DNA of 64,000 nucleotides from Thermoproteaceae archaeon (GTDB lineage: Archaea > Thermoproteota > Thermoprotei > Thermoproteales > Thermoproteaceae). Below the pieces are notes generated by a model. The model was given only the letters and a program-made list of their open reading frames with translations, did not search any database and was not told the origin of the DNA. Location of the stretch: assembly GCA_015521775.1 (NCBI GenBank), contig WANN01000009.1:1-64000 (forward strand), written 5' to 3'. Numbering within the stretch: position 1 is the first letter of the stretch; every line of letters begins with the position of its first letter. Made by a program: the position numbers and the translations under genes. Positions 1 to 64,000 of this stretch are shown piece by piece.

Positions 1-775
1 CTAGGGCGAACCTCGCCGTGTGGGGCAGGTTCTCGCCCCTCCTCAGGGCATCCCACAGGCCGGCCATACATGGGGGCCACGGACCGGTCGAGCGCACTTG
101 AGCCACCGCAGAGTACCTGTCCTTCAAGCGTCCCAAAGCCTCGGCCACCTCGGGGGGCACAAGGGCCTTGAGGCGCCCCGCGAAGATGGGGTCATCTGAC
201 ATCTCCTGCCATATGTCCCACATGGCCGCCTTGTACGCCTCCTTGAGCAGTCTGGGCAGCTCGCCGCGTTTAAGGAACACCCACCCGCTGATCACTGGCC
301 TGTTGATCGGGGCCCAATCGGGATCGTTGGGCACCATGTACCTAATATAGTCCACGAACCTGACCACATGGTAGTATAGGCTCACGAGGGGTTCATGGTT
401 AAACATGTGTTTTGGGTCCCTCGCCTCAACGCCGAGGTACTGCGACAACGAGCGGAGACACTGCACAGGTTCACGCGTCATGTTGAGGTAGGCCGATTGG
501 CTGGCCCACTCTATGTACCGCCTGACCACGGGTTCGCTGGACGCGACAGCCACATAGCCGTAGGCCAGGTAATGGGAAAGGCGGCCCTCAGCCGCGTCGC
601 AGAGCAGGGGGAACTCCCCCCTGCTAACGAATTCGTAGATTATTTGGCTCGCAGCACTAACAAGCGGCTGCTGCGAGGCCGCTTGGATCAGCTGCAGTTT
701 ACTCGGCCCGCCTGGAAGCGACCGTAAGAATGGATATGTACAACGCAGCTTATAGCGGTCGTGACAGGAACTCAC
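1..775 (-). CDS. priL: DNA primase large subunit PriL (C-terminus cut off by window edge)
   Basis: The minus-strand frame opens with GTG at 775 and runs off the left edge, giving about 258 residues. An early CTYPFLRSL block is typical of the PriL N-terminus. The visible end, PPCMAGLWDALRRGENLPH followed by TARFAL, matches the start of the iron-sulfur domain of archaeal/eukaryotic primase large subunits. PriL partners the catalytic subunit PriS in making replication primers. The GTG overlaps the TGA of the upstream VWA gene by 3 bases, with a GGAG-like site just before it, so it is translated as part of that operon. The remaining cluster cysteines lie outside the window. Confidence 0.85.
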   Translation of the reverse strand, partial: MSSCHDRYKLRCTYPFLRSLPGGPSKLQLIQAASQQPLVSAASQIIYEFVSRGEFPLLCDAAEGRLSHYLAYGYVAVASSEPVVRRYIEWASQSAYLNMTREPVQCLRSLSQYLGVEARDPKHMFNHEPLVSLYYHVVRFVDYIRYMVPNDPDWAPINRPVISGWVFLKRGELPRLLKEAYKAAMWDIWQEMSDDPIFAGRLKALVPPEVAEALGRLKDRYSAVAQVRSTGPWPPCMAGLWDALRRGENLPHTARFAL

Positions 776-2121
776 ATATATCTCCTTGACGCCCCTATTT
801 TTAACGCACGTTCCAGATCAAATATGCTGCTTATCTTCACAAATGTGCCGCTTCCATGCCTCACTATCCTTTTCAAGAGGTCGTCGTCGCTCCCCTGCCC
901 TATACTTATTGCGGATATCGTGACCCCAGTCCTAAAAAGGGTTCTGGCACGGTTTACCGCAACATCTGCATTTATCGTCCGCCCGTCCGTTATAAGTATC
1001 AGGTGTTTCTGGACTGCACGGGATGCCTTGAAGACGTCCGCCGACTTGGCCAAGGCCTCGCCTATATTTGTGCCCCCGCCCGCATATATGTAGCGGAGCA
1101 GCTCCACCATCTCCCTTTTATACCTATACACGGGGAAAAGCGTCCAAAGAATGTCCGCACGATAGTTGAAGAGTATCAAGCTCAGCCTATCGCCCGTAGC
1201 GGCCAGGTACTCTATGAACCCCCTAATGGCCTTCTTAGAAATTCCTATCTTGCTCATACCCCTGCTGTACTCCTTCATACTGCCAGAAACGTCCAACGCA
1301 ACGACTATATCAGATACGTCGGCACTGCCGTATACGTTGATTATTATGTCGCGGTCCTCGATGGGTCTGCCCAGCATGTTCTTCCTGGACACGTTGGCGC
1401 TTGTCCTCAGCAGATCCACGGCGCTGAGGGGAGAGCCGGGCCTGTAATGGTCCACCGAGACTATACTTATAGGCATATTGGAGGTGCTGTGTGTGGATAC
1501 CTTTATCGTGGAGGCTTGCTCTGCAACAACGGAGCGCTTGGACACGTCCAGCCGTAGGGACGGGTATTCCACCTCCTCCCGCGAAATGAGGCCGGCCTTG
1601 TGGAGTTCCTCCCTAACTGTGTAAAGTGCTTCCAACTTCTGCCTTATGTGCGCCATGGGGCCCACCACGGCGTTTATCAACGTGGCCAGATTCGCGAAGC
1701 CGGAGTCGCCCGCGTAAAGCACGCCCCTTACAATCTCACCGGAGCGAGAGGACTTGTGCGCCCTAACCCGTTCATGGTGGGACACTTTATGCTGATTGGG
1801 CCGATCTGCCAAACCGTGGCTACCGTAGTACCTGTCCTTTTGGGGGGCACGCCTCTCCTCGTGTAGGGCCTTCCTAATAGCGTCCTCTATTATCCTCTTC
1901 TTCTCATCATGAGGCACTGCAGCCTTCACAGAATTGACGAGGTTTTGGACCCCGATCCTGACAATGACGTTCTCTGGGTCGTCCACGCCGAGGGAAAGGC
2001 GGGCCGTCACGTCCGATACAGCATATATATAACTCCGTAAAGAGCCGGGATACAGCACGCGAGGATCGTCCCTCAGTATCTCTGCGACTCTGAGGAAGAG
2101 CGATGCAATCACCTTTTCCAC
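772..2121 (-). CDS. VWA-domain protein, partner of MoxR ATPase
   Basis: 449 residues. The C-terminal part (about 271-440) is a von Willebrand factor A domain with a complete MIDAS motif DVSGSM (277-282) and a later ITDG segment. The N-terminal 270 residues are helical and charged, and I do not recognise a domain there. Genes for VWA proteins next to MoxR ATPases are a well-known pairing, in which the ATPase and the metal-binding VWA protein act together as a chaperone for maturation of other proteins; the client here is unknown. The gene overlaps the end of the MoxR gene by 13 bases and the start of priL by 4, so all three are co-transcribed. Confidence 0.85.
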   Translation of the reverse strand: MEKVIASLFLRVAEILRDDPRVLYPGSLRSYIYAVSDVTARLSLGVDDPENVIVRIGVQNLVNSVKAAVPHDEKKRIIEDAIRKALHEERRAPQKDRYYGSHGLADRPNQHKVSHHERVRAHKSSRSGEIVRGVLYAGDSGFANLATLINAVVGPMAHIRQKLEALYTVREELHKAGLISREEVEYPSLRLDVSKRSVVAEQASTIKVSTHSTSNMPISIVSVDHYRPGSPLSAVDLLRTSANVSRKNMLGRPIEDRDIIINVYGSADVSDIVVALDVSGSMKEYSRGMSKIGISKKAIRGFIEYLAATGDRLSLILFNYRADILWTLFPVYRYKREMVELLRYIYAGGGTNIGEALAKSADVFKASRAVQKHLILITDGRTINADVAVNRARTLFRTGVTISAISIGQGSDDDLLKRIVRHGSGTFVKISSIFDLERALKIGASRRYM

Positions 2122-3104
2122 TGTTCCCCGCTCTTCCTGGACATGAGTATAGCCTCGTCGAACTTCTTGGCAAGGTACTCGGCCTTCTCCCTGTCGCTTG
2201 AAAAGGTGCCCCTTATGACGCTGCCCATGTTGTTAACGACCTCCCTTTTAAGGTCGGCAATGCTGGGTTCCCTCTTTTCCAGCAATGCCCGCGTTATGGC
2301 TGTGGAAAGGGAGTAAATGGCGGACCTTATGCTTGGCCCCACCTCCAATTTCACGTCGCGGGACAATATAGCGAAGAGGTTGGCCATGACGTCCACAAAA
2401 AGGCTGGGCACTGATAACGCCAAGTGCGATACCAGTTCCTTGCTTTTCCACTGCAGGACAAACTTGAGGACCTCCTTTTCCGGGTAGTCGAGCTCCACGA
2501 CCTTAAGCCTATCCGCCAAGGCCTCGCTCAGCTCATACACGCCGCTGTACTCGACGGGATTCGATGTGGCCAGAAGGATGAAGTCCGTTCTTATCCTGAA
2601 GCCCCTTATGTAAATATAGTGTTCCTGGAGGGCTTGGAGCAAAGCCGCCTGGCTATACGGGTTCAACCTATTAATTTCGTCGAGTATCAGGAACTTTCCG
2701 TGGGCCATAACGAGGGGGCCCGGCACGAAGGCCAAGGGATGGTCCAGGCCGGACTGCAACGCCACCGCGATGTCTATGTCGCCGGTCAATTCGGTGGCGG
2801 TCATGTGGCTATGACAAGCCACCTCTATATAGGGGGGATCTCCGAGGCCCAATGTCTCGGCTATACTCTCCACTAGGGTGGTCTTACCTATGCCGACCGG
2901 CCCAACGACAAGAACGTGACGGCCCACCATGACGCCACTTAATATGTCCTTGATAACATCGTCAAGGCCAAAAAGGGTCTTCCGTACCTCGCCTAATATC
3001 CTGTCCACGCCCAAACGCATTACGGCATCGCTGACAACGCTCTTCATGTCAAGGGGACTCCTCTTAAGCAGCTCCGCCAGTCTCGGCACCACGGAGAGTT
3101 CCAC
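2109..3104 (-). CDS. MoxR-family AAA+ ATPase
   Basis: AAA+ ATPase with Walker A GPVGIGKTT, Walker B FLILDEINRL, and a sensor region LLATSNPVEY followed by an arginine-rich EALADRL segment, the typical MoxR layout. The frame is open to a TTG at 3200, but that start would sit on the first base of the divergent kinase gene and inside its promoter. A TATA-like box (minus strand GTTTATATC, 3128-3137) lies about 28 bases before GTG 3104, so I prefer a leaderless start there; this leaves 67 residues before Walker A, enough for the family. It is the first gene of the MoxR-VWA-PriL operon. Confidence 0.85.
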   Translation of the reverse strand: MELSVVPRLAELLKRSPLDMKSVVSDAVMRLGVDRILGEVRKTLFGLDDVIKDILSGVMVGRHVLVVGPVGIGKTTLVESIAETLGLGDPPYIEVACHSHMTATELTGDIDIAVALQSGLDHPLAFVPGPLVMAHGKFLILDEINRLNPYSQAALLQALQEHYIYIRGFRIRTDFILLATSNPVEYSGVYELSEALADRLKVVELDYPEKEVLKFVLQWKSKELVSHLALSVPSLFVDVMANLFAILSRDVKLEVGPSIRSAIYSLSTAITRALLEKREPSIADLKREVVNNMGSVIRGTFSSDREKAEYLAKKFDEAILMSRKSGEQWKR

Positions 3105-3127
3105 CGTCGTCTCTATAAGAAGAGCAG

Positions 3128-3180
3128 ATATAAACTTTCCCCGTGAAGTAACGCGGACAAACCGTGCATAATTTTTAAAC
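3128..3180. promoter_or_regulatory. Divergent promoter pair between MoxR and polynucleotide kinase genes
   Basis: On the plus strand ATTTTTAAAC (3171-3180) is centred about 25 bases before ATG 3200. On the minus strand GTTTATATC (3128-3137) is about 28 bases before GTG 3104. Each fits an archaeal TATA box driving a leaderless transcript. The two transcripts would then not overlap, while the longest minus frame would. Confidence 0.55.
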
Positions 3181-3199
3181 AGTTCCCGGGGGACAGCCA

Positions 3200-4483
3200 A
3201 TGGAAACCTACAAGCTCGAGGGGGGCCAGTTGATGCGTATAGAAGGGCCCGCCAAGGTGCTTGTGCGTAGCGGCAGGATCTACGCCGTGGGTAATATATA
3301 TACTGTGGGCAAGGCGTTCACAGTCTTAAGGGCGCGGAAATTGGTCATCAAGGCACTTGAAGATTCCGTGATCGAAATAACGCTAGGCGACAACGCCAAC
3401 ATAGAGCCGGCATCGCCTGAAGAGGAAGTCATAGACGTGTGGGAGGAAAGCGTAAGCAAGTTGAGGCTTGAAAACTCGCTCATACTTATATTTGGGGCTA
3501 TGGACGTGGGAAAATCCACGCTCACGGTACTGATAGCGAACAAGGCGTTGAATGACGGCCGCTCTGTTGCTGTAATAGATGCCGATGTGGGCCAAAACGA
3601 TGTGGGTCCCCCAACCACGATCGCGTTGACTAGGATCAAGAGCCCCATAACACACCTCAGACAGTTGTCCGCCGAGAAGCTTATCTTTATACAGACTACT
3701 AGCGTAGAACGTATATGGGACCGCGTCATAAAGGCCATACATAAACTCGTCAACTATGCCAGGGAAAGCTGGAGCATAGATACAATAATAGTCAATACCG
3801 ATGGATGGATTTCCGGTGACGAGGCTGTAAGATACAAGGCCCAGATGGTCGAGGAGCTCTCGCCTACGCATGTAATTATTTTAAGGAGGGAAAGCGAGAC
3901 CAATAAGCTAATCGAGGAGCTCAAGGCCGAGTCGGTGATCGTGCTTCCAGCCCCATTTTCGGCAAGAGTCAGGTCCCGCGAGGATAGGAAAATCCACAGG
4001 GACATGGGATATGGGCGTTTCCTCTTCCCAATACGCGAGGTGTCCCTGGACCTACACAGGGTCAGGATAGCGAATCTGCCGGTGCTGTGGGACAATGAGG
4101 TGAAGGAGGAGTTTAAGGCGCTTCTGAGCCGTATGGTGAGGATGCGGATATACCACGCGTACCAATATAGGGACAGGATTTACGCCATTGCCGGCACGTC
4201 CCAGTGGTCCATTAAGCGCATACCCAACGGCTTCCTCTACATACTTCCAGAGGAATGGGAGTCTGGGCTATTGGTGGGCCTCGAGGACGCGGACGGGTTT
4301 CTGGTCGGCCTAGGCATGTTGAAGAAGATATACTATGACCGAGGAAAAGCGATCGTGATAATATCGGAAAAACTGGAGCAGAGGATGAGGGCCGTTAAGG
4401 CCATGAGGATAGGGTTCATTAGGCTTAATGACAGGTACGAGGAGGCGGAAAAGGTGTACAACCTCATTAGGTACGAGGTCTAA
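3200..4483 (+). CDS. Clp1/Grc3-type polynucleotide 5'-hydroxyl kinase
   Basis: 427 residues. The N-terminal 90 residues form a beta-rich domain as in Clp1. Walker A GAMDVGKST is at 99-107, and a Walker B-like DADVGQND follows at about 127. This is the signature of the archaeal homologue of Clp1/Nol9, which phosphorylates 5'-OH ends of RNA (and sometimes DNA), with likely roles in RNA repair or tRNA splicing ends. The C-terminal 150 residues are the family's accessory domain. The start is supported by a TATA box 25 bases upstream. It is a single gene, divergent from the MoxR operon. Confidence 0.85.
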   Translation: METYKLEGGQLMRIEGPAKVLVRSGRIYAVGNIYTVGKAFTVLRARKLVIKALEDSVIEITLGDNANIEPASPEEEVIDVWEESVSKLRLENSLILIFGAMDVGKSTLTVLIANKALNDGRSVAVIDADVGQNDVGPPTTIALTRIKSPITHLRQLSAEKLIFIQTTSVERIWDRVIKAIHKLVNYARESWSIDTIIVNTDGWISGDEAVRYKAQMVEELSPTHVIILRRESETNKLIEELKAESVIVLPAPFSARVRSREDRKIHRDMGYGRFLFPIREVSLDLHRVRIANLPVLWDNEVKEEFKALLSRMVRMRIYHAYQYRDRIYAIAGTSQWSIKRIPNGFLYILPEEWESGLLVGLEDADGFLVGLGMLKKIYYDRGKAIVIISEKLEQRMRAVKAMRIGFIRLNDRYEEAEKVYNLIRYEV

Positions 4484-4576
4484 CCTTGCCAGGGCATCGG
4501 CCTGAGATAGGCTCATCAGCGTTCAGGCGCTGCCCGCTCACCTCACAGGCGGAGCAATGACAACACTACATAAACT

Positions 4577-4807
4577 TTATGCTTTCTGCGAGGTTCTGAT
4601 ACTGGCGCGCCAATAGGCCACCTTGCCCCTCTTAACCTCCTCCACAAGTCCCTCGCGCTCCAACAACTTCAATATATAGAAGGCTTGGCTATGGCTAAGC
4701 TGCGTCAGCCTCATTATCTCGTTTGTGGGCAATTCCCCGTGGCTCCTTATTAGCTCAAGTACTTCGTCCTTCCTATCGAGCACTTTATCGGTCTGTCTCC
4801 TCGGCAT
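4577..4807 (-). CDS. Small winged-helix DNA-binding protein
   Basis: 76 residues with a compact winged-helix fold: a helix-turn-helix around residues 26-47 (ELPTNEIMRLTQLSHSQA), a recognition helix AFYILKLLEREGLV, then a wing ending in KVAYWRAS. It resembles ArsR/MarR-like single-domain regulators of crenarchaea. The ligand and targets are not evident. A TATA-like TTTTAAAA is centred about 26 bases before the ATG (4828-4840). It stands alone between the kinase and the mevalonate genes on the same strand as the latter, so regulation of those genes is possible but not shown. Confidence 0.75.
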   Translation of the reverse strand: MPRRQTDKVLDRKDEVLELIRSHGELPTNEIMRLTQLSHSQAFYILKLLEREGLVEEVKRGKVAYWRASIRTSQKA

Positions 4808-4858
4808 GTCACAAAAAGCGGCGCGGCTTTTAAAAGGCAGGTTTACTTACCAGGTATA

Positions 4859-5920
4859 TCACTCTAATAGCTTCACCATGCCCCTCAGCTTCAGGTACGT
4901 CGCGTAATCAATATATACCTTGTTGTTCAAATACGCCTCAACTGTGGGCACATCAGCGTTCCTCCTATCCTCTATTGCGTCAGTTACATGAAGCGCGAAG
5001 GCTATTGAGCCGGCCCCGCTGCCAAATGGCGCCAGGAGTATTCTGTCTCCCGGCTTAGCTAGAGAGTCCAGTATCCTTGCCAGCCCTATGAGCGCGGCAG
5101 CGTTATACGTGTTCCCTATATGCGTGACTACCAACCCCGGCTTGACCTTGTCCATGGGAAAGCCAAGCGTGGAGGCCATCCTCAACGGAAAACGTGTGTT
5201 GGGCTGGTGGAACACCACGTACGAAAAGTCGTCGACCTTGTAGCCATAGGCGCTCATAAGACCCTTCACTGCCTCACCTATATGCCTGAAATAGGCGGGT
5301 TCCCCCGTGAATCCTTCCCCATGCACGGGATACGGCGAGCCTTCCCTGCGCCAAAAGTCAGGGGTGTCGGAATTGTATGAATATACGGCCTCCACCTCCA
5401 CGGCAACCCCAACGCTACCCATCACGTACGCCGCGGCACCGCTGCTCGTAGTGTAATCCAGGTGTTCGCCGGGCTCTCCCTGGGCCGTATCTGTGCCTAC
5501 GGCAAGCCCGTACTTAGCCTTCCCGGACTCCACGAGTCCCAACGCGGCCAACATACCCTCTGCACCAGCCTTGCAGGCGAACTCCATGTCCACGACAGCC
5601 GCGTTGTTCTGTATGCCTAGAGCGTCCACCAGTATCGACGCCGTTGGCTTTACAGCATATGGCTTTGACTCGGATCCAACATACACCGCACCTATTTCCC
5701 TAGGGTTCACATTACCGCGCCTAATAGCGTTCAGCGAGGCCTCGACGGCCATGGTCGCGGAATCTTCGTCGACGCCTGCGACGCTCTTTTCCTCAACCAG
5801 GTACAGGTCCTTGATCCTCATAGGATCGTCGCCCCAGAGCCTGGCGATTTCTTCGGTCCTTATCCTGAAGCGCGGTATGTATACGCCCCAGCTCACTATG
5901 CCAGCCCTAGTCATGTCCAC
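4859..5920 (-). CDS. Hydroxymethylglutaryl-CoA synthase
   Basis: 353 residues, the usual archaeal length. It condenses acetyl-CoA with acetoacetyl-CoA to HMG-CoA, the second step of the mevalonate route to isoprenoid lipids. The catalytic triad is intact: Glu in VGSESKP (84), nucleophile Cys in EFACKAG (116), His in VVFHQPN (238). The frame opens at GTG 5920, but ATG 5914 two codons later is an equally good start; either overlaps the end of the DUF35 gene. Gene order thiolase-DUF35-HMG-CoA synthase is the conserved archaeal arrangement, known to form a channelling complex in which DUF35 holds the other two enzymes together. Confidence 0.92.
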
Positions 5921-6320
5921 CCGTAATTACAGGTCTAAATTTGTATCCGTAGTAAATTATGCCGTACCTCCCATCGGAAAAGTACCTCCGGTACACCAAC
6001 TCCATTTCGGCGCCCGGCTTAAGCCTATCAACATCCGCATCGACCACTTGGCCCACAACCCTAGCGCCGTTCAGATCCACAATGCCGATAACGAGGGGAC
6101 GCTGCTTCTCGAACTGCGGGGAGGTCTGGTAAACAACTGTGAACTCTATCAACGTGCCCCTACGCGGCAGTTCGACCGGCTCCATGTCTGTGGAGCCGCA
6201 CGTACACCTGATTTTCTGCGGGAAATGTATGGTTCCACATGCCCTGCATTTTGACGCCAAGAGCCTATAATACTGCTGTATGTTTCTCCAGAATATAGGT
6301 ACTGACTCTCTGCGGCTCAT
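5907..6320 (-). CDS. DUF35 OB-fold/zinc-ribbon protein of the thiolase-HMG-CoA synthase complex
   Basis: 137 residues. An N-terminal rubredoxin-like zinc ribbon has Cys at 25, 28, 39 and 41 (note the close C-T-C spacing of the second pair), followed by a beta-rich OB fold (about 50-125). This is the architecture of archaeal DUF35 proteins that bridge thiolase and HMG-CoA synthase and share the CoA-binding site. It overlaps the thiolase-like gene by 4 bases (ATGA) and the synthase gene by 8-14 bases, so the three subunits are translationally coupled. Confidence 0.88.
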
Positions 6321-7441
6321 CTCGTCATGAGGATGCCTACGCCTATCCTATCTATGCCACCTATGCCGAACACTACGCCGCGCTCCACATGTTCGTTGAG
6401 GTAAGGCGCCTTGCCTAGAAGCTCCCAAGCCACCTCAACAGTGGAGTACACGCTTGAGGCGCCCAGCGGATTGCCGCGGGCCTTGGCGCCCCCACTCATG
6501 TTCAGGAGATACCTGCTGTCGAAAAACCCTTCCCTGAGCAGTATAGGCGCCTTACCGAGGTCTGCGAGGCCGAGGGACTCCAACTGCAGCAGCCCTATTA
6601 TGCTGTAGGGGTCGTGCACAGATATGCTGAGCGGCCCGGTCCCGTCGGCCTTCTTGAGCAGCGGCACGCCGGCTGACCTCACCGCATCGAAGAAGAGCGG
6701 GTTGTCCCTCTCGGTGATATAGGCGTTGTTCCCCGCAATCCTCACTGACTGGACCTTCACGAAGGAGTCGGCAATCCTTTCATTACACAGCACAAGCGCC
6801 GCGGCTCCGTCCACATGAGGGGCCACATCGTATAGTCTAAGGGGGTACGCCACATGTTCGCTTTCAATTATGCTCTTTAAATCCACCTTCCTCCGCATAT
6901 ATGCATAGGGATTCTTGCTGCCCTTCTCATGCATGTTTATAGGCCACTGCGCTATGTCCTCATAGCCCATGCCATACCTCTTCATGTACATGTTTGCCAA
7001 CAACGCGGCCTCCGACGCAAGCGTGGCCCCAATATGCCTCTCGAAATGGGTATCAAGAGCCATGGACTGGAGCTCTGTGACATACGTGGTGGGCATATCG
7101 TGAGGCTTGTCCACGCCAACCACTGCGACGCACCTGTACATACCGCTGACCAACGCGTGATGGGCCAGCGCAATTGCCAGGGCCCCAGATGCATCCCCTC
7201 CCTCGACCCTAACAGGGGCCGTATGCCTCAAGCCTAGCTCGCCCAGTATGTACGATCCAGACAGATGCTGCTTCTCAAAAACTTCGGCACTGCTAGACGC
7301 AACAAACAACGCTTCTATCTCCGGGTTGCCCGCCTCAGACCAGGCGTCGAGCAGGGCACGGCCAGCTAGCTGGGAGAAGGACGCGTCATATAATCTACCC
7401 GGCTTTATTAGACTTGCGCCTACAAGATATACGTTTTCCAT
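6317..7441 (-). CDS. Thiolase-fold protein, catalytic residues replaced
   Basis: 374 residues, thiolase superfamily by overall sequence and by position in the mevalonate operon, where acetoacetyl-CoA thiolase is expected. Where the family has the nucleophile Cys (CASG), this protein reads VEGGDASGALA, an Asp at residue 83. The C-terminal GHP-x-GA motif is GNPLGAS, with Asn for His. The second catalytic Cys region reads FGIGGIDRIG without Cys. A His in SVHDPYS remains. Either it is a structural pseudoenzyme supporting the synthase and DUF35, with the real thiolase elsewhere, or it uses unusual chemistry. The leaderless start is supported by TTTATTTA about 26 bases upstream (7463-7473). Confidence 0.8.
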   Translation of the reverse strand: MENVYLVGASLIKPGRLYDASFSQLAGRALLDAWSEAGNPEIEALFVASSSAEVFEKQHLSGSYILGELGLRHTAPVRVEGGDASGALAIALAHHALVSGMYRCVAVVGVDKPHDMPTTYVTELQSMALDTHFERHIGATLASEAALLANMYMKRYGMGYEDIAQWPINMHEKGSKNPYAYMRRKVDLKSIIESEHVAYPLRLYDVAPHVDGAAALVLCNERIADSFVKVQSVRIAGNNAYITERDNPLFFDAVRSAGVPLLKKADGTGPLSISVHDPYSIIGLLQLESLGLADLGKAPILLREGFFDSRYLLNMSGGAKARGNPLGASSVYSTVEVAWELLGKAPYLNEHVERGVVFGIGGIDRIGVGILMTR

Positions 7442-7476
7442 CGAAACTTAAAAATGGCCGGTAAATAAAGGTTAGC

Positions 7477-8700
7477 ATGCACGACGATACTATGAAGGCC
7501 GAGGAAGCCCCCCTACACAAGCTCGACTTGCTCATCGGCGATTCCAATGAGGCGGCCGACCGAAGACGCAGGTACCTCGAGGAGAAACATGGAGTGGAAT
7601 TAAGGAGTATCGGCAGCACCGTCATAGACTTCAACGGTGTCGTGGGCCGCAACATTGAGAACCCTATAGGTGCAGCCCAGATACCGCTAGGCGTTGCGGG
7701 TCCACTAAGGATAAGGGGTCAACACGCCGTGGGCGATTATTACATACCTCTGGCCACCACAGAGGGCGCCCTAGTGGCGTCGGTCAACAGGGGCTGCAAG
7801 GTGGTTTCTGAAAGCGGCGGAGCCTACAGCGTTGTTTTTAGGAACGCCATGAGTAGGGCGCCTATTTTCAGACTTCCATCTATCGAAAAGGCTGTGGACT
7901 TTGTCCGGTGGGTACAGAGCCACATGGACGAGATTAGGAGGGAGGCGGAAAGCACCACTAGGCACGGAAAACTGCTTAATGTCGAGCCGTACATAGTCGG
8001 TAACAATGTGTGGCTGAGGTTCTCCTACTTCACCGGCGACGCAATGGGCATGAACATGGCCACCATAGCCACTGACAGGGCATGCAGCTACATAACGTCC
8101 CAATTTCCCGAGGCCAAGCTAGTGGCGCTGAGCGGCAACATGTGCGTCGATAAAAAGCCTAACGCAGTGAACTTCATACTGGGAAGGGGGAAAAGCGTCC
8201 TAAGCGAAGCCATAATCAAAGGCGATGTGCTGAACAGGTATGGGGTAGATGCGTGGGGCGTACACGACGTCAACATGCGGAAGAACATGCTAGGCTCCAC
8301 GGCAGCCCACGCCTACGGGCACAACGCCCATTTCGCAAATATAATAACCGCGATATTCATCGCGACGGGCCAGGACGTGGCCCAGGTAGTGGAGTCCAGC
8401 ATGGGAATAACGTGGACTGAGCCCCTGGAAAACGGCGACTTGTACATTTCTATTACGCTGCCGAGTCTCGAGGTGGGCACCGTCGGAGGGGGTACCTGGC
8501 TGCCGACACAGAGGGAGGCGTTGCAGCTGCTCGGCGTCTACGGCTCAGGGAATCCCCCAGGAAGCAACGCCGTCAAGTTCGCCGAGATAATAGGCGCAGC
8601 GGTACTTGCAGGCGAGCTGAACCTGCTCATCGCGCTTGCCAAGGGCGAGCTGGCCAGGGCACACGAGAGGTTGGGTAGGGGGAAGAGAGACCGGCAATAG
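7477..8700 (+). CDS. hmgA: HMG-CoA reductase (class I)
   Basis: 407 residues. It reduces HMG-CoA to mevalonate with NADPH. Catalytic residues are visible: Glu96 in ATTEGALVAS, Lys in DKKPNA (226-227), Asp300 in ATGQDVAQ and His396 near the end (RAHERLGR); the cofactor motif DAMGMNM is at 188-194. There is no membrane domain, as usual in archaea. It is divergent from the thiolase-DUF35-synthase operon with a 35-base shared promoter region; TATA-like ACTTAAAAAT lies about 27 bases before the ATG. The window thus carries the genes for the first mevalonate steps, head to head. Confidence 0.95.
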   Translation: MHDDTMKAEEAPLHKLDLLIGDSNEAADRRRRYLEEKHGVELRSIGSTVIDFNGVVGRNIENPIGAAQIPLGVAGPLRIRGQHAVGDYYIPLATTEGALVASVNRGCKVVSESGGAYSVVFRNAMSRAPIFRLPSIEKAVDFVRWVQSHMDEIRREAESTTRHGKLLNVEPYIVGNNVWLRFSYFTGDAMGMNMATIATDRACSYITSQFPEAKLVALSGNMCVDKKPNAVNFILGRGKSVLSEAIIKGDVLNRYGVDAWGVHDVNMRKNMLGSTAAHAYGHNAHFANIITAIFIATGQDVAQVVESSMGITWTEPLENGDLYISITLPSLEVGTVGGGTWLPTQREALQLLGVYGSGNPPGSNAVKFAEIIGAAVLAGELNLLIALAKGELARAHERLGRGKRDRQ

Positions 8701-8704
8701 GCGG

Positions 8705-9112
8705 CTATATCAGCTGGCTGATCTTGACCGCGAACTGTCTCACTTTATTAAGCACGTTCTCCACGTGCCATAGAGGATTAACGAACAGTATGAGCCACCC
8801 CTTTTCATGGACCTCGTATATCAACAACTTGAAGTTCGTGTACCTTATCACAACGTACTGAAGCCTACCCATGGTCTCATCCGATCCGCGTTTCGCCACG
8901 TCTACGAGGCCTATCACGTTGAGGATCGAGCGGAGCGACTTGGCCGTCACAGTGCTTGGAAGGTGATGTATTATGGGCACCCCCTTGGCGTCCAGTATGG
9001 CGACGCCCTGTATAGCCTCATCGAGTAGGTCGCCGATGATGGACTTCTTAAGGTCCGTGGCCATGCTGGTGGGCCTTTGATCCCGCCTATCGGAAGATAC
9101 GTAGATTACCAT
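8705..9112 (-). CDS. Roadblock/LC7-domain protein
   Basis: 135 residues with the alpha-beta roadblock/LC7 fold: an opening helix (IIGDLLDEAIQGVAIL), a GVPIIHHLP strand turn, and a closing long helix VENVLNKVRQFAVKIS. Roadblock proteins typically bind and regulate small Ras/Rag/MglA-like GTPases. A small GTPase is encoded at 37.0 kb, which could be a partner, but nothing links them directly. The ATG at 9112 is placed by a TTTTTATCC box about 26 bases upstream. It is convergent with the HMG-CoA reductase gene (4 bases apart). Confidence 0.78.
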   Translation of the reverse strand: MVIYVSSDRRDQRPTSMATDLKKSIIGDLLDEAIQGVAILDAKGVPIIHHLPSTVTAKSLRSILNVIGLVDVAKRGSDETMGRLQYVVIRYTNFKLLIYEVHEKGWLILFVNPLWHVENVLNKVRQFAVKISQLI

Positions 9113-9180
9113 ATAACGTGACTGTTACTGTAGGATAAAAAGTTTCTCTATGCTTATAAAGTCGCGCCACAATGTGATAC

Positions 9181-11769
9181 GTGGCCAAGTACTATGAGGA
9201 ATATGTGGAGGAGGTGGAACACGAGGAGGTTTCTGAGTTCGAAGAGGAGGAGGTTGCCGGCATATCGATAGAGGGCGAACAGGCAGTTGATGTGGGCCCC
9301 TCGATAGTGCTTTCCGTTACATATGACGGTAATAAGGGCAAGGCGCTGGTGAAGCTCTATAGTCCATACAATGACAAGGTGTATTTCTGGTACGACAACA
9401 CGGGCCATAAGCCCTATCTGCTCACCAATGTGACGCCGGAAGAACTTGTATCAAAGTATCATAACATGTTCAAACATCCCGGCTTTGACCATATCGAAGT
9501 AACGCGTAAGTTCCATCCCCTTGAGTTGAGGGATGTCACGGTCACACGTATAGTCGCCAAAGACCCACTTGCAGTAGGCGGATCACGCAACTCCATAAGG
9601 AACATCGTTCCCCAGTCCTGGGAGTCGCGGATAAAATACCACCACAGCTATATATTCGACAGGGGCATAATTCCCGGCGCTTGGTACGTAGTGAAGGGAG
9701 GCAACATGGAGAAGGCCAGGGTGTACATTCCCGAGGACGTGAAAAAACTCGTATATGACGCTCTGGAGGAACCAGAGGAGCGGGAACTGGCCCATGAATG
9801 GGTAGAGCTGCTACAGGCGCCCATACCCAACGTGAAGAGGCTGGCCATAGACATAGAGGTCTATACCCCCATGGAAAACAAGGTGCCCGACCCTGAAAAA
9901 GCGGAGTACGAGGTGATATCGGTGGCGTTGGTCGGAAACGACGGGCTTAGGAGGGTGCTGCTCCTAGTACATGACAATATGGCCATATCCCCGGAGGAAT
10001 TTCTCGACAAAGAATACGAGGTGTTGCTGTTCGGAAGCGAGAGGGAGCTTCTTGAGGAGACCTTTAGGGCCATACTGGGCTACCCCATAGTAGTTACGTT
10101 CAACGGCGACTCATTTGACTTGGCCTACCTCTATAACAGGGCTTTACAACTGGGCTTTAAAAAAGAGGAGATACCCATAGTCCGCCGAAGGGACTACATA
10201 ACTGTTCCTTTAGGTATACATATAGATCTGTACAAGTTCTTTTCCATAAAGGCTATAGAGGTCTACGCCTTCGGAGGCAAGTACAGGGGGGAAAGGGGGC
10301 TCGACGCAATAGCCCAGGCCCTAGTGGGGCTGGAAAAGATAGAGAGGCGCAGGCCGGTAAGCGAAATGTCGTACGTGGAGCTCGCCGACTATAATTATAG
10401 GGATGCCTTTCTGACCCTGTACCTTACCACCTTCAACAGCGACCTGGTGATGAGGCTGATATTCCTCTTGTCAAGGATATCCAAGATACCGCCCGAGGAC
10501 CTCAACAGGTCCCAGGTATCCGCCTGGATCCGGAACATGATGTACTACGAGCACAGAAAGAGGAACTGGGTGATCCCAAACAAGGAGGACATCGTAAGCG
10601 TCAAGGGCCAGACGAGAACCCATGCAATTATAAAGGGTAAAAAATATCAGGGCGCAATAGTATTGGACCCGTTGCCCGGCATATACTTCAACGTGTACGT
10701 GTTCGACTTTGCGAGCCTATACCCCTCAGTAATAAAGAACTGGAACCTGTCCTACGAGGTGATAAACGCGCCTAACTGCAACGATGCAAGGGAACACGTG
10801 CCTGGGCTCGGCCACAGCGTGTGCATGGACAGGAGAGGACTCACAAGCCTTATAGTGGGCCTACTGAGAGACCTAAGGGTCAATATATACAAGAAGCTCG
10901 CGAAAAACGCCAAGAGCATAGAGGAGAAGAATTACTATGACACGGTGCAGAACTCCATGAAGGTACTCATAAATGCGTCGTATGGCGTATTCGGCGCTGA
11001 GACCTTTCCCCTGTACTGTCCTCCCCTTGCGGAGCTGACCACTGCAATAGGCAGATATGTAATGGGACACGCAATAAGCACAGCGCTAAAAATGGGGCTG
11101 GTGCCCATATATGGCGACACCGACAGCCTCTTCGTGTGGAACCCCCCCAAGGAATTTGTGGATGGATTTGTGAGATACGTGGAAAACAGCATTGGCATAG
11201 ACATCGAGTTGGACAAGACCTACCGCTACGTGGCGTTCAGCAGTAGGAAGAAGAACTATCTCGGCGTGCTCTATGACGGATCTGTGGACGTCAAAGGCAT
11301 GATGGGCAAAAAACGCAATACTCCCGAGTTCGTAAAGGAAATCTTCTCTGAGGTTCTCGACATTCTCAAGGCCATGGACTCTGTGGACAGATTAGAGGAC
11401 GTCAGGACGAAGATCGGGGCATTGGTGCGTAGGTACGACGAACTGTTGAGGACACGTGGCCTGACATTGGACAAACTCGCGATAAAGGTTTCCCTGAATA
11501 AAGACATAGAGGACTATACTAAAAATAAGCCACAACATGTCAAGGCGGCCGAGATGCTGAAGAAGTATGGGGTGGATATTGGTAGGGGAAGTGTAATAGC
11601 GTTTGTAAAGACCTCTGACCCAAACGGGGTCAAGCCCGTACAGCTGGCACGCATAGACGAGGTGGACACCAAGAAGTACGTGGAGTACCTTGAGAATACC
11701 TTGGAACAGGTTTTGGAGGCGTTCGGCCTAAACTTCGAGCAGCTGAGGGGGGCAGTGGCCCTGATCTAG
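9181..11769 (+). CDS. polB1: Replicative family B DNA polymerase (PolB1/Dpo1)
   Basis: 862 residues starting with GTG, TATA box TTATAAA about 26 bases upstream. Exonuclease motifs are present: ExoI IDIEVYTP (Asp224, Glu226), ExoII TFNGDSFD (about 306-313), ExoIII YNYRDAF (about 405). Polymerase motif A is DFASLYPSVI (from 509) and motif C is YGDTDS (644-649). Segments such as YDNTGHKPY and KKRNTPEFVK match the crenarchaeal PolB1 group (Sulfolobus Dpo1). The N-terminal 30 residues are strikingly acidic (runs of Glu), a possible contact for PCNA or PolB1-binding proteins. It is a lone gene; the stop overlaps the convergent neighbour by 4 bases. Confidence 0.95.
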   Translation: MAKYYEEYVEEVEHEEVSEFEEEEVAGISIEGEQAVDVGPSIVLSVTYDGNKGKALVKLYSPYNDKVYFWYDNTGHKPYLLTNVTPEELVSKYHNMFKHPGFDHIEVTRKFHPLELRDVTVTRIVAKDPLAVGGSRNSIRNIVPQSWESRIKYHHSYIFDRGIIPGAWYVVKGGNMEKARVYIPEDVKKLVYDALEEPEERELAHEWVELLQAPIPNVKRLAIDIEVYTPMENKVPDPEKAEYEVISVALVGNDGLRRVLLLVHDNMAISPEEFLDKEYEVLLFGSERELLEETFRAILGYPIVVTFNGDSFDLAYLYNRALQLGFKKEEIPIVRRRDYITVPLGIHIDLYKFFSIKAIEVYAFGGKYRGERGLDAIAQALVGLEKIERRRPVSEMSYVELADYNYRDAFLTLYLTTFNSDLVMRLIFLLSRISKIPPEDLNRSQVSAWIRNMMYYEHRKRNWVIPNKEDIVSVKGQTRTHAIIKGKKYQGAIVLDPLPGIYFNVYVFDFASLYPSVIKNWNLSYEVINAPNCNDAREHVPGLGHSVCMDRRGLTSLIVGLLRDLRVNIYKKLAKNAKSIEEKNYYDTVQNSMKVLINASYGVFGAETFPLYCPPLAELTTAIGRYVMGHAISTALKMGLVPIYGDTDSLFVWNPPKEFVDGFVRYVENSIGIDIELDKTYRYVAFSSRKKNYLGVLYDGSVDVKGMMGKKRNTPEFVKEIFSEVLDILKAMDSVDRLEDVRTKIGALVRRYDELLRTRGLTLDKLAIKVSLNKDIEDYTKNKPQHVKAAEMLKKYGVDIGRGSVIAFVKTSDPNGVKPVQLARIDEVDTKKYVEYLENTLEQVLEAFGLNFEQLRGAVALI

Positions 11770-12119
11770 GACACGACCACACAGTTATCCCTATCAACAC
11801 GCATCTGAAATTTTTCAATTCCTCGTCTAGTCACGAGTAGACGAGGGACATACACGTACGCAAAGGTCTTGCTATGTACCGCGTCCAACAGGTATGCTGG
11901 TACCGCGACTTTGGGTACCCGCGGCACTGGAGGACTTACCACGAAGGGCACCATATCAATGCCTGCTGCCCCTACAGGACACTTATAGATGACGTCTATG
12001 CCGGGCCACCTAACGTATTCGCCGCAATACGCCTCAACTGCTACGAGCCTCCCATCCACAGATATGGCCATGCGTGGTTTGGGGCCCCTCAGGAGCGTCA
12101 GAGATCCTCTTAAACACAT
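11766..12119 (-). CDS. Unknown conserved-looking small protein
   Basis: 117 residues with no motif I recognise. It is beta-rich (VAVEAYCGEYVRW, TFAYVYVPRLLV) and ends convergently 4 bases inside the PolB1 stop. Its ATG overlaps the end of the DUF429 gene by 10 bases, which supports real coding and co-translation. Two prolines-rich turns (SPPVPRVPKVAVP) break the middle. It could be a partner of the DUF429 protein; no function can be assigned. Confidence 0.6.
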   Translation of the reverse strand: MCLRGSLTLLRGPKPRMAISVDGRLVAVEAYCGEYVRWPGIDVIYKCPVGAAGIDMVPFVVSPPVPRVPKVAVPAYLLDAVHSKTFAYVYVPRLLVTRRGIEKFQMRVDRDNCVVVS

Positions 12120-12622
12120 GGGAGTCGAGTCGCAACAATGAGCTCCCCCCCGACAACGATATAATCATTTAGTAGGTATGCGAGGCCCGTCAAGGCTGCC
12201 ACAATGCTGTCGATTTGATCTCCGCTAAGGTCCATGTCGGCCCACCTGGCTATCCTGTCAGGAGGAACATTGGCGAGCCGGAGCGTCGACGAGGGATGCA
12301 CCTCCACTACTTTTATGCCGCTACCTTCGAGGCTTCTGCGTACCGCCATGCCTATGAGGGTCAGAGCCCGCATTCCGCCCAATAGTGGGGGGAGTAGCCT
12401 CAGCCCTAGCCTAAAGGCCTCCTTCTCGACTTCCCTGAGGAGGCCCTCCTTCGGCATGGAGAGGGGGGCGTCGATCGCCACTAGCGATGGGGAGCACGAC
12501 ATCACGTAGTCTATTAGAAGGTCCGTCCCCATTTCGGCCATCTCTATAAGGGAACAGTCGTCCAACACCGCCAAGGTGTGGGGCCGTGCAACGGCCAGAT
12601 CTACGCCTATTACTCTTCCCAA
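12110..12622 (-). CDS. DUF429-family protein (RNase H-like fold)
   Basis: 170 residues. An opening GVDLAVARPHTLAVLDD and a central VAIDAPLSMP are the hallmarks of DUF429, a predicted RNase H-like nuclease or phosphotransferase fold with acidic residues on the first strand and in IDAP. A later VVEVHPSS also fits the family. The biochemical role is unknown. It overlaps the upstream gene by 13 bases and the downstream one by 10, forming a three-gene unit with its own TATA box before the first gene. Confidence 0.75.
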   Translation of the reverse strand: MGRVIGVDLAVARPHTLAVLDDCSLIEMAEMGTDLLIDYVMSCSPSLVAIDAPLSMPKEGLLREVEKEAFRLGLRLLPPLLGGMRALTLIGMAVRRSLEGSGIKVVEVHPSSTLRLANVPPDRIARWADMDLSGDQIDSIVAALTGLAYLLNDYIVVGGELIVATRLPCV

Positions 12623-12984
12623 CTTCCCGACCTTAGACTCTCGCCGAGGTCTTCCGCCTTCTTCTCGCCACGCCTAACGACCTTGACACGCGTCTGTAGG
12701 GGCACGTACAGGCCCATGCTCCTCAAATAGTTGTAGAGCTCATAGTCCGAAAGCTCCCTGATGGACCCACTCTTGTGGAGGTCCACTAGCCGTGAGAACG
12801 CCCTTCTCGCTGCCTCGCCATACAGCTGGATTGCCCTTTCTATTATCTCGTCGGCCCTATTTCCCCTAGTTATCCTCCTCAACTCCTCCACCACGTCGGT
12901 TGTCTCCCTTTCCCCGTACCGCGACTGTGAGGAGTACCATGCCTCTAGGGCCTTCCTCTTGATTAGGGTCTCTATATCGTCCAT
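12610..12984 (-). CDS. Unknown helical protein upstream of DUF429
   Basis: 124 residues, highly charged and helical throughout, without a motif I recognise. It may be a nucleic-acid-associated protein given its Arg/Lys content (VKVVRRGEKKAEDL near the end). The start ATG is supported by CTTAATAAG about 26 bases upstream (3003-type spacing, box at 13003-13012). It is first in a unit with the DUF429 and 11766-12119 genes. Confidence 0.65.
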   Translation of the reverse strand: MDDIETLIKRKALEAWYSSQSRYGERETTDVVEELRRITRGNRADEIIERAIQLYGEAARRAFSRLVDLHKSGSIRELSDYELYNYLRSMGLYVPLQTRVKVVRRGEKKAEDLGESLRSGSWEE

Positions 12985-13023
12985 GTATGAGGTATATGTG
13001 GAACTTATTAAGGCTTGCCCGGG

Positions 13024-14199
13024 CTATGCCTTTTTCCTAAGCCTATTCACGAACTCCACGACCAGATCGTACTTTCCTTCCTCGGCCAGCTCCCTAAGTA
13101 CGTCTATAAAGGGGACCACAGACTTGAACGCGGCGGACCTCACCGCTATGGATGCCACGCCGTTGATGCCGGCTTTACTCACCTCACGGGAAACCACGTG
13201 TGCGACGTGGCCCATATAGGGGGCTACCATTTCCTCAACCCACTTACGTGCCAACAAACGTTCCAGCCTCTCCACCTCGGCCTCAATGATGGCCCTGGCC
13301 AGAGACACCTCAGAGGCGCGTTCCCTGTTGTACACCTCTGCCAATTCCCTCAACGAGTCCACAGTGACCACGTCCACATCTAGGCCCGGCACAGTATTTC
13401 TGGGCACCCCCAGGTCAACTATCACCTTTAGCTGGCTTCCCTTAGGCACGTGGGTTATCACGGGCCTGAACGACGACACGGCCGTAAATACCGCATCGCA
13501 GCGGCGCAGACACGCAGTCAGCGATTCTTCGTCCAGAGGCAGCGCCTTCCCATCGTATCTCGAGGCCAGGCTCTGCGCTTTCTCAAGGCTTCTATTAAGT
13601 ATGTAAAGTTCTCCGACGCCTGCATCGCGCAGCTCCTTGATTAGTCGAGACCCAACAGCCCCCGCGCCTATAACGCCCACCCTAAGCCCCGAAAGGTCCC
13701 CTAGCCTGGAGGCCACGTATTTTATGGCCAACGATCCGATGCCGCGGGGACCCCTGGAAATCGCCGTCTTACTCCTCACGAGTTTGCCGACCCTTATAGC
13801 CCTTTCAACTACGCTTTTCAAAAGGCCCGTGGTGAGCCCAGCCCTTACCTGCTGGTCATACGCCTCCTCGATCTGGCCCAATATGTCCGTCTCGCCAATC
13901 AACATGGAGTCCAGCCCGGCAGCGACCTCGAAAAGATGCCTCACCGCGTCAAGCCCCTTAACTTTCCTCACATCCACGCCGTACTTGGCATAGCTGTTCG
14001 CTATCCTATCCACAAAAGACGCATCGTCGGTATAGACGTACGTCTCGACCCTATTGCATGTATGAAGCGCAAACATAGGGTAGGAAAAACGGCGGGCCAG
14101 CTCCACACATGTCCCCATGTCACTCGCCAACTCACCCAACCTCTCCACGGGTATTTCCCTATAGGTAATGATGACGCCGTGAAGCCTGTCAAGGAGCAC
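13024..14199 (-). CDS. hemA: Glutamyl-tRNA reductase
   Basis: First enzyme of the C5 pathway to tetrapyrroles, reducing glutamyl-tRNA to glutamate-1-semialdehyde with NADPH. The catalytic Cys sits in HTCNRVETYVY, and the NADPH Rossmann motif is GVIGAGAVGSRLI, preceded by GSLAIKYVASRLG; the C-terminal dimerisation helix region is Arg/Glu rich. The frame is open to TTG 14220, but an AT box AATAAAAAATATAA (14222-14235) is about 28 bases before GTG 14199, so I start there. No other haem genes are adjacent, which is unusual since hemA commonly clusters with hemL/hemB. Confidence 0.92.
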   Translation of the reverse strand: MLLDRLHGVIITYREIPVERLGELASDMGTCVELARRFSYPMFALHTCNRVETYVYTDDASFVDRIANSYAKYGVDVRKVKGLDAVRHLFEVAAGLDSMLIGETDILGQIEEAYDQQVRAGLTTGLLKSVVERAIRVGKLVRSKTAISRGPRGIGSLAIKYVASRLGDLSGLRVGVIGAGAVGSRLIKELRDAGVGELYILNRSLEKAQSLASRYDGKALPLDEESLTACLRRCDAVFTAVSSFRPVITHVPKGSQLKVIVDLGVPRNTVPGLDVDVVTVDSLRELAEVYNRERASEVSLARAIIEAEVERLERLLARKWVEEMVAPYMGHVAHVVSREVSKAGINGVASIAVRSAAFKSVVPFIDVLRELAEEGKYDLVVEFVNRLRKKA

Positions 14200-14273
14200 G
14201 AACCCACTGGACAGACACAATTATATTTTTTATTACAACAACGCGCTTAATGTGGGCACAGCGGTAAGCCCCA

Positions 14274-15062
14274 TCAACCCCGGTGCGCATTAGGGGACCC
14301 AAAGGACAGGGAGATGTCCCTAAGTCTCTTACATATGTGGTCCAACGCCTCGCCGATGACTCGCCCATTGTCGTATCCCTGTAGTATGGACCTTAAGGAG
14401 TCGCGGCCAAGCGACTTGTGTCTTCTTACCATGTCGACAAGCAGAGGAAGCGCACGCGTCACGTTGTCTATAATGGTTATATCGGCGGTCCGCGCAGTCC
14501 TGGAAAGGGGGTTAAGGTCCACTGTTATGACCATCTTGCCCATCCTCCTCAACGCCTCTGTCCTATCGCCGTCCTCAAGCGGCACGAACACCACGTCGGC
14601 CACAAGTATGCCCCGAGGACTCACTCTACGTCTCTCACTTTGTAGTTCCGGTATCTGCGCAGAGGCGTCTTCGCCGACTCCAAGCACGTCCTCTGCGCCC
14701 CATCTGCGTAGGGCCGCCGCAATCGCCTCCTCCCTTTCCCTGGACCTGTAGAAGAGGTTCACCTCGAGTTTTGCCCCGGTTTCCCGAGACAACGCCACTA
14801 CATGTTCCGGCACAAGGGCGGCTACATTGCCGTTGACAGAAATCACGGGGCGCTCCGCAAGCAGTAGGGCCGCCGATGCCGCCTCTATGGCCCTCACAGC
14901 GAACTCCTGCGTCTCTTCACCTATCAGGTAATCGAACGCCTCGCCGCGCCCGTGTGCGATGAGTCCCTGGGGGACCACAAGGCCGCTTTCAAAACCCTCA
15001 ACAAGTCTCTCCCTTTCAACCAGGGAGCGGTACCGAGGGTGTGTAGGGGGTATCATGAACAT
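14274..15062 (-). CDS. 4-phosphopantoate--beta-alanine ligase (phosphopantothenate synthetase)
   Basis: Archaeal CoA enzyme (DUF137 family) that joins 4-phosphopantoate and beta-alanine using ATP. The family block [17 protein letters not shown] followed by [10 protein letters not shown] is clear, and the end has [16 protein letters not shown]. The frame extends to 15137, but AAATATAAAAAC (about 15079-15092) lies 23-29 bases before ATG 15062 and ATG 15056, giving the usual family N-terminus [12 protein letters not shown]. With that start it is 262 residues, the family length. Pantoate kinase, the preceding step, is just upstream on the same strand. Confidence 0.88.
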
Positions 15063-15277
15063 CGGGCAATTTGCGGGCGTTTTTATATTTCCCCTGGGCC
15101 ACGTAGGCTCATAGGCACCTACCAATGCAGGGCTCATTACCGCGCGGCGTCCACGTTAGGCATTCACGTCGTGTCCTACCGGTGGGCCACAGCTATGTGA
15201 GCCGCGCGCCCCTGTTGTCCCTGCCATGACAGGTGGCACCTCGGCGGTCTCGTCGGGCCCAAGACGCTCCAGTGGCG

Positions 15278-16099
15278 TTATTCCCCCCTCACCACTAGTC
15301 CGCTTGATGTGGGTTCAAGCGTGTGCACGGGCCCCAGCTTGGCGGCCGCGTACTCCACATCGGATCTCCATTCCCTTTCCACAGCTATCACGAGAACTCC
15401 TTTCTTCACGTAATAGCCTATCACGCCTCTAATCCTTTTAACAGCCTCCTCTATTTTGTCCGTTAGGAAACCAACCTTACGCGAAAAGTAATTGGATAGG
15501 TGGAGGAAGTCCTCGAATGTTGGCCTCTCCACGAACATCTGCATGGTTTTTTGGCCGTACATGGTTATCCTATCGTGAAGTTCCTGTAACATGGCTGGGG
15601 TCGGCCTCCTCTGTAGGTCCACGGTTAGCACGGGCACGTTGGGGCATGGTATGCGGTCGACATACGCAGTTCCAGGGGCTCCCGGCGACAGCCTGATATC
15701 TATACACCCACCGGCGTACTGCGCCACGACGTCCCCCAGCCCAGTCCTCTTGCTCACCTCGTGGACATGCGCCTTTTGCGCCGCCCACAGAAGGGTCCTC
15801 CTTCTCTGCGCCGCGATGCCCACAGCTGTGGCCAGCGAAACCGCGGCTGAAACGCCATAACCCACGCCTATGTTGACGGGCGCTGCAGCCGACACCTTCA
15901 CAGAGCCGTCTGAATAAAGCTCATTAACGAAGTCCGTGAGGTCGACGCCGTTAAGATGTAGCCCTTGGCCGGGACCGACCCTAGCGACTAGCCCTGGCCT
16001 CAGCAGGATCCCAGCTCCCACCGACCCCGTCCTCAGCGGATCCGGGGAATAGTGAGGGGACCAAAAACCGGTAATGTGCAAAGGCACCTCTACAAACAT
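15278..16099 (-). CDS. Pantoate kinase (GHMP family)
   Basis: 273 residues. It phosphorylates pantoate in the archaea-specific CoA route. The GHMP ATP-binding stretch APVNIGVGYGVSAAVSLA lies at about 92-110, and the family-diagnostic TGLGDVVAQYAGG follows at about 139. The start is supported by a TATA box TTTTTATATTT about 26 bases upstream. Together with the ligase downstream and the CoaBC gene at 29 kb, the window encodes pantoate-to-phosphopantetheine steps. Confidence 0.88.
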   Translation of the reverse strand: MFVEVPLHITGFWSPHYSPDPLRTGSVGAGILLRPGLVARVGPGQGLHLNGVDLTDFVNELYSDGSVKVSAAAPVNIGVGYGVSAAVSLATAVGIAAQRRRTLLWAAQKAHVHEVSKRTGLGDVVAQYAGGCIDIRLSPGAPGTAYVDRIPCPNVPVLTVDLQRRPTPAMLQELHDRITMYGQKTMQMFVERPTFEDFLHLSNYFSRKVGFLTDKIEEAVKRIRGVIGYYVKKGVLVIAVEREWRSDVEYAAAKLGPVHTLEPTSSGLVVRGE

Positions 16100-16118
16100 C
16101 GTCCTACGCTAACTACAG

Positions 16119-16130
16119 AAATATAAAAAA
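16119..16130. promoter_or_regulatory. Shared TATA region of pantoate kinase and DMT transporter genes
   Basis: AAATATAAAAAA lies between two divergent genes only 46 bases apart. It is about 25 bases from the minus-strand ATG (16099) and about 22 from the plus-strand ATG (16146). The two transcripts must compete for, or share, this AT stretch. Confidence 0.5.
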
Positions 16131-16145
16131 TTATGAACTCAAAAA

Positions 16146-17054
16146 ATGACATTAAGGCTGAGTGAGTGGGGCGTCGTGGAGTGTAGAGGCCCATGCCTGG
16201 TAATTGTCCTTTCGTTGGCCGTGCTGGCCATATCCTCATCCGCGATAATATATAGGCTTCTCTACGCACGAGGTATAGGTCCAGAAACAGTGACGTTCTG
16301 GCGACTGGCCCTGTCCATACCGATACTCATCGCCTTGGCCGGCAGACGGCCTAGGCTGGGCGCATGGTACAAGTATTCGGTTGTGGGCGGCGTTGCCTTA
16401 GCCATACATTTCATGTCGTGGTTTTTGTCTCTGGAACACACGAGCGTTGCTGTGAGCACTACGCTGGTGAGCACATACCCGCTGTTCACGCTCTTCATAG
16501 GGCGCTCCATAGGGGAAGTGGTGACGCGCACAACTGCTCTAGGCGTGGGAATTACCTTCATGGGCATAGCGGTCACGTCGCTTACCGCCGGGCTCTCGGG
16601 AGGGAATCCCTTGGGACCTATCATGGCCCTCCTGGGCTCCATAAGCGGCGCATTGTATTTCTCTATGGGCAAGTTGGCCAGGCGGAGGGCCAGCACGTTT
16701 GACTATGCCGTGGTAACATACGCCACTGCCATGTCCGTTGCGTTTGTTGTGGCCGCTGTGAGGGGTGCCAGCCTCCACGTAGTGGACTTCGAGTCGCTGC
16801 TTTTACTAGTGGCCATGACCGTTGGGCCTATGCTGGCAGGTCACACAGCTATCAATTACCTGCTTAAATACGGCAGGCTAACGGTAATAACTGCAAGCAC
16901 GTTGGGCGAGCCGGTGGGCGCCACTGTACTGGCAATGGGCGTCCTCGGCGAGTATCCCCCCATATCGGCGTATTTGGGTATGGGCACCACGCTGATGGGC
17001 ATAGGCATATTGCTTGCCGAGGAGAACAGGCTGGGCGCTAGGCGGCAAGGATAA
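16146..17054 (+). CDS. EamA/DMT-superfamily transporter
   Basis: 302 residues with about ten hydrophobic segments arranged as two EamA repeats (roughly 12-145 and 160-296). Typical features are the RLALSIPILI stretch after TM2, SLEHTSVAVSTTLVSTYPLF in TM4, and the mirrored GEPVGATVLA in the second half. This is a drug/metabolite exporter or amino-acid/nucleotide transporter of the inner membrane; the substrate cannot be read from sequence. It is divergent from pantoate kinase, and pheT follows from its own promoter inside the end of this gene. Confidence 0.82.
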   Translation: MTLRLSEWGVVECRGPCLVIVLSLAVLAISSSAIIYRLLYARGIGPETVTFWRLALSIPILIALAGRRPRLGAWYKYSVVGGVALAIHFMSWFLSLEHTSVAVSTTLVSTYPLFTLFIGRSIGEVVTRTTALGVGITFMGIAVTSLTAGLSGGNPLGPIMALLGSISGALYFSMGKLARRRASTFDYAVVTYATAMSVAFVVAAVRGASLHVVDFESLLLLVAMTVGPMLAGHTAINYLLKYGRLTVITASTLGEPVGATVLAMGVLGEYPPISAYLGMGTTLMGIGILLAEENRLGARRQG

Positions 17055-17082
17055 CTTTAATTCGGGGCCGAGCGCTTTCCCT

Positions 17083-18693
17083 GTGCCTGTGGTTTCCTTC
17101 TATGCGTGGGACCTGAAAAGGCTGACTGGAATAGGCGTCGACGAGGCAGTTGAGCTCCTGAGGTACAGGGTTAAAGGCGAGGTGGAGTCCGTTGAAGAGG
17201 GGCTGATAAGGATGGAGGTGACGCATGACAGGCCGGACCATTTCAGCGTGGAGGGCATTGCCAGGACCCTTAAGGGCCTAAAACGCGTTGAGACGGGGAT
17301 GCCTAGATGCGGGGTGGTGGACAGCGGCATAACAACTTACGTCGACACAATAGAAGAACGACCGTACAGCTTCATGGCCGTGGTGTACGATGTGGACGTG
17401 GACGCAGCCGCCATCGAACAGATGATACAGCTACAGGAAAAGCTCAGCCAGACCTTTGGCCGGGACAGGAGGACAATAGCCATAGGCTTCTACGACCTGG
17501 ACAGGTTGAGGCCGCCCCTCTATTATCGCCGCGTGTCGAGAGACTTTAGGTATCGCCCCATTGGGGAGGGAAGGGAGATGGACGTAGGCGAGGTGCTGGA
17601 CAATACCGAGAAAGGGCAGAGGTACGGTCGCCACATAAGGAGGGACCGGCCCCCCGCCATATTCGACGGCGAGGGCAACATCCTCACTGTGGTCCCTGTG
17701 CTCGGATCTGAGCACAACAAGGTGCGGGAGGATACGCGAAACGTCCTAATAGATGTCACGGGCACGGATAGGCGGCTTGTCCTCAACGTGCTCAACGTGC
17801 TCGCGTTCAACCTACTTGAAAGGTCTAAGAGCAGACGCCTAGGCACGGTCAACATGAGGTACGAGGCTGGGGACGTGACGTCGCCGGTCCTCACATACCG
17901 GGAGTTGGAGGTAGACGCGGCCCAAGTAAGTCGGCATCTCGGCGTTGATGTGAGCGAGGAGCGGTTGGCTGACCTCCTTTCAATGGCGAGGTACGACTAT
18001 TCAAAGGGCAGGGTGCTTGTACCGCCCTACAGGTTCCTCGTGCTTCACCCGGTCGACGTAATCGAGGACGTGGCCATAGTGCTTGGCTACGAGGGCCTTC
18101 CGCGCGAGTTCCCCCAACAGTTCGGCGTTGGAAAGCGCAACGATGTGGAGCTTGCCACAAACCTTTTGAGGAGGGCCTTCGTGGCTATGGGCTTCCAGGA
18201 AGTCGCCAATTACGTCCTTACGTCGCGGGAAATCATAGAGGAGTTGATAATGTGGCGCAGGCCGCTCATAAGGGTGGTCAACCCTGTCTCGGAGCGATAT
18301 GCCTATGTCAGGGACCACATATATCCCCAGCTCCTTGTTGTCGCTTCACGCAACATGCCCGTAGCCGAACTTAGGATATTCGAGGTTGGCGATGTGGCCC
18401 ACGGCTATGCTGTGGAAAGGATCGCCGCGTTTCTCCTGTGTAGGGACAAGGTGACGCTTACGGACGGCATCGTGGCCACGAACACGTTGTTGGGGTACCT
18501 AGGCCTAAAACCTGTCTACGAGCACTTTGAAATAGGTGGGCTTATACCGGAACGTACAGCGGCCATATATATAGGGGGAAGGCGAGTGGGGTTCGTCGGG
18601 GAGGTCATGCCGGAGGTTCTGTTGGGCGTAGGCCTCGACGTGCCAACGGTAATCGGCGAGATAAGCGTAGATGGCCTCATTGGAGCGGATTAG
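17083..18693 (+). CDS. pheT: Phenylalanyl-tRNA synthetase beta subunit
   Basis: Archaeal/eukaryotic-type PheT. The N-terminus VVSFYAWDLKRLTGI and the B3/B4 region (RPDHFSVEGIARTL; PPAIFDGEGNILTVVP) followed by the B5 and class II-like core are typical. The frame is open upstream to 17014, inside the transporter gene, but AACTTTAAT (17053-17061) is about 26 bases before GTG 17083, so I take that start (536 residues). pheS is not adjacent. The end overlaps dtdA by 23 bases, coupling a synthetase with a tRNA quality-control enzyme. Confidence 0.92.
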   Translation: MPVVSFYAWDLKRLTGIGVDEAVELLRYRVKGEVESVEEGLIRMEVTHDRPDHFSVEGIARTLKGLKRVETGMPRCGVVDSGITTYVDTIEERPYSFMAVVYDVDVDAAAIEQMIQLQEKLSQTFGRDRRTIAIGFYDLDRLRPPLYYRRVSRDFRYRPIGEGREMDVGEVLDNTEKGQRYGRHIRRDRPPAIFDGEGNILTVVPVLGSEHNKVREDTRNVLIDVTGTDRRLVLNVLNVLAFNLLERSKSRRLGTVNMRYEAGDVTSPVLTYRELEVDAAQVSRHLGVDVSEERLADLLSMARYDYSKGRVLVPPYRFLVLHPVDVIEDVAIVLGYEGLPREFPQQFGVGKRNDVELATNLLRRAFVAMGFQEVANYVLTSREIIEELIMWRRPLIRVVNPVSERYAYVRDHIYPQLLVVASRNMPVAELRIFEVGDVAHGYAVERIAAFLLCRDKVTLTDGIVATNTLLGYLGLKPVYEHFEIGGLIPERTAAIYIGGRRVGFVGEVMPEVLLGVGLDVPTVIGEISVDGLIGAD

Positions 18694-19426
18694 GATACAC
18701 ATCCCTCTGAGGGACCCCGTGGCCAGGACGTTCTACGACTTAATAAGCGGCGAAATTGACGGCGATAGGTGGGGCCCCTACGTCGTCAGCGTCGAGGACG
18801 CCGATGCGGCGCATTCGAACCCGCCGCCGGGCGGCCACGTGGTCATACCTTGCAGGCACGAAATGGCGAATCCGCGCCCCATGTACACGGTCCACGCCAC
18901 AGGCAACTGGACAGAACACTCGCATGGTGGGAGGCCGCGACACGTATCTGCATCAAGTGCAAGGCTTATAGGCGCCTTGGTCAGGGCCATTCACCATGTG
19001 AGCGCCGGCGAGGTCCCTGTAGCCATAGAGGCGACACATCACGGGCCCACCGTGGACACGCCTATTGCGTGCATTGAGGTGGGGTCTACCCCCGCCGAGT
19101 GGATTAGTAGGGAGCGGGTTGGCGTACTGGTACGCGCGCTGAGGGACGTACGGGCACATAGCGCAGAACCGCCTGTAGCGGTGTCCATAGGCGACCTACA
19201 TTATTCCGTGCTTGTAGATAGGGTGATCAGGGGAGAGGTGGACGTGTGCCACGTCGTGCCCAAATACGTGCAAATAGACGGTTGGGTTGTCAGAACCGCT
19301 GTGGAGAGGTGCATCGAGACTGTGAACATGGCTGTCGTGCACTGGAAGGCGCTTGGAAGGAGCGCAAGGGAGACAGCGCTGAGGGAACTGGCCGTAAAAG
19401 GCATAGACATAGTTAAGAGGAAGTAG
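18671..19426 (+). CDS. dtdA: D-aminoacyl-tRNA deacylase (DtdA/GEK1 type)
   Basis: 251 residues. It hydrolyses D-amino acids from mischarged tRNA. Family blocks are VHATGNWTEHSHGG (about 75), AIEATHHGPTVDTP (about 117-130) and VSIGDLHYS; His and Thr residues in these motifs form the zinc-dependent centre. The start ATG lies inside the last codons of pheT (23-base overlap), so the two are co-translated, a sensible pairing of aminoacylation and proofreading. Confidence 0.9.
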   Translation: MASLERIRIHIPLRDPVARTFYDLISGEIDGDRWGPYVVSVEDADAAHSNPPPGGHVVIPCRHEMANPRPMYTVHATGNWTEHSHGGRPRHVSASSARLIGALVRAIHHVSAGEVPVAIEATHHGPTVDTPIACIEVGSTPAEWISRERVGVLVRALRDVRAHSAEPPVAVSIGDLHYSVLVDRVIRGEVDVCHVVPKYVQIDGWVVRTAVERCIETVNMAVVHWKALGRSARETALRELAVKGIDIVKRK

Positions 19427-19448
19427 CCCATGGACGTGGATAGGCCGT

Positions 19449-19829
19449 TTGGGGATCGGTGACGTGAGGCTGCCCAGTCGCCTAGTAGAAGAACTCTCCT
19501 CGTGCGTGGAGGAGGAATGCGTATACGTTCTCTTCGGCGTGGACGGCCGCGTCGTTAGGAGCGTCAGACTTGTGAACGTGCTACATAGCAGGACCGCGTT
19601 CCTGGTGGATCCAGAGGAAATGTACAGGGCTTTAACCGAAAACAGCGATCTAGAGCTTCTGGGCCTACTCCACACGCATCCCTGCGGCTCCGTCCCCAGC
19701 CCCATAGACCTAAAGTACATGGATCTCTGGCCAGTGACCTGGGTGATCTACAGCGTCTGCGACGGGCATGTAGAGGCATGGATCAAGAGGGGAGCCTTGT
19801 ATAGGGTACCCCTGGAAATCGGGGACTAG
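19449..19829 (+). CDS. JAMM/MPN metalloprotease-like protein
   Basis: 126 residues. The JAMM motif reads HTHPCGSVPSPID at about 77-89, with an upstream Glu in EECVYVLFG for the metal centre. The distance from the second His to the Asp is one residue shorter than in the standard HxHx10D motif, and a Cys follows HTHP. Archaeal single-domain JAMM proteins remove SAMP ubiquitin-like modifiers or process sulfur carriers; a SAMP/MoaD-like protein is encoded at 33.9 kb. The start is uncertain (TTG 19449 or GTG 19464). It follows dtdA by 22 bases and probably shares its transcript. Confidence 0.75.
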   Translation: MGIGDVRLPSRLVEELSSCVEEECVYVLFGVDGRVVRSVRLVNVLHSRTAFLVDPEEMYRALTENSDLELLGLLHTHPCGSVPSPIDLKYMDLWPVTWVIYSVCDGHVEAWIKRGALYRVPLEIGD

Positions 19830-19900
19830 GCCACGTGTTGCGTCCGTATATATAGACATACCAACACGAGCGTATTTAAATGACGGCCCATCGTTGCGCC

Positions 19901-21010
19901 ATGCCCGGAAAAACCCGCGAGCAGGTTTTGGGCCTGCTCGTGGACTGGGGCAAAAAAGTGGCGGACGCCATACTTAGGGGAGACGAGCCCATGCTCGAGA
20001 TACCGGCAAGGACCCTGTCCAACACTGTTTGGGACCCTAAAAGGCGCATGCTCCTCTTGGGACAGGAAAAGGTCCATAGGCGCTTCCTGGACCTGAAAGA
20101 GGCGCGCAAGTTCATGCAGACCATGCTCATGTTGAGACTCATAGTTGAGGCCATACGGTCCGACGTGTACCCGACCATAAGGGACCTCTACTACAATGGG
20201 AAGCACACGATAAGTTTCAAAGACCCCCTCGGCAAGGTGCATAGGGAGAACACTTGGGACGAGCAGTCCGAGAGCAACGCGGTCATTGAGGACATCGAGG
20301 TGGCCGCGGGCACCCTTAGAGAGGAGATGGGGGTCTCAGCCGACGTGAAGGGCAAGATAGTGGGGCCCATAGTGGTGAGGTCCCAGGGACATGAGTTAGA
20401 CGCCTCGCGTTTCGGGGAGACCGCGCTTAGCCTGCCGGTAAACGTGGACGGGCTGGAAATAGTAAGGGTCGACGCCTCCTACGTCCTTGTCGTGGAGAAG
20501 GACGCCATATTCCAGAGACTGGTCAGGGAAAAGTTCTGGGAGCGGGAAAAAGCGCTGTTGGTAACCGCCAAGGGGATGCCGGATAGGGCTACGAGGAGGT
20601 TCGTGCGCAGGCTCAACGAGGAGTTCGGGCTCCCCATATACGTGCTCACCGACGGGGACCCATATGGGTGGTACATATACTCGGTTTACAAGAGCGGGTC
20701 GATAAAGCTCAGCTACGAAAGCGAGCGGCTTGCCACCCCCGAAGCAAAGTTCCTCGGAGTTACGGCCAGCGACGTGGACACGTACAAGATTTCCGATCAG
20801 TACGTGATAGCGGCCACAGACAGAGACGTGAAGCGTGCCCAGGAACTGCTCAGGTACCCGTGGTTCCAGAACGAGGAGTGGAAAAGGGAAATATCGCTGT
20901 TTCTCAAGAGGAGGAAGAAGGTGGAGATAGAGGCGCTGTCCACGCATGGACTCAGGTTCCTCCATGAATATATTAGGGAGAAGATAGGCAAGAGGATGTG
21001 GATCGGGTAG
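19901..21010 (+). CDS. top6A: DNA topoisomerase VI subunit A (Spo11-like)
   Basis: Subunit that cleaves DNA in topoisomerase VI. The tandem tyrosines in TIRDLYYNGKH (about residues 97-98) include the catalytic Tyr; the Toprim domain has Glu in VVEKDAIFQ and the LTDGDPYGW acidic motif at about 245-253. The frame is open to ATG 19880, but that codon lies in a TATA-like TATTTAAA, which is 25 bases before ATG 19901; I use the latter (369 residues). Subunit B is not next to it here, although the two are adjacent in many archaea. Confidence 0.93.
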   Translation: MPGKTREQVLGLLVDWGKKVADAILRGDEPMLEIPARTLSNTVWDPKRRMLLLGQEKVHRRFLDLKEARKFMQTMLMLRLIVEAIRSDVYPTIRDLYYNGKHTISFKDPLGKVHRENTWDEQSESNAVIEDIEVAAGTLREEMGVSADVKGKIVGPIVVRSQGHELDASRFGETALSLPVNVDGLEIVRVDASYVLVVEKDAIFQRLVREKFWEREKALLVTAKGMPDRATRRFVRRLNEEFGLPIYVLTDGDPYGWYIYSVYKSGSIKLSYESERLATPEAKFLGVTASDVDTYKISDQYVIAATDRDVKRAQELLRYPWFQNEEWKREISLFLKRRKKVEIEALSTHGLRFLHEYIREKIGKRMWIG

Positions 21011-21052
21011 CGCACAATGGAACTTTTATTAATGTTTGGGCTTACAGTGGCC

Positions 21053-21913
21053 GTGAAGCGCGAGAAGGGTCGAGAAGGGGAGGTAGTCATACCGTTTAAG
21101 TTCAGGCTCGCCAGGAAGGAACTGCCAAACGAGGACGAGCTGGTGATAGGCACCGTCAAGAACATAGTGGACCACGGGGCGTACGTCATGCTCGACGAGT
21201 ATGGGGGCAAGGAAGCCTACGTATCCATAGGCGAAATAGTGCACTCCTGGTTCCACGACGTCAAGGACTACATAAAGGAGGGGCACAAGGCCGTCTTCAA
21301 GGTGCTTCGCGTTGACTATAGGCGCGGCCTCATCGACCTTTCCCTGAAGAGGGTCAAGCCTGAGGAAAGGGAAAAGAAGATGTACTACTGGAAGAGGCTG
21401 CTGAGGGCTGTGCGCATACTGGACCAGGCGGCGCGTAGGATGGGCAGGAGGACAGAGGATCTCATGGAGGTCCTCTGGAAAATGGAGGACTATTTCGGTG
21501 ATCCCCTGAGGGGGCTGGAGGCCCTGGCAAGGGAGGGAAGACAGGCCGTCGCCAAACTGAGCCTCGACGAGGACACCGTGGCAGTACTGGAGGACGTGGC
21601 CAAGCAGAACATACAGATACCCACGATCAAGAAGGTAGGCATAGCAAGGCTCGTGTCCGTGGCCCCCGACGGCGTCAGGCGCATAGGCCAGGTGTTTTCC
21701 AGGGCCGTGGAGGCAGTCAAGAAGGAGCAGCCCAACGTAGACGTTAGGATATACACAATAGGGTCGCCCAGGTACCGCGTCGAGTTCATGAGTAAGGAGG
21801 GAAAGGCGTTGGAGACCGCCATACAGGTCTTCACGAGGGTCGCCCAGGAAGAGGCCAGGAGGAACATGGGAGAGTTCTCCATACAGTTCGCCGAGGAGAA
21901 AAAGGAGGAGTAG
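21053..21913 (+). CDS. Translation initiation factor aIF2 alpha subunit
   Basis: Alpha subunit of the aIF2 trimer that delivers initiator tRNA. Residues 8-85 form an S1 domain (IGTVKNIVDHGAYVML, with GKEAYVSIGEI), followed by a helical domain and a C-terminal alpha/beta domain. The frame extends to ATG 21017, but CTTTTATTAA (21023-21032) lies about 26 bases before GTG 21053, so I place a leaderless start there (286 residues). Genes for Nop10 and, upstream, Top6A lie on the same strand; aIF2-alpha next to Nop10 is a conserved archaeal order. Confidence 0.93.
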   Translation: MKREKGREGEVVIPFKFRLARKELPNEDELVIGTVKNIVDHGAYVMLDEYGGKEAYVSIGEIVHSWFHDVKDYIKEGHKAVFKVLRVDYRRGLIDLSLKRVKPEEREKKMYYWKRLLRAVRILDQAARRMGRRTEDLMEVLWKMEDYFGDPLRGLEALAREGRQAVAKLSLDEDTVAVLEDVAKQNIQIPTIKKVGIARLVSVAPDGVRRIGQVFSRAVEAVKKEQPNVDVRIYTIGSPRYRVEFMSKEGKALETAIQVFTRVAQEEARRNMGEFSIQFAEEKKEE

Positions 21914-21917
21914 GCAT

Positions 21918-22148
21918 ATGGTGCAGGCAATCCTACGCAGATGCGCCGTGTGCAGGGCATATACGCTTCAGAAGGACAGGTGTCCCCACTGTGGCGGCAG
22001 GCTGGAGAACCCTCATCCCCCCAGGTTCAGCCCGCAGGACAGGTATCAGGAGTACAGGGTCGCTATCAAGGTCATGTCCGGCATCATAAAGGTGAGGGAC
22101 GACGTGGCCGAGCGTGTACTTAGGCGGTTGGCTCAATCCTATATATGA
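21918..22148 (+). CDS. nop10: Nop10, H/ACA RNP protein
   Basis: 76 residues. Zinc ribbon with Cys at 9, 12, 22 and 25, then the conserved NPHPPRFSPQDRYQEYR segment that contacts Cbf5. It is a core subunit of the H/ACA RNA-guided pseudouridylation complex. The gene begins four bases after the aIF2-alpha stop. The last 29 bases overlap the end of the convergent aglB gene, so both 3' ends share sequence. Confidence 0.93.
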   Translation: MVQAILRRCAVCRAYTLQKDRCPHCGGRLENPHPPRFSPQDRYQEYRVAIKVMSGIIKVRDDVAERVLRRLAQSYI

Positions 22149-24375
22149 GGACCCAACCATAGGGCTTGGACACGTACACAAGCCTAAGGGACTGGAACGG
22201 CGGCGCCGTCAACAAGGGCTCCCAGTCCTCAACGTACCTGACGCCGGACAAGAAGCCCAATTCCCTGTCCCAGTCCCTTATACGTGGGCCCTCATACCCG
22301 CCGAGCTCGCTCACCACCGGTTCCTGGACCAGCGTGTTGTTCCTCAGCCTAAACGTGAACGTCATGACGCCCTCGAAGAGCCACTGAGGGACCGAAAACG
22401 GGTTGCCCCTCATCAGCTCCGTGTTTGTGGCTATCCAGAATATCCTGTCCTTCCTGAAAAGGGCCTTGTAGAGGGTGACATTGAGGTCCAGAGGCACGAA
22501 GAAGCTGAACACGCCTCCCTGGGAGAGCTGCAGCGAGGCTTGGCCCAGCAAATTGTTGAAGATGTAATCGTCGCTGAATCCCGCTATCCTCGCCATCCAC
22601 ACGCTCTTGATGAAGTCCCCGGCCGTGGGAAGCTCGTGCACGAACATGTGGTTAGTGACGTTGAGCGACACGGGCCCATCGCCCGGTATCTGCATGCTGC
22701 CGAGGTAGGTGTACGGCATGAACACGACCAGGTACTTGGCCCCCAACTCGTCGTAGAGTATGCGCACTGCCACGTCCTCTGAGCTCACCAGCGCCCTCCC
22801 GATCTGGGCTATCTGAGTGGAGTTGAACGTTGCGTTGTCGGCCAGGCTGGGCCTTTCGCCGAGGACAGATATCCAGTAACCATAGTCCCACCACGCGGCG
22901 ACTGGGGCCCCCGGTTCGGTCCGCGTGGATATCCACATCAACGCGTCAAGCCAGTCCTCGCTTAGCGAGGACCCAGCGGAGACCGCTATCTGCGGAGGGG
23001 ACTGGAACCTTACATATGCGTCCACTTTTCCCGCCAAATCCACAGCCACCCCAACCCCTATCATGACGAGGACCGCTAGGAGGGCCAGAGAAATGCGGGC
23101 CTCTGAGGCCCGCACGCTCCTGGTGCCCTCGATGGCCATTTTCAGCAGCGCCACAAGACCCACCGCAAACGCCGCAACGAGCGCGGGCGCGGCCAATACC
23201 AGCAAACGCACCATCGCCGCGGCCGCATACGTCCCAGTGGCCACGTATAGAAGCAGGACAAGGTTCCCAAAGTTCAGGCGTGACGCCAGGACCCCGGCCC
23301 CAACCAGTATCAGCGGTATCATAAGCGCATATCTGTTATATATATCCACGAACCTGGTGACTGAGTGCTCGGCCACGCTTGCCACTATTGGGGGCCTCTC
23401 AAACGGATTTATGACGGCCAGGTAACGTCCGCTTATGAGGCCGAGCGCTGCGCTGAGGACTAGCGAGCCTATACCTATTATAAGCACGGCAAGCGAGATC
23501 CTCTTCACGAGCGACGGGGTGATCCTAACGCCGACGCGCTCCGCCACAAGGGCCATTACAGCCCCCGCCAGCGCCAATGCCGGTATCAGGTTCACGCTGC
23601 TCATAAGTATGCCAGGGAAATACCGCTTCACGAACGCCAACATGACTATATAGGTCGCATAGAATGTTATGTACGCCAACGCCACAGGCTTGGCGTCGTG
23701 GAGCCTCATGGAGAAGAGGGCTATGGCGAGCCATAGCAGTACGGCCAACGCCACTAGGTTCCATATATATATATGCGCGCCCCAACTCCACGCCACATAT
23801 CCTAGGGCTAGGCCGCCCAGGGCCCCCAGCCAGTAACGGCCGCGCGACGCGTCTATAAGGAGGGCTAGACCCAGAGGTATGAGGAGCAGCGATATGGGCT
23901 CGTCGTCGAACCACCCCGCCATGCTCCTCTCAACAAAGCTAAGCGATGGGGCGACCGCCACGCCGGCTAAGAGCCCTGCGTAACGTCCGCCTATGCGTGA
24001 CACCAGGTACGCCATAGAGAACACGGAGAGCGCGCCGAATATGGCCGGCGCAATCACGACAGACTGCCAGAGGGAGTACCCAAAGGGCGATAGAGCCCAG
24101 TATATGAGGACCCCGTAAAGCGAGGTGCCCGGCGACAGAATCCGGTCCCATTCGGCTCCCCATGGGTACCAGAACCCGTCGAAACGTACGGGGCCGCCAA
24201 ATAGCCACCAGCCCACCCCATTCTCTACGACGTACGATGCCAAGTAGTAGCGTATATATGGGTCGAACTCATCTATCCACCATCCCCACAACATGACCCG
24301 CGACGTCCTAATATATAGGGCTACCAGGAAACCGGCTATGAGGCCCCAAATCACAGCTATCTTCTTCACGTCCAT
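22120..24375 (-). CDS. aglB: Dolichyl-phosphooligosaccharide-protein glycotransferase AglB (STT3)
   Basis: 751 residues. It transfers glycans from a dolichol carrier to Asn of exported proteins. The first catalytic DxD-like motif is WWIDEFDPYIRYY (about 33-45), and about a dozen transmembrane segments follow. The diagnostic WWDYG is at about 493 in a C-terminal extracytoplasmic domain that also has SLADNATFN. This implies N-glycosylated surface proteins; the large surface protein and pilin genes at 54-62 kb are candidate substrates (they contain NxS/T sites). Convergent 29-base overlap with nop10. Confidence 0.93.
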   Translation of the reverse strand: MDVKKIAVIWGLIAGFLVALYIRTSRVMLWGWWIDEFDPYIRYYLASYVVENGVGWWLFGGPVRFDGFWYPWGAEWDRILSPGTSLYGVLIYWALSPFGYSLWQSVVIAPAIFGALSVFSMAYLVSRIGGRYAGLLAGVAVAPSLSFVERSMAGWFDDEPISLLLIPLGLALLIDASRGRYWLGALGGLALGYVAWSWGAHIYIWNLVALAVLLWLAIALFSMRLHDAKPVALAYITFYATYIVMLAFVKRYFPGILMSSVNLIPALALAGAVMALVAERVGVRITPSLVKRISLAVLIIGIGSLVLSAALGLISGRYLAVINPFERPPIVASVAEHSVTRFVDIYNRYALMIPLILVGAGVLASRLNFGNLVLLLYVATGTYAAAAMVRLLVLAAPALVAAFAVGLVALLKMAIEGTRSVRASEARISLALLAVLVMIGVGVAVDLAGKVDAYVRFQSPPQIAVSAGSSLSEDWLDALMWISTRTEPGAPVAAWWDYGYWISVLGERPSLADNATFNSTQIAQIGRALVSSEDVAVRILYDELGAKYLVVFMPYTYLGSMQIPGDGPVSLNVTNHMFVHELPTAGDFIKSVWMARIAGFSDDYIFNNLLGQASLQLSQGGVFSFFVPLDLNVTLYKALFRKDRIFWIATNTELMRGNPFSVPQWLFEGVMTFTFRLRNNTLVQEPVVSELGGYEGPRIRDWDRELGFLSGVRYVEDWEPLLTAPPFQSLRLVYVSKPYGWVLIYRIEPTA

Positions 24376-24478
24376 GACGGCCGTTACTGAACCGCTTTAA
24401 ATCACTATCTACTCGGTCACTCCCTTACGTACATGGGGTGACACACGTGTAGAGGCGGATGGCCGCTGGAGGGCAACG

Positions 24479-24700
24479 TCAATGGTCCCCAGCAGCGTTC
24501 CGCGGCCCCATGTAATCCCCTGCAACGCCCCTCCTACTGCCCCTACGACGGGTCCTCAAGCCATGTACGCGCGGCGGGTCCAAGGTCGACAGGCACTTTG
24601 GGCATCTCCCTCCCCATTCCCTCACTATATCGTCGAGGGCTCTGAGCCGGCCCACATGTAGCGTGAAGCCGCATGAGTGGCACCTCACTACGAGCGGCAC
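24479..24700 (-). CDS. Small zinc-ribbon protein
   Basis: 73 residues. Two Cys pairs, CHSCGF (8-11) and CPKC (34-37), make a zinc ribbon over the first 42 residues; the tail is basic (HGLRTRRRGSRRG), suggesting nucleic acid contact. Small stand-alone ribbons of this kind are common in Thermoproteales but unnamed. It lies between aglB and herA on the opposite strand from herA. Confidence 0.6.
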   Translation of the reverse strand: MPLVVRCHSCGFTLHVGRLRALDDIVREWGGRCPKCLSTLDPPRVHGLRTRRRGSRRGVAGDYMGPRNAAGDH

Positions 24701-24829
24701 ACATTACCACATGCACCGTTTATTACTGTTACCGATAAAGTATCGTAATACTGTTCGCCGACACTTTCAGACACATCCACCCAAGGAAATGTGCGCTATC
24801 TATTTTATGTATCCTACAATTCACCCACG

Positions 24830-26272
24830 ATGAAGATTGGGAGCTGCATAGAGGCGGGCTTCGTGGTCAGCGGGAGCAACGTGGCCATGGCCCCAGCGCA
24901 GATATACAGGAACGCAGAGCACCAGACCATGGAGGAACAGGTGGTGCTTGTCGAGGACCCATCCCTTGACAGGTACGCATTCCTAGGGGTGCTCCGCCGC
25001 ATCACCAAGTACGAGCCCATTGTCAGGGACAGGGTGAGGACGCCGTACGTGGATAGGCCGGAAATACTGGACCACACCGTGCTCATGCCGTACACGTCAG
25101 GCGTGGTGAGGCTATACGCGATGCTGGACACCAAGGAAAAGGCGTTAATGGAGGTGCGCCATGCGCCAACCCCTGGGTCCCGCATCTGCATAGTCACCGA
25201 TGGCTCCTTTCTTAATAGCTATATAAGGGTTGATAAACATATAAGCGTTGGCCTCCAAAAGTATTCGAATTGGCCCATTCCGCTGGACATCAACTATATA
25301 CCGTACCACATAGGCGTGTTCGGCGCCACGGGCATGGGCAAGTCGAGGCTTATCAGGGCCCTCCTCGGCGAGTTCAAGAGGGTTGGCATAAGGGCCATAG
25401 TGTTCGACCACACAGGCATAGACTACGCCGCCCACTTCGAGGGGCACATCCAGTCCACCGACGTGTCCATACCACCCCAGATAATTGCGTCCGTTATAGC
25501 CAAAAAGGCGGGCCTGCCCTGGCAAACGTACGGCGAGTACCTAGAAATAGCCGCGCTCACGTACGTCTTCGGGGAGAGGACCAGACAGGGCACTTTGGCC
25601 GAGCAGAGCCACGCCCCGCGCTTCTGGGACAAGGAGGAGTTCCTCAAGCATTTGAGGGGCCAGATGAGGAGGCTCAACGCCCGTGACTCGACCGTCGAGA
25701 AGGCGGCCCTCTTCATAGACTACTTCGTTGAAGAGGAGTTTTTCGACACGCTTAACACGAGGAACACGCTTCCAGAACACATAGTGGAGAGGGCTCTTGA
25801 CGAGGGGCTCCTTGTGATCGACTTGAGCGCTGATACGGATCTGGCGGTTAAACAGGCCATAGTGGCCTCCGTCATAAACGCCGCGTGGCGCAGGGTGAAG
25901 AGCGCCAAGACGCCGCAACAGATGGTGTTCGTGATAGACGAGGCGCAGAACTATGCCCCCAACGAGTGGGCCATAAGTAAGGACGCCATAGAGACCACGG
26001 CACGTGAAGGGCGTAAGTGGGGACTTTCCCTGGTATTGGCAAGCCAGAGGATCGCGGGCGACATAGACCCATCTATACGTGCCAACCTTGGCACAATATT
26101 CTTCAGCAAACTGTCCTCACCGACGGACCTCAGGGAAATAGCGGGCTACATGGACCTGGCAGACATAAGCGAGGCGACCTTGTCGCAGCTAGCGCCCCGC
26201 GAGTTCTTCGTCGCCGGGCTTCTTAATCCTCTAAGGAAACCCCTGCTCGTAAGGGTGTTCGAGGTGACATGA
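24830..26272 (+). CDS. herA: HerA bipolar DNA translocase/helicase
   Basis: About 480 residues. N-terminal HAS-barrel region, then an FtsK/VirB4-like ATPase with Walker A GATGMGKSR at about 164-172 and Walker B FVIDEAQN at about 368; the sensor ASQR and an arginine finger region follow. HerA is a hexameric ring that works with the nuclease NurA in 3' end resection during recombination repair. The frame opens at 24791, but TATTTTAT (24801-24808) is 25 bases before ATG 24830. nurA overlaps by 4 bases. mre11 and rad50, usual neighbours, are absent from this window. Confidence 0.93.
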   Translation: MKIGSCIEAGFVVSGSNVAMAPAQIYRNAEHQTMEEQVVLVEDPSLDRYAFLGVLRRITKYEPIVRDRVRTPYVDRPEILDHTVLMPYTSGVVRLYAMLDTKEKALMEVRHAPTPGSRICIVTDGSFLNSYIRVDKHISVGLQKYSNWPIPLDINYIPYHIGVFGATGMGKSRLIRALLGEFKRVGIRAIVFDHTGIDYAAHFEGHIQSTDVSIPPQIIASVIAKKAGLPWQTYGEYLEIAALTYVFGERTRQGTLAEQSHAPRFWDKEEFLKHLRGQMRRLNARDSTVEKAALFIDYFVEEEFFDTLNTRNTLPEHIVERALDEGLLVIDLSADTDLAVKQAIVASVINAAWRRVKSAKTPQQMVFVIDEAQNYAPNEWAISKDAIETTAREGRKWGLSLVLASQRIAGDIDPSIRANLGTIFFSKLSSPTDLREIAGYMDLADISEATLSQLAPREFFVAGLLNPLRKPLLVRVFEVT

Positions 26273-27474
26273 GCGACCAGCAGACACTGGACATATGGAT
26301 AGAGGCGCCGCTGCTCGAGGCCATAACGAGCGACGTTAGGCGCATTGTGGGCAGCGACAGGTACAGGCATTCCAACGATGTGGCTAGTCGCATAAGGGCC
26401 AAGGCCGACGTGAGGCAGATCCGTAGCCCGAGGGACGGGCACAACGCCTATGCTGTGGACTCGTCTTACGGCTCTCCCCCCATGGAGCTGGTGGCGGGAG
26501 TCATGACCGTACTGGCCTACGGGTATGTGGGCAACGTGGACGGGCTCTACGACAAATGGCTCACAGGCGAGGTCGTGCTGGAGGACACGGCCAACTTCGA
26601 GCGCGCGATTTCCAGGCGTGCAATGATAAGGGAAAGGGAAATAGCGATACGGCTGCTGAACAAGAAGCTTGAGGGGAGGGCCAGCTTCGACATGCTGATA
26701 CTCGACGGAGAAATACCCATACATCCACTGCCATACAACTTGGCCGTTGAACGCGGCAAGTACGCTGACGTAAACAGGCTCATGGATAGGATGATTAGGC
26801 TTGCCAAAAGGACGGAGACGACGATTGTCGGCATAGTGAAGAGGGTCAGGTCGAGGCTGCTTTCGGTCCTACATGGCGATTGCCTTCCCGCCAACGACAA
26901 GATCTTCGCCTCGCTGATATTGGATAGCGGCGAGTACATGGTGCTAGGCACTTTCCGGGACGTGCTTCCCAGGTGGCTCCGCATAAACTATTCCATGTGC
27001 GACATGCCCGACAAGGCCGACAGGATACTTGAATGTGCCGAAAAGGGGGAACTCTCCGCCGGCTCCGATCCGGTCACAAGGCAATGCAATAGGATAGTGG
27101 AGGGTCTCAGAAACCTCGAGAAGGTATTCTCCGCAGACCAGTACCCCGGGGTATCCGAGCTCGGGGATGCCGCGGTAGCCTTCTACAAGTCGCGGGGCAA
27201 CATGCTGGCCACCAAGGCCGAGATACTGGACCTTGGCGGCCTGGGCATCGACGAGGTCATAGCCTACCTGGACTCCACCACATCGCCGGTGACCGGCTAT
27301 CCCATCCTGCTAGACATAGTGGACAACTATGTTAGAGTGGATCAGAACGTGCTCGGCTACGTCGCTACCCTCATGATCAGGGAGGCCACCGCGATAGACG
27401 ATAAAACCCTCATAACTATGCTCCAACTGACCAACGCCCAGAAAGGATATCTTCACCCGTGGCGCGTGTTCTAA
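26269..27474 (+). CDS. nurA: NurA 5'-3' nuclease
   Basis: 401 residues, NurA domain. The first catalytic Asp is in AYAVDSSYGSPP (Asp64), a later LILDGEIPI holds a second acidic residue (about 145), and other acidic residues are toward the C-terminus in LLDIVDNYVRVDQ. NurA dimers sit on the HerA ring and digest DNA. ATGA overlap with herA; the TAA is shared with the ATG of the next gene (TAATG). Longer than Sulfolobus NurA by roughly 60 residues. Confidence 0.9.
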   Translation: MSDQQTLDIWIEAPLLEAITSDVRRIVGSDRYRHSNDVASRIRAKADVRQIRSPRDGHNAYAVDSSYGSPPMELVAGVMTVLAYGYVGNVDGLYDKWLTGEVVLEDTANFERAISRRAMIREREIAIRLLNKKLEGRASFDMLILDGEIPIHPLPYNLAVERGKYADVNRLMDRMIRLAKRTETTIVGIVKRVRSRLLSVLHGDCLPANDKIFASLILDSGEYMVLGTFRDVLPRWLRINYSMCDMPDKADRILECAEKGELSAGSDPVTRQCNRIVEGLRNLEKVFSADQYPGVSELGDAAVAFYKSRGNMLATKAEILDLGGLGIDEVIAYLDSTTSPVTGYPILLDIVDNYVRVDQNVLGYVATLMIREATAIDDKTLITMLQLTNAQKGYLHPWRVF

Positions 27475-27983
27475 TGGAGCCCATCTACGCCCACGGGTTC
27501 CACGTGTGGACGGGCACACACGTCCAGCTGGTCATAGTCTTCGACTACCGTGATAGGGAGGGAAAATACTATGAAGTTGTCAGTAAGGGGGGCCGAGACC
27601 TCGCAGAGGAGCTGGGCATGCTAATGCACAACATGCAGCAGTTCCTCGACGAGGAAATAATCAAGGTGAACGATGTGAGGGTCAGGCCCAGGGTAATCGA
27701 CGTCGCCGTGGGAATTAAGGGCGATGTGCATAGGCCGTATATAGAATATGTAGTAGCCTTTGAGGCGCCGTTGAGGAAGGGCGACAACAGGTACGAGGTG
27801 CACTACGAGGAAGAGGTGGCCGAGTACGACTACGAAATAGTGCACATTTTTCCGCCTAATACCTCCATAGTTGGGTGGGAGATGGCCGGCAGCGGCGAGG
27901 CTAGCAGTAACGTATTACGTGTGCGTGTTAAGAGGGGGACCAGGGTAGGGGGCCGCGAAACGATACAGTTCAGGGTCCCCTAA
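27474..27983 (+). CDS. Unknown third gene of the HerA-NurA operon
   Basis: 169 residues from ATG 27474, whose A is the last base of the nurA stop. An N-terminal alpha-beta half (VQLVIVFDYRDREGKYYEVV, then a helix with EELGMLMHNMQQFLDEE) and a beta-rich C-terminal half (VEVHY, DYEIVHIFPPN, VLRVRVKRG) are seen. I do not recognise the family. The tight coupling to herA-nurA suggests a role in DNA end processing, perhaps as an accessory subunit; this is inference from context only. Confidence 0.7.
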   Translation: MEPIYAHGFHVWTGTHVQLVIVFDYRDREGKYYEVVSKGGRDLAEELGMLMHNMQQFLDEEIIKVNDVRVRPRVIDVAVGIKGDVHRPYIEYVVAFEAPLRKGDNRYEVHYEEEVAEYDYEIVHIFPPNTSIVGWEMAGSGEASSNVLRVRVKRGTRVGGRETIQFRVP

Positions 27984-28066
27984 CACGTGCATCGTGGACG
28001 GCGAGACCGGGCGAACGCGTACAATGCCCTTCTCAGCATCCCAAGCCCCATGGGGCCATTCCAAGC

Positions 28067-28074
28067 CATATATC
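28067..28074 (+). promoter_or_regulatory. TATA-like box before candidate structured RNA
   Basis: CATATATC at this position would start transcription near 28097, six bases before the closing stem of the structured segment. A second TATA-like element on the opposite strand (28291-28303) sits at the right distance for a minus-strand RNA, so the direction is not certain. Confidence 0.35.
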
Positions 28075-28096
28075 AGGGCTGCATCCCTACCTGGCA

Positions 28097-28270
28097 GACG
28101 CGTAGAGCGGTTGGGGGCGCGTTGAGCGCCTACGATGTGCGTGGTTGGCCAGACGTGGCACGGTCTGGTGTTAGGGGTTGGTCAGCAGTGCCAACAGGGA
28201 GGTTCCGTTGTAGGGCAAAGCCCGTGCCTTTGCACCACGGCTGTCTCCGCTATAGTGGTGTCAAGTCCCA
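28097..28270 (+). ncRNA. Candidate structured RNA with closed multi-helix junction
   Basis: Between the 27474-27983 gene and endonuclease IV there are 394 bases without a convincing gene. Within them, four hairpins follow one another: GGCGC/GCGCC (28116-28120 with 28126-28130), CCAGAC/GTCTGG (28149-28154 with 28163-28168), GTTGG/CCAAC (28177-28181 with 28191-28195), and a long one with GCAAAG/CTTTGC (28215-28220 with 28228-28233) capped outside by CCGT/ACGG (28205-28208 with 28237-28240). An outer stem TAGAGCGG/CCGCTATA (28103-28110 with 28247-28254, one mismatch) encloses all of them. I could not match RNase P or SRP RNA conserved bases, so the identity is open. Confidence 0.45.
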
Positions 28271-28377
28271 GATCGCCGTGAGCGCGAGGTTGTATATATG
28301 AAGGGGATTGCTGGCCTGACAGATCTTCCGCCCCATGTGCGATACACACTTTATAAAAGGCGTCTCGACGGTGAACA

Positions 28378-29220
28378 ATGCGCCCCCAAGTATGGATAGG
28401 GCCCGCAGGAATACCTCAGTACCTCGTTAAGGCCAAGTCCACTGTGGACGGGGTTAAGGCGGTCAAGAAGCTGGGCCTCAACGCCATGGAGGTGGAGTTC
28501 GTGAGGGGAGTAAAGATGTCCGTTGAGGCTGCTAGGGAGGTAGGCGACGTGGCGAGGTCCCTGGGGGTCCGCCTATCGATACACGCCCCGTACTTCATCA
28601 ACCTCTGCAGCGAGGAGAGGGAAAAACGGGAGGCGTCGAAGACGCGCATATGGGAATCGGTGGTAAGGGCCGACGCCATGAGGGCTGACGTCGTAGTTGT
28701 GCATGCCGCGTACTACGGCAAGTGGGGCCCCCAAAAGTGCTTCGAGATGGTCGAGGAGGGGCTAGGCGAGCTGGCCGACCGCATGAGGGAGGCCTCCATT
28801 AAAGGGGTTAAGATCGGCGTTGAGGTCACCGCAAGGAAAGGACAGTTCGGCACCGTAGAGGAGGCGTTTCGTATCGCCAAGGCCGTTCCCAGCACCGTTC
28901 CAGTGATCGACTGGGGGCACCTCTTTGCTAGGATGGGGGGGACCGTGAACTACGCCGAGATCTTGGACCTATGGGTCAGGGAGTTCGGCAACATGCACAT
29001 GCACACACATTTCACGTCGGTGAAGTACGACAGCAAGAAGGGGGAATACGTGGACGAACACGAGCCCATAGACAGGGAAAGGCCGCCGTTTAGGCCCCTT
29101 GCGGAGGAACTGGCAAGGAGGGACATGTCCATAACCCTTATATGTGAGTCGCCCCTCCTCGACGCCGACGCAGTCAAGATGAGGGAGCTCTTGGAGGGTC
29201 TCGGCGTAACGCTTAGATGA
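28378..29220 (+). CDS. nfo: Endonuclease IV-like AP endonuclease
   Basis: 280 residues, AP endonuclease family 2 TIM barrel. Metal ligands are in LSIHAPYFINL (His), VVVHAAYYG (His), VEVTAR (Glu), VIDWGHL (Asp, His), MHMHTHF (His) and ICESPLLD (Glu). It cuts DNA at abasic sites in base excision repair. TATA box CTTTATAAAAG about 25 bases before the ATG. ATGA overlap with coaBC links a repair and a coenzyme gene in one transcript. Confidence 0.9.
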   Translation: MRPQVWIGPAGIPQYLVKAKSTVDGVKAVKKLGLNAMEVEFVRGVKMSVEAAREVGDVARSLGVRLSIHAPYFINLCSEEREKREASKTRIWESVVRADAMRADVVVVHAAYYGKWGPQKCFEMVEEGLGELADRMREASIKGVKIGVEVTARKGQFGTVEEAFRIAKAVPSTVPVIDWGHLFARMGGTVNYAEILDLWVREFGNMHMHTHFTSVKYDSKKGEYVDEHEPIDRERPPFRPLAEELARRDMSITLICESPLLDADAVKMRELLEGLGVTLR

Positions 29221-30488
29221 AAGATTTAATGTTTGGCTGGGGGCCTACCATGGAAGGCCACGTAGAGGTGGGGCCTATAAGGGGATCGAAAAGCGATCTG
29301 CTTGCGGGGCGGCGGGTGGTCCTCGCCGTGACTGGGGGCGTAGCAGCGTACAAGGCCGTTGACCTGGCCAGGGAGCTCATAAGGCACGGCGCCGATGTGC
29401 GCGTGGTCATGACGCGTAGCGCGACCCGGCTGATCAGCCCTGTGATGTTTGAGTGGGCTACGGGCAATACGCCGATAACTAGGATCGGTGGGTGGTCCGA
29501 GCACGTGTCCGTGTGTGGGTCTGCGGACATGGTTGTTGTGGCCCCAGCGACCGCCAACACCATGTCGAAGGCCGCGTCAGGGATCGCCGATACGCCTGTG
29601 ACCCTTTGTGTCCTCGCGGCCCTCGGCTCGGGGGTGCCCCTGTTGTTCGTGCCCACCATGAACCTGGCCATGTGGGAATCCCAAAGCGTCAGGAACGTGG
29701 TCGGCCGACTCGTCGAGATGGGCATAAGGGTGCTAGAGCCCCATGTAGAGGAGGGGAAGGCCAAGTTTCCCCCCGTAAACCATCTGGTCGACTACATACT
29801 TGGGGCCCACCTGCCACGGGACATGGCAGGCATGAGGGTGCTCGTCACGGCCGGCCCAACGCGGGAGTGGCTGGACGCCACGAAGTTCATCTCCACGCCA
29901 AGCAGCGGCATTACGGGCCTGCAGTTCGCCCTTGAGGCGCACGCACGCGGCGCCGACGTGGATCTGATACTAGGCCCTGCGCCGCTAGACGTGCCCACAT
30001 GGATAAACACGCATAGGGTATCCACTACGAGGGAGATGTACGAAAAGGCCCTGTACCTGGCCAAGCAGTTTAAGTACGATGTTGCCGTGCTCTCGGCGGC
30101 GCCTCTGGACTTCTACCCTGCGAGTAGCGAGAGGGGGAAGCTGAGCAGCGACGTCGATCACATACACGTGAAGCTCGTGCCTACCCCTAAGCTGGCCCGA
30201 GACCTGAGGGGAGCGGCGCCATGCACGGTCATAGTGGGCTTCAAGGCCGAGGTGAACGTGGACGACGACAGGCTTGTGGGGAGTGCCCTAAGAAGGCTAA
30301 GAGAGGGCGGCTGGGACATGGCCCTGGCCCACGACGTCGCTAAGTCGGGGTTTGGCACGGACATGGACAAATACGTGCTCGTCTACAATGACGGGGCCCA
30401 TGAGGTGTTGGGCCCCGCCCACAAGCGCCTGCTGGCAAGAGAGGTGCTTTCGCGGGCCCTCAGACTTAGAGGGGAGAAATGCCCTTGA
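29217..30488 (+). CDS. coaBC: CoaBC: phosphopantothenoylcysteine synthetase/decarboxylase
   Basis: 423 residues, two domains. The flavin-dependent CoaC decarboxylase (about 30-195) has GGVAAYKAVDLAREL, the catalytic His in SEHVSV, VVVAPATANTMSK and PTMNLAMW. CoaB synthetase (about 205-423) has VTAGPTREWLDATKFIST, PSSGITG and HVKLVPTPKLARDL. It converts 4'-phosphopantothenate to 4'-phosphopantetheine, following the enzymes at 14.3-16.1 kb. It overlaps nfo by 4 bases; ATG 29250 with an AT box (GATTTAAT, 29223-29230) 23 bases before it is a possible internal leaderless start that would drop 11 residues. Confidence 0.92.
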   Translation: MKDLMFGWGPTMEGHVEVGPIRGSKSDLLAGRRVVLAVTGGVAAYKAVDLARELIRHGADVRVVMTRSATRLISPVMFEWATGNTPITRIGGWSEHVSVCGSADMVVVAPATANTMSKAASGIADTPVTLCVLAALGSGVPLLFVPTMNLAMWESQSVRNVVGRLVEMGIRVLEPHVEEGKAKFPPVNHLVDYILGAHLPRDMAGMRVLVTAGPTREWLDATKFISTPSSGITGLQFALEAHARGADVDLILGPAPLDVPTWINTHRVSTTREMYEKALYLAKQFKYDVAVLSAAPLDFYPASSERGKLSSDVDHIHVKLVPTPKLARDLRGAAPCTVIVGFKAEVNVDDDRLVGSALRRLREGGWDMALAHDVAKSGFGTDMDKYVLVYNDGAHEVLGPAHKRLLAREVLSRALRLRGEKCP

Positions 30489-30546
30489 TGGCGGCCTAGG
30501 GCCAAGGCCCGCAGGAAAAGATTTAAGTTTATAATGCCTTAGATGC

Positions 30547-31233
30547 GTGGACGACCGAAGACTGGTCACAGCAATAAAGGCCGCCTTGTCCCAGATATTG
30601 GTAAGCAAAGGCCTCAGCGTCAACGAGGCGGCCAGAGTACTAAGGCTTACCCCCGCAGCCGTAAGCATGTACATATCCAAGAAACGGGGCGGCTTCGCGG
30701 ACCAAATACTCTCCAATGACAACATTAGGCGTATCCTGGACTCATATGCGAACACGCTCATAATGAGGCACAGGGAGGGGCTCATAAGCGACCTAGGCCC
30801 GGAAATAGAGGACTTAAAGAGGCAGATAAAGATGATGTTGAGCACGGGCGAGGTAATGGACGAGGACGAGGTCAAGAGGGTGATAAGGGAGAGGATCACC
30901 CTCGAACATGAGACCGCTGAGAGGGCCATGGCGCTGGCCTACATAACCAGGAACCCGCTGGTGAGGTCCATACTCATGCAGATAGCCACCGACAGCCTCC
31001 GCCATGCCCACATACTCACCATCATAGCGGAGAACTATGGGGAGGCCGAGATAGACCTCGACGTGGACCAGCTCAAGCAGTTGGCCGACGAAGAAAAGGA
31101 CATGCACAGCGCGCTTAGCAGCATAGTTGGGTCGGATAACCCGCTGGTGAACATATTGCTTCAGTCGATAATGAGGGACGAGCTGAAACATTACGAGCTC
31201 GTTGCCTCCCTACTAGGCCTTAAAAAACGTTGA
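30547..31233 (+). CDS. HTH domain fused to a ferritin-like helical bundle
   Basis: 228 residues from GTG. Residues 1-65 form a Cro/XRE-like helix-turn-helix (LSVNEAARVLRLTPAAVSMYISKKRGG). From about 115 on, four helices carry repeated metal-ligand-like pairs: LEHETAERAM, DSLRHAHIL, DEEKDMHSAL and RDELKHYELV. This pattern of Glu and E/DxxH is that of ferritin/rubrerythrin diiron bundles. I infer a transcription factor that senses iron, oxygen or peroxide through its bundle. A box ATTTAAGTTT lies about 23 bases upstream. A separate ferritin-VIT1 iron transporter gene is at 36 kb, a possible target. Confidence 0.7.
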   Translation: MDDRRLVTAIKAALSQILVSKGLSVNEAARVLRLTPAAVSMYISKKRGGFADQILSNDNIRRILDSYANTLIMRHREGLISDLGPEIEDLKRQIKMMLSTGEVMDEDEVKRVIRERITLEHETAERAMALAYITRNPLVRSILMQIATDSLRHAHILTIIAENYGEAEIDLDVDQLKQLADEEKDMHSALSSIVGSDNPLVNILLQSIMRDELKHYELVASLLGLKKR

Positions 31234-31307
31234 GCCCACATCATGTATCCCTCGCACGTGCGTGGAGACCAGCATAAGGAACGCTTAAATTGTGCGCGTC
31301 GTGGACT

Positions 31308-31364
31308 AAGCGGTGAGGAGAGACCGCTGGACGATGGATGAGTAAAGTTTGCAGCGCTGACCTA
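31308..31364 (+). ncRNA. Possible C/D box small RNA
   Basis: GCTTAAAT (31283-31290) is a TATA-like box; 26 bases on, GTGAGGA (31313-31319) resembles box C with one mismatch, TGGATGA (31335-31341) resembles C', CTGG (31327-31330) resembles D', and a perfect D box CTGA is at 31357-31360. The D-side guide is 15 bases, but the D'-side guide is only 7, too short for a usual guide. Promoter spacing and order fit a Thermoproteales C/D RNA; box quality is modest. Confidence 0.3.
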
Positions 31365-31934
31365 TCCCCTGTCTTCCTTGGAGCCCCCGAAAAGGGACCT
31401 GAACTTTAGGTTTATCAGTTTGCGTAGGGAGCGCAGGTAGGCGTAGCAGTTGACCACTGCGTAGTCCACCATGTCGTATGTGTAGGGCCAGAGGGCCTTC
31501 AGGAGCCTGCGCCTCTTCCGTTTCTCGGCCTGTACTTCGACCCACACATTTGAGTATATGGAAAGGTCAGGGTTGGCGCTCGTCTCCATTTTAAGCACTA
31601 TGTTGGTATCCCTATAACGCCTCCGGACGTGGTCCAGCTTCTCGTCGACCAGGGCGTATATTGGCAGGCCAAGGCTCTCCAGGGACACCTCCCTCACGTC
31701 TATGTCCACAAGCCCATGCAGGTCGTGTGGGGGTATGCCCAGCGATCGGCTCATCTTCTTGGCCATATGCCTCATCCACATGTCCACGAACGTCGATACT
31801 GTGTCCGCGTCCAGCTCGTGCCTAGCGCCAAGTAGGAAACCGTCATGCCTCTCCTCGTACCACACGTGGGAACGGGGAGAAAGGTAGCACACGTTGTTTA
31901 TGGACCTGCCCACACAGAGCACGGACAGGCTCAT
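31362..31934 (-). CDS. Unknown protein, second gene of a pair
   Basis: 190 residues with no recognised domain. The centre has a beta-alpha pattern (SIYSNVWVEVQAEK) and the C-terminus is strongly basic (KRKRRRLLKALW, LRSLRKLINLKFRSL), which could bind nucleic acid or a membrane surface. It starts 3 bases after the stop of the 31938-32348 gene, so the two are co-transcribed and may work together. Confidence 0.65.
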   Translation of the reverse strand: MSLSVLCVGRSINNVCYLSPRSHVWYEERHDGFLLGARHELDADTVSTFVDMWMRHMAKKMSRSLGIPPHDLHGLVDIDVREVSLESLGLPIYALVDEKLDHVRRRYRDTNIVLKMETSANPDLSIYSNVWVEVQAEKRKRRRLLKALWPYTYDMVDYAVVNCYAYLRSLRKLINLKFRSLFGGSKEDRG

Positions 31935-31937
31935 TCG

Positions 31938-32348
31938 CTACCTCTGACCAACGAGGTTTTTGGCGAGATCGGCCAGGCTCCTCCTAAGCGACTCGTCCTC
32001 CAGTTGAAGGGCCGCCACGAGCAGAGACTGAGCCACTATCAACCTCGAGGCGCTGGGTATGCTGTTGGCCAGGTTGGAGATAAGCCCGCCTATAAGGCCA
32101 ACCGCGTCCTCTACCCTCATGTCGCCCAGCTTGTCCATCATGTCGGCGACCCTGTCCCTCGTGGAGTATATGGTGTAGAGCGAGGAAAGGACCAACAGGC
32201 GGGCCTCGTCCACCCCATATCGGGAGACCCAGTCGCTGAGTGCCTCGCCATCGCTGTGGGCCACGTACGTCGCGAACTCCCTAAGCGCCTCCTTAGGCAG
32301 CTCGACCACGGACTGCGCGTCTTCGACGAACTCATCCAGCCAATCCAT
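31938..32348 (-). CDS. Unknown helical protein, first gene of a pair
   Basis: 136 residues from ATG 32348, entirely helical by composition (EDAQSVVELPKEALREFATYV, later LAKNLVGQ). No motif is recognised. The open frame continues upstream to 32414, but a TATA-like ATTAATAT (32367-32374) sits about 22-25 bases before ATG 32348, so I use that start. Its partner is the 31362-31934 gene. Confidence 0.65.
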   Translation of the reverse strand: MDWLDEFVEDAQSVVELPKEALREFATYVAHSDGEALSDWVSRYGVDEARLLVLSSLYTIYSTRDRVADMMDKLGDMRVEDAVGLIGGLISNLANSIPSASRLIVAQSLLVAALQLEDESLRRSLADLAKNLVGQR

Positions 32349-32534
32349 AGAGTGCAGGAGACGGAAATTAATATGTTTGGTAGTGGCCCGGCCAACCCGA
32401 TGGTGGGGCCCCACGAAGGCCTAAGCCAAGCCGCGCAGGGACCGGAAAGGCCCAGGGCCCGCCCAAGGGGCTATGCCCCGGTCCGTGCCCCAGGGGTTCG
32501 CTTAATCGCGTCAAGTTCCTACCCAGGCATGCCC
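32349..32534. other. GC-rich intergenic stretch with strong palindromes
   Basis: No gene is seen. After the promoter AT box (32366-32376) the sequence becomes very GC-rich and self-complementary: a perfect 12-base palindrome GTGGGGCCCCAC (32403-32414), and GGACCGG pairing with CCGGTCC about 40 bases apart (32449-32455 with 32478-32484 approximately), with GGGGC/GCCCC nested at the 3' side. This could be a structured RNA or a 3' end of the Nudix transcript. Confidence 0.4.
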
Positions 32535-32993
32535 TCATCGAGGCTCCAAAGGCGCCGGCCATTTCTCCGGGTCTATGTACGGCAGCGCCATCAACACCCC
32601 AATGACCGTCTTGCCGTCCCTAATAGCGCCGTTCCTCACCAGCCGCAGCACGTCGCCCACCTCCATAACGACAACCTTGATCCCTTCCTCGGGCTCCCCA
32701 ATCCTACGCACGGAATCCGCGAAGTAGATATGTATCTGCTCGTCGCTGGTGCCGGGAGACGGAAAGAAAGAGTAGATCCACCGCAGGCTTCTCGGCTCGT
32801 ACCCGGTCTCCTCCACAAGCTCCCTACGGGCACATTCCTCTGGGCTCTCCCCGCCCTCCAAGGTGCCCGCAGGTATTTCGAGGAGCCTTGTACCCACGGC
32901 CTCCCGGAACTGCTCTACGAGTATTATGCCGCGGCCCAGCATAGCCACGACCGCCGACGATCCTGGGTGCCCCACTATTCTGGCGCGTCCCAT
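32535..32993 (-). CDS. Nudix hydrolase, ADP-ribose pyrophosphatase-like
   Basis: 152 residues. The Nudix box runs from GTLEGGESPEECARREL through VEETGY (about 43-65), with the Glu cluster that binds Mg. The surrounding EQFREAVGTRLLEIPAG and SPGTSDEQIHIYFA segments are those of ADP-ribose pyrophosphatases. It likely hydrolyses ADP-ribose or related nucleoside diphosphates in housecleaning. TATA TTTTAATATAAG is about 26 bases before the ATG, in a promoter shared with the divergent MBL-fold gene. Confidence 0.88.
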   Translation of the reverse strand: MGRARIVGHPGSSAVVAMLGRGIILVEQFREAVGTRLLEIPAGTLEGGESPEECARRELVEETGYEPRSLRWIYSFFPSPGTSDEQIHIYFADSVRRIGEPEEGIKVVVMEVGDVLRLVRNGAIRDGKTVIGVLMALPYIDPEKWPAPLEPR

Positions 32994-33012
32994 GTGCTTG
33001 TTGGGGGCGCCA

Positions 33013-33027
33013 CTTATATTAAAACAG
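33013..33027. promoter_or_regulatory. Shared TATA region of Nudix and MBL-fold genes
   Basis: CTTATATTAAAA serves both strands: its centre is about 26 bases from ATG 32993 on the minus strand and about 26 from GTG 33044 on the plus strand. The symmetry argues that both genes start leaderless from one AT core. Confidence 0.5.
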
Positions 33028-33043
33028 GTGGCACGTGTGTTGG

Positions 33044-33841
33044 GTGATTGCCAATGTGGGCGCGGGCAAGGCCAACGCCTGGTACCTGGAGGTAGCCTCC
33101 GGCGTCCTCATAGACGCGCCTAGCGTAAGCCTGGAAAGGCTCGGCAACGTCTCATATGTACTCCTCACGCATTCGCATGTAGGCCACGTCGAGTCGCTAG
33201 CGGCATTGGCACAGCGGTACAGGCCTATAGTAATCGGGAACCCGATAGAGCTGGCCTTTCTACAGGACGTGGAAAGGCTGGCCAAATACATACGTACCGT
33301 GGCCAAGAGGGCTGGCGCAGACCTCGACGCGGTTGCCTTGGCCAAGGAGATCCACGTGCCGCCGCTCAACGCCAGAGTGTACAGGATGGGCAGCGGCAAC
33401 GCCGACCTACTCGAGGCAGACGTTGAGGTGCTTCCTTGCGGTGGGCACAGCTGGGGATCCACTTGTTATAGGCTGGGCGGAGTGGTCTTTGTCGGGGACC
33501 TGGGAAGGCCATGGGTCTCGATAAGGTCGCTTACCAGCACCCTAGCCCTGCTTAGGGGCCTGGACGCAGTGGCGTATCCGGGACATGGGGAGCCTGTTGA
33601 GGCACGTGAACTCGCACTTAGGGTGCAAGGCGAGTTGCGGAACACGGCCAGGAAGTACCTCGAGTGCATTGCCAATGGCCCCCCAGTGGAGACCGCCGAC
33701 TGCGTCTTCGGGAGGACCGCAGAGCCCTATGCGTACTTTAGGGCCCTAGAGGAGACTCTGGCCTTCATAGGGCTCTTCGTCGAGGAAGGCGTGGTGAAGG
33801 TCAGCGGGTCAGGCACGTGGAAAGTAAGCAGGGTCCGCTAG
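33044..33841 (+). CDS. Metallo-beta-lactamase-fold protein with altered metal motif
   Basis: About 265 residues, MBL fold. The usual HxHxDH motif reads THSHVGH (His, His, Gly, His), so the Asp that binds the second metal and activates water is replaced by Gly. Other ligands are present: GGHSWGST (His), FVGDLG (Asp) and PGHGEP (His). A one-metal enzyme, altered hydrolase, or non-enzymatic role is possible. The ORF opens at GTG 33035, but promoter spacing favours GTG 33044. The C-terminal 70 residues are helical and may form a separate cap. Confidence 0.8.
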   Translation: MIANVGAGKANAWYLEVASGVLIDAPSVSLERLGNVSYVLLTHSHVGHVESLAALAQRYRPIVIGNPIELAFLQDVERLAKYIRTVAKRAGADLDAVALAKEIHVPPLNARVYRMGSGNADLLEADVEVLPCGGHSWGSTCYRLGGVVFVGDLGRPWVSIRSLTSTLALLRGLDAVAYPGHGEPVEARELALRVQGELRNTARKYLECIANGPPVETADCVFGRTAEPYAYFRALEETLAFIGLFVEEGVVKVSGSGTWKVSRVR

Positions 33842-33858
33842 AGGGGGCCCGCACCGGC

Positions 33859-34140
33859 CTATCCCCCGAAAATGGCGAGGAATGTTATGGTCACCACGTC
33901 GTCGTCAGACACAACCGTGTCCAGGCCGTTGAGCCAGTCCACTGAACGGCCATTGACGAACACGTCGTAGTTCCTTTTCAGGTTCCCATTATCGTCTAGG
34001 AGTAGCCGCTTAATTCCCGGGAACAGCTCGTCCAATGCGTCGATCAGGCCCCTAACGGTAGTCGCGCCGCCCACTTTCAACGTGTAGCGCAGTGTGCCTG
34101 TGTGCTCCGCTACTAGGGACAGAAAGCGCACCTCGACCAC
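33859..34140 (-). CDS. MoaD/SAMP-like ubiquitin-fold protein
   Basis: 93 residues from GTG 34140. Beta-grasp fold (VVEVRFLSLVAEHTG, then LIDALDELFPGIKRLLL) ending in the diglycine FLAIFGG required for adenylation and thiocarboxylate or conjugate formation. It may supply sulfur for molybdopterin/tungstopterin or be attached to proteins as SAMP. The longer frame (to 34290) adds a stretch without MoaD similarity; a box GTTTTTACC is about 24 bases before GTG 34140. A JAMM protein at 19.4 kb could be the matching protease. Confidence 0.82.
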   Translation of the reverse strand: MVEVRFLSLVAEHTGTLRYTLKVGGATTVRGLIDALDELFPGIKRLLLDDNGNLKRNYDVFVNGRSVDWLNGLDTVVSDDDVVTITFLAIFGG

Positions 34141-34213
34141 GCGGGTCAACCACTGCCCGGTAAAAACTGTTGTGTTGGGTATGCATATATATCCATCCCC
34201 ATGCCTAAATACG

Positions 34214-34678
34214 ATGAGGCCCATACACCTGGCCCTACTGCTTGGAGGATCCGTGGCGGGACTCATTACGGCGCTCCTCGTTATATACACCGTATACGTG
34301 ATAGAAACCGAGCCTTATTGCCCCGCCGAGGAAACAGTTGGAGGCGTTCCGCTTGACTGCGTCAAGGTAATATCGAGCGAGTATTCCAGGGTGTCCCTTG
34401 GAGAGTTCGCAATACCCCTGGAGATGCTTGCCGCGGCGTGGTTCCTCAGCAATATAGCCGCAGTGCTACTCATACATTTCAGGGAAGCCGTGAAGGCCAA
34501 GGTCCTTAGGTTCCTCTTCTATTGGCGCTTCCTCGGAGTGGCGGTTGTCCCCTACCTGGTCTACATAGAGCTGTTCATCATAGGCGCCATATGCATATAC
34601 TGCACCGCGATGCACGCCGCGATAATCGCGGACTTCGCCCTTATAACGTACCTACTCTTCATAAAGAAAATAGTGTGA
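34214..34678 (+). CDS. Vitamin K epoxide reductase homologue (disulfide-forming)
   Basis: 154 residues, four to five transmembrane helices. Redox cysteines: loop pair Cys36 (EPYCPAEE) and Cys49 (PLDCVKV), and active-site CIYC at 127-130, with the conserved Ser61 region. In hyperthermophilic crenarchaea VKOR replaces DsbB and reoxidises a thioredoxin-like partner, supporting disulfide-rich proteins. ATG 34214 is about 26 bases after a CATATATATC box; the longer frame is a shadow. Its 3' end overlaps the convergent 34652-35269 gene by 27 bases. Confidence 0.85.
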   Translation: MRPIHLALLLGGSVAGLITALLVIYTVYVIETEPYCPAEETVGGVPLDCVKVISSEYSRVSLGEFAIPLEMLAAAWFLSNIAAVLLIHFREAVKAKVLRFLFYWRFLGVAVVPYLVYIELFIIGAICIYCTAMHAAIIADFALITYLLFIKKIV

Positions 34679-35269
34679 GGCCACCGAGCATATCCCCTCA
34701 AGAACCCTTTCAAACAGCCTCCTATAGGCCTCGTCGATCTCGACGAGGCCTCCATCGCAGTACACACACGTGGGTTTACCCCCCGATACACGGAGCACCT
34801 CCACGTCCCCATCGTACACGACGACGTAGCGCAAGTTCTCCCTCTCCACGTCGCTGAATATGTCGCTGCGGATGGCCGCCAACAGGTCCCCCAGCGCCAT
34901 GTCCGAGAACGCTATTACACGGCCCAGCATTACGTTGGGGAGGAGGTACATCAGAGTCTTAAGGTCCCACACGTCCCTTACCTCTTCCACTATGGTGTAG
35001 CTGTACCGACCGTCTATGGGCAACAACGAGAGGAGGTACTGAATCGAGGCGTACATGTCGCCGAGCCTAACAGGAACCGCGGGGCCCACGACATAGCGCA
35101 ACAGCCTAAAGCTGCCCAGGTACCCAACCAGGCCGCGGGGAAGGCAGGATATGCAGCGGGCCGTGACCCGCTCCCTGTCAAGGGCCAGGACGAGGGGGCC
35201 GGACATGAACGCCGCCACTACTGCAGAGGCGCCCTCATTGCCGAGCACCTCAACGCACACCACCGCCAT
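34652..35269 (-). CDS. Unknown protein with two CxxC pairs, convergent with VKOR
   Basis: 205 residues. Cys pairs at 39/42 (ARCISCLP) and 168/171 (PTCVYCDGG) are far apart, so they could form a split zinc site or two redox centres. The middle is alpha/beta with no known motif. Because it is convergent with VKOR a redox link is tempting, yet pairing by position is weak evidence. ATG 35269 is followed by GTG at 35263 and 35260; a box ATTTATAAT at 35281-35289 fits the later starts better. Confidence 0.65.
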   Translation of the reverse strand: MAVVCVEVLGNEGASAVVAAFMSGPLVLALDRERVTARCISCLPRGLVGYLGSFRLLRYVVGPAVPVRLGDMYASIQYLLSLLPIDGRYSYTIVEEVRDVWDLKTLMYLLPNVMLGRVIAFSDMALGDLLAAIRSDIFSDVERENLRYVVVYDGDVEVLRVSGGKPTCVYCDGGLVEIDEAYRRLFERVLEGICSVASHYFLYEE

Positions 35270-35283
35270 GTGGGCCCCATTAT

Positions 35284-35761
35284 AAATATGTTAGGGCCAC
35301 TGGGCAGACCCCCTGCACATACGCGGACGCCAATAGGGTAAACCGGCTGCATCCGTCAGGGCTCGGCAGCTGAGCCGCGATCTCCCTCATTTCCGCCCCG
35401 CCTGAACGCGTGGACGGGACTCATGTTGGGCACATATGGGAGGCGCGTATGAGGGGAGTATTGGGACCCAGCAATCCCGGCGTGTCCTCCCCAAGTCCAG
35501 AAAACGGAACCGCCTATACCACGAGACTATTCATGGGCGTATCGCGGCGGAGGATGATACGGTTTACGGCATAATAAAGATGGTGGGTGCGGGTCGAGGG
35601 CGGCAGGCGCCGGTTAGGCACGGGGAAGGCGAGGACGGTGGAAAGAGAGCTACGGAAACTGGCCCGTATAAGGGGACAACGGTAACCCCGTTTTCCATTG
35701 CCATGTGTCCACGTGGAGGACCTACGCTAAGAAAACCCATTGACGTGGCACTACGACAAAC
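35284..35761. other. Intergenic region with hairpins, no gene recognised
   Basis: About 480 bases separate the CxxC gene from the tRNA. Open frames here are Arg/Pro-rich and run into the tRNA, so I do not call them. A plus-strand AT box (35280-35289) could start a transcript near 35310. Notable self-complementary parts are GGCTC/GAGCC (35360-35364 with 35372-35376), CCCTG/CAGGG (about 35311-35315 with 35357-35361), and GGGGAG/CTCCCC (35453-35458 with 35487-35492) enclosing ATTG/CAAT. A small RNA is possible. Confidence 0.35.
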
Positions 35762-35853
35762 TGGTGGACCGGCCGGGATTTGAACCCGGGACCACCCGCG
35801 TTCCCGGGCCATCCCTGCGAGGCGGGCATTCTTCCGGTCTGAACTACCGGCCC
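35762..35853 (-). tRNA. tRNA-Ala (CGC) with 15-base intron, CCA encoded
   Basis: Read on the minus strand, 7-bp acceptor GGGCCGG/CCGGTCC including the alanine identity pair G3:U70, D stem GTTC/GAAT, anticodon stem CCCGC/GCGGG, T stem CCGGG/CCCGG with loop TTCAAAT. The anticodon loop reads CU-CGC-A-C once 15 bases (35801-35815) are removed after position 37, the canonical archaeal intron site. CCA is encoded at 35762-35764. A TATA-like TTTAATAAAG (35873-35882) is about 25 bases before the 5' end. Confidence 0.92.
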
Positions 35854-35872
35854 CGACACACTTTGTGACGGC

Positions 35873-35882
35873 TTTATTAAAT
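35873..35882 (-). promoter_or_regulatory. TATA box of tRNA-Ala
   Basis: TTTAATAAAG on the minus strand, centred about 25 bases upstream of tRNA position 1. Spacing implies transcription starting at or next to the mature 5' end. Confidence 0.55.
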
Positions 35883-36039
35883 TTTGTCGCTGGCCATGGC
35901 CGCTCGGCAATGGGGCTGCCGCGCTCCAGCCCGACGTGAGGGCCCGGTCATGGGGTCGGCCCGTCACTGAAGGCCGCTTTCTGGGCTCCTTCCTCGTACG
36001 GATTGCGGGTAGGCATCCGTTCCAGGTCGCCACATGCCT

Positions 36040-36909
36040 CTACTCAACGATCTTTATGCCGAACGTCCTGCCGAGGACATCGCCGATTATGTACGCGCCG
36101 GCCACCGTGCCGAAGAGCAGTGCTACGGCTTCCAGGAACTCGCGGGTGAACCCCTTATCCAGTATCACCGAGCTGTAGAACGTGAATGCCCCTATAAGTA
36201 CAAGCGCCGTTACAATGGACGCCACGAAGGCGTGGAGCATGTCGGGCCACACAAAGTAGGGTACAGCAAGCGCGAACACCGCCAGTATGTACGCCATCCC
36301 GGTCACAGCGGCGGACTTAGCCGGGTTGAGGCTCCCATCGTGCTTGGCCTGTAGGTACGCCGCGGAGGCCATTGATATGGCCGCCGAAAAGCCGACCACT
36401 ATGCCGGCTATGCCGGCCATTATAGTGGAGTTCGTGACGCCGAGCATGCCTGCATGTACCCCCGTTATCTCTATGATGGCATCGGCAAGGCCGAGCACCA
36501 CGAACCCCACGTACCTCACCACGTTGCTGCCTATCTGATCGAGGAGGGACGTCTCGTGTTCCTCCTCTTCCCTTATAATCTCCATGAGTCTCGCCCTGCC
36601 CTCTGGGTCCATGCGCTCCGCAGCGGCCCTATATCTCGCAATGACCTCCTTCTCATGCCTTTCAAGGAGCCTCAAGAGGAAGACAAGGCCGAACACCTTC
36701 TTTAAGGCCATGTAAAGCGCTATGCGCCCCCTTCCCACATCGGCCCTACAGTCCCTCGTCAGCTCCCTCCAAAAATCGTAGTGTCTGCGTTCCTGCTCCG
36801 CAAGACGCATAAGCATTTCCCTCCTTTCGGGGTTCCTCTCCCTGTATGCCAACTCGCGATACACAAGGTAGTCGTGGTACTCGTCGCGGCAGAACACCCC
36901 GTAGTCCAT
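36040..36909 (-). CDS. Ferritin-like/VIT1 membrane fusion (iron transporter)
   Basis: About 289 residues. N-terminal rubrerythrin-like bundle (about 5-135) with metal-ligand pairs in DEYHDY, EQERRHYDF, LERHEKEV and EEEEHETS. It is followed by a VIT1/CCC1 domain with five transmembrane helices, including the family's LGLADAIIEITGVHAGM helix with its acidic residue. Such fusions move Fe(II)/Mn(II) across the membrane and protect against peroxide. ATG 36909 is 26 bases after AAATTTAAAAGG; the TTG at 36918 is less likely. Possible target of the HTH/ferritin-like regulator at 30.5 kb. Confidence 0.85.
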   Translation of the reverse strand: MDYGVFCRDEYHDYLVYRELAYRERNPERREMLMRLAEQERRHYDFWRELTRDCRADVGRGRIALYMALKKVFGLVFLLRLLERHEKEVIARYRAAAERMDPEGRARLMEIIREEEEHETSLLDQIGSNVVRYVGFVVLGLADAIIEITGVHAGMLGVTNSTIMAGIAGIVVGFSAAISMASAAYLQAKHDGSLNPAKSAAVTGMAYILAVFALAVPYFVWPDMLHAFVASIVTALVLIGAFTFYSSVILDKGFTREFLEAVALLFGTVAGAYIIGDVLGRTFGIKIVE

Positions 36910-37027
36910 ATGGCCCAATAGCCAGCCCCTTTTAAATTTTTAGAACGAAATTTCAAAAAGAAGTTGCTTTCATGTAATGGGCACCCATACGGCGACCGCG
37001 GCAGGGACAGCACGCATATACTGATAA

Positions 37028-37540
37028 ATGGGGCACAAGACCGTTGCTGTGGAGGACTCACGTGTGGTGCTTCTGCTCGGCGTAGGCGGCGTCGGCAAGA
37101 CCACCCTCGTGTTTAGGCTGCTCGATGTCAGGGCCGATCCCAACGCCACCCCCGTAGTTGGCATCTACAAGGTCTTCCTCGCCGAGGGCCCCGACATAAT
37201 TATAATAGATGTCCCGGGCCAGAAGGTCCATGAAATAGTGGAGCGAGTTGTGCCGTTGTGGGACTTCCCGTTGGACCTAATAGTGTACATGTTCGACATG
37301 TCCGATCCGCTGACCGCGGGGGAACTGCTCGAGCTGAAGAGGGCCTTGAACGGTCTCGGAAGGCCTAGGTACAGGCGCGCCATACTGATAGGGAACAAGC
37401 TTGACGTGGCCGAGGAAATAGGCATATCCCTGGACCTGGAGGAGTTGGGAAGGGAACTATCGGTGGACAGGACGTACAAGGTGTCCCTTGTAAGGGAGAG
37501 CCCGATGAGGATACTAGGTATAATTCTAGAGAACCTGTGA
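37028..37540 (+). CDS. Small Ras/Arf-like GTPase
   Basis: 170 residues. G1 P-loop LLGVGGVGKTT (16-26), G3 IIDVPGQKV with the Gln typical of Arf-like proteins, G4 IGNKLDVA; G5 is unclear. There is no membrane anchor. Archaeal small GTPases of this kind are regulated by roadblock proteins in other systems; one is encoded at 8.7 kb. ATG 37028 is used, but GTG 37049 also leaves a complete P-loop. The unknown gene 37599-38567 follows after 58 bases and might be its effector. Confidence 0.85.
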   Translation: MGHKTVAVEDSRVVLLLGVGGVGKTTLVFRLLDVRADPNATPVVGIYKVFLAEGPDIIIIDVPGQKVHEIVERVVPLWDFPLDLIVYMFDMSDPLTAGELLELKRALNGLGRPRYRRAILIGNKLDVAEEIGISLDLEELGRELSVDRTYKVSLVRESPMRILGIILENL

Positions 37541-37598
37541 GGCTCACCATCCCGCGCCCAGGAACAAAAGCAATATTATACCAGTGTAGCATAGTAAC

Positions 37599-38567
37599 GT
37601 GCCCATTAAATGCCCGGTATGTGGCACGCCGGTTAACGTCAACGTAGAGGGGGGAATAGACGTCGGTGGACTGCGGGAGGTCGTGGCGCTTCACGGCAAC
37701 CACGCCTTCAAGGTGTACGTAGACCGGGACGGAAAGGTGCGCAGGGCGCTCCCAACCGTGGCTGTGCGTGCAGACGACTCGGCCCGCTTGGACCACCTGG
37801 TATACGTATTCGGCGGCCGCGTCGAGGTGCACGACGGCGACATGGTGACATATTTGGACGGCTTGGCGCAGGCCATGGAGAGACTTAACATAGCCACGCC
37901 GACCATAGAGGGGCGCAACCCCCTGGTTGAGGCCCTGGCTGAGCTAGCCGCGATCGACAGGGCCGCGCTCACCATGATGGAGCTGCTCCAGCCGTACGGT
38001 GTAAAGCTGTTGGCGTTGCTTGGCGAGGGGGGCATGCCCATATACGTGTACCCGCGTGTGATCCCGTTCCAAGACGCGCTGGTGCTGTCCATGGTGGACA
38101 TTGTTAGGGGGGTCATGGGGATCCGGGACATGGGCCGCGTCGAGGACCTCCATGTAGGCACCGACGCGCATAGACTCGCCGTGAGGCTCGTGGGAAACGC
38201 AGCCATAGCGTTCCTCGCCGAAGGCGACTCGGCCGCGGCCCGTTCCACGGACGTCCTCGCGGAGGCGTGGGACGACGTGAAGGCCCTGGCAGCGGCCGCT
38301 GCAGGGTACCGGTTTGAGTGCTACGCCGTAGGCGGAAAGAGGCATTGCGCCTACGGTGACGCCGAGAGGGTGCTCGAAAGCGCCGCTGCCGTACAGAGGA
38401 GGGGGGCCGGCCTAGTCCTGGCCGTATCGGGCACGTACGTGGCGCTGTTGGGCGACGGCCGGGGAACGGCCGCAGCGGTTGTGAGGCGCGGCGGGGACGT
38501 GTGGAGGGCTATTGTATGGCTGTGCGAGGCAACACGTCAATGCCAGTACCTGGAAACGCTGACATAA
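37599..38567 (+). CDS. Unknown protein with N-terminal CxxC, next to GTPase
   Basis: 322 residues from GTG. It begins with KCPVCGTPVNV, half of a zinc ribbon, then two Ala-rich alpha/beta halves. The second half (from about 235) has FECYAVGGKRHCAYGD and VLAVSGTYVALLGDGRG, which look like roadblock-type strands, though I cannot confirm it. Four more Cys lie in the C-terminal half. It follows the GTPase on the same strand. No function is assigned. Confidence 0.65.
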   Translation: MPIKCPVCGTPVNVNVEGGIDVGGLREVVALHGNHAFKVYVDRDGKVRRALPTVAVRADDSARLDHLVYVFGGRVEVHDGDMVTYLDGLAQAMERLNIATPTIEGRNPLVEALAELAAIDRAALTMMELLQPYGVKLLALLGEGGMPIYVYPRVIPFQDALVLSMVDIVRGVMGIRDMGRVEDLHVGTDAHRLAVRLVGNAAIAFLAEGDSAAARSTDVLAEAWDDVKALAAAAAGYRFECYAVGGKRHCAYGDAERVLESAAAVQRRGAGLVLAVSGTYVALLGDGRGTAAAVVRRGGDVWRAIVWLCEATRQCQYLETLT

Positions 38568-38626
38568 CGCGCCAATAACAACGCTGCGGCTAGACACATT
38601 AAATAAAATGGGCATCGAGTCCGTCC

Positions 38627-39331
38627 ATGTACGCGGTGGCGGCGCTCTCCCTGCTATACGTAATCATCCAGTGGTCCATATATGGGGGGCTTGTGCCGCC
38701 TCCCCTCCACGCGGCGTCGTCGGCGCTGCTCATATTTACGTGCCTATACGCGGCGGCCAGGCGCGTGGGCGCACGCTCGCTCCTAGCCCTCTCGCTGGCG
38801 AGCGCTGTGGGCTTCTCTGTAGAGGCCGTCGGCGTGAACACAGGCATACCTTTCGGCAACTATTCCTACGGCGACATGTTGAGGCCCAAGGTACTAGGGG
38901 TGCCCCTAGTCATCCCGCTGCTGTGGTTCGCCGTGACATACGCCGCATACCTCGCCGCGTTGGCCGTGGCACGTGGCGCGCTGGTCCTGCCGCTTGCTGT
39001 GACCAACGCAGTCCTGTGGAACATGTCCGCCGACCCAGCCCTCTCGCAGGTAGGCCTATGGACGTGGGAGAACGGGGGATTTTACGGGGTCCCATACACG
39101 AATTTCCTCGGGTGGGCGTTGACCGCCCTGCTGATTTCGTCCATATATAGGCGCCTCGACCGGGGACCGGCAACGCCCTGGCACGCGCTGCCCTACGTGG
39201 CCCTCTCCATAGCGTATGTGCCCCCCAGCATCTCCATGGGGCTCCACGTACCCGCCGCAATAGGCGTGGCCCTGGCGGCGTTCTACGTGGCGGCGCCGGC
39301 ATTGGCCCGCCGGGCCCCGACCCGGCTATGA
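38627..39331 (+). CDS. CruF-like carotenoid 1',2'-hydratase/DUF422 membrane protein
   Basis: 234 residues, about seven transmembrane segments. The conserved block AVGVNTGIPFGNYSYG, then LGVPLVIPLLWF and GGFYGVPYTNFLGW, are those of DUF422, which includes CruF and bisanhydrobacterioruberin hydratase that hydrate C50/C40 carotenoids. No other carotenoid gene is near, so the substrate is unsure. ATTAAATAAA is about 26 bases before the ATG. ATGA overlap with the next, SCP2-like gene suggests a lipid-related pair. Confidence 0.8.
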   Translation: MYAVAALSLLYVIIQWSIYGGLVPPPLHAASSALLIFTCLYAAARRVGARSLLALSLASAVGFSVEAVGVNTGIPFGNYSYGDMLRPKVLGVPLVIPLLWFAVTYAAYLAALAVARGALVLPLAVTNAVLWNMSADPALSQVGLWTWENGGFYGVPYTNFLGWALTALLISSIYRRLDRGPATPWHALPYVALSIAYVPPSISMGLHVPAAIGVALAAFYVAAPALARRAPTRL

Positions 39332-39765
39332 CGCTTGACCTCCTCTCGCCGCTGTGGGCGGAGCGCCTCTGCGAGGCCCTAAACGCGTCTGAGGAGTATA
39401 GAGTGGCCGCGGCTGACTGGGAGGGGGACGTGCTGCTTGTGGCCACGGGCGTGCCAGGGGAGCTTGGCGTTGGGTCCAAGGGCGCGGCCAGGTTGAGGCT
39501 GTCAAGGGGTAGGTGCCTTGACGTCGAACTTCTAGATGAGGGGTCCCTACAGGGCGTCGAGGCACGCTACGTCTTCGAAGCCGAACTCTCGACGTGGATC
39601 GCCATATTTGAAGGCAGGCTCAAACCCGTGCCAGCGCTCGCCCTGGGCAAGGTGAGGCTGAGGAGGGGCAGGCTCGCCGAACTGTTAAAGTACGCAGATG
39701 CGGCAGCCGTCATGCTGGAAGTGGCCAGGAGTCTCGTGGAGAAGTACCAACAACGGGGGCAGTAG
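39328..39765 (+). CDS. SCP2-like sterol-carrier fold protein
   Basis: 145 residues. Pattern of an SCP2 domain: strands with ARLRLSRGRCLDVELL, a STWIAIFEGRLKPVPALALGK turn (the W-I-x-G-x-x-P-x-A-x-x-x-G-K arrangement), and a closing helix. These bind hydrophobic ligands. Overlap by 4 bases with the CruF-like gene suggests it handles an isoprenoid or carotenoid. Similarity is by eye and moderate. Confidence 0.6.
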   Translation: MTLDLLSPLWAERLCEALNASEEYRVAAADWEGDVLLVATGVPGELGVGSKGAARLRLSRGRCLDVELLDEGSLQGVEARYVFEAELSTWIAIFEGRLKPVPALALGKVRLRRGRLAELLKYADAAAVMLEVARSLVEKYQQRGQ

Positions 39766-39836
39766 GTCACTGCGGCCCGAACGCCATCAATGATGGGGCA
39801 GGCACAAGGCTTTTATCGATCCTTGTCGCGCCGATC

Positions 39837-40262
39837 ATGGAGTCGCTTTTGGGAGTGGCCCTGGACAAGCCCCTCAGCCTCGTCGTGGACGAGCTTAACC
39901 GGGGGGAAAAGCTGAAGGCCGAGGACTTGGCCGTCCTCATGATAGCAGTGGTAAGGGAGCTAAATAGAAGGATGGACGAAACAAACAAGCGGATAGATGC
40001 TCTTTCCGATACTCTTAACGGTAGGGTCTCCTCCATGGCTGACTCGCTTAATGGCAGGATAGACGCATTGGCCGACTCGCTGGGCCGGAGAATGGACGAA
40101 ACAAACAAGCGGATAGACGAGGTGTACAGCGCTCTGGGAAACGTCCAGCGGACCATAGCCGACATGCAGAGGACTATGATGGATATGTACAAGTCTGTCC
40201 TCGAAATGCAGAGGACCGTGGAAGAAATACGGTTGAGGATTGGACACGGGCCAAATACCTAA
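39837..40262 (+). CDS. Coiled-coil protein with internal repeat
   Basis: 141 residues. After a short N-terminal helical cap (about 1-40), residues 44-135 form heptad repeats with two identical copies of RMDETNKRID 40 residues apart and LNGR repeats between. The tail is QRT-rich. It probably forms a trimeric or dimeric rod; there is no signal peptide or membrane segment. TTTTATCG at 39810-39817 is about 24-26 bases before the ATG. The function is unknown; related coiled-coil proteins with NKRID repeats occur in multiple copies in crenarchaea. Confidence 0.7.
   Translation: MESLLGVALDKPLSLVVDELNRGEKLKAEDLAVLMIAVVRELNRRMDETNKRIDALSDTLNGRVSSMADSLNGRIDALADSLGRRMDETNKRIDEVYSALGNVQRTIADMQRTMMDMYKSVLEMQRTVEEIRLRIGHGPNT
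39972..39997 (+). repeat. 26-base direct repeat, copy 1
   Basis: Identical to 40092-40117; the two are exactly 120 bases (40 codons) apart, in frame within the coiled-coil gene, encoding MDETNKRID. Perfect DNA identity, not only protein identity, suggests recent duplication or gene conversion. Confidence 0.85.
40092..40117 (+). repeat. 26-base direct repeat, copy 2
   Basis: Second copy of the repeat at 39972-39997. Recombination between the copies would delete or add a 40-codon unit without breaking the frame. Confidence 0.85.
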
Positions 40263-40440
40263 CGTCGCCATTGGGCCGTAAACCACGGCAAAGGCGCCAG
40301 CCCAACTCGCCACTGATTTCCTAGGAACACCAGAACGGGTGAGGAGCCGTTGCCCAGCGATTATCAAGCAAGCCCACGCATACTGTACTGCAACCCGCGC
40401 ACAGCGCTCAACATTTACTTAGCCTCTTCGCGGATCGTAC

Positions 40441-40905
40441 ATGTTGCCCATAGGAGGCGAGGCGCCCGACTTCGAGCTTCCGGACCAGCACGGCAGGCTT
40501 GTCAAGCTCAGTCAGTTTAAGGGTAGGTGCGTGGTCCTCTTCTTCTATCCCAGGGACTTCAGCCCGGGCTGCACCAGGGAGGCCTGCTTGTTCAGGGACG
40601 CCTACCTGGACTTGTCCAGACAAGGCATCGTCGTGGTGGGCGTCAGTAGGGACCCGCCTCCAAGGCACGCCTCCTTTGCCTCTAGGCACGGCTTACCGTA
40701 CTACCTGCTCAGCGATACCGACGGCAGGGTCTGTAGGGCGTACGGCGCCTCGAGGTTCCTAGGCATACTCACGTGGAGGATCACCTACGTGATTGACAAG
40801 GACGGTACAATACGGCACGCCAAATCGTCCATGTTTGACGTGGAGGGCCACGTTAGGGAGGCAATAGAGGCCCTCAGGAGGGCTGGATGCCTAAACGATA
40901 AGTAA
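40441..40905 (+). CDS. bcp: Peroxiredoxin, Bcp/PrxQ type
   Basis: 154 residues, thioredoxin fold. Peroxidatic Cys44 in FSPGCTREAC with resolving Cys49 five residues on, the atypical 2-Cys arrangement of Bcp. It reduces hydrogen and organic peroxides in the cytoplasm. CATTTACTTA about 27 bases upstream fixes the ATG. It is a single gene before the AT-rich stretch. Confidence 0.9.
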   Translation: MLPIGGEAPDFELPDQHGRLVKLSQFKGRCVVLFFYPRDFSPGCTREACLFRDAYLDLSRQGIVVVGVSRDPPPRHASFASRHGLPYYLLSDTDGRVCRAYGASRFLGILTWRITYVIDKDGTIRHAKSSMFDVEGHVREAIEALRRAGCLNDK

Positions 40906-41434
40906 CCTACACCTCAAGCCAAATAGGGTCGCCCCAAGACGCCTAGCTATCATGATATCAACATAGACGCACCTCATAGGTCCAGAATTCTGAGATGGTC
41001 GCGCCATCCATTATCCCCATTACCATGCTGTTCTAAAAACTAGGGACTATTGATCCCATATCCGTTACAGCGAATTGAAAATCCTATCCTTTGAGTTTGA
41101 GGAGGGTGTTCCTTCCTGGCTCCCATGACCTTAGTTTTATTATTTCATTATTTTATTTTAGTATATTTATATAAAGAAGTTTAAGTATTTCTCATCATAT
41201 TTACTTGGATCTTCTCTTTTAAATACAAAAATTATTGGTGGTGCGTGTTAGTCCGGTCAAGCTAACACCGAGGAGAAATACCCCTGGACTTGTGCCTTTC
41301 TTCCCTTGATTTATATTAGTACAATGTACGTGTACGTAAAAGGGAAATCACACGGGAACACTTTCTTAGGTCCTACTTTACTATAGTTACTATAGTAATA
41401 TTCCATGTTACTATAGGAATCCACAACGCTTAAT
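40906..41434. other. AT-rich gene-free region
   Basis: About 530 bases with no credible gene. Base composition changes sharply: 41130-41240 is dominated by A/T runs, unlike the GC-rich neighbours. A hairpin GTGTTAG/CTAACAC (41245-41251 with 41262-41268) with a 10-base loop follows a TTTTAAATA box (41217-41225), so a small RNA starting near 41245 is possible. The right end holds the ACTATAG dyads listed separately. It might be a decayed insertion or a regulatory island. Confidence 0.5.
41378..41416. promoter_or_regulatory. Three TTACTATAG operator-like dyads
   Basis: TTACTATAG occurs at 41378-41386, 41387-41395 and 41408-41416. The second is part of a perfect 12-base palindrome TTACTATAGTAA (41387-41398). 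The copies end 19 bases before the ATG at 41435, the place where a repressor would block TBP/TFB. Confidence 0.5.
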
Positions 41435-41743
41435 ATGGTGCCGGTACTGCCGTGTGTGGAGCTGAGGAGACTGACCTTGGAGGAGTATCTGGATGTTGTG
41501 GCTCCCAGCGGCGCTATACATGAGTATGTTCCCCGTCGCAATAAGGCGGGCGTCATCACCGTTACTGATAGGTTGGCCGCGCGGGGGGTCTTGTCCATGC
41601 CCACCGACGTGATGCGCGTGTTGGCGGGCAAGACGGTTAAAAGGAGGATCTTCATGGCTGGTAACAGGGTTATAGTCGTGTTGGAGACGCTTGAGGAGGC
41701 TGGGGCCCGGGATGATGAGCCTAGGACTGTAGCCGACAGATGA
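41435..41743 (+). CDS. Unknown small protein downstream of operator-like repeats
   Basis: 102 residues. No known domain; pattern suggests mixed alpha/beta with a strongly basic middle (AGKTVKRRIFMAGNR) and an acidic tail. Codon use is similar to neighbours. The regulatory dyads directly upstream suggest tight control, perhaps autoregulation by this protein, whose size suits a swapped-hairpin or ribbon-helix-helix type DNA binder, but I see no such motif clearly. Confidence 0.5.
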   Translation: MVPVLPCVELRRLTLEEYLDVVAPSGAIHEYVPRRNKAGVITVTDRLAARGVLSMPTDVMRVLAGKTVKRRIFMAGNRVIVVLETLEEAGARDDEPRTVADR

Positions 41744-41766
41744 CTGGACTTCTCGCGCCTGACCGT

Positions 41767-42360
41767 TTAGAACACCTCTATCTGGGTGTACGCCGCGGCG
41801 TCGCACACCAAGAGGAGTAGCCGGCAGTACGCGCACTCGGTTTTGGACCCACACAGCTTGGCGCATGCCCTGCTACATGTGGCGTCCCTGAACTCGAAGC
41901 GGGTATGGGCGAGTCTTGCGGAGTCGGCTGCGTCCAGGCCCTCTATTATAATCCCTTTGACAAGGCCTTTATATGTGAGGAGCGCCGGCAGGAGTCCGCG
42001 CTTGTCCACTATTATGTATGTGTCCCGGGGCATGGGCCTGTACGTGTTGGGCGTGAACACGGCCCCGTCCTCCACATACGCCGGCAGCCTCCTCACTATT
42101 GTGTATATTGGGACGCGGAGCATTTCCCTGATGTACCTAGCCACATGCCTGTTGGCCGCTCCCTGCTCCACCATGACGCCGCTTGGGACGTGGCTGGGGT
42201 CCCCCTCGAGCATCGTGAGGTCCTCCATGCTGCGCACCCTTAGGAACAGCCTAAGCTTGGGTATGTCGGGCAGCGGCGCGTCCAGGTCCACGACCAGGAA
42301 GTCGAATATGCCCGGGTCCACTGTTACGTCTCTACGTCTCGGCAGGGCCCCTACAAGCAC
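41767..42360 (-). CDS. Unknown protein with C-terminal Cys cluster, divergent from reverse gyrase
   Basis: 197 residues from GTG. The C-terminus has CSRACAKLCGSKTECAYC, six Cys in 18 residues, likely a zinc or Fe-S site. The N-terminal part is alpha/beta (FDFLVVDLDAPLPDIPKLRLFL). A box AGATAAACG is about 26 bases upstream. It shares a 59-base promoter interval with reverse gyrase. A nucleic acid function would fit the Cys knuckle, yet this is a guess. Confidence 0.6.
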   Translation of the reverse strand: MLVGALPRRRDVTVDPGIFDFLVVDLDAPLPDIPKLRLFLRVRSMEDLTMLEGDPSHVPSGVMVEQGAANRHVARYIREMLRVPIYTIVRRLPAYVEDGAVFTPNTYRPMPRDTYIIVDKRGLLPALLTYKGLVKGIIIEGLDAADSARLAHTRFEFRDATCSRACAKLCGSKTECAYCRLLLLVCDAAAYTQIEVF

Positions 42361-42380
42361 ACCGATAGATAGGCTCGGAG

Positions 42381-42400
42381 ACGTTTATCTACATAATACG
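42381..42400. promoter_or_regulatory. Bidirectional promoter of reverse gyrase and Cys-cluster gene
   Basis: Minus-strand AGATAAACGT (42381-42390) lies about 26 bases before GTG 42360, and plus-strand ACATAATAC (42391-42399) lies about 25 bases before ATG 42420. The two boxes abut, so initiation in the two directions is probably exclusive. Confidence 0.5.
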
Positions 42401-42419
42401 TAATTTACGGCTCGAGGGA

Positions 42420-45400
42420 ATGCTTAAAATACTCGCTGGACGTGCCGTACGCGTGATACCTAAGGCGATCTACCAACGCCTTTGCCCCCACTGCGGCGGT
42501 GCGATAGACTCCGAGCGCCTTGCTTTGGGCCTCCCCTGCAGGGAGTGCCTCCCCGAATACGAGGGGCCTCTGGATCCCGTGAGCGTGGCCAATGCCCTTA
42601 AGCGGCTCGAGCAGCAGAAACAACTCGAGCGACGGCCCAACGAGGACAAATCACGCGGGTATGAGCGTGTCCTGGATATGCATACCAATTACCAGGAACT
42701 CGACTCGATGTTTCGCAGGGCCGTGGGCTTCCCAATGTGGGGCGCCCAGAGGTTCTGGGCACGTAGGGCAGTCAAAAACAAGAGCTTCAGCATCGTCGCG
42801 CCCACAGGCAGCGGAAAGACGACTTTCGGCGTGGTCCTCTCCCTTTACAAGGCGTCGAAAGGCGGCAAGGTGCTCTTCGTGCTCCCCACATCCACGCTGG
42901 CCATGCAGGTATACGAGCGGGCGGTCAAGTATGCCCAGAGGCTGGGCCTCGACGTACGGGTGGTCACATACAACTCGCTTCTAGGCGAGGCTGAGAAGAG
43001 GGAGGCGCTGGAAAAGATATCTTCGGGGGACTTCGACGTGGTGGTCGTCACCTCCATGTTCCTCCCACGCCACTTCGACGTGCTCTCGCGCCACCGCTTC
43101 AACCTTGTCTTCGCAGACGACGTGGACAGCATGCTGAAGGCCACCAGCAAGAACATCGACAGGGTGCTGAAGCTGCTGGGCGTCACGGACACGGCCATGT
43201 CGCTGGCGCTGGAAATAGTGAACCTGACTAGGCAGTGGACGAGGCTTGTAAGGATAGGCGACGAGGAGGCGGCCGAAGAGGTCGCCAAGAGGATCAGGGA
43301 GCTCAGGGATAGGCTCAATGATGAAAAGGAGCGCATGGATAGGCACGTGAAGGTGGGCACCTTCATCGCCGCGGGGGCCCTGGCCAAGGCGCGTAGGACA
43401 GCCAGGCTCCTGCTCTTCAGAGAGTTCCTGGGGTTCGACGTTGGGGGGAGGGCGGAGGGCCTGCGCAACATTGTGGACGCATACGTAGCCCCGGACAAGG
43501 CGGACGACGCTACGAAGGTCGTTGTGGACATCGTGACGAGGATTGGCGGGGGAGGTATAGTCTACGTGCCAACGGACATGGGCAGGGAGTTCGCCTTAAG
43601 GCTTTCCGAGGCCCTGAACGGTGCCGGCGTCCGTAGCGAGGCGTTCCTCAAGCCCAAGAGGGGGGTCCTGGAGAGATTCTCAAATGGCGAGCTGGACGTT
43701 CTTGTGGGGCTGGCCACGGCTCGGTCCCCCCTTGTCAGGGGCATAGACCTCCCCCACGTGATTAGGTACGTTGTGTTCGCCGGCATACCGAAGTTCAGGT
43801 TTAGGCTGAGGATGGACGAGTTCAACCCGAGCGCCGTGATGACATTCCTCTACAATGTTAGGGCTGTACTTGACAGGGACAGGAGGCTGCGGGTGGACAG
43901 GGCCATCGCACAGCTGAGGAACATCGTGGGGCACCCGAAGATAGGGGACCTACTGTCCCGCGTAGCGGCAGGGGAGAGGCTCACGGGCTTCGACAAGTAC
44001 GTTGTGGACGTTGTGTCCAGGACCGTTAGGCTGGTGAGGGACCTAGTCTCGGACGAGGAGCTGGTGGACAGGATCAACAGGGAGCCCGGGATCACCGTTA
44101 GGCTTGAGGGCGGGGAGGCTTGGATCGTGGTCCCCGACATAACGACGTACATACAGGGCAGTGGGAGGGCGTCCCGCCTCTACGCAGGGGGCCTCACGAG
44201 GGGGCTCAGCGTCGTGGTGGTCGACGACGCAAAGGTCTTTGAGGGGCTCAAGAGGGAGTTGAGGCTGAGGTTCGAGGAGGCGTCGTTCACCGAGTTGAGC
44301 GGGCTGGACCTGGGAAGGCTCCTAGCGGAGATCGACGAGGACAGGAAAAAGGTGCGTAAGGTGCTGGAGGGGACGTTCGAGGAGGGCGAGCTTGAGGCCC
44401 GGGAACTCATGAGGACCAGGCTCATCGTGGTGGAGTCGCCCACCAAGGCGAGGACCATAGCCACGTTCTACGGTAGGCCTAGCAGGCAGATCGTGGGGAG
44501 GCTCAACGTTTACGAGGTGAGCACTGGGGACAGCATAACCCTTGTGGTCGCGTCCATGGGCCACGTGGTGGACCTCCAGAACAACCTCGCCGATACGGAA
44601 AGGCTGAAAAGCGTGGTCGGCGAGCCTGACGGCAGGTTTGAGAACAGGTACGCGGTGCTGAAGACGCCCCGAGGCTTCATACCTGTGTACAACACTATAA
44701 AGAGGTGCGGATCCAAAACCGAGACAGACGACATGGAGAATTGCCCCGACACAGGGTCGAGGCCCCTCGATTCCAAGGACATCATAGAAGCTTTGAGGGA
44801 CATATCCATGGAGGTGGACGAGGTCTATGTCGGCACAGACCCCGACGCTGAGGGGGAGAAGATAGGGTGGGACATAACCCTGTTCCTCAGGCCATACGTG
44901 CCCAATATAAGGCGCATAGAGTTCCACGAGGTCACTAGGCGCGCGGTCATGAACGCCGTCGCGAATCCGCGTTCGGTTAATTACGCCATGGTCAAGGCCC
45001 AGCTGGTCAGGAGGATCGAGGACAGATGGATAGGCTTCGGGCTGAGCAACGTGCTTCAACGCGCCTTCAATACAAAGTGGCGGCCCTCAGCAGGGCGCGT
45101 GCAGACCCCCGTGCTCGGCTGGGTCGTGGAGAGCTACGTTGAGGCCCAGAGGGGACACCGGTACATGTTGATGTTCGTCTCTGACGGCGTGTCCATGCCC
45201 TTCGAGTTGCCCGGCGACGTGAATGCCCTTAGGGCCGTAAAGAGGCTGGCCAACGAGGGGAAGCTCGCCGTAGAGGTGAGCAGGACCGGCGTCGAGAAGG
45301 TGTCGGTGGCCCCGCCTCCCCCGTACACCACCGACGCACTCCTGCGCGACGCGTCCCAGAGGCTTAGGATCGGGGTGGATAGGGCCATGCAGATAGCGCA

Positions 45401-46235
45401 GGACCTCTTCGAGCTGGGCCTAATAACCTACCACAGGACCGACAGCACCAGGGTGTCCGCCGTGGGCATAGGCGTGGCTAGGGAATACGTGGCCAGGCGG
45501 TTCGGAGAGGCCAAGTTCAGGGCCAGGACCTGGGAGCACGGCGAGGCGGGCGCACACGAGGCCATAAGGCCCACAAGGCCCATGGACGTCGAGGAGCTCA
45601 GGGGCCTGATAAACGCCGGGGTGATACAGGCCGTGGTCAGGCCCACCCCGCTGCATTACGCCATGTACGACATGATATTCAGGAGGTTCATAGCGAGCCA
45701 GATGAGGGAGGCCGTGGTCGTCAGGGCCACGTATAGGGTAAAGGCGTTGGACCAGGAGACCACGGTGGAGAGGGTGGTGTCCGTCGAGGAGTCGGGCTTC
45801 CTGGAGGCGTACCCCATAATAGAGGTGGAGAGCGAGCTCCCCGAGGGGGTCCACAGGGTCAGGCAGGTCGAGGTGCTGGGCAGGATGCCCTGGACGAGGC
45901 TGAGGACCCAGAGCGACCTCATACAGATGATGCGCGAGCGCGGCATAGGGAGGCCCAGCACATACTCGAAGATCGTGCAAGTGCTTATGCAGCGCAGGTA
46001 CGTGAAGCCCGTTGGCCGCTTCATGTCCATGATGCCCACTAAGATGGGGCTACGCGTGTACACGTTCCTCAACGAGGAGAGGAGCCCAAGCGGGTTACAT
46101 TATAGGGAACTGGTCTCCGAGGAGAGGACGAGGCTCGTGGAGAGGCTCATGGACGAGGTCGAGAGGGGACACCGCGACTACATTGAAGTACTGCAGGAGC
46201 TCCACGACGAGGTGGCCTCGTACGGCCTCTTCTAA
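42420..46235 (+). CDS. rgy: Reverse gyrase
   Basis: 1271 residues. First zinc finger Cys22, 25, 40, 43 (CPHCGG, CREC). Helicase part with Walker A APTGSGKTT (about 126-134), the DEAD-like ADDVDS, and a latch insertion. Topoisomerase IA part begins at VVESPTKARTIATFYG (about 670) with Toprim DPDAEGEKIGWD; the catalytic Tyr is in GLITYHRTDSTR (about 1003). The second finger region KRCGSKTETDD with one later Cys is incomplete. It introduces positive supercoils and is the marker of hyperthermophiles. No intein is seen. Confidence 0.97.
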   Translation: MLKILAGRAVRVIPKAIYQRLCPHCGGAIDSERLALGLPCRECLPEYEGPLDPVSVANALKRLEQQKQLERRPNEDKSRGYERVLDMHTNYQELDSMFRRAVGFPMWGAQRFWARRAVKNKSFSIVAPTGSGKTTFGVVLSLYKASKGGKVLFVLPTSTLAMQVYERAVKYAQRLGLDVRVVTYNSLLGEAEKREALEKISSGDFDVVVVTSMFLPRHFDVLSRHRFNLVFADDVDSMLKATSKNIDRVLKLLGVTDTAMSLALEIVNLTRQWTRLVRIGDEEAAEEVAKRIRELRDRLNDEKERMDRHVKVGTFIAAGALAKARRTARLLLFREFLGFDVGGRAEGLRNIVDAYVAPDKADDATKVVVDIVTRIGGGGIVYVPTDMGREFALRLSEALNGAGVRSEAFLKPKRGVLERFSNGELDVLVGLATARSPLVRGIDLPHVIRYVVFAGIPKFRFRLRMDEFNPSAVMTFLYNVRAVLDRDRRLRVDRAIAQLRNIVGHPKIGDLLSRVAAGERLTGFDKYVVDVVSRTVRLVRDLVSDEELVDRINREPGITVRLEGGEAWIVVPDITTYIQGSGRASRLYAGGLTRGLSVVVVDDAKVFEGLKRELRLRFEEASFTELSGLDLGRLLAEIDEDRKKVRKVLEGTFEEGELEARELMRTRLIVVESPTKARTIATFYGRPSRQIVGRLNVYEVSTGDSITLVVASMGHVVDLQNNLADTERLKSVVGEPDGRFENRYAVLKTPRGFIPVYNTIKRCGSKTETDDMENCPDTGSRPLDSKDIIEALRDISMEVDEVYVGTDPDAEGEKIGWDITLFLRPYVPNIRRIEFHEVTRRAVMNAVANPRSVNYAMVKAQLVRRIEDRWIGFGLSNVLQRAFNTKWRPSAGRVQTPVLGWVVESYVEAQRGHRYMLMFVSDGVSMPFELPGDVNALRAVKRLANEGKLAVEVSRTGVEKVSVAPPPPYTTDALLRDASQRLRIGVDRAMQIAQDLFELGLITYHRTDSTRVSAVGIGVAREYVARRFGEAKFRARTWEHGEAGAHEAIRPTRPMDVEELRGLINAGVIQAVVRPTPLHYAMYDMIFRRFIASQMREAVVVRATYRVKALDQETTVERVVSVEESGFLEAYPIIEVESELPEGVHRVRQVEVLGRMPWTRLRTQSDLIQMMRERGIGRPSTYSKIVQVLMQRRYVKPVGRFMSMMPTKMGLRVYTFLNEERSPSGLHYRELVSEERTRLVERLMDEVERGHRDYIEVLQELHDEVASYGLF

Positions 46236-46237
46236 CG

Positions 46238-46837
46238 CTACTCCTCGGCCTCCACCTCCTCGGCGGCCTCCCCTACCTCGCTCACGTAGAGCACGCCGAG
46301 CTCCCTAAGCGTGCCGTACAGGCGCTCCACGGCGTCCTTCACGTCCCTCTCCCTCTTGGCCCCAGTACACACGATCTTGCCCGAGCCAAATATCAGTATG
46401 ACGACCTTTGGGTCCCTCATACGGTAGATGAGGCCGGGAAACTGCTCTGGCTCGTACATGGAGTCCTCCAGCATTAGGGCGGCCCTCTCCAGGTCCACCT
46501 CTGCGAACAGGTTGCCGGAGGCCACTATGTTCTGTATCTGTATCTCTGGGTTGAATGGGACGTGGGCCCCGTGGTCGTTGAGGAGCTTTATGAGGACCTT
46601 AATGGCGTTCCTCAGCTCGTCCTCGCTCTTGGCGCCGGTACACACCATTTTGCCGGTCCTGAATATGAGGGCCGATATGCGGGGCCTGCTTAGACGAAGT
46701 ATGAGCCCGGGGAACTGGTCCGGGTTGTACTCCGCCTGGTGGAGGGACTCTGCGAGGCCTTCGAGGTCCAGGTCCACGCCGAGATTCACAGTGGCGACAA
46801 TGTTTTCCACCTTGTACGTGGGCCTAATAGTGGACAT
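46238..46837 (-). CDS. tbp: TATA-binding protein
   Basis: 199 residues with two direct TBP repeats (about 8-97 and 98-185), each containing a PGLILRL/PGLIYRM strand and a GKMVCTGAKSE/GKIVCTGAKRE loop. It binds the TATA boxes seen before most genes here. An acidic Glu-rich tail (GEAAEEVEAEE) follows the second repeat, as in many archaeal TBPs. ATTTTTAAG about 27 bases upstream. It ends only 2 bases from the reverse gyrase stop, convergent. Confidence 0.96.
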   Translation of the reverse strand: MSTIRPTYKVENIVATVNLGVDLDLEGLAESLHQAEYNPDQFPGLILRLSRPRISALIFRTGKMVCTGAKSEDELRNAIKVLIKLLNDHGAHVPFNPEIQIQNIVASGNLFAEVDLERAALMLEDSMYEPEQFPGLIYRMRDPKVVILIFGSGKIVCTGAKRERDVKDAVERLYGTLRELGVLYVSEVGEAAEEVEAEE

Positions 46838-46908
46838 GATGTAGCCATTTTAAAAACCTACTTAAAAATGTTACCGTTAAGATTATAAGCAGGTGGCCGC
46901 CCGGACAC

Positions 46909-47244
46909 ATGGGAGGCAAGAAGAAGCCCACCATTTCCCAGCTGGTCAAGAAGGAGGAAAAGCAAAAGCCCCAGCAGAGGCAGGTCCGGAGGGGCGAGGA
47001 GGGGGCCAAGAGCCGCATTGCCCTAATAGACCAGAAAGTCATGGACGACATAGTGAGGGAAGTGGTCAACTGGGACCTGGTGACCCCGTACCAGGTGGCC
47101 TCCAAGTACGGGATAAAGATGAGCGCGGCGCAGAAGGTCCTGAGGTCCCTCCACGAGGGCGGCAAGCTAGTCCTGGTTGCGCGCGGCCACCGCGAGGAGA
47201 TATACGTTTCCAGGAAAGCTTACGAGAAGCTCTACGCCGGGTAA
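46909..47244 (+). CDS. rps25e: Ribosomal protein S25e
   Basis: 111 residues. A basic N-terminal tail (KKKPTISQLVKKEEKQK) then the winged-helix S25e core with LVTPYQVASKYGIKMSAAQK and LVARGHREEIYVS. A small-subunit protein of archaea and eukaryotes. GATTATAAGC is about 25 bases before the ATG. Divergent from tbp, convergent with the unknown 47253-47915 gene. Confidence 0.95.
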   Translation: MGGKKKPTISQLVKKEEKQKPQQRQVRRGEEGAKSRIALIDQKVMDDIVREVVNWDLVTPYQVASKYGIKMSAAQKVLRSLHEGGKLVLVARGHREEIYVSRKAYEKLYAG

Positions 47245-47252
47245 GGGCATCC

Positions 47253-47915
47253 CTAGCCACTCCTACGCTTCAAGTTGACCACGTTGAGTTCTGTGACCTC
47301 CACCATGCCCGCCATGTCCAGCGCGTTGAGCGCCTCGCTTAGAAGCGCCCTGAAGTCCTCGTGGCCCATGTTTCCCTTAACGTACCTATATATGTCCTCG
47401 GTCAACCTCATGACACCGACGCTTGGATAAACCGAGAGGTACTCCAGCAGCATGTCCACTATCCTCTTCACCACGTCCATCCCCTGCCCCGTCTTCTCGG
47501 CCACGGTAGATACGACCCTCCATATGATGTCCAGGTCGCTCACGTGGCGCTCCCCCGCCTGCGTCCCCACAAATGGGACGGTTTCCCGGCCAGCCTGTTC
47601 GGGCTCGGCCGCCGCTGCAGCACCGCCGCGTTCCGCCTCCTGACGCTCCTCGGCGGCCCCGCCCACGTCACCCATGAAGGCCAGTATGTCGCCTCCCCTG
47701 CGCCTGGCCACGGCGCGCTTCCTCTGCCTCTGGGCCTGGCGGGGCCTGGCCTCCGAGGGGAGAGCTGCGTAGCCCAGCCCTATGCTGTGCCTCCCCATCC
47801 TTACCGCGTACTGCGGGGAGGAGCAGCCCAACCTGAGGCATATGACAGTCCCAGCGAGCAGCCCTATGAGCGCGGGGTCCCCTAGCCTCAGTATCTGCTG
47901 GTACTTGGCCTCCAT
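47253..47915 (-). CDS. Unknown two-part protein with Ala/Glu linker
   Basis: 220 residues from ATG 47915 (frame open 7 codons further; a box CAGCTAAAATG about 26 bases upstream supports this start). The N-terminal 90 residues are partly basic with QAQRQRKRAVARRRGGD; an Ala/Glu linker (about 92-118) follows; the C-terminal 95 residues are helical (LDIIWRVVSTVAEKTGQG). This could be a nucleic-acid-binding protein. The family is not recognised. Confidence 0.65.
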   Translation of the reverse strand: MEAKYQQILRLGDPALIGLLAGTVICLRLGCSSPQYAVRMGRHSIGLGYAALPSEARPRQAQRQRKRAVARRRGGDILAFMGDVGGAAEERQEAERGGAAAAAEPEQAGRETVPFVGTQAGERHVSDLDIIWRVVSTVAEKTGQGMDVVKRIVDMLLEYLSVYPSVGVMRLTEDIYRYVKGNMGHEDFRALLSEALNALDMAGMVEVTELNVVNLKRRSG

Positions 47916-48067
47916 AACAAGACCCCAAAGGCGCATTTTAGCTGTTTCTATGCTGGCGGTCTACCTGTATGGGCGCCCGCACATCAGAGCCCTCAGCGAC
48001 GTCGTTTGAGGTGGCGGGCCGCAGGACAAGTACGCACCTTTTTAAGGTAAGGATTTACGTGACTAAC

Positions 48068-48841
48068 GTGTCGATAGAGGGAGCGCTGTACATGGTCAAG
48101 AAGCGCCATTTGGCCATGCTGAGCCTGCTGAGCGAGGTGGGGGTCGCCGAGATCGACGAGGTGAGGAGGATGATGAACATGCCTGTGTCGACGCTGTTCT
48201 ACGACGTGAGGCTCCTCGAGCGTCTAGGCCTGATAAGGAGGAGGGGAGGCCTCCTCATGCTGACCAGCGAGGGAAGGAGACTTGTAGAGCTTTTCGGGAG
48301 TCACAGGCTTAAGTACAGGACGCACAACATACTGTTCGATCTCCTTGTGATGAAGCCCCTGATAATATACCTATTGCTTCTGCCTGGACGAGCCATGGCC
48401 CTTATAGGCGCGGCCCTCCTATCCATGTGGATGTACCTGACCCATGTGAACGGCCTCTACATGCTCTACCTGGTATACTTTGGCCCACCCTTCGAGAACC
48501 CGCTGCGCGAGGTGGAGTACCTGGGACCAATAATCACGCCCGTCTCCTTAGCTGTGGCCGCACTGGTGCTGGCCAAGGTGACTGGGAACACGAGAGACTT
48601 CAGGGGGCCCACGGTCGGGTTCCTCCCCATATTGGTGTACCCGTCCCTCATGGTCCTACTTAAACCTGTGGCCACTGCGCTGGTACTCGACATGCTCAGG
48701 TTCCTTGCCATGCTGGCCTCCTCAGTGACCTCGGCGATAGTGGTCTCCTTCAACAGGGGGAGCAAGCTGGAGACCGCCTTCGTGAGCACAGCGTCGCTCT
48801 TCTTCATACTCCCAACATTCCTCTACCTTGCCCTCAGATGA
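48068..48841 (+). CDS. Winged-helix regulator with membrane domain
   Basis: 257 residues from GTG 48068. Residues 10-75 are a winged helix (VAEIDEVRRMMNMPVSTLF, YDVRLLERLGLI), followed by about five transmembrane helices (from VMKPLIIYLLLLP to SLFFILPTFLYLALR). A membrane-tethered DNA-binding protein, perhaps sensing a membrane or extracellular signal directly. CTTTTTAAGG is exactly 26 bases upstream; the frame upstream to 47969 is not needed. ATGA overlap with the methyltransferase gene. Confidence 0.75.
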   Translation: MSIEGALYMVKKRHLAMLSLLSEVGVAEIDEVRRMMNMPVSTLFYDVRLLERLGLIRRRGGLLMLTSEGRRLVELFGSHRLKYRTHNILFDLLVMKPLIIYLLLLPGRAMALIGAALLSMWMYLTHVNGLYMLYLVYFGPPFENPLREVEYLGPIITPVSLAVAALVLAKVTGNTRDFRGPTVGFLPILVYPSLMVLLKPVATALVLDMLRFLAMLASSVTSAIVVSFNRGSKLETAFVSTASLFFILPTFLYLALR

Positions 48842-49359
48842 CCTACCTTTATGGCCCGGCAGAAGACACGTGGCTCACGGTAAGGGCGGCCGAGCGGTGC
48901 CTGGGGCCCGCAAAGCCCAAGCTGTGCATAGACGTGGGTTCTGGGGGCGGACACGTGACCCGCGTCCTCTCGGAAATATGCGGGGCCGTCGTGGCAGTGG
49001 ACGTGAACCCGGCCGCGTGCCGCGCATCGAAGTCGTGGGGGGACTCCGCGTGTTGCGACGTCCTATTCTGCTTCGTGGGACGTAGAGACAGCGCTGTCGT
49101 GTCCAACATGCCGTACCTGCCTCCAGAGGAGGAGGCGGACGACTGGGAGGCCCTGTCCATCTACGATTATTACTTCACCGAGAAGCTCCTGTCGTGGGTG
49201 GCGGTCCAGGGACCGCGCCTTGTCGTGCTCACCACCAGCACCCTGGGGCTGGCCGACCACGTCGCTGCAAGCCTGGAGCTGCTGGGCTATAGGATTTTCC
49301 ACGAGGAGAGGAGCCACATGTTCTTCGAAGATATAGTGGCCCTGTGCGCCCAACGCTAG
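48838..49359 (+). CDS. HemK/PrmC-like N5-glutamine or small-molecule methyltransferase
   Basis: 173 residues. SAM motif I CIDVGSGGGHVTRVL (29-43), motif II VVAVDVNP, and the substrate motif reads SNMPYLPP where the family has NPPY, so Asn and Pro-Tyr are kept but the first Pro is Met. Archaeal relatives (Mtq2-like) methylate Gln of the release factor aRF1. It overlaps the upstream wHTH-membrane gene by 4 bases and the convergent PhoU-like gene by 4. Confidence 0.8.
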   Translation: MTYLYGPAEDTWLTVRAAERCLGPAKPKLCIDVGSGGGHVTRVLSEICGAVVAVDVNPAACRASKSWGDSACCDVLFCFVGRRDSAVVSNMPYLPPEEEADDWEALSIYDYYFTEKLLSWVAVQGPRLVVLTTSTLGLADHVAASLELLGYRIFHEERSHMFFEDIVALCAQR

Positions 49360-50366
49360 GCCTGCTTGGAGGCCAGCTCCACCTTCATGTCCACCAGGGC
49401 CTCCACAATGTCGTTCAGATATTCCAGGACCCTCAGCATGCTGTCCATCACAATTCCACTGCCCACAGCAGCCTCCACGCCCCTGTCCTGCCTAATGGCC
49501 CGCGCCATCCTCTCGCTGTCCAGTATGAGGCCTATCAGCTTCCTCTCGTCGTGCTCGTCGCCAACCAGTAGGGACGACACCGTGTCGAACATCTTCAGGT
49601 CCATGTCTATCAGCTCCATCAACTTGTCCCTGCTCTTCGGCCTCCACCCCTTCATGCACTCGTACGCCACGCGGGCTATGTGGTCCCCGATCCTCTCAAT
49701 GGCCTTGCTCACCATGAAGAGCTCACCTATGTTCCTAGGATCCTCTATGCCCAGGGACACCATGACGTACCTGGATATTAGGGCCCTGTTGAGCTGCCGG
49801 ACAGCCAACCAGTAGAATCTGTCCACCTCGTCGTCCCTCTCCGCTATGTCCGCGTACAGGTCGCTGGCGCTGTCGCGGAGCAGGGCCTGCTTGAGGTCGT
49901 CCAACATGTTCCTAGCCACGCGGAGCATCTTGGTGAATACCTCCTCTATCTTCAGCTCGGCGACGCCCAGAATGGACTGTATCACGAGCCTCGTCGACGA
50001 CTCATCCACAACCTCAGAATCTATCATTTTCCTCCTCACGAAGTCCTTTATCTGTTTCCGGGCCCTGGGGTCCTCAGCGTCCAAATTTATTATTAGGGTC
50101 TCATAGCCGGCGATGTAATACGTCAGGAGGAGACGGGCCACCTCCTCGTCCTTCATGTCGCCAGTGACGTTTATCTCGGCAACGAGGGGCAGCGTCTTCG
50201 ACATCTTCTTCGGTATCAGCAGGAGCGTCATGTCGGGCTGGGAAATGATTATAACCTCGTCGCCGGGCTGAAGCCCCACCTTCTTCGCCCAGTCCTTGGG
50301 AAGCGACACAATCAACGTGGCCCCCCCGGTCAATTGCACTCGCCTAGTCTCTGCCTCCCTCTCCAT
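49356..50366 (-). CDS. AbrB-PhoU domain protein
   Basis: 336 residues. N-terminal SpoVT/AbrB swapped-hairpin DNA-binding domain (about 5-52: GGATLIVSLPKDWAKKVGL, GDEVIIISQ), then two PhoU three-helix repeats with the E-x-x-x-D metal-type motif (ERDDEVDRFYW; KAIERIGDHIARV). Archaeal proteins of this kind regulate phosphate uptake or act on inorganic phosphate transporters. No pst genes lie in the window. Long AT run (50372-50398) upstream serves as promoter. Confidence 0.88.
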   Translation of the reverse strand: MEREAETRRVQLTGGATLIVSLPKDWAKKVGLQPGDEVIIISQPDMTLLLIPKKMSKTLPLVAEINVTGDMKDEEVARLLLTYYIAGYETLIINLDAEDPRARKQIKDFVRRKMIDSEVVDESSTRLVIQSILGVAELKIEEVFTKMLRVARNMLDDLKQALLRDSASDLYADIAERDDEVDRFYWLAVRQLNRALISRYVMVSLGIEDPRNIGELFMVSKAIERIGDHIARVAYECMKGWRPKSRDKLMELIDMDLKMFDTVSSLLVGDEHDERKLIGLILDSERMARAIRQDRGVEAAVGSGIVMDSMLRVLEYLNDIVEALVDMKVELASKQA

Positions 50367-50440
50367 GCGATATTACCTAGAGATATATATAAATATAACC
50401 TCCTAAATATACTGTGGGTTAAATACTGCCTATATTTCCT

Positions 50441-50836
50441 CTATTCCACCGGCGGCTCCGCCTCGCCTACAGAGCTCAGCTTGCTCGCCATCAGCACCAG
50501 GACGCCGTCCCTATATACGGCACGGGCCGTGTCCGGCCTAATGCGTACCCCCAGCCCTATCCTCCTGGCAACCCTGAAGTTGCTTATCCTCTCAGCCCTT
50601 ATGGCGTTGCCGGGCTGCTCCATGGAGGGCAAGGCCACCACCTCTATCTCCGAGTCGTACACCTTGACCCTTATGTTCTCCTTCCTGAACCCCGGCATGT
50701 CCATGTACACCAGCAACATGCCGTCCTGCTCGTAGATGTCCACGTCGGGCTCCCTGGTTATCTCTGCCGGCGGCACTGACCTGTAGAGGTCACGGGCCAC
50801 GTCAAGTATCTTGCTGACCAAACTCTGCACGTTCAT
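50441..50836 (-). CDS. Small heat-shock protein Hsp20
   Basis: 131 residues from ATG 50836. Alpha-crystallin domain (about 33-115): VDIYEQDGMLLVYMDMPGF, then KENIRVKVYDSEIEVVA and GVLVLMASKL. The I-x-I-type C-terminal tail is not obvious (SSVGEAEPPVE). An oligomeric holdase in heat stress. GAAATTTTAACC is about 26 bases upstream. The longer frame (50854) is not supported. Confidence 0.88.
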   Translation of the reverse strand: MNVQSLVSKILDVARDLYRSVPPAEITREPDVDIYEQDGMLLVYMDMPGFRKENIRVKVYDSEIEVVALPSMEQPGNAIRAERISNFRVARRIGLGVRIRPDTARAVYRDGVLVLMASKLSSVGEAEPPVE

Positions 50837-50895
50837 GCACTTCCGGGGGACCAAGGTTAAAATTTCAACGTTATTTTTACTGGGCTACACACATA

Positions 50896-51144
50896 TTACT
50901 TCTTCTTTTTGACCTCCCCAACAACCTCACCATACATGTTTACAGGGAACTGGTATCCACAGCTCGGACATGAGATGGAGATCCCCATGGTGTACCACGA
51001 TTCGCCCAGCTCCACCTCAAACGTGTTGTTGCAGTTGGGGCACTTGGCCTTTATCTTGAGGAGTCTTTCGGGCACGCCCCCGGAGTATTCCCAGTCCTCA
51101 GGCATCTCCCACGCCTCCTCGTCCCCAGAGGACAGGAACGGCAT
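50896..51144 (-). CDS. Small zinc-ribbon protein
   Basis: 82 residues. An acidic N-terminal 30 residues, then CPNC (36-39) and CPSCGYQFPV (60-63) form a ribbon, ending KKKK. TTTAAATAC about 25 bases upstream supports it as its own transcript. It lies between hsp20 and proS. No function assigned; such proteins may bind RNA polymerase or ribosomes. Confidence 0.7.
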   Translation of the reverse strand: MPFLSSGDEEAWEMPEDWEYSGGVPERLLKIKAKCPNCNNTFEVELGESWYTMGISISCPSCGYQFPVNMYGEVVGEVKKKK

Positions 51145-51190
51145 GGACCCGTGGGTCGGTGGAGTATTTAAACGTGGTGCTGCTCCGATG

Positions 51191-52663
51191 TCAGTACCTC
51201 CTGGCGATCCTCAGCCAGTACGTCGCCCTGTCGCCGCATATGGGGTCCCTTAGATCGTAGCCGCCGACGTCTGGGTCCCGGTCCAGCGGCACGCCGAGCG
51301 CGTTGGCGTCCACCGCGTCCTGTAGCTTGACGCCACACTCGTCCCTCCCGTTCCACGGCACCTCGGCCACTGCGCGCTCCTCGCCGACAACGACCCTCGC
51401 GTCCTCGAGCGTCTCCACGCGTTTGATCGAGGCGGAAAGCCTCTGCCACGCCTCCCTCCTCAGGTTTTCCTGGACCTCGGAGAGGAGGCTCCTAACGTGG
51501 TCCACCACGGAGCCGCGGGGAACGGACACCTTCTCCAGCGTGTCCCTCCTCGCTATGACCACGCGCCCCTCCTCCACGTCCCGCCTCCCTATCTCTACGC
51601 GGAGGGGCACGCCAAGCAGCTCCCAGTAATGGTACTTCCACCCAGGGGTCTTGTCCCTCCTCTCGTCTATTATGGCGCTTATCCCCGCCGCCTGCAGCTC
51701 CGAGGCCAAGCCGCGCGATGCCTGCACCATGGCCGCATACTCCTCGTCGCTGTAGAATATGGGCACTATGACGAGCTTGTAGGGCGACACGGAGGGCGGC
51801 AGTACAAGCCCCCTGTCGTCCCCATGCACCGCCAACATCGCTGCGATGCTACGCTCCGATATGCCGTACGAGGTCGTGTGGACGAGCTCGTGCCTACCGT
51901 CAGGCGTCAGGTAGGTGACCTCGAATACCCTGGAAAAGTTTGTGCCCAGGTAATGTACTGTACCTATCTGCAACGCCCTGCCGTCCGGCAGCACCGTGTC
52001 GAAGGCTATAGTGTACACCGCCCCAGCGAACTTATCCCAGTCGGGCCTCCGCGATATTAGGTAGGGCACGGCCAGCTCGTCGAAGAACCGCCTATATATG
52101 TCTACGGCCTCCCTCACCTGCCTCTCGGCGTCCTCCCTGTCCACGTGGGCCGTATGCGCCTCCTTGAACATGGATATCTCCCTGAGCCTTATCAGGGGAT
52201 GCGTCATCTTGGTCTCGGCCCTGAAGACGCTCACTATCTGGTACACCTTGTAGGGGAGGTCAGTGTGGTCCCTTATCCACAGCTTGAACATCGGCATTAT
52301 CGCCGTCTCCGAGGTGGGGCGGAGCACGAGGCGCGATTCCCCCTCCTGCAGCCCCTTGGTGACCCAGAAGACCTCCTCCTCGAAGCCCCTTATATGTTCA
52401 GACTCCTTGGCGAAGAACTCGTAGGGTATGAACACCGGGAAGAGGACCTCGCCGTGCCCCGTCTCCTCGAGAAGGCGGCGCATGGCTGCCTCCACGTTCC
52501 TACGTATCTTCATCCCGTAGGGCCTCCACACGTAGGCCCCCTTAACGGGGTACCTCACGTCGTAAAGCTCAGCCTCGGCTATTACCCAGTGAAGCCACTC
52601 GATGAGCCGCGCCAGTTTTTCCCTGCCCCGCGGCTGCGGCCCCCGCAGAATCCTGGCCTCCAT
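51191..52663 (-). CDS. proS: Prolyl-tRNA synthetase (archaeal/eukaryotic type)
   Basis: 490 residues, class II synthetase. Motif 2 region [14 protein letters not shown] and [16 protein letters not shown], motif 3 [12 protein letters not shown], then the anticodon domain and zinc-binding-like C-terminal domain ending in the conserved Tyr (RIARRY). Length fits ProRS without bacterial editing insertion. AATTTATATTTG is about 25 bases before the ATG. Lone gene. Confidence 0.95.
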
Positions 52664-52775
52664 GCCGCCGAGGGCGAGGACAAATATAAATTATGCCGGG
52701 CGGCGCCCAGACGGCCGTGTGCCAGGCGGTCCTCGGCGTTCAGCCACAAGCCCTGTCCGCCCTGACTCTTGGGGC

Positions 52776-53543
52776 TCAGGGCCTTTGACGTGCCAGGAAC
52801 ACGTAGCCCGTGTGGGCCAGGGCCCAGGACCTGGGCCTCAGCTCCCCCTTGACCACCTTCCACTCCCTCAGCGCCACGTCGTAGAGCCTCCAGTCCACGA
52901 ACCTGCGCCCGTCCAATGCACCCACGAACTTGACCAGCTGGTCCACAGTGGTCAGGTACGCGGCAAGTGAGCCGCCGGGCCTCAGCGCGCCGTGGGCGTG
53001 GTCGAGCGCCCTCCACGGATCCGCCATGTCCAGCACCACGGCGTCCACCCCCCTCTCCTCGAACCCCTCCGCCACCACGTCCCTGATCCTTAGGATCACC
53101 CATCGGTCTAGGCCGATGGACGAGATGTTCTCCCAGCCCACCCGCGCCACGTCGGGCCTCCTCTCGTACGCGTACACAACCCCGTCGGGACGCACGTACC
53201 ACGCGGTGACGGCCGTGAGGTAGCCGGAGCCCAGCCCCACCTCTATCACCTTTGAGCCCGGGCCTATACCCGCGTACATGAGCACCTGGGCAATGTCCTT
53301 TGGATGCATGACCTGGGTCACCTTGCGGAACCTGGACAACACGTCCACTATAGTGGCCGGGAACACCACGAACTCCTCGCCCAACGTGGAGCGGACGCGC
53401 GACCCGTATAGAGCTCCCACCACGTCGTCTAGACGTATGGCGCCCCTTATCGTGGCCACGCGGGCGCCCCGCACGGCCTTAGCCACGACCTTGACCTCCT
53501 CAGAATGGTAGAGCAGCACCCAGTCCCCCTCACGCACCTCCAT
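52776..53543 (-). CDS. trmI: tRNA (adenine-57/58-N1) methyltransferase TrmI
   Basis: 255 residues. N-terminal beta domain, then MHPKDIAQVLMYAGIGPGS and the SAM motif VIEVGLGSGYLTAV (about 98-111), YERRPD for the ribose, and AVVLDMADPW for the active site. It methylates A57/A58 in the T loop, important for thermal stability of tRNA. The start ATG is preceded by GTTTATTATCG and TTATATAGG boxes. Confidence 0.93.
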   Translation of the reverse strand: MEVREGDWVLLYHSEEVKVVAKAVRGARVATIRGAIRLDDVVGALYGSRVRSTLGEEFVVFPATIVDVLSRFRKVTQVMHPKDIAQVLMYAGIGPGSKVIEVGLGSGYLTAVTAWYVRPDGVVYAYERRPDVARVGWENISSIGLDRWVILRIRDVVAEGFEERGVDAVVLDMADPWRALDHAHGALRPGGSLAAYLTTVDQLVKFVGALDGRRFVDWRLYDVALREWKVVKGELRPRSWALAHTGYVFLARQRP

Positions 53544-53726
53544 GACGATAATAAACCCTGCCTATATAACTGGCGCAATGCAGAGAGGCGTGGCGGGCGA
53601 ACATGGGACGCATATGGACCGCGCTACTGGGAGGCCTACCGAAGGCCAAAATGCCGACCGGCCAGGCCCCACAAGGCCGGCGGTGACGCAGCCATGACGG
53701 TGCCGGCTGGTCGGTGGAGGCCTCCC

Positions 53727-54005
53727 ATGAGGGCTGACCACCCTGTGCTGTCCAACATGTCCCGCCTCCTCATAATGGCCTACCTGGCTACCCACGGCAA
53801 GGCAACCCTGACAAGGCTCTCCACAGACCTGGGCATTCCCCCTAACAGGGCTGCGTACCACCTCGACGCCCTGGAAAGGGAGGGCTACGTCAAGAAGGGC
53901 ATGGACTTGAGAGACCTGAGGGAAAGGATATACACGCCGACCGACCGAGGCCTCAGGGAGACACTCGAATACATACGGACTATAAGGCCCCTCCTCGCCC
54001 TATGA
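53727..54005 (+). CDS. Winged-helix regulator beside the pilus-like locus
   Basis: 92 residues from ATG 53727 (alternative ATG 53694; the frame is open further but lacks plausible sequence). Winged helix: LLIMAYLATHGKATLTRLS, recognition helix NRAAYHLDALEREGYV, wing RERIYTPTDRG. This is the DUF2582/ArsR-like fold used by crenarchaeal regulators. It is immediately upstream of the pilin gene and so a candidate regulator of it. Confidence 0.75.
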   Translation: MRADHPVLSNMSRLLIMAYLATHGKATLTRLSTDLGIPPNRAAYHLDALEREGYVKKGMDLRDLRERIYTPTDRGLRETLEYIRTIRPLLAL

Positions 54006-54129
54006 AACATTTAAATACGTGTCACCCACAATAAATATTCAATTTATAACGCCGTGCTTTATATATCTTTCCAAAATTCAAAACTTCGAAAAAGGGACAC
54101 GCATAATAAAAGCCATGAACAGGAACACC

Positions 54130-54534
54130 ATGAGAGGCCTCACGTCACTAGAAATAGCGATAATAGTGGCCATAATACTGGTCATAGCGGTCGCGGTGGG
54201 ATGGTACCTCTACACCACCTTCGCCGCATCGACAACGGCACAGGCAAGACTATCTGTATCAAGCGCCGAGTTCTCTAATGGAACGCTCACCCTCTACGTA
54301 ATCAATCCCGGGCCCGCAGACGTGACCATACAGGCCGTTAACCTGGCCGGACAATCATGCAGCGGGGGAAGCGGGGGCGACTTTACAATTGGTAACACGA
54401 TAAACGCCGGCGATGCTGGTACCCTTGTCGCTGAATGTTCCGGCGTCACGGCCCAGCCCGGCACCACGTTGCAGGGTACTGTGATCACTACTGCCGGTAC
54501 GTCATTTCCATTCACGGCTGTTGTAAAGCCGTAG
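54130..54534 (+). CDS. Type IV pilin-like protein (class III signal peptide)
   Basis: 134 residues from ATG 54130 (ATG 54115 also possible); CATAATAAAAG about 25 bases upstream. It starts MRGLTSLEIAIIVAIILVI: a short basic leader, Gly as cleavage site, Glu at +5 of the mature protein and a hydrophobic N-helix, the pilin pattern. The rest is beta-rich with Thr/Ser/Gly and NxT/S sites (FSNGTLTL) for AglB glycosylation; two Cys could form a disulfide. It is the likely major filament subunit for the GspE/GspF machine downstream, with a T-run terminator right after. Confidence 0.8.
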   Translation: MRGLTSLEIAIIVAIILVIAVAVGWYLYTTFAASTTAQARLSVSSAEFSNGTLTLYVINPGPADVTIQAVNLAGQSCSGGSGGDFTIGNTINAGDAGTLVAECSGVTAQPGTTLQGTVITTAGTSFPFTAVVKP

Positions 54535-54566
54535 CGTCTTTTCCATGGGCATCTGGGGAAAACACC

Positions 54567-54575
54567 TTTTTTTGT
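54567..54575 (+). terminator. Oligo-T terminator after the pilin gene
   Basis: A run of seven T (CCTTTTTTTG) 33 bases after the pilin stop. Archaeal transcription often ends at T runs, so the pilin mRNA probably ends here, letting it be made in excess over the machine proteins downstream. Confidence 0.45.
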
Positions 54576-54592
54576 GCGTATCATAGCGTAGT

Positions 54593-54994
54593 ATGTCCAG
54601 CATAGATGTGCTTGTCTTGGCCGGGTTTATCGTGGTTGTGGCCTTCGCTGTCATGTACATGTACGTTTCCGTCTTCGTGGGCGAGGTCTCCACGTCTTCG
54701 AGGGGCGGGCCCCTCTCGGCTTTCCTGGACAGGGACGGGGATTTGCTCGTCTGCGTGCAGAATCCGGGACCGAACGAGTACTACTCCGAGTACGCCGTCG
54801 TTGTTGGGGGCAGGAGGGCCAACATCACTGGCACCGTTGAGGTTGGGGGGCTTGTTGGGCTTAGGGGCCACGTCTCCCTGGACGGGCCCTTGATGGGGGA
54901 CTCAGTGTATGGCGAGGTGGTGACGCCTAGGGGGTACAGGTACCCTGTCACCTTCGCCGTTGTGGCCGACGTGGACGGCTTGTCCTGTGGGTAG
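54593..54994 (+). CDS. Second membrane-anchored pilin-like subunit
   Basis: 133 residues. A single N-terminal hydrophobic segment (about 6-28) without a basic leader, so no prepilin processing site is seen; the rest is beta-rich with AVVVGGRRANITGTVEV (one N-glycosylation site). Similar in layout to FlaF/FlaG-type or minor pilin subunits. Its stop is two bases before the GspF-like gene, so it belongs to that operon. Confidence 0.65.
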   Translation: MSSIDVLVLAGFIVVVAFAVMYMYVSVFVGEVSTSSRGGPLSAFLDRDGDLLVCVQNPGPNEYYSEYAVVVGGRRANITGTVEVGGLVGLRGHVSLDGPLMGDSVYGEVVTPRGYRYPVTFAVVADVDGLSCG

Positions 54995-54996
54995 AC

Positions 54997-56511
54997 ATGT
55001 TGGGCTGGTATCTGAGGGGCATAGAGAGGACCGATCTGGACCCGTTCAGGTTCATGCGTGTTGCGCGCATGTCCATGATTGGCGGCGCCTCGCTGGTGCC
55101 GGTGGGCGCCCTTCTCACGGTGCTTGGGGCGTTCCCCTTCTCATTGGCGTTTCTGGGCGCCGGCATATTCCTCCTCTTCTTCCCCAAGATGCTTGTGGGG
55201 ATCAGAGCTGGGGTGGTGAGGGAGCAGCTCAACACCGAGATGCCCTTCCTCACGGTCCTCCTCCAACTGGCCTTCGCCACTAAGGCCCCCCTGGATACAA
55301 TAGTCGACTCCATGACCAGATACGCAGAGCTGCCCGGCCTGAGGGCCCTGGCCCTGGCCGCGTGGAACAACGTGAGGATGCTCGGCCTCGAGTCCATGGA
55401 CGCCATGAGGAGGGCCGTGGAGAAGCTTGCCCCCCTTAAGCTGGTGTACAGGTTCTCCTCCCTCCACACGGCGCTTAGGCTCGGGGAGGACGTGGTGGCG
55501 AGGCTCGGCATATACATGGACATGGACCTGGCAGAGTTCTCGTCCAACATGGCGCGGAGGATCGACAGGCTCACCTCCATAATGGCAGCCCTCGTCGTGG
55601 GCATTTCCATGCTGAGCGTCACGGCGGTCATAGTGGCGAGGGCCAACCCGGCCATGCTCATAGTGATGGGGGGCCTCGTACCCGCCGTGATGGCCTCGGT
55701 CATGTCCCTGGTGGTTAACGTGCCCTTCACCAAGATAAGGGTTAACCCGGCCCATATAGGCGTCGCCGTGGCGGCGTCCGCGGTGACCGCCCTCAACCCG
55801 CCCCTGCCCGGCCTCGGCGAGGCTGGGCCCCTGTACGGCTTCGTGGTGGCGTTGGCAGGGTTCCTCGCCCTGCGCGAGAAGGACTGGGGGAAGGATTACG
55901 AGAGGGGGTTCATGGACTTCATATACACGCTCTTCGACCAGATGAAGCACACCCCCTCGGCCTACAGGGCCGCCGAGCTGGCCGCGGAACATGGGGAGTA
56001 CGGGCCATTCACCAAGAGGGTCTACGGCATACTTCAAGCCCTCCGACTCATGGACAGGAGGCTGGAGGACTCGGCGTTGAGGGGGCTTCCCCCACTCATG
56101 AGTGCCGTCATGAGGATAGTATTCGACATAAATAGGCTGGGCAACCTGCCCAGCGGCACCGTGGACCAACTGCAGAACTTCGTGTTGAAGCTCTTCGAGG
56201 CGAGGGACCAGCTGGTCAAGTCTCTCGGCATTGTTAGGTTTCTGGGCGTCATGGGGGCCGTCATGGTGGCCTTCGTGAACTCGTCGCTGCTGACCCTGTC
56301 CGGCGCCCTGACGGCGGTGGCTGGAGGAGGACAGACGGTGCAGATCCCGATGGGCATACTGTACATGTCAGCGGCCCTCGTCTCGTTCGGGTACTGGGCC
56401 CTCTTCTCCAAGATAAGCTTCTCGCTTAGGAGCGGCCTCCTGTACATGGGCATAGTGCTCCTCTCCTTCTACGTGGTCAGCAAGCTTGCCCCCCTCCTCT
56501 TCGGGATATGA
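54997..56511 (+). CDS. GspF/TadC/FlaJ-like pilus membrane platform protein
   Basis: 504 residues with about eight transmembrane segments (clusters at roughly 28-65, 190-245, 255-290 and 405-500) and two cytoplasmic helical T2SSF domains (about 70-185 and 310-405). It anchors the assembly ATPase and extracts pilin from the membrane. The following ATPase gene has its own TATA box (CGATATATTC, 56528-56537), 21-30 bases before the start. Confidence 0.82.
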   Translation: MLGWYLRGIERTDLDPFRFMRVARMSMIGGASLVPVGALLTVLGAFPFSLAFLGAGIFLLFFPKMLVGIRAGVVREQLNTEMPFLTVLLQLAFATKAPLDTIVDSMTRYAELPGLRALALAAWNNVRMLGLESMDAMRRAVEKLAPLKLVYRFSSLHTALRLGEDVVARLGIYMDMDLAEFSSNMARRIDRLTSIMAALVVGISMLSVTAVIVARANPAMLIVMGGLVPAVMASVMSLVVNVPFTKIRVNPAHIGVAVAASAVTALNPPLPGLGEAGPLYGFVVALAGFLALREKDWGKDYERGFMDFIYTLFDQMKHTPSAYRAAELAAEHGEYGPFTKRVYGILQALRLMDRRLEDSALRGLPPLMSAVMRIVFDINRLGNLPSGTVDQLQNFVLKLFEARDQLVKSLGIVRFLGVMGAVMVAFVNSSLLTLSGALTAVAGGGQTVQIPMGILYMSAALVSFGYWALFSKISFSLRSGLLYMGIVLLSFYVVSKLAPLLFGI

Positions 56512-56557
56512 CCCGCGGGCAAAAATCGATATATTCATGTCACGACTCACCTAGGCG

Positions 56558-58039
56558 ATGATAGGGTTCACGCTCACCGCGTGTCCGGGCAAACTTGTCG
56601 GCGAATACAGCAGCGAGGGGGCGCGAATACAGATATTCGAGGAGGGGGGCACGCACTGCTACTCGGTGCAGTTCAGCTTCCCCTTCAACGAGAGGATCGG
56701 GGAATACACGTTCAAGGTCATAGAGTACCTCGCCACGCATCAGTTCGTGAGGCCCAATGTGACCAGGGAGGAGATGGCGAAGCTGATAGAGCACGCCATG
56801 GGCGAGGTGGAGGTGCCGCGTAACCTTAGGGCCGCGGTCAAGTACTACGCCCAGCTCGAGGCGTCTGAGTACTCCCTCCTGACCCCCCTACTCTACGACA
56901 CGATGCTCGAGAACATAAACATAAACGGCGTTGACACGCCCATATACGTTGACCACAGGAAGTACGGGTACAACATTAGGACTAACGTGGTCCCCACGTC
57001 CCGCGACGCGGTGCTCCGCATAATTGGGAGGGTCTACGCGGTCACTGGGCGGCCCCTCAACGAGCAGTACCCGATACAGGACACGTTCATACTGCTGAGC
57101 AATGGGGCGTTGCTGCGCTTCGCAACTGCGGCGTCGTCCCGCGTGGCCAGGAATGCCCCCTACGTCTCCATACGTATACAGCCTCCGAAGCCAGTGACGC
57201 CCACAGAGATGGTGACGAGCAGGACCATCAGCCCCCTGGCATTGGCGTACCTCTGGCAGATGGTGGAGGCGCACAGGTCCATAGCCATAATTGGGGCCAC
57301 GGGCAGCGGCAAGACCACGCTGCTGAACACCCTCCTGCTCCTCATACCCTACAAGCGTCTGGGCATAGCCGAGGAGACCCCGGAGATCAGGCTTCCCCCC
57401 TCCTTCGAGAACGTGATACAGCTGTACACGTCGCCTATGTACGAGTACATGAGGGAGATGAGGGGGTCTGAGACCGCTATATACCTCATAGACCTCGTCA
57501 AGTACCTTCTGAGGGCCAGGCCGGACATAGTGGTCATCGGCGAGTCCAGGGGCAGGGAGATACACGAGCTGATACAGGGCATACTCACGGGCCATGGAGG
57601 CGCCACGACGTTCCACGCTGAGTCGCCCAGGGAGATGTTCCTTAGGCTTACGGGCGAGGCCATCGGCGTGTCGCCGGAACAGCTATCCGCGTTCAACATA
57701 ATCGCCACGATTAAGAGGCTTGAACACGGCAGGAGGGTGGTCGACATATCGGAATTCGTGTGGCTAGAAATGTTCCCCGACGTGAGGCCGGACGAGGAGG
57801 TGGACATCAGGGGGGAAAGGTACGGCCTCGTTAGGGTTGCTTGGTGGGACCCCAAGAAGGACGAGGTGGTGGTTGACCTGGGCAGGTCGCTGTGGGTCAA
57901 GCGGTACGGGTCCGTCGAGGACATACGTGTACGTGCAGAGTACCTACATGACCTCACGAGGCTCAGCGTGTTCGACGCCGATGAATACGTGAGCGCCGTC
58001 AAGAGGTTCAAGAGCGGCCTAGTGGAAGTCTTCGTATGA
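56558..58039 (+). CDS. GspE/FlaI-type secretion ATPase
   Basis: 493 residues. N-terminal domain (about 1-225), then the ATPase with Walker A IIGATGSGKTTLLN (about 243-256), Asp box ETPEIRLP, Walker B IVVIGESRGREI and His box ATTFHAES. It powers assembly of archaeal type IV pili or related filaments. No archaellum-specific genes (flaH, flaX) are present, so a pilus, not an archaellum, is likely. The small gene 58036-58251 overlaps by ATGA. Confidence 0.9.
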   Translation: MIGFTLTACPGKLVGEYSSEGARIQIFEEGGTHCYSVQFSFPFNERIGEYTFKVIEYLATHQFVRPNVTREEMAKLIEHAMGEVEVPRNLRAAVKYYAQLEASEYSLLTPLLYDTMLENININGVDTPIYVDHRKYGYNIRTNVVPTSRDAVLRIIGRVYAVTGRPLNEQYPIQDTFILLSNGALLRFATAASSRVARNAPYVSIRIQPPKPVTPTEMVTSRTISPLALAYLWQMVEAHRSIAIIGATGSGKTTLLNTLLLLIPYKRLGIAEETPEIRLPPSFENVIQLYTSPMYEYMREMRGSETAIYLIDLVKYLLRARPDIVVIGESRGREIHELIQGILTGHGGATTFHAESPREMFLRLTGEAIGVSPEQLSAFNIIATIKRLEHGRRVVDISEFVWLEMFPDVRPDEEVDIRGERYGLVRVAWWDPKKDEVVVDLGRSLWVKRYGSVEDIRVRAEYLHDLTRLSVFDADEYVSAVKRFKSGLVEVFV

Positions 58040-58251
58040 TAGATTATGGTCCCCCCCACGAGCTCGAGGTAAAGGTCCTCAGGGAAATAGAAAAGCTCGA
58101 GGACCTTGCCAGGGTGCACGACAACGTGAAGAGGTACGCCGCCAAGAAGGTGGCGCTCCTCAAACGGTGCGTTGAGAGGCTCAGGGAGTATGGGGCCTAC
58201 GCCGAGGTTCAACTGGTGGCTACAGAGGACTGTTACATAATACCGCTTTGA
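58036..58251 (+). CDS. Unknown small protein 1 of pilus-like locus
   Basis: 71 residues, helical and charged (VKVLREIEKLEDLARVH), one Cys pair-like C at 47 and at 66. ATGA overlap with the ATPase gene and TGATG with the next gene, so it is translated with them. It may be a cytoplasmic regulator of the ATPase. No family recognised. Confidence 0.7.
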   Translation: MIDYGPPHELEVKVLREIEKLEDLARVHDNVKRYAAKKVALLKRCVERLREYGAYAEVQLVATEDCYIIPL

Positions 58252-58754
58252 TGGATCCCTACGCGTTGCTCGTAGCCGCATTCTCGTTCGCCTCTGTGCT
58301 CATTTGGGACAGGCAGATATACCTCCTTTACGTGGGCCTCGTGTCGTTTCTGGCCGTCCTCCTGTACCTCATAGCCCAGTCACCGGCAACCTTCCTGGGG
58401 CTGGCCCCCTTGTCTCTGGGCGCTCTGAAATATACGCCGATGGGCGCCCGCATGATGCGCAGAGACCGCAAGGGGAGACTTGAGAGGGCCCCCCCTGCAA
58501 GGTGGAGGCGCTTCACCATAGTGGACGTGCCTAGGGACATAGTGGACGTGGTGCCGCGCGGCTCTGTGCGCAGGGTCCACAAGTCCCTCATAGACCTGCT
58601 CGGAGTGGTGGAGAGGGCCGAGGAGAAGGGGTACAGCGTTGAAGTCCCAAAATGGCTGGAGGAATTGAGGTCCTACATATCGCTTGTGGGGCCGTATTTT
58701 GTGGCGACCGCAGACACCGTGGTCTCACCCGAAATGGTCCACGAACTCGGGTGA
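58251..58754 (+). CDS. Unknown membrane protein 2 of pilus-like locus
   Basis: 167 residues from ATG 58251. Two transmembrane helices (about 5-25 and 30-60), then a basic cytoplasmic segment (MMRRDRKGRLERAPPARWRR) and an alpha/beta tail. It could be a second membrane component of the assembly platform. The coding overlap with its neighbour on the left is one base. The unit ends here; a new TATA box starts the next group. Confidence 0.7.
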   Translation: MDPYALLVAAFSFASVLIWDRQIYLLYVGLVSFLAVLLYLIAQSPATFLGLAPLSLGALKYTPMGARMMRRDRKGRLERAPPARWRRFTIVDVPRDIVDVVPRGSVRRVHKSLIDLLGVVERAEEKGYSVEVPKWLEELRSYISLVGPYFVATADTVVSPEMVHELG

Positions 58755-58801
58755 CCGCGGGTGAAAGGTAGGTATTATAAAGGTGTCGCCTGACACGATA
58801 C

Positions 58802-59011
58802 ATGATAGTACACACGGCGCGCCTAAGGCTCCTCGAGAACCTGTATTCCACGGTCCCTGAAAGGCCCCCGGTGGAGCCCGTCCGCATACGGGCGGGCAAG
58901 GCCCTCTTCGTATGGCCAGTTCACCTTCCCAGGCTTCCCCTGGACCTACTGTCGCAGTTCCCCAACTCGTATGTAATAGTAAGGAGGGGACTCCTAGTAG
59001 TGGTCCCATGA
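58802..59011 (+). CDS. Unknown small protein 3 of pilus-like locus
   Basis: 69 residues. GTATTATAAAGG about 26 bases before the ATG marks a new promoter. The protein is beta-rich (KALFVWPVHLPRLP, NSYVIVRRGLLVVVP) and soluble. Overlaps the next gene by 4 bases (ATGA). Not recognised. Confidence 0.65.
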   Translation: MIVHTARLRLLENLYSTVPERPPVEPVRIRAGKALFVWPVHLPRLPLDLLSQFPNSYVIVRRGLLVVVP

Positions 59012-59142
59012 GGAGGGTCAGAGTAAAGGAGCTTCAGGGAGTCATAAGGGACGACGTCTACACGGCCCTTGTACAGGTGCTTGGCGACGATACGGAGGTC
59101 CTGTTCGAGAGAAGGGGGCAGAGGTACCTGATAGTGCTATGA
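59008..59142 (+). CDS. Unknown small protein 4 of pilus-like locus
   Basis: 44 residues from ATG 59008, MRRVRVKELQGVIRDDVYT to QRYLIVL. It overlaps both neighbours by ATGA, the main evidence that it is real. Reads like a single alpha/beta unit, perhaps a small adaptor. Confidence 0.6.
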   Translation: MRRVRVKELQGVIRDDVYTALVQVLGDDTEVLFERRGQRYLIVL

Positions 59143-59564
59143 TTGTCATAAACAGTGGGAACATAGACACCTTCATAAACGAGCTGCTTGTCCGTATGCC
59201 GCTTATGGAGGGCGCCGCAATGGTCCTAGGCCAGAGGAGGATGGGCAACTACATAGTGGCGCTTGGGACAATAGGCCATCTGCACGCGGCCTTCTCAGGG
59301 GTGTTGGAGCTGCTCATAGAGGCCAAGAGGCTGGCTAGGGACCTGGCGCTTCAGAACTACAGCGTTGTCATCACGCATCTGGGCAACGCCGTAGTTACAC
59401 CTGAAGAGCTCCCCGAAGTCGTGCCCATACTGCCGCCGCACGTAGAGGTGGAGCACATAGGTATGCCGTACACCACCGTGAGCCTGTTCGGGTGCAATGC
59501 GCCGGAAAGGGGGCTCGTGAAGATGTGTATCGGGGACGTGGAGATAGGGTATGCTCTACCTTAG
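59139..59564 (+). CDS. Unknown protein 5 of pilus-like locus
   Basis: 141 residues, alpha/beta. Opening INSGNIDTFINELLVRMP, a Gly-rich GNYIVALGTIGHLHAAF and two late Cys (FGCNAPERGLVKMCIGD). No family recognised, no membrane segment. Overlaps the upstream gene by ATGA and the downstream gene by 14 bases. Confidence 0.7.
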   Translation: MIVINSGNIDTFINELLVRMPLMEGAAMVLGQRRMGNYIVALGTIGHLHAAFSGVLELLIEAKRLARDLALQNYSVVITHLGNAVVTPEELPEVVPILPPHVEVEHIGMPYTTVSLFGCNAPERGLVKMCIGDVEIGYALP

Positions 59565-59886
59565 GCTCTCGAAGCTCGAGGAGATACTGGTCTCGCTGCG
59601 TGACGCAGCGGAAGAGTACAGGAGGCAGAGGGCGTTCCTCTCGGAGCTGGACGAGAGGTGGCGTAGGTTCGTGGAGCTGGCCAAGCGCTTCAACGTGGAG
59701 CTCAAGCTCGTCAAGGTGCCCGAAATGTCGTTCTACCTTGGCGAGGAGCTGCCCGACAACGCCGACCTCGTGAAGAGGCTAAACGCCATGATTGCGGCGG
59801 TCAGAAGGATAAGAGAAGTGTATGGGGACCTGCCCGTCATAGTTCAACTAGACATAAGCCTAGGCAAGGTAATGGTTAAGGTGTAG
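59551..59886 (+). CDS. Unknown coiled-coil protein 6 of pilus-like locus
   Basis: 111 residues. Long helices with heptad character (LEEILVSLRDAAEEYRRQ to LDERWRRFVELAKRF), then a short beta part ending SLGKVMVKV. Last gene of the run; its stop faces that of the large surface-protein gene two bases away. Possibly a cytoplasmic partner of the assembly ATPase. Confidence 0.65.
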   Translation: MLYLRLSKLEEILVSLRDAAEEYRRQRAFLSELDERWRRFVELAKRFNVELKLVKVPEMSFYLGEELPDNADLVKRLNAMIAAVRRIREVYGDLPVIVQLDISLGKVMVKV

Positions 59887-59887
59887 C

Positions 59888-62452
59888 CTATTCGAACTCC
59901 CCTATTTCCTCGGCCGCTCTCCGCCTCCGCCTCACCACGAGTAGCGTCGCTGTGACGGCCGCGACAAGGCCCCCAACGACCATCAGGGGCACCACGTCCA
60001 GCTCCCACACGGCCTCGTACGTGGTCGGAGCAGCCGGCGGAGCGCTCAGGGGCACTCCCCCCACGGCGCCCTTGACGCGCCACCCCACAAACTTGTACGC
60101 TATGGGCGGGAACGGGTCGAACACGTAGCTGGGCGTCACTGTTGCGGCTATGTCCTGGCCCCTGTCGAACCACCCCTCCCTTGGCGTAGGCGTGCCGTAG
60201 CGGGACACGAACCTGGTGAAGTACTGCGTCTTCGTCCTGTACCTGATCTCAAGGGGCCCCTCCACGGTTACCGTGACTGTGGTCGAACTGCCCTCCACGC
60301 CCTCCCACCCTGCAAACACCTCCCTCACGTCGCCCCTCTGACTCACCACTTGGGGTATCTCTATCCTGAGACTGCTCCCCCTGTACGCCCATGTGCTGTT
60401 CCCCTCGACCCCGACTATCCGGGCCGGGGGCGCCACGGACACAAGGTACATCCTCCGGTACTGGGGCCGGAGCTCCAACGGCCGCGTCACCTCTAGGCTC
60501 AGCATTTCCTCGCCAGCCCAGCCCACAAAGACGTCCCTCGTGTCGTTGCCGTAGTCTATCACGGTAGGTATACGCACAGTCTCCCCATATGCCCCTAGTG
60601 CGTCCTCTCCTGCGACTATCCTCACGGTGCCCCCCTCCCTCACCCACACAGACATGGTCATGTTGGGCAAAACCACCCTAACGAGGAACTCGCGGTGGTA
60701 CAGCGGTCTCAGCACCACGGGAAAATGCGAGAACACGGGGGAGGGGCCCGAGGCCACTAGCGCGCCCGTGTCCGCGTCCAACACGTCTACCGAGTCCAGC
60801 ACAAGCCTTACAGAGTCCGAGAGCTGCACCACCTCGTCCACGCGCGCCGTGTAATACGCCCGCGCGACTATGGGCGCCGCGGCCTCCACCCTGATAGAGG
60901 GAAAGGTATAGTTCCTTCCGTTCACGTTCCAGTGATGGAACACTATCCTGCCCCTATCCACGGGACCCAGAGCGCCCACCTCTACCTCTGCCCTGGCGCT
61001 CAGATACACCGATCCGCCCGCGGGAACCCAAAACGCCGATGCCAGCGTCACGTTGGGCGGCGCCACGTCCACCCTATATTCGACCCTGTACTCGAAGGAG
61101 GCGGCCGGCTCCGCCAGGCTCGACCCGACCACACGTAGGCTCGTGGATGTGGGTATAGGCGTGCACCTTACGTCCCTCGACACGTATACGGGCTCCGCCG
61201 CCACCTCGATGGTGCCCACAGGCACCAACACAGTTCCTTCGCCCGATATGGAGTACATGTAGTCGCCTATCCTCAGCGTGGCTATCTCCCCGCACACGTC
61301 CGGCATGGATACCGATACCTTGATGAACGCCAATGAGATGAGTTCTGCGCCGCGGGGGGTCTCGGCAACCGCCCTAAGGCCGTCGGCAGAGAGGGCCAGG
61401 TCTATCACTGGCCCCCCAACCGAGGTCCTCACGGCCTCAACGCCGTTGCTATATATGACCACATAACCGTCCACGGTGCCGACAGCAACTACGCTCCCGT
61501 TCCAATTGGCCGAGACGGCGGTGGGCAACGACGGGGAGGGCAACCTATGCGTCAGCTCGCCGCCGCGGTAAACCAGCACCTCGTAGCTCTTTGCTATGAC
61601 CACCGTGGACCCGTCTTGACTGACCGCTAATGGGATCCTCGGGACCATTACGCCGTACGTGACAAGCGAGGAGAATGCCACTTCTCCAATGCCGGATACC
61701 TCTGCCACGGGCACATCCCCCTTCCTTAGCCACGCAACCACGGGCCTCCCCTCGGAAAAGCCCGTGAACACCACTGTGCCTCTCCCGCTGAGTATGGGGC
61801 CGCTCAGTCCTCCGTCGTATAAGTACACAGATCCATAGTCGGTGCCCACCAGCGCCGACCTTCCATCGTATGTGAACGATATGCGGGTTATGGGAGCGCC
61901 AAGGAAGAACTCGCCGACCACATCGCCGTCGCGCAGCACCAGGAGACGCCCGTCCATCGTGCCGACCAGCACCTCCACGCAGTTTGTGCCCACAGCGGTC
62001 GCATTGACGCTTGGCAATTTCACGGCCCACAGGGGGTACCCATCCCACGTGAAAAGCGATGCCAAGGCCTCCTTTTCCACCGCGACATCGAGCACTAGGT
62101 CCACGGGTATCTCGTACTCGACTGGGATCCTCTCGCCCTGCGGCCCCGTCACTTCTGTGGTTATCTTCGCCGTGACGACCTGGCTAAACACCTGGTATAT
62201 GAATGGACGGTCCACTACGGCTATACACTTCCCCAACTGGTCCGACGCGGCCAGCGGGAACATGAACTCCATAGACCAGAGCTCGGTCCCGTCGGCCCCC
62301 ACGACCACGAGAGAGTCGTGTGTCACACGCGCGTAGGTGTCCAGGTGCTCCGATGGTATTACAAGCGAGTAAACCGGAGGCGCCGCGGCCACTATGGCCA
62401 CCACAATGCACCGTAACAGTGCCGCCCATCTAAGCACGTACATGGGCCTCAC
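59888..62452 (-). CDS. Large membrane-anchored surface protein with beta-propeller-like and repeat regions
   Basis: 854 residues from GTG 62452, CGTTATTTACC about 26 bases upstream. N-terminal signal-like helix (LRCIVVAIVAAAPPVYSL), then seven-bladed-propeller-like repeats (about 30-370: VAVGTVDGYVVIYSNG and similar). After 400, repeats of a VGW/AGW unit (DVFVGWAGEEM, EVFAGWEGVEG, YKFVGWRVKGA), as in bacterial surface-adhesin InlB-type repeats. A C-terminal TM helix (about 812-836) is followed by an RRRRRAAEEIGEFE cytoplasmic tail. NxS/T sites suit AglB. It is convergent with the pilus-like genes. Confidence 0.75.
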   Translation of the reverse strand: MRPMYVLRWAALLRCIVVAIVAAAPPVYSLVIPSEHLDTYARVTHDSLVVVGADGTELWSMEFMFPLAASDQLGKCIAVVDRPFIYQVFSQVVTAKITTEVTGPQGERIPVEYEIPVDLVLDVAVEKEALASLFTWDGYPLWAVKLPSVNATAVGTNCVEVLVGTMDGRLLVLRDGDVVGEFFLGAPITRISFTYDGRSALVGTDYGSVYLYDGGLSGPILSGRGTVVFTGFSEGRPVVAWLRKGDVPVAEVSGIGEVAFSSLVTYGVMVPRIPLAVSQDGSTVVIAKSYEVLVYRGGELTHRLPSPSLPTAVSANWNGSVVAVGTVDGYVVIYSNGVEAVRTSVGGPVIDLALSADGLRAVAETPRGAELISLAFIKVSVSMPDVCGEIATLRIGDYMYSISGEGTVLVPVGTIEVAAEPVYVSRDVRCTPIPTSTSLRVVGSSLAEPAASFEYRVEYRVDVAPPNVTLASAFWVPAGGSVYLSARAEVEVGALGPVDRGRIVFHHWNVNGRNYTFPSIRVEAAAPIVARAYYTARVDEVVQLSDSVRLVLDSVDVLDADTGALVASGPSPVFSHFPVVLRPLYHREFLVRVVLPNMTMSVWVREGGTVRIVAGEDALGAYGETVRIPTVIDYGNDTRDVFVGWAGEEMLSLEVTRPLELRPQYRRMYLVSVAPPARIVGVEGNSTWAYRGSSLRIEIPQVVSQRGDVREVFAGWEGVEGSSTTVTVTVEGPLEIRYRTKTQYFTRFVSRYGTPTPREGWFDRGQDIAATVTPSYVFDPFPPIAYKFVGWRVKGAVGGVPLSAPPAAPTTYEAVWELDVVPLMVVGGLVAAVTATLLVVRRRRRAAEEIGEFE

Positions 62453-62563
62453 ATACCCCTTGGTGCTGGCCGTTATTTACCTTAGCGTTTTTTAGTCTGA
62501 CTGAAAGCCCTGTCCTTGCGGCGACACGTAGGAATTGTTATATCTCCATCACGCACATGCTAC

Positions 62564-63436
62564 GTGCTTCCTCAGTGGATTAGGACCGCGGTGCCCAGCG
62601 GGGGGTACAAAACGATCGAGGCGGTTAGGAACATACTGGAAAGGTACAGGCTCAACACGGTCTGTTCCTCGGCCCTTTGCCCCAACGTGTTCGAGTGCTG
62701 GGGCGCGGGCACCGCCACTTTCATGATACTCGGCGATACATGTACCAGGGCTTGCAGGTTCTGTGCTGTGAGGACCGGCAATCCCAGGGGACGCGTGGAA
62801 TACGACGAGCCGGAAAGGGTCGCCGCTGCAATCGCAGAGCTGGGGCTGGACTATGTGGTCATAACGTCAGTCGACAGGGACGACCTGCCGGACGGCGGGG
62901 CCTCGATATTCGCGGAGACCGTGAGGCGCATTAAGGAGGTCTCGCCGGGGACCCTAGTCGAGGTGCTGGTGCCCGACTTTGGGGGACAGGAGGACAGCGT
63001 AAGGACCGTGGTGAGGGCGGGCCCCGACGTGTTCGCACATAACATCGAGACCGTGAGGCGGCTCACCCCGACCGTGAGGGACCGTAGGGCCAGTTACGAC
63101 ACGTCTCTTCGCGTTTTGAGGTTTGCCAAGGAGCTTGGCGCCCCCTTGACTAAGTCGGGCCTCATGTTGGGGCTTGGCGAGGAAAGAGGCGAGGTGATCG
63201 AGGCGCTGCGGGACATGAGGGGGGTCGGCGTTGACATAGTCACCATAGGCCAGTACATTAGGCCCACCAGCAGCGCCAGGCACCTCCCAGTGGCCCGATG
63301 GGTGCCCCCGGAGGAGTTCAAGGAGCTCGAGTCGGTGGCCCTACAGATGGGCTTCAAGGCCGTTGCGAGCGGGCCCCTAGTTAGGAGCTCCTACCGGGCT
63401 CTTGAGACATATGTCAAGTCCCTTATTACGAATTAA
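62564..63436 (+). CDS. lipA: Lipoyl synthase
   Basis: About 290 residues. Radical-SAM enzyme inserting sulfur into octanoyl groups of lipoyl domains. The auxiliary cluster motif [12 protein letters not shown] and the radical-SAM motif CTRACRFC are intact, and the C-terminal RSSY is present. The frame opens at TTG 62516, but TGTTATATC (62535-62543) is about 25 bases before GTG 62564, giving the usual start [13 protein letters not shown]. Next to the E1-alpha gene it implies a lipoate-dependent 2-oxoacid dehydrogenase complex. Confidence 0.92.
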
Positions 63437-63515
63437 ATTTAACTAACTCCAAGATCACTCCAATAAATTGTAAATAGTTGGGGAAACACTTATATGTTGG
63501 ATCTGGACGTCGCCC

Positions 63516-64000
63516 ATGGAGGTCTCCGAGAGGGCGGACATCATTGACAAGTATCGTGTCAGGGTCGTTGAGCCGGACGTCTTCCGGGTATTGGGGCCGG
63601 ACGGCGAGGTGGACGAGGAGGCCATGTCGTGGGGCGCCAAGCTTTCCGAGGGGGAGACGATAAAGCTGTACCGGTACATGGTGCTTGCTAGGGCGCTTGA
63701 CAGGTATACGCTTATGCTGCATAGAATGGGCAAGGTGAGGTCGACCTATGGCCCCCATGAGGGCCATGAGGCCGCGGACGCCGGAACCGTTTACGCCCTA
63801 GAGGATGCTGACTGGATAGCGCCGTATTACAGGAACCTTACTCTGGTGCTCATACGCGGGGTTCCCCTGGAAAGGATATTCGCCAAGTTCTTCGCCAACA
63901 GCGGCGACGTGGACATGGGGAGAAACCTGACCATTGAATGGGGGGGATTCAGGGAGTGGCGCATCCTGTCAATTGGGGCCCCCATAGGCCACCAGTACAT
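63516..64000 (+). CDS. 2-oxoacid dehydrogenase E1 component alpha subunit (C-terminus cut by window end)
   Basis: 161 residues visible from ATG 63516; CTTATATG about 25 bases upstream. MLHRMGKVRSTYGPHEGHEAA and DWIAPYYRNLTLVL, then a VPLERIFAKFFAN segment, are typical of the N-terminal half of pyruvate/branched-chain E1-alpha. The thiamine-diphosphate GDG motif lies beyond the edge. Lipoyl synthase directly upstream supports the call. Substrate is not decidable from this part. Confidence 0.88.
   Translation, partial: MEVSERADIIDKYRVRVVEPDVFRVLGPDGEVDEEAMSWGAKLSEGETIKLYRYMVLARALDRYTLMLHRMGKVRSTYGPHEGHEAADAGTVYALEDADWIAPYYRNLTLVLIRGVPLERIFAKFFANSGDVDMGRNLTIEWGGFREWRILSIGAPIGHQY

Follow-up and report, generated by a model that had tools for sequence, protein, structure and literature searches.

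The thiolase gene of the mevalonate cluster studied here lies in a 64,000-nucleotide stretch of DNA from a Thermoproteaceae archaeon (the window, meaning the whole of that stretch), and its product lacks the diagnostic residues of an active mevalonate-type acetoacetyl-CoA thiolase: nucleophilic Cys, GHP His and second Cys are all missing. Judging from these residues, it is nearly certain that canonical thiolase chemistry has been lost, which gives strong support to the loss of activity proposed in a preliminary description of this DNA. We consider it probable that this pseudo-thiolase has been kept as an assembly and/or CoA-site subunit of the HMG-CoA synthase (HMGS), with acetoacetyl-CoA supplied from elsewhere. 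On balance we would also expect that in most of the Thermoproteota the annotated mevalonate thiolase is a dead subunit, usually acidic at the nucleophile position and the product of several losses, in an HMGS assembly that works without channelling and is fed by a free thiolase or directly by the autotrophic CO2-fixation cycle. A full-text literature search, with the 2018 PNAS paper on the complex outside its scope, found no account of the loss of the catalytic Cys.

The gene and its active site

The open reading frame of the thiolase (Table 1) scored above the Pfam thresholds for Thiolase_N and Thiolase_C_1, but reached only 182.7 bits against the NCBIfam equivalog AcCoTHIOL_METTL (NF053570), below the 600-bit threshold. 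The DUF35 protein corresponds in Pfam to zf-ChsH2 plus OB_ChsH2_C, and the HMGS, the sole one of the source genome, matched the equivalog NF003274 with 535.8 bits (cut-off 244). The preliminary description had the gene in the thiolase position coupled to DUF35 and HMGS, and this is what the gene borders show: the TGA stop of the thiolase and the ATG of DUF35 overlap as ATGA, an arrangement of translational coupling, and the GTG start of HMGS lies inside the DUF35 gene, with an overlap of 14 bases. The thiolase-DUF35-HMGS cluster is kept across families. The neighbouring HMGS is also as intact as had been claimed, with whole catalytic motifs (GSE84S, EFAC116KA and FH238QPN), of which Glu84 and Cys116 match Glu82 and Cys114, the residues named for the Methanothermococcus HMGS (PMC6392133).

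Table 1. Genes of the mevalonate cluster and diagnostic thiolase codons, in window coordinates.
Feature	Position	Strand	Remark
Degenerate mevalonate-type thiolase	6317..7441	minus	374 aa, catalytic Cys replaced by Asp83
DUF35 protein	5907..6320	minus	zinc ribbon + OB fold, ChsH2-type
Archaeal HMG-CoA synthase (HMGS)	4859..5920	minus	Glu84/Cys116/His238 intact
HMG-CoA reductase (HMGR)	7477..8700	plus	divergent neighbour, 35 bases from thiolase gene
Asp83 (GAT), nucleophile-Cys position	codon 7193..7195	minus	start of helix 82-98 in model
Val206, Cys position of ECAPISDGA loop	codon 6824..6826	minus	Cys in 28/38 intact relatives
Pro278, Cys/Ala position of HDCF/HDAF motif	codon 6608..6610	minus	
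Asn324, His position of GHP motif	codon 6470..6472	minus	

In the alignment with the solved thiolases of Pyrococcus furiosus (7YVY) and Methanothermococcus thermolithotrophicus (6ESQ), the window protein reads EGGDASG where intact thiolases read EAACASG, HDPY instead of HDCF or HDAF, and GNP in place of GHP (6ESQ itself reads GHA). The earlier readings of the nucleophile site as GGDASG and of GHP as GNP were thus borne out. The second Cys had likewise been described as absent, and absent it is by either definition, since the loop reads DVAP and the HDCF position is a Pro; what needs correcting is its usual site, which in the 38 intact mevalonate-type relatives is the ECAPISDGA loop (28 of them), with a Cys in HDCF as well in only six of these 28 and neither site filled in the other ten. 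A Cys displaced to another position can be ruled out, as there is none near residue 83 and the nucleophile falls in a single alignment column, with Cys in 38/38 intact and 0/94 degenerate proteins. Neither is this a sequencing error or a private loss. Asp is kept in all 35 orthologues of families f1 and f2 (taken as Thermoproteaceae and Thermocladiaceae), among them that of a same-genus genome (94% identical).

The AlphaFold2 model of the protein (pLDDT 95.3, pTM 0.94) places Asp83 at the start of helix 82-98, the site of the Cys in thiolases. Its best fold match in the PDB was the thiolase subunit of the Methanothermococcus complex (6ET9/6ESQ; TM 0.95, E 1e-35), followed by 7YVY, 4YZO and SCP2-type thiolases. 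Predicted fold and gene cluster together would place the protein within the archaeal thiolase/DUF35/HMGS complex.

Distribution, origins and selection

We read the thiolase beside HMGS (in genus g6, beside DUF35 and HMGR) in 132 sampled Thermoproteota genomes. The nucleophile Cys was missing in 94 of these mevalonate-cluster thiolases and kept in 38. At the nucleophile site of the degenerate copies we found Asp (54), Glu (22), Gly (8), Ala (3), Gln (2), Thr (2), Ser (2) and Leu (1). The GHP His is not always lost with the Cys: many Cys-less copies retain GHP. The scope first given to the loss, one organism or perhaps the Thermoproteales, was therefore too narrow: it is phylum-wide and has more than one origin. 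A search of the genome contigs with the window protein alone retrieved one near relative only. In genus g6 (G021, G026, G024; L075, L106-L109) HMGS has parted from a thiolase-DUF35-HMGR cluster in which the thiolase is still degenerate and conserved. There were also 13 sampled genomes with no thiolase adjoining HMGS. Most sampled genomes of families f13 and f44 (L076, L078, L085, L086; L129, L131-L133) are of this kind, and in the four examined an intact mevalonate-type thiolase was found away from HMGS. As the thiolase gene has gone from the HMGS neighbourhood in f13 and f44, adjacency is not essential.

On a thiolase tree from which the active-site columns had been taken out, three loss events were needed by parsimony, and forcing all degenerate rows together was rejected (AU test on a 44-row tree, p-AU 0.008). 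The nucleophile has thus been lost at least twice, and three times by parsimony. More than one loss is likely because shared long branches would bias the tree towards one clade, and a single clade was rejected all the same. In close pairs the degenerate genes showed dN/dS values of 0.03-0.09, similar to those of HMGR from the same pairs and indicative of strong purifying selection (one exception at 0.31 is a near-identical pair with dS 0.02, too close for judgement). Several residues are invariant in intact and degenerate forms alike, including Lys112, His171, Asp211, Asp277, Asn314 and the GG..G glycines, and the pocket positions 50, 82 and 141 were altered in several separate losses.

G020, which belongs to a different family within the same order, has an intact operon thiolase. 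The intact set of this genome (L048), whose gene order also differs from that of window positions 4859-8700, is less similar to the HMGS and pseudo-thiolase of the window than are their counterparts in family f24 and in others from outside the order. A horizontal transfer of the mevalonate cluster is possible.

Other thiolases in the same genomes

The preliminary description had suggested that acetoacetyl-CoA is made elsewhere and that a second intact thiolase should be looked for. In the source genome, which is 81% complete, we found an intact classical thiolase (G000:C30; NRVCSSG, NEAF, GHP) as well as two paralogues of archaeal type that keep the Cys (L003 with HDCF and GHP, L004 with HDAF and GHP). 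Such intact sequences in the same genome strongly support a supply of acetoacetyl-CoA from elsewhere. The genome has other thiolase-like genes as well: in paralogue L002 (G000:C34:68459-69577) the Cys lies one residue upstream (VEACAASG versus VEAACASG), with HDAF and GHP kept, and L005 and L006 (G000:C8:3912-7094) are adjacent convergent genes without the nucleophile Cys (PRK06065, PRK06066). In Thermoproteus tenax, TTX_0886 (equivalent to Tneu_0249 and Igni_1401) is the acetoacetyl-CoA beta-ketothiolase of the dicarboxylate/4-hydroxybutyrate cycle (PMC3189178). We treat the classical thiolases as orthologous to it on the grounds of family and rough gene position rather than a locus-tag match.

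A full-strength classical thiolase was present in nearly all of 40 sampled relatives from the order (in two fragmented genomes it was in pieces), and the lone relative without one was G020, precisely that with the intact operon thiolase. Across the phylum, a classical thiolase is encoded in 75 of the 94 degenerate genomes versus 2 of the 36 intact genomes tested (p = 4e-16, ignoring kinship and counting two untested genomes as lacking it). Pairing on the tree left two to three independent contrasts, in the expected direction and not significant. Of the 19 degenerate genomes that remain, 16 encode an intact Cys thiolase of the archaeal type, and overall another intact Cys thiolase is found in 91/94 degenerate genomes, while in most intact genomes the operon thiolase is the sole one. 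In family f49 (G239, G313; L135, L138 with L089, L093) a degenerate operon thiolase accompanies an intact mevalonate-type thiolase elsewhere, and the intact copy of G313 groups among the mevalonate-type thiolases in the tree. No Cys thiolase was found in three f29 genomes, G104 (L120), G164 (L117) and G230 (L208), though HMGS is present. The f29 thiolases are the degenerate operon copy and a Ser-type homologue (ENTSGSGG, HDM, GHP) like 4YZO/ST0096.

Matches to the HpaB family (PF03241), which mixes 4-hydroxybutyryl-CoA dehydratase with monooxygenase-like paralogues, occurred in 44 degenerate and 0 intact sampled genomes. A strict tie of the loss to the 4-hydroxybutyrate cycle was rejected, as G019 and several other degenerate genomes have no such match; by the same token, the cycle alone is insufficient to explain the loss.

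Alternatives and known systems

The channelling complex is presented as the archaeal way past an unfavourable first reaction in the synthesis of lipid precursors. Should ca. 70% of the sampled Thermoproteota indeed have a dead thiolase subunit, the channelling model cannot apply there. In the reading that we prefer, a former acetoacetyl-CoA thiolase subunit of the thiolase/DUF35/HMGS complex, now without thiolase chemistry, would be retained in the HMGS assembly, where it would act as a dimeric core for the docking of DUF35 and HMGS and would still provide one half of the shared CoA site. HMGS would draw acetoacetyl-CoA from the cell pool, in solution, a pool that the classical thiolase and, in autotrophs, also the CO2-fixation cycle presumably replenish. 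The loss of the Cys may have been tolerated or even favoured, since in a coupled, active form the thiolase would cleave external acetoacetyl-CoA back to acetyl-CoA. Some observations point against this reading: the classical-thiolase association rests on only two to three independent transitions, f29 is without a Cys thiolase and the thiolases of f13 and f44 are unlinked. If the reading is right, annotations of the first mevalonate enzyme would need re-examination, an example by annotation only being SiRe_1461, called AACT (PMC10465181). These genomes would also offer a natural experiment in which the structural and catalytic roles of the thiolase subunit are separated, and a testable tie of membrane-lipid synthesis to the autotrophic fixation of CO2.

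It is possible, if unlikely, that the protein is a neofunctionalised enzyme whose Asp/Glu pocket runs some other CoA-thioester reaction, for instance a hydrolysis, a decarboxylation or an aldol-type step. The acidic bias of the replacements (54 Asp and 22 Glu of 94) and the repeated changes in the neighbouring pocket (for example at positions 50, 82 and 141) across losses would fit such an enzyme, and thiolase-fold aldolases with DUF35 partners are known (PMC12329534). However, the gene still adjoins HMGS, and the replacement is not fixed, ranging from Asp and Glu to Gly, Ala, Gln, Thr, Ser and Leu, a spread not expected of a conserved catalytic residue. In the window protein, moreover, His276 takes the place of the aldolase Tyr of YD[HC][FY]; a steroid-type aldolase was ruled out on this motif, HDPY standing in its place. 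Rather less probable to us is a heteromeric helper, a dead subunit to which an intact thiolase from another locus is recruited, channelling being kept through this trans-acting catalytic partner. Pairs of ketosynthase and chain-length factor are a known analogue, and the f49 genomes G239 and G313, with an intact mevalonate-type paralogue in addition to their degenerate operon copy, would suit it. Yet the intact thiolase found in every Thermoproteaceae genome is the classical one, too distant for heterodimers to be expected, and in f13 and f44 all four of the intact mevalonate-type genes that were examined lie apart from HMGS.

Continued synthesis of acetoacetyl-CoA by the subunit, through a non-covalent condensation independent of Cys, strikes us as very improbable. 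The gene is in the right position for a thiolase and f29 has HMGS without any Cys thiolase, but the Thermoproteaceae proteins are without the nucleophile, the GHP His and a Cys at either second-Cys position, and 91/94 genomes encode an intact thiolase at another locus. We give hardly any credence to a vestigial gene on its way to being lost, a reading to which the 13 genomes without a thiolase beside HMGS might point. It is already contradicted by the selection test and by conservation across lineages, and the four of those 13 genomes that were examined do have intact, unlinked thiolases. An outright pseudogene is ruled out by the dN/dS values.

Our preferred reading, a catalytically dead subunit kept in the HMGS assembly, can be set against several known systems. 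The Methanothermococcus complex (6ET9/6ESQ) is built from the same three gene families, but its thiolase has Cys85 and makes a channelled intermediate, whereas Cys, GHP His and second Cys have gone from the window protein. A shared CoA site is reported for the thiolase/DUF35/HMGS complex (PMC12329534, PMC6392133). The steroid aldolases Ltp2 and Sal (6OK1; PMC12329534) also combine a thiolase fold and a DUF35 partner with the loss of thiolase chemistry; they differ in relying on the Tyr of YD[HC][FY], whereas the window protein reads His276-Asp-Pro-Tyr there and is encoded next to HMGS. ST0096 of Sulfolobus tokodaii (4YZO) is another archaeal thiolase-like protein devoid of the nucleophile Cys (NTSGSGG), although it keeps GHP and has Ser at the nucleophile, and its f29 relatives are not beside HMGS. 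The SCP2-thiolase-like protein of Trypanosoma brucei, TbSLP (5AB6), has the thiolase fold and was crystallised with acetoacetyl-CoA, and an aldolase instead of a thiolase role has been suggested for it (PMC12329534); unlike the window protein it is eukaryotic, has no DUF35 partner and carries a YDCF motif. PhlABC of Pseudomonas protegens (5M3K) has thiolase-like and HMGS-like subunits bridged by DUF35, one of them dead, a set for which the window has the corresponding genes. It is the mirror case, in which the thiolase-like PhlC is active and the HMGS-like PhlA has lost Cys and Glu and is yet needed for assembly (PMC6392133). With such a structural precedent, a scaffold or CoA-binding role for the pseudo-thiolase is plausible by analogy.
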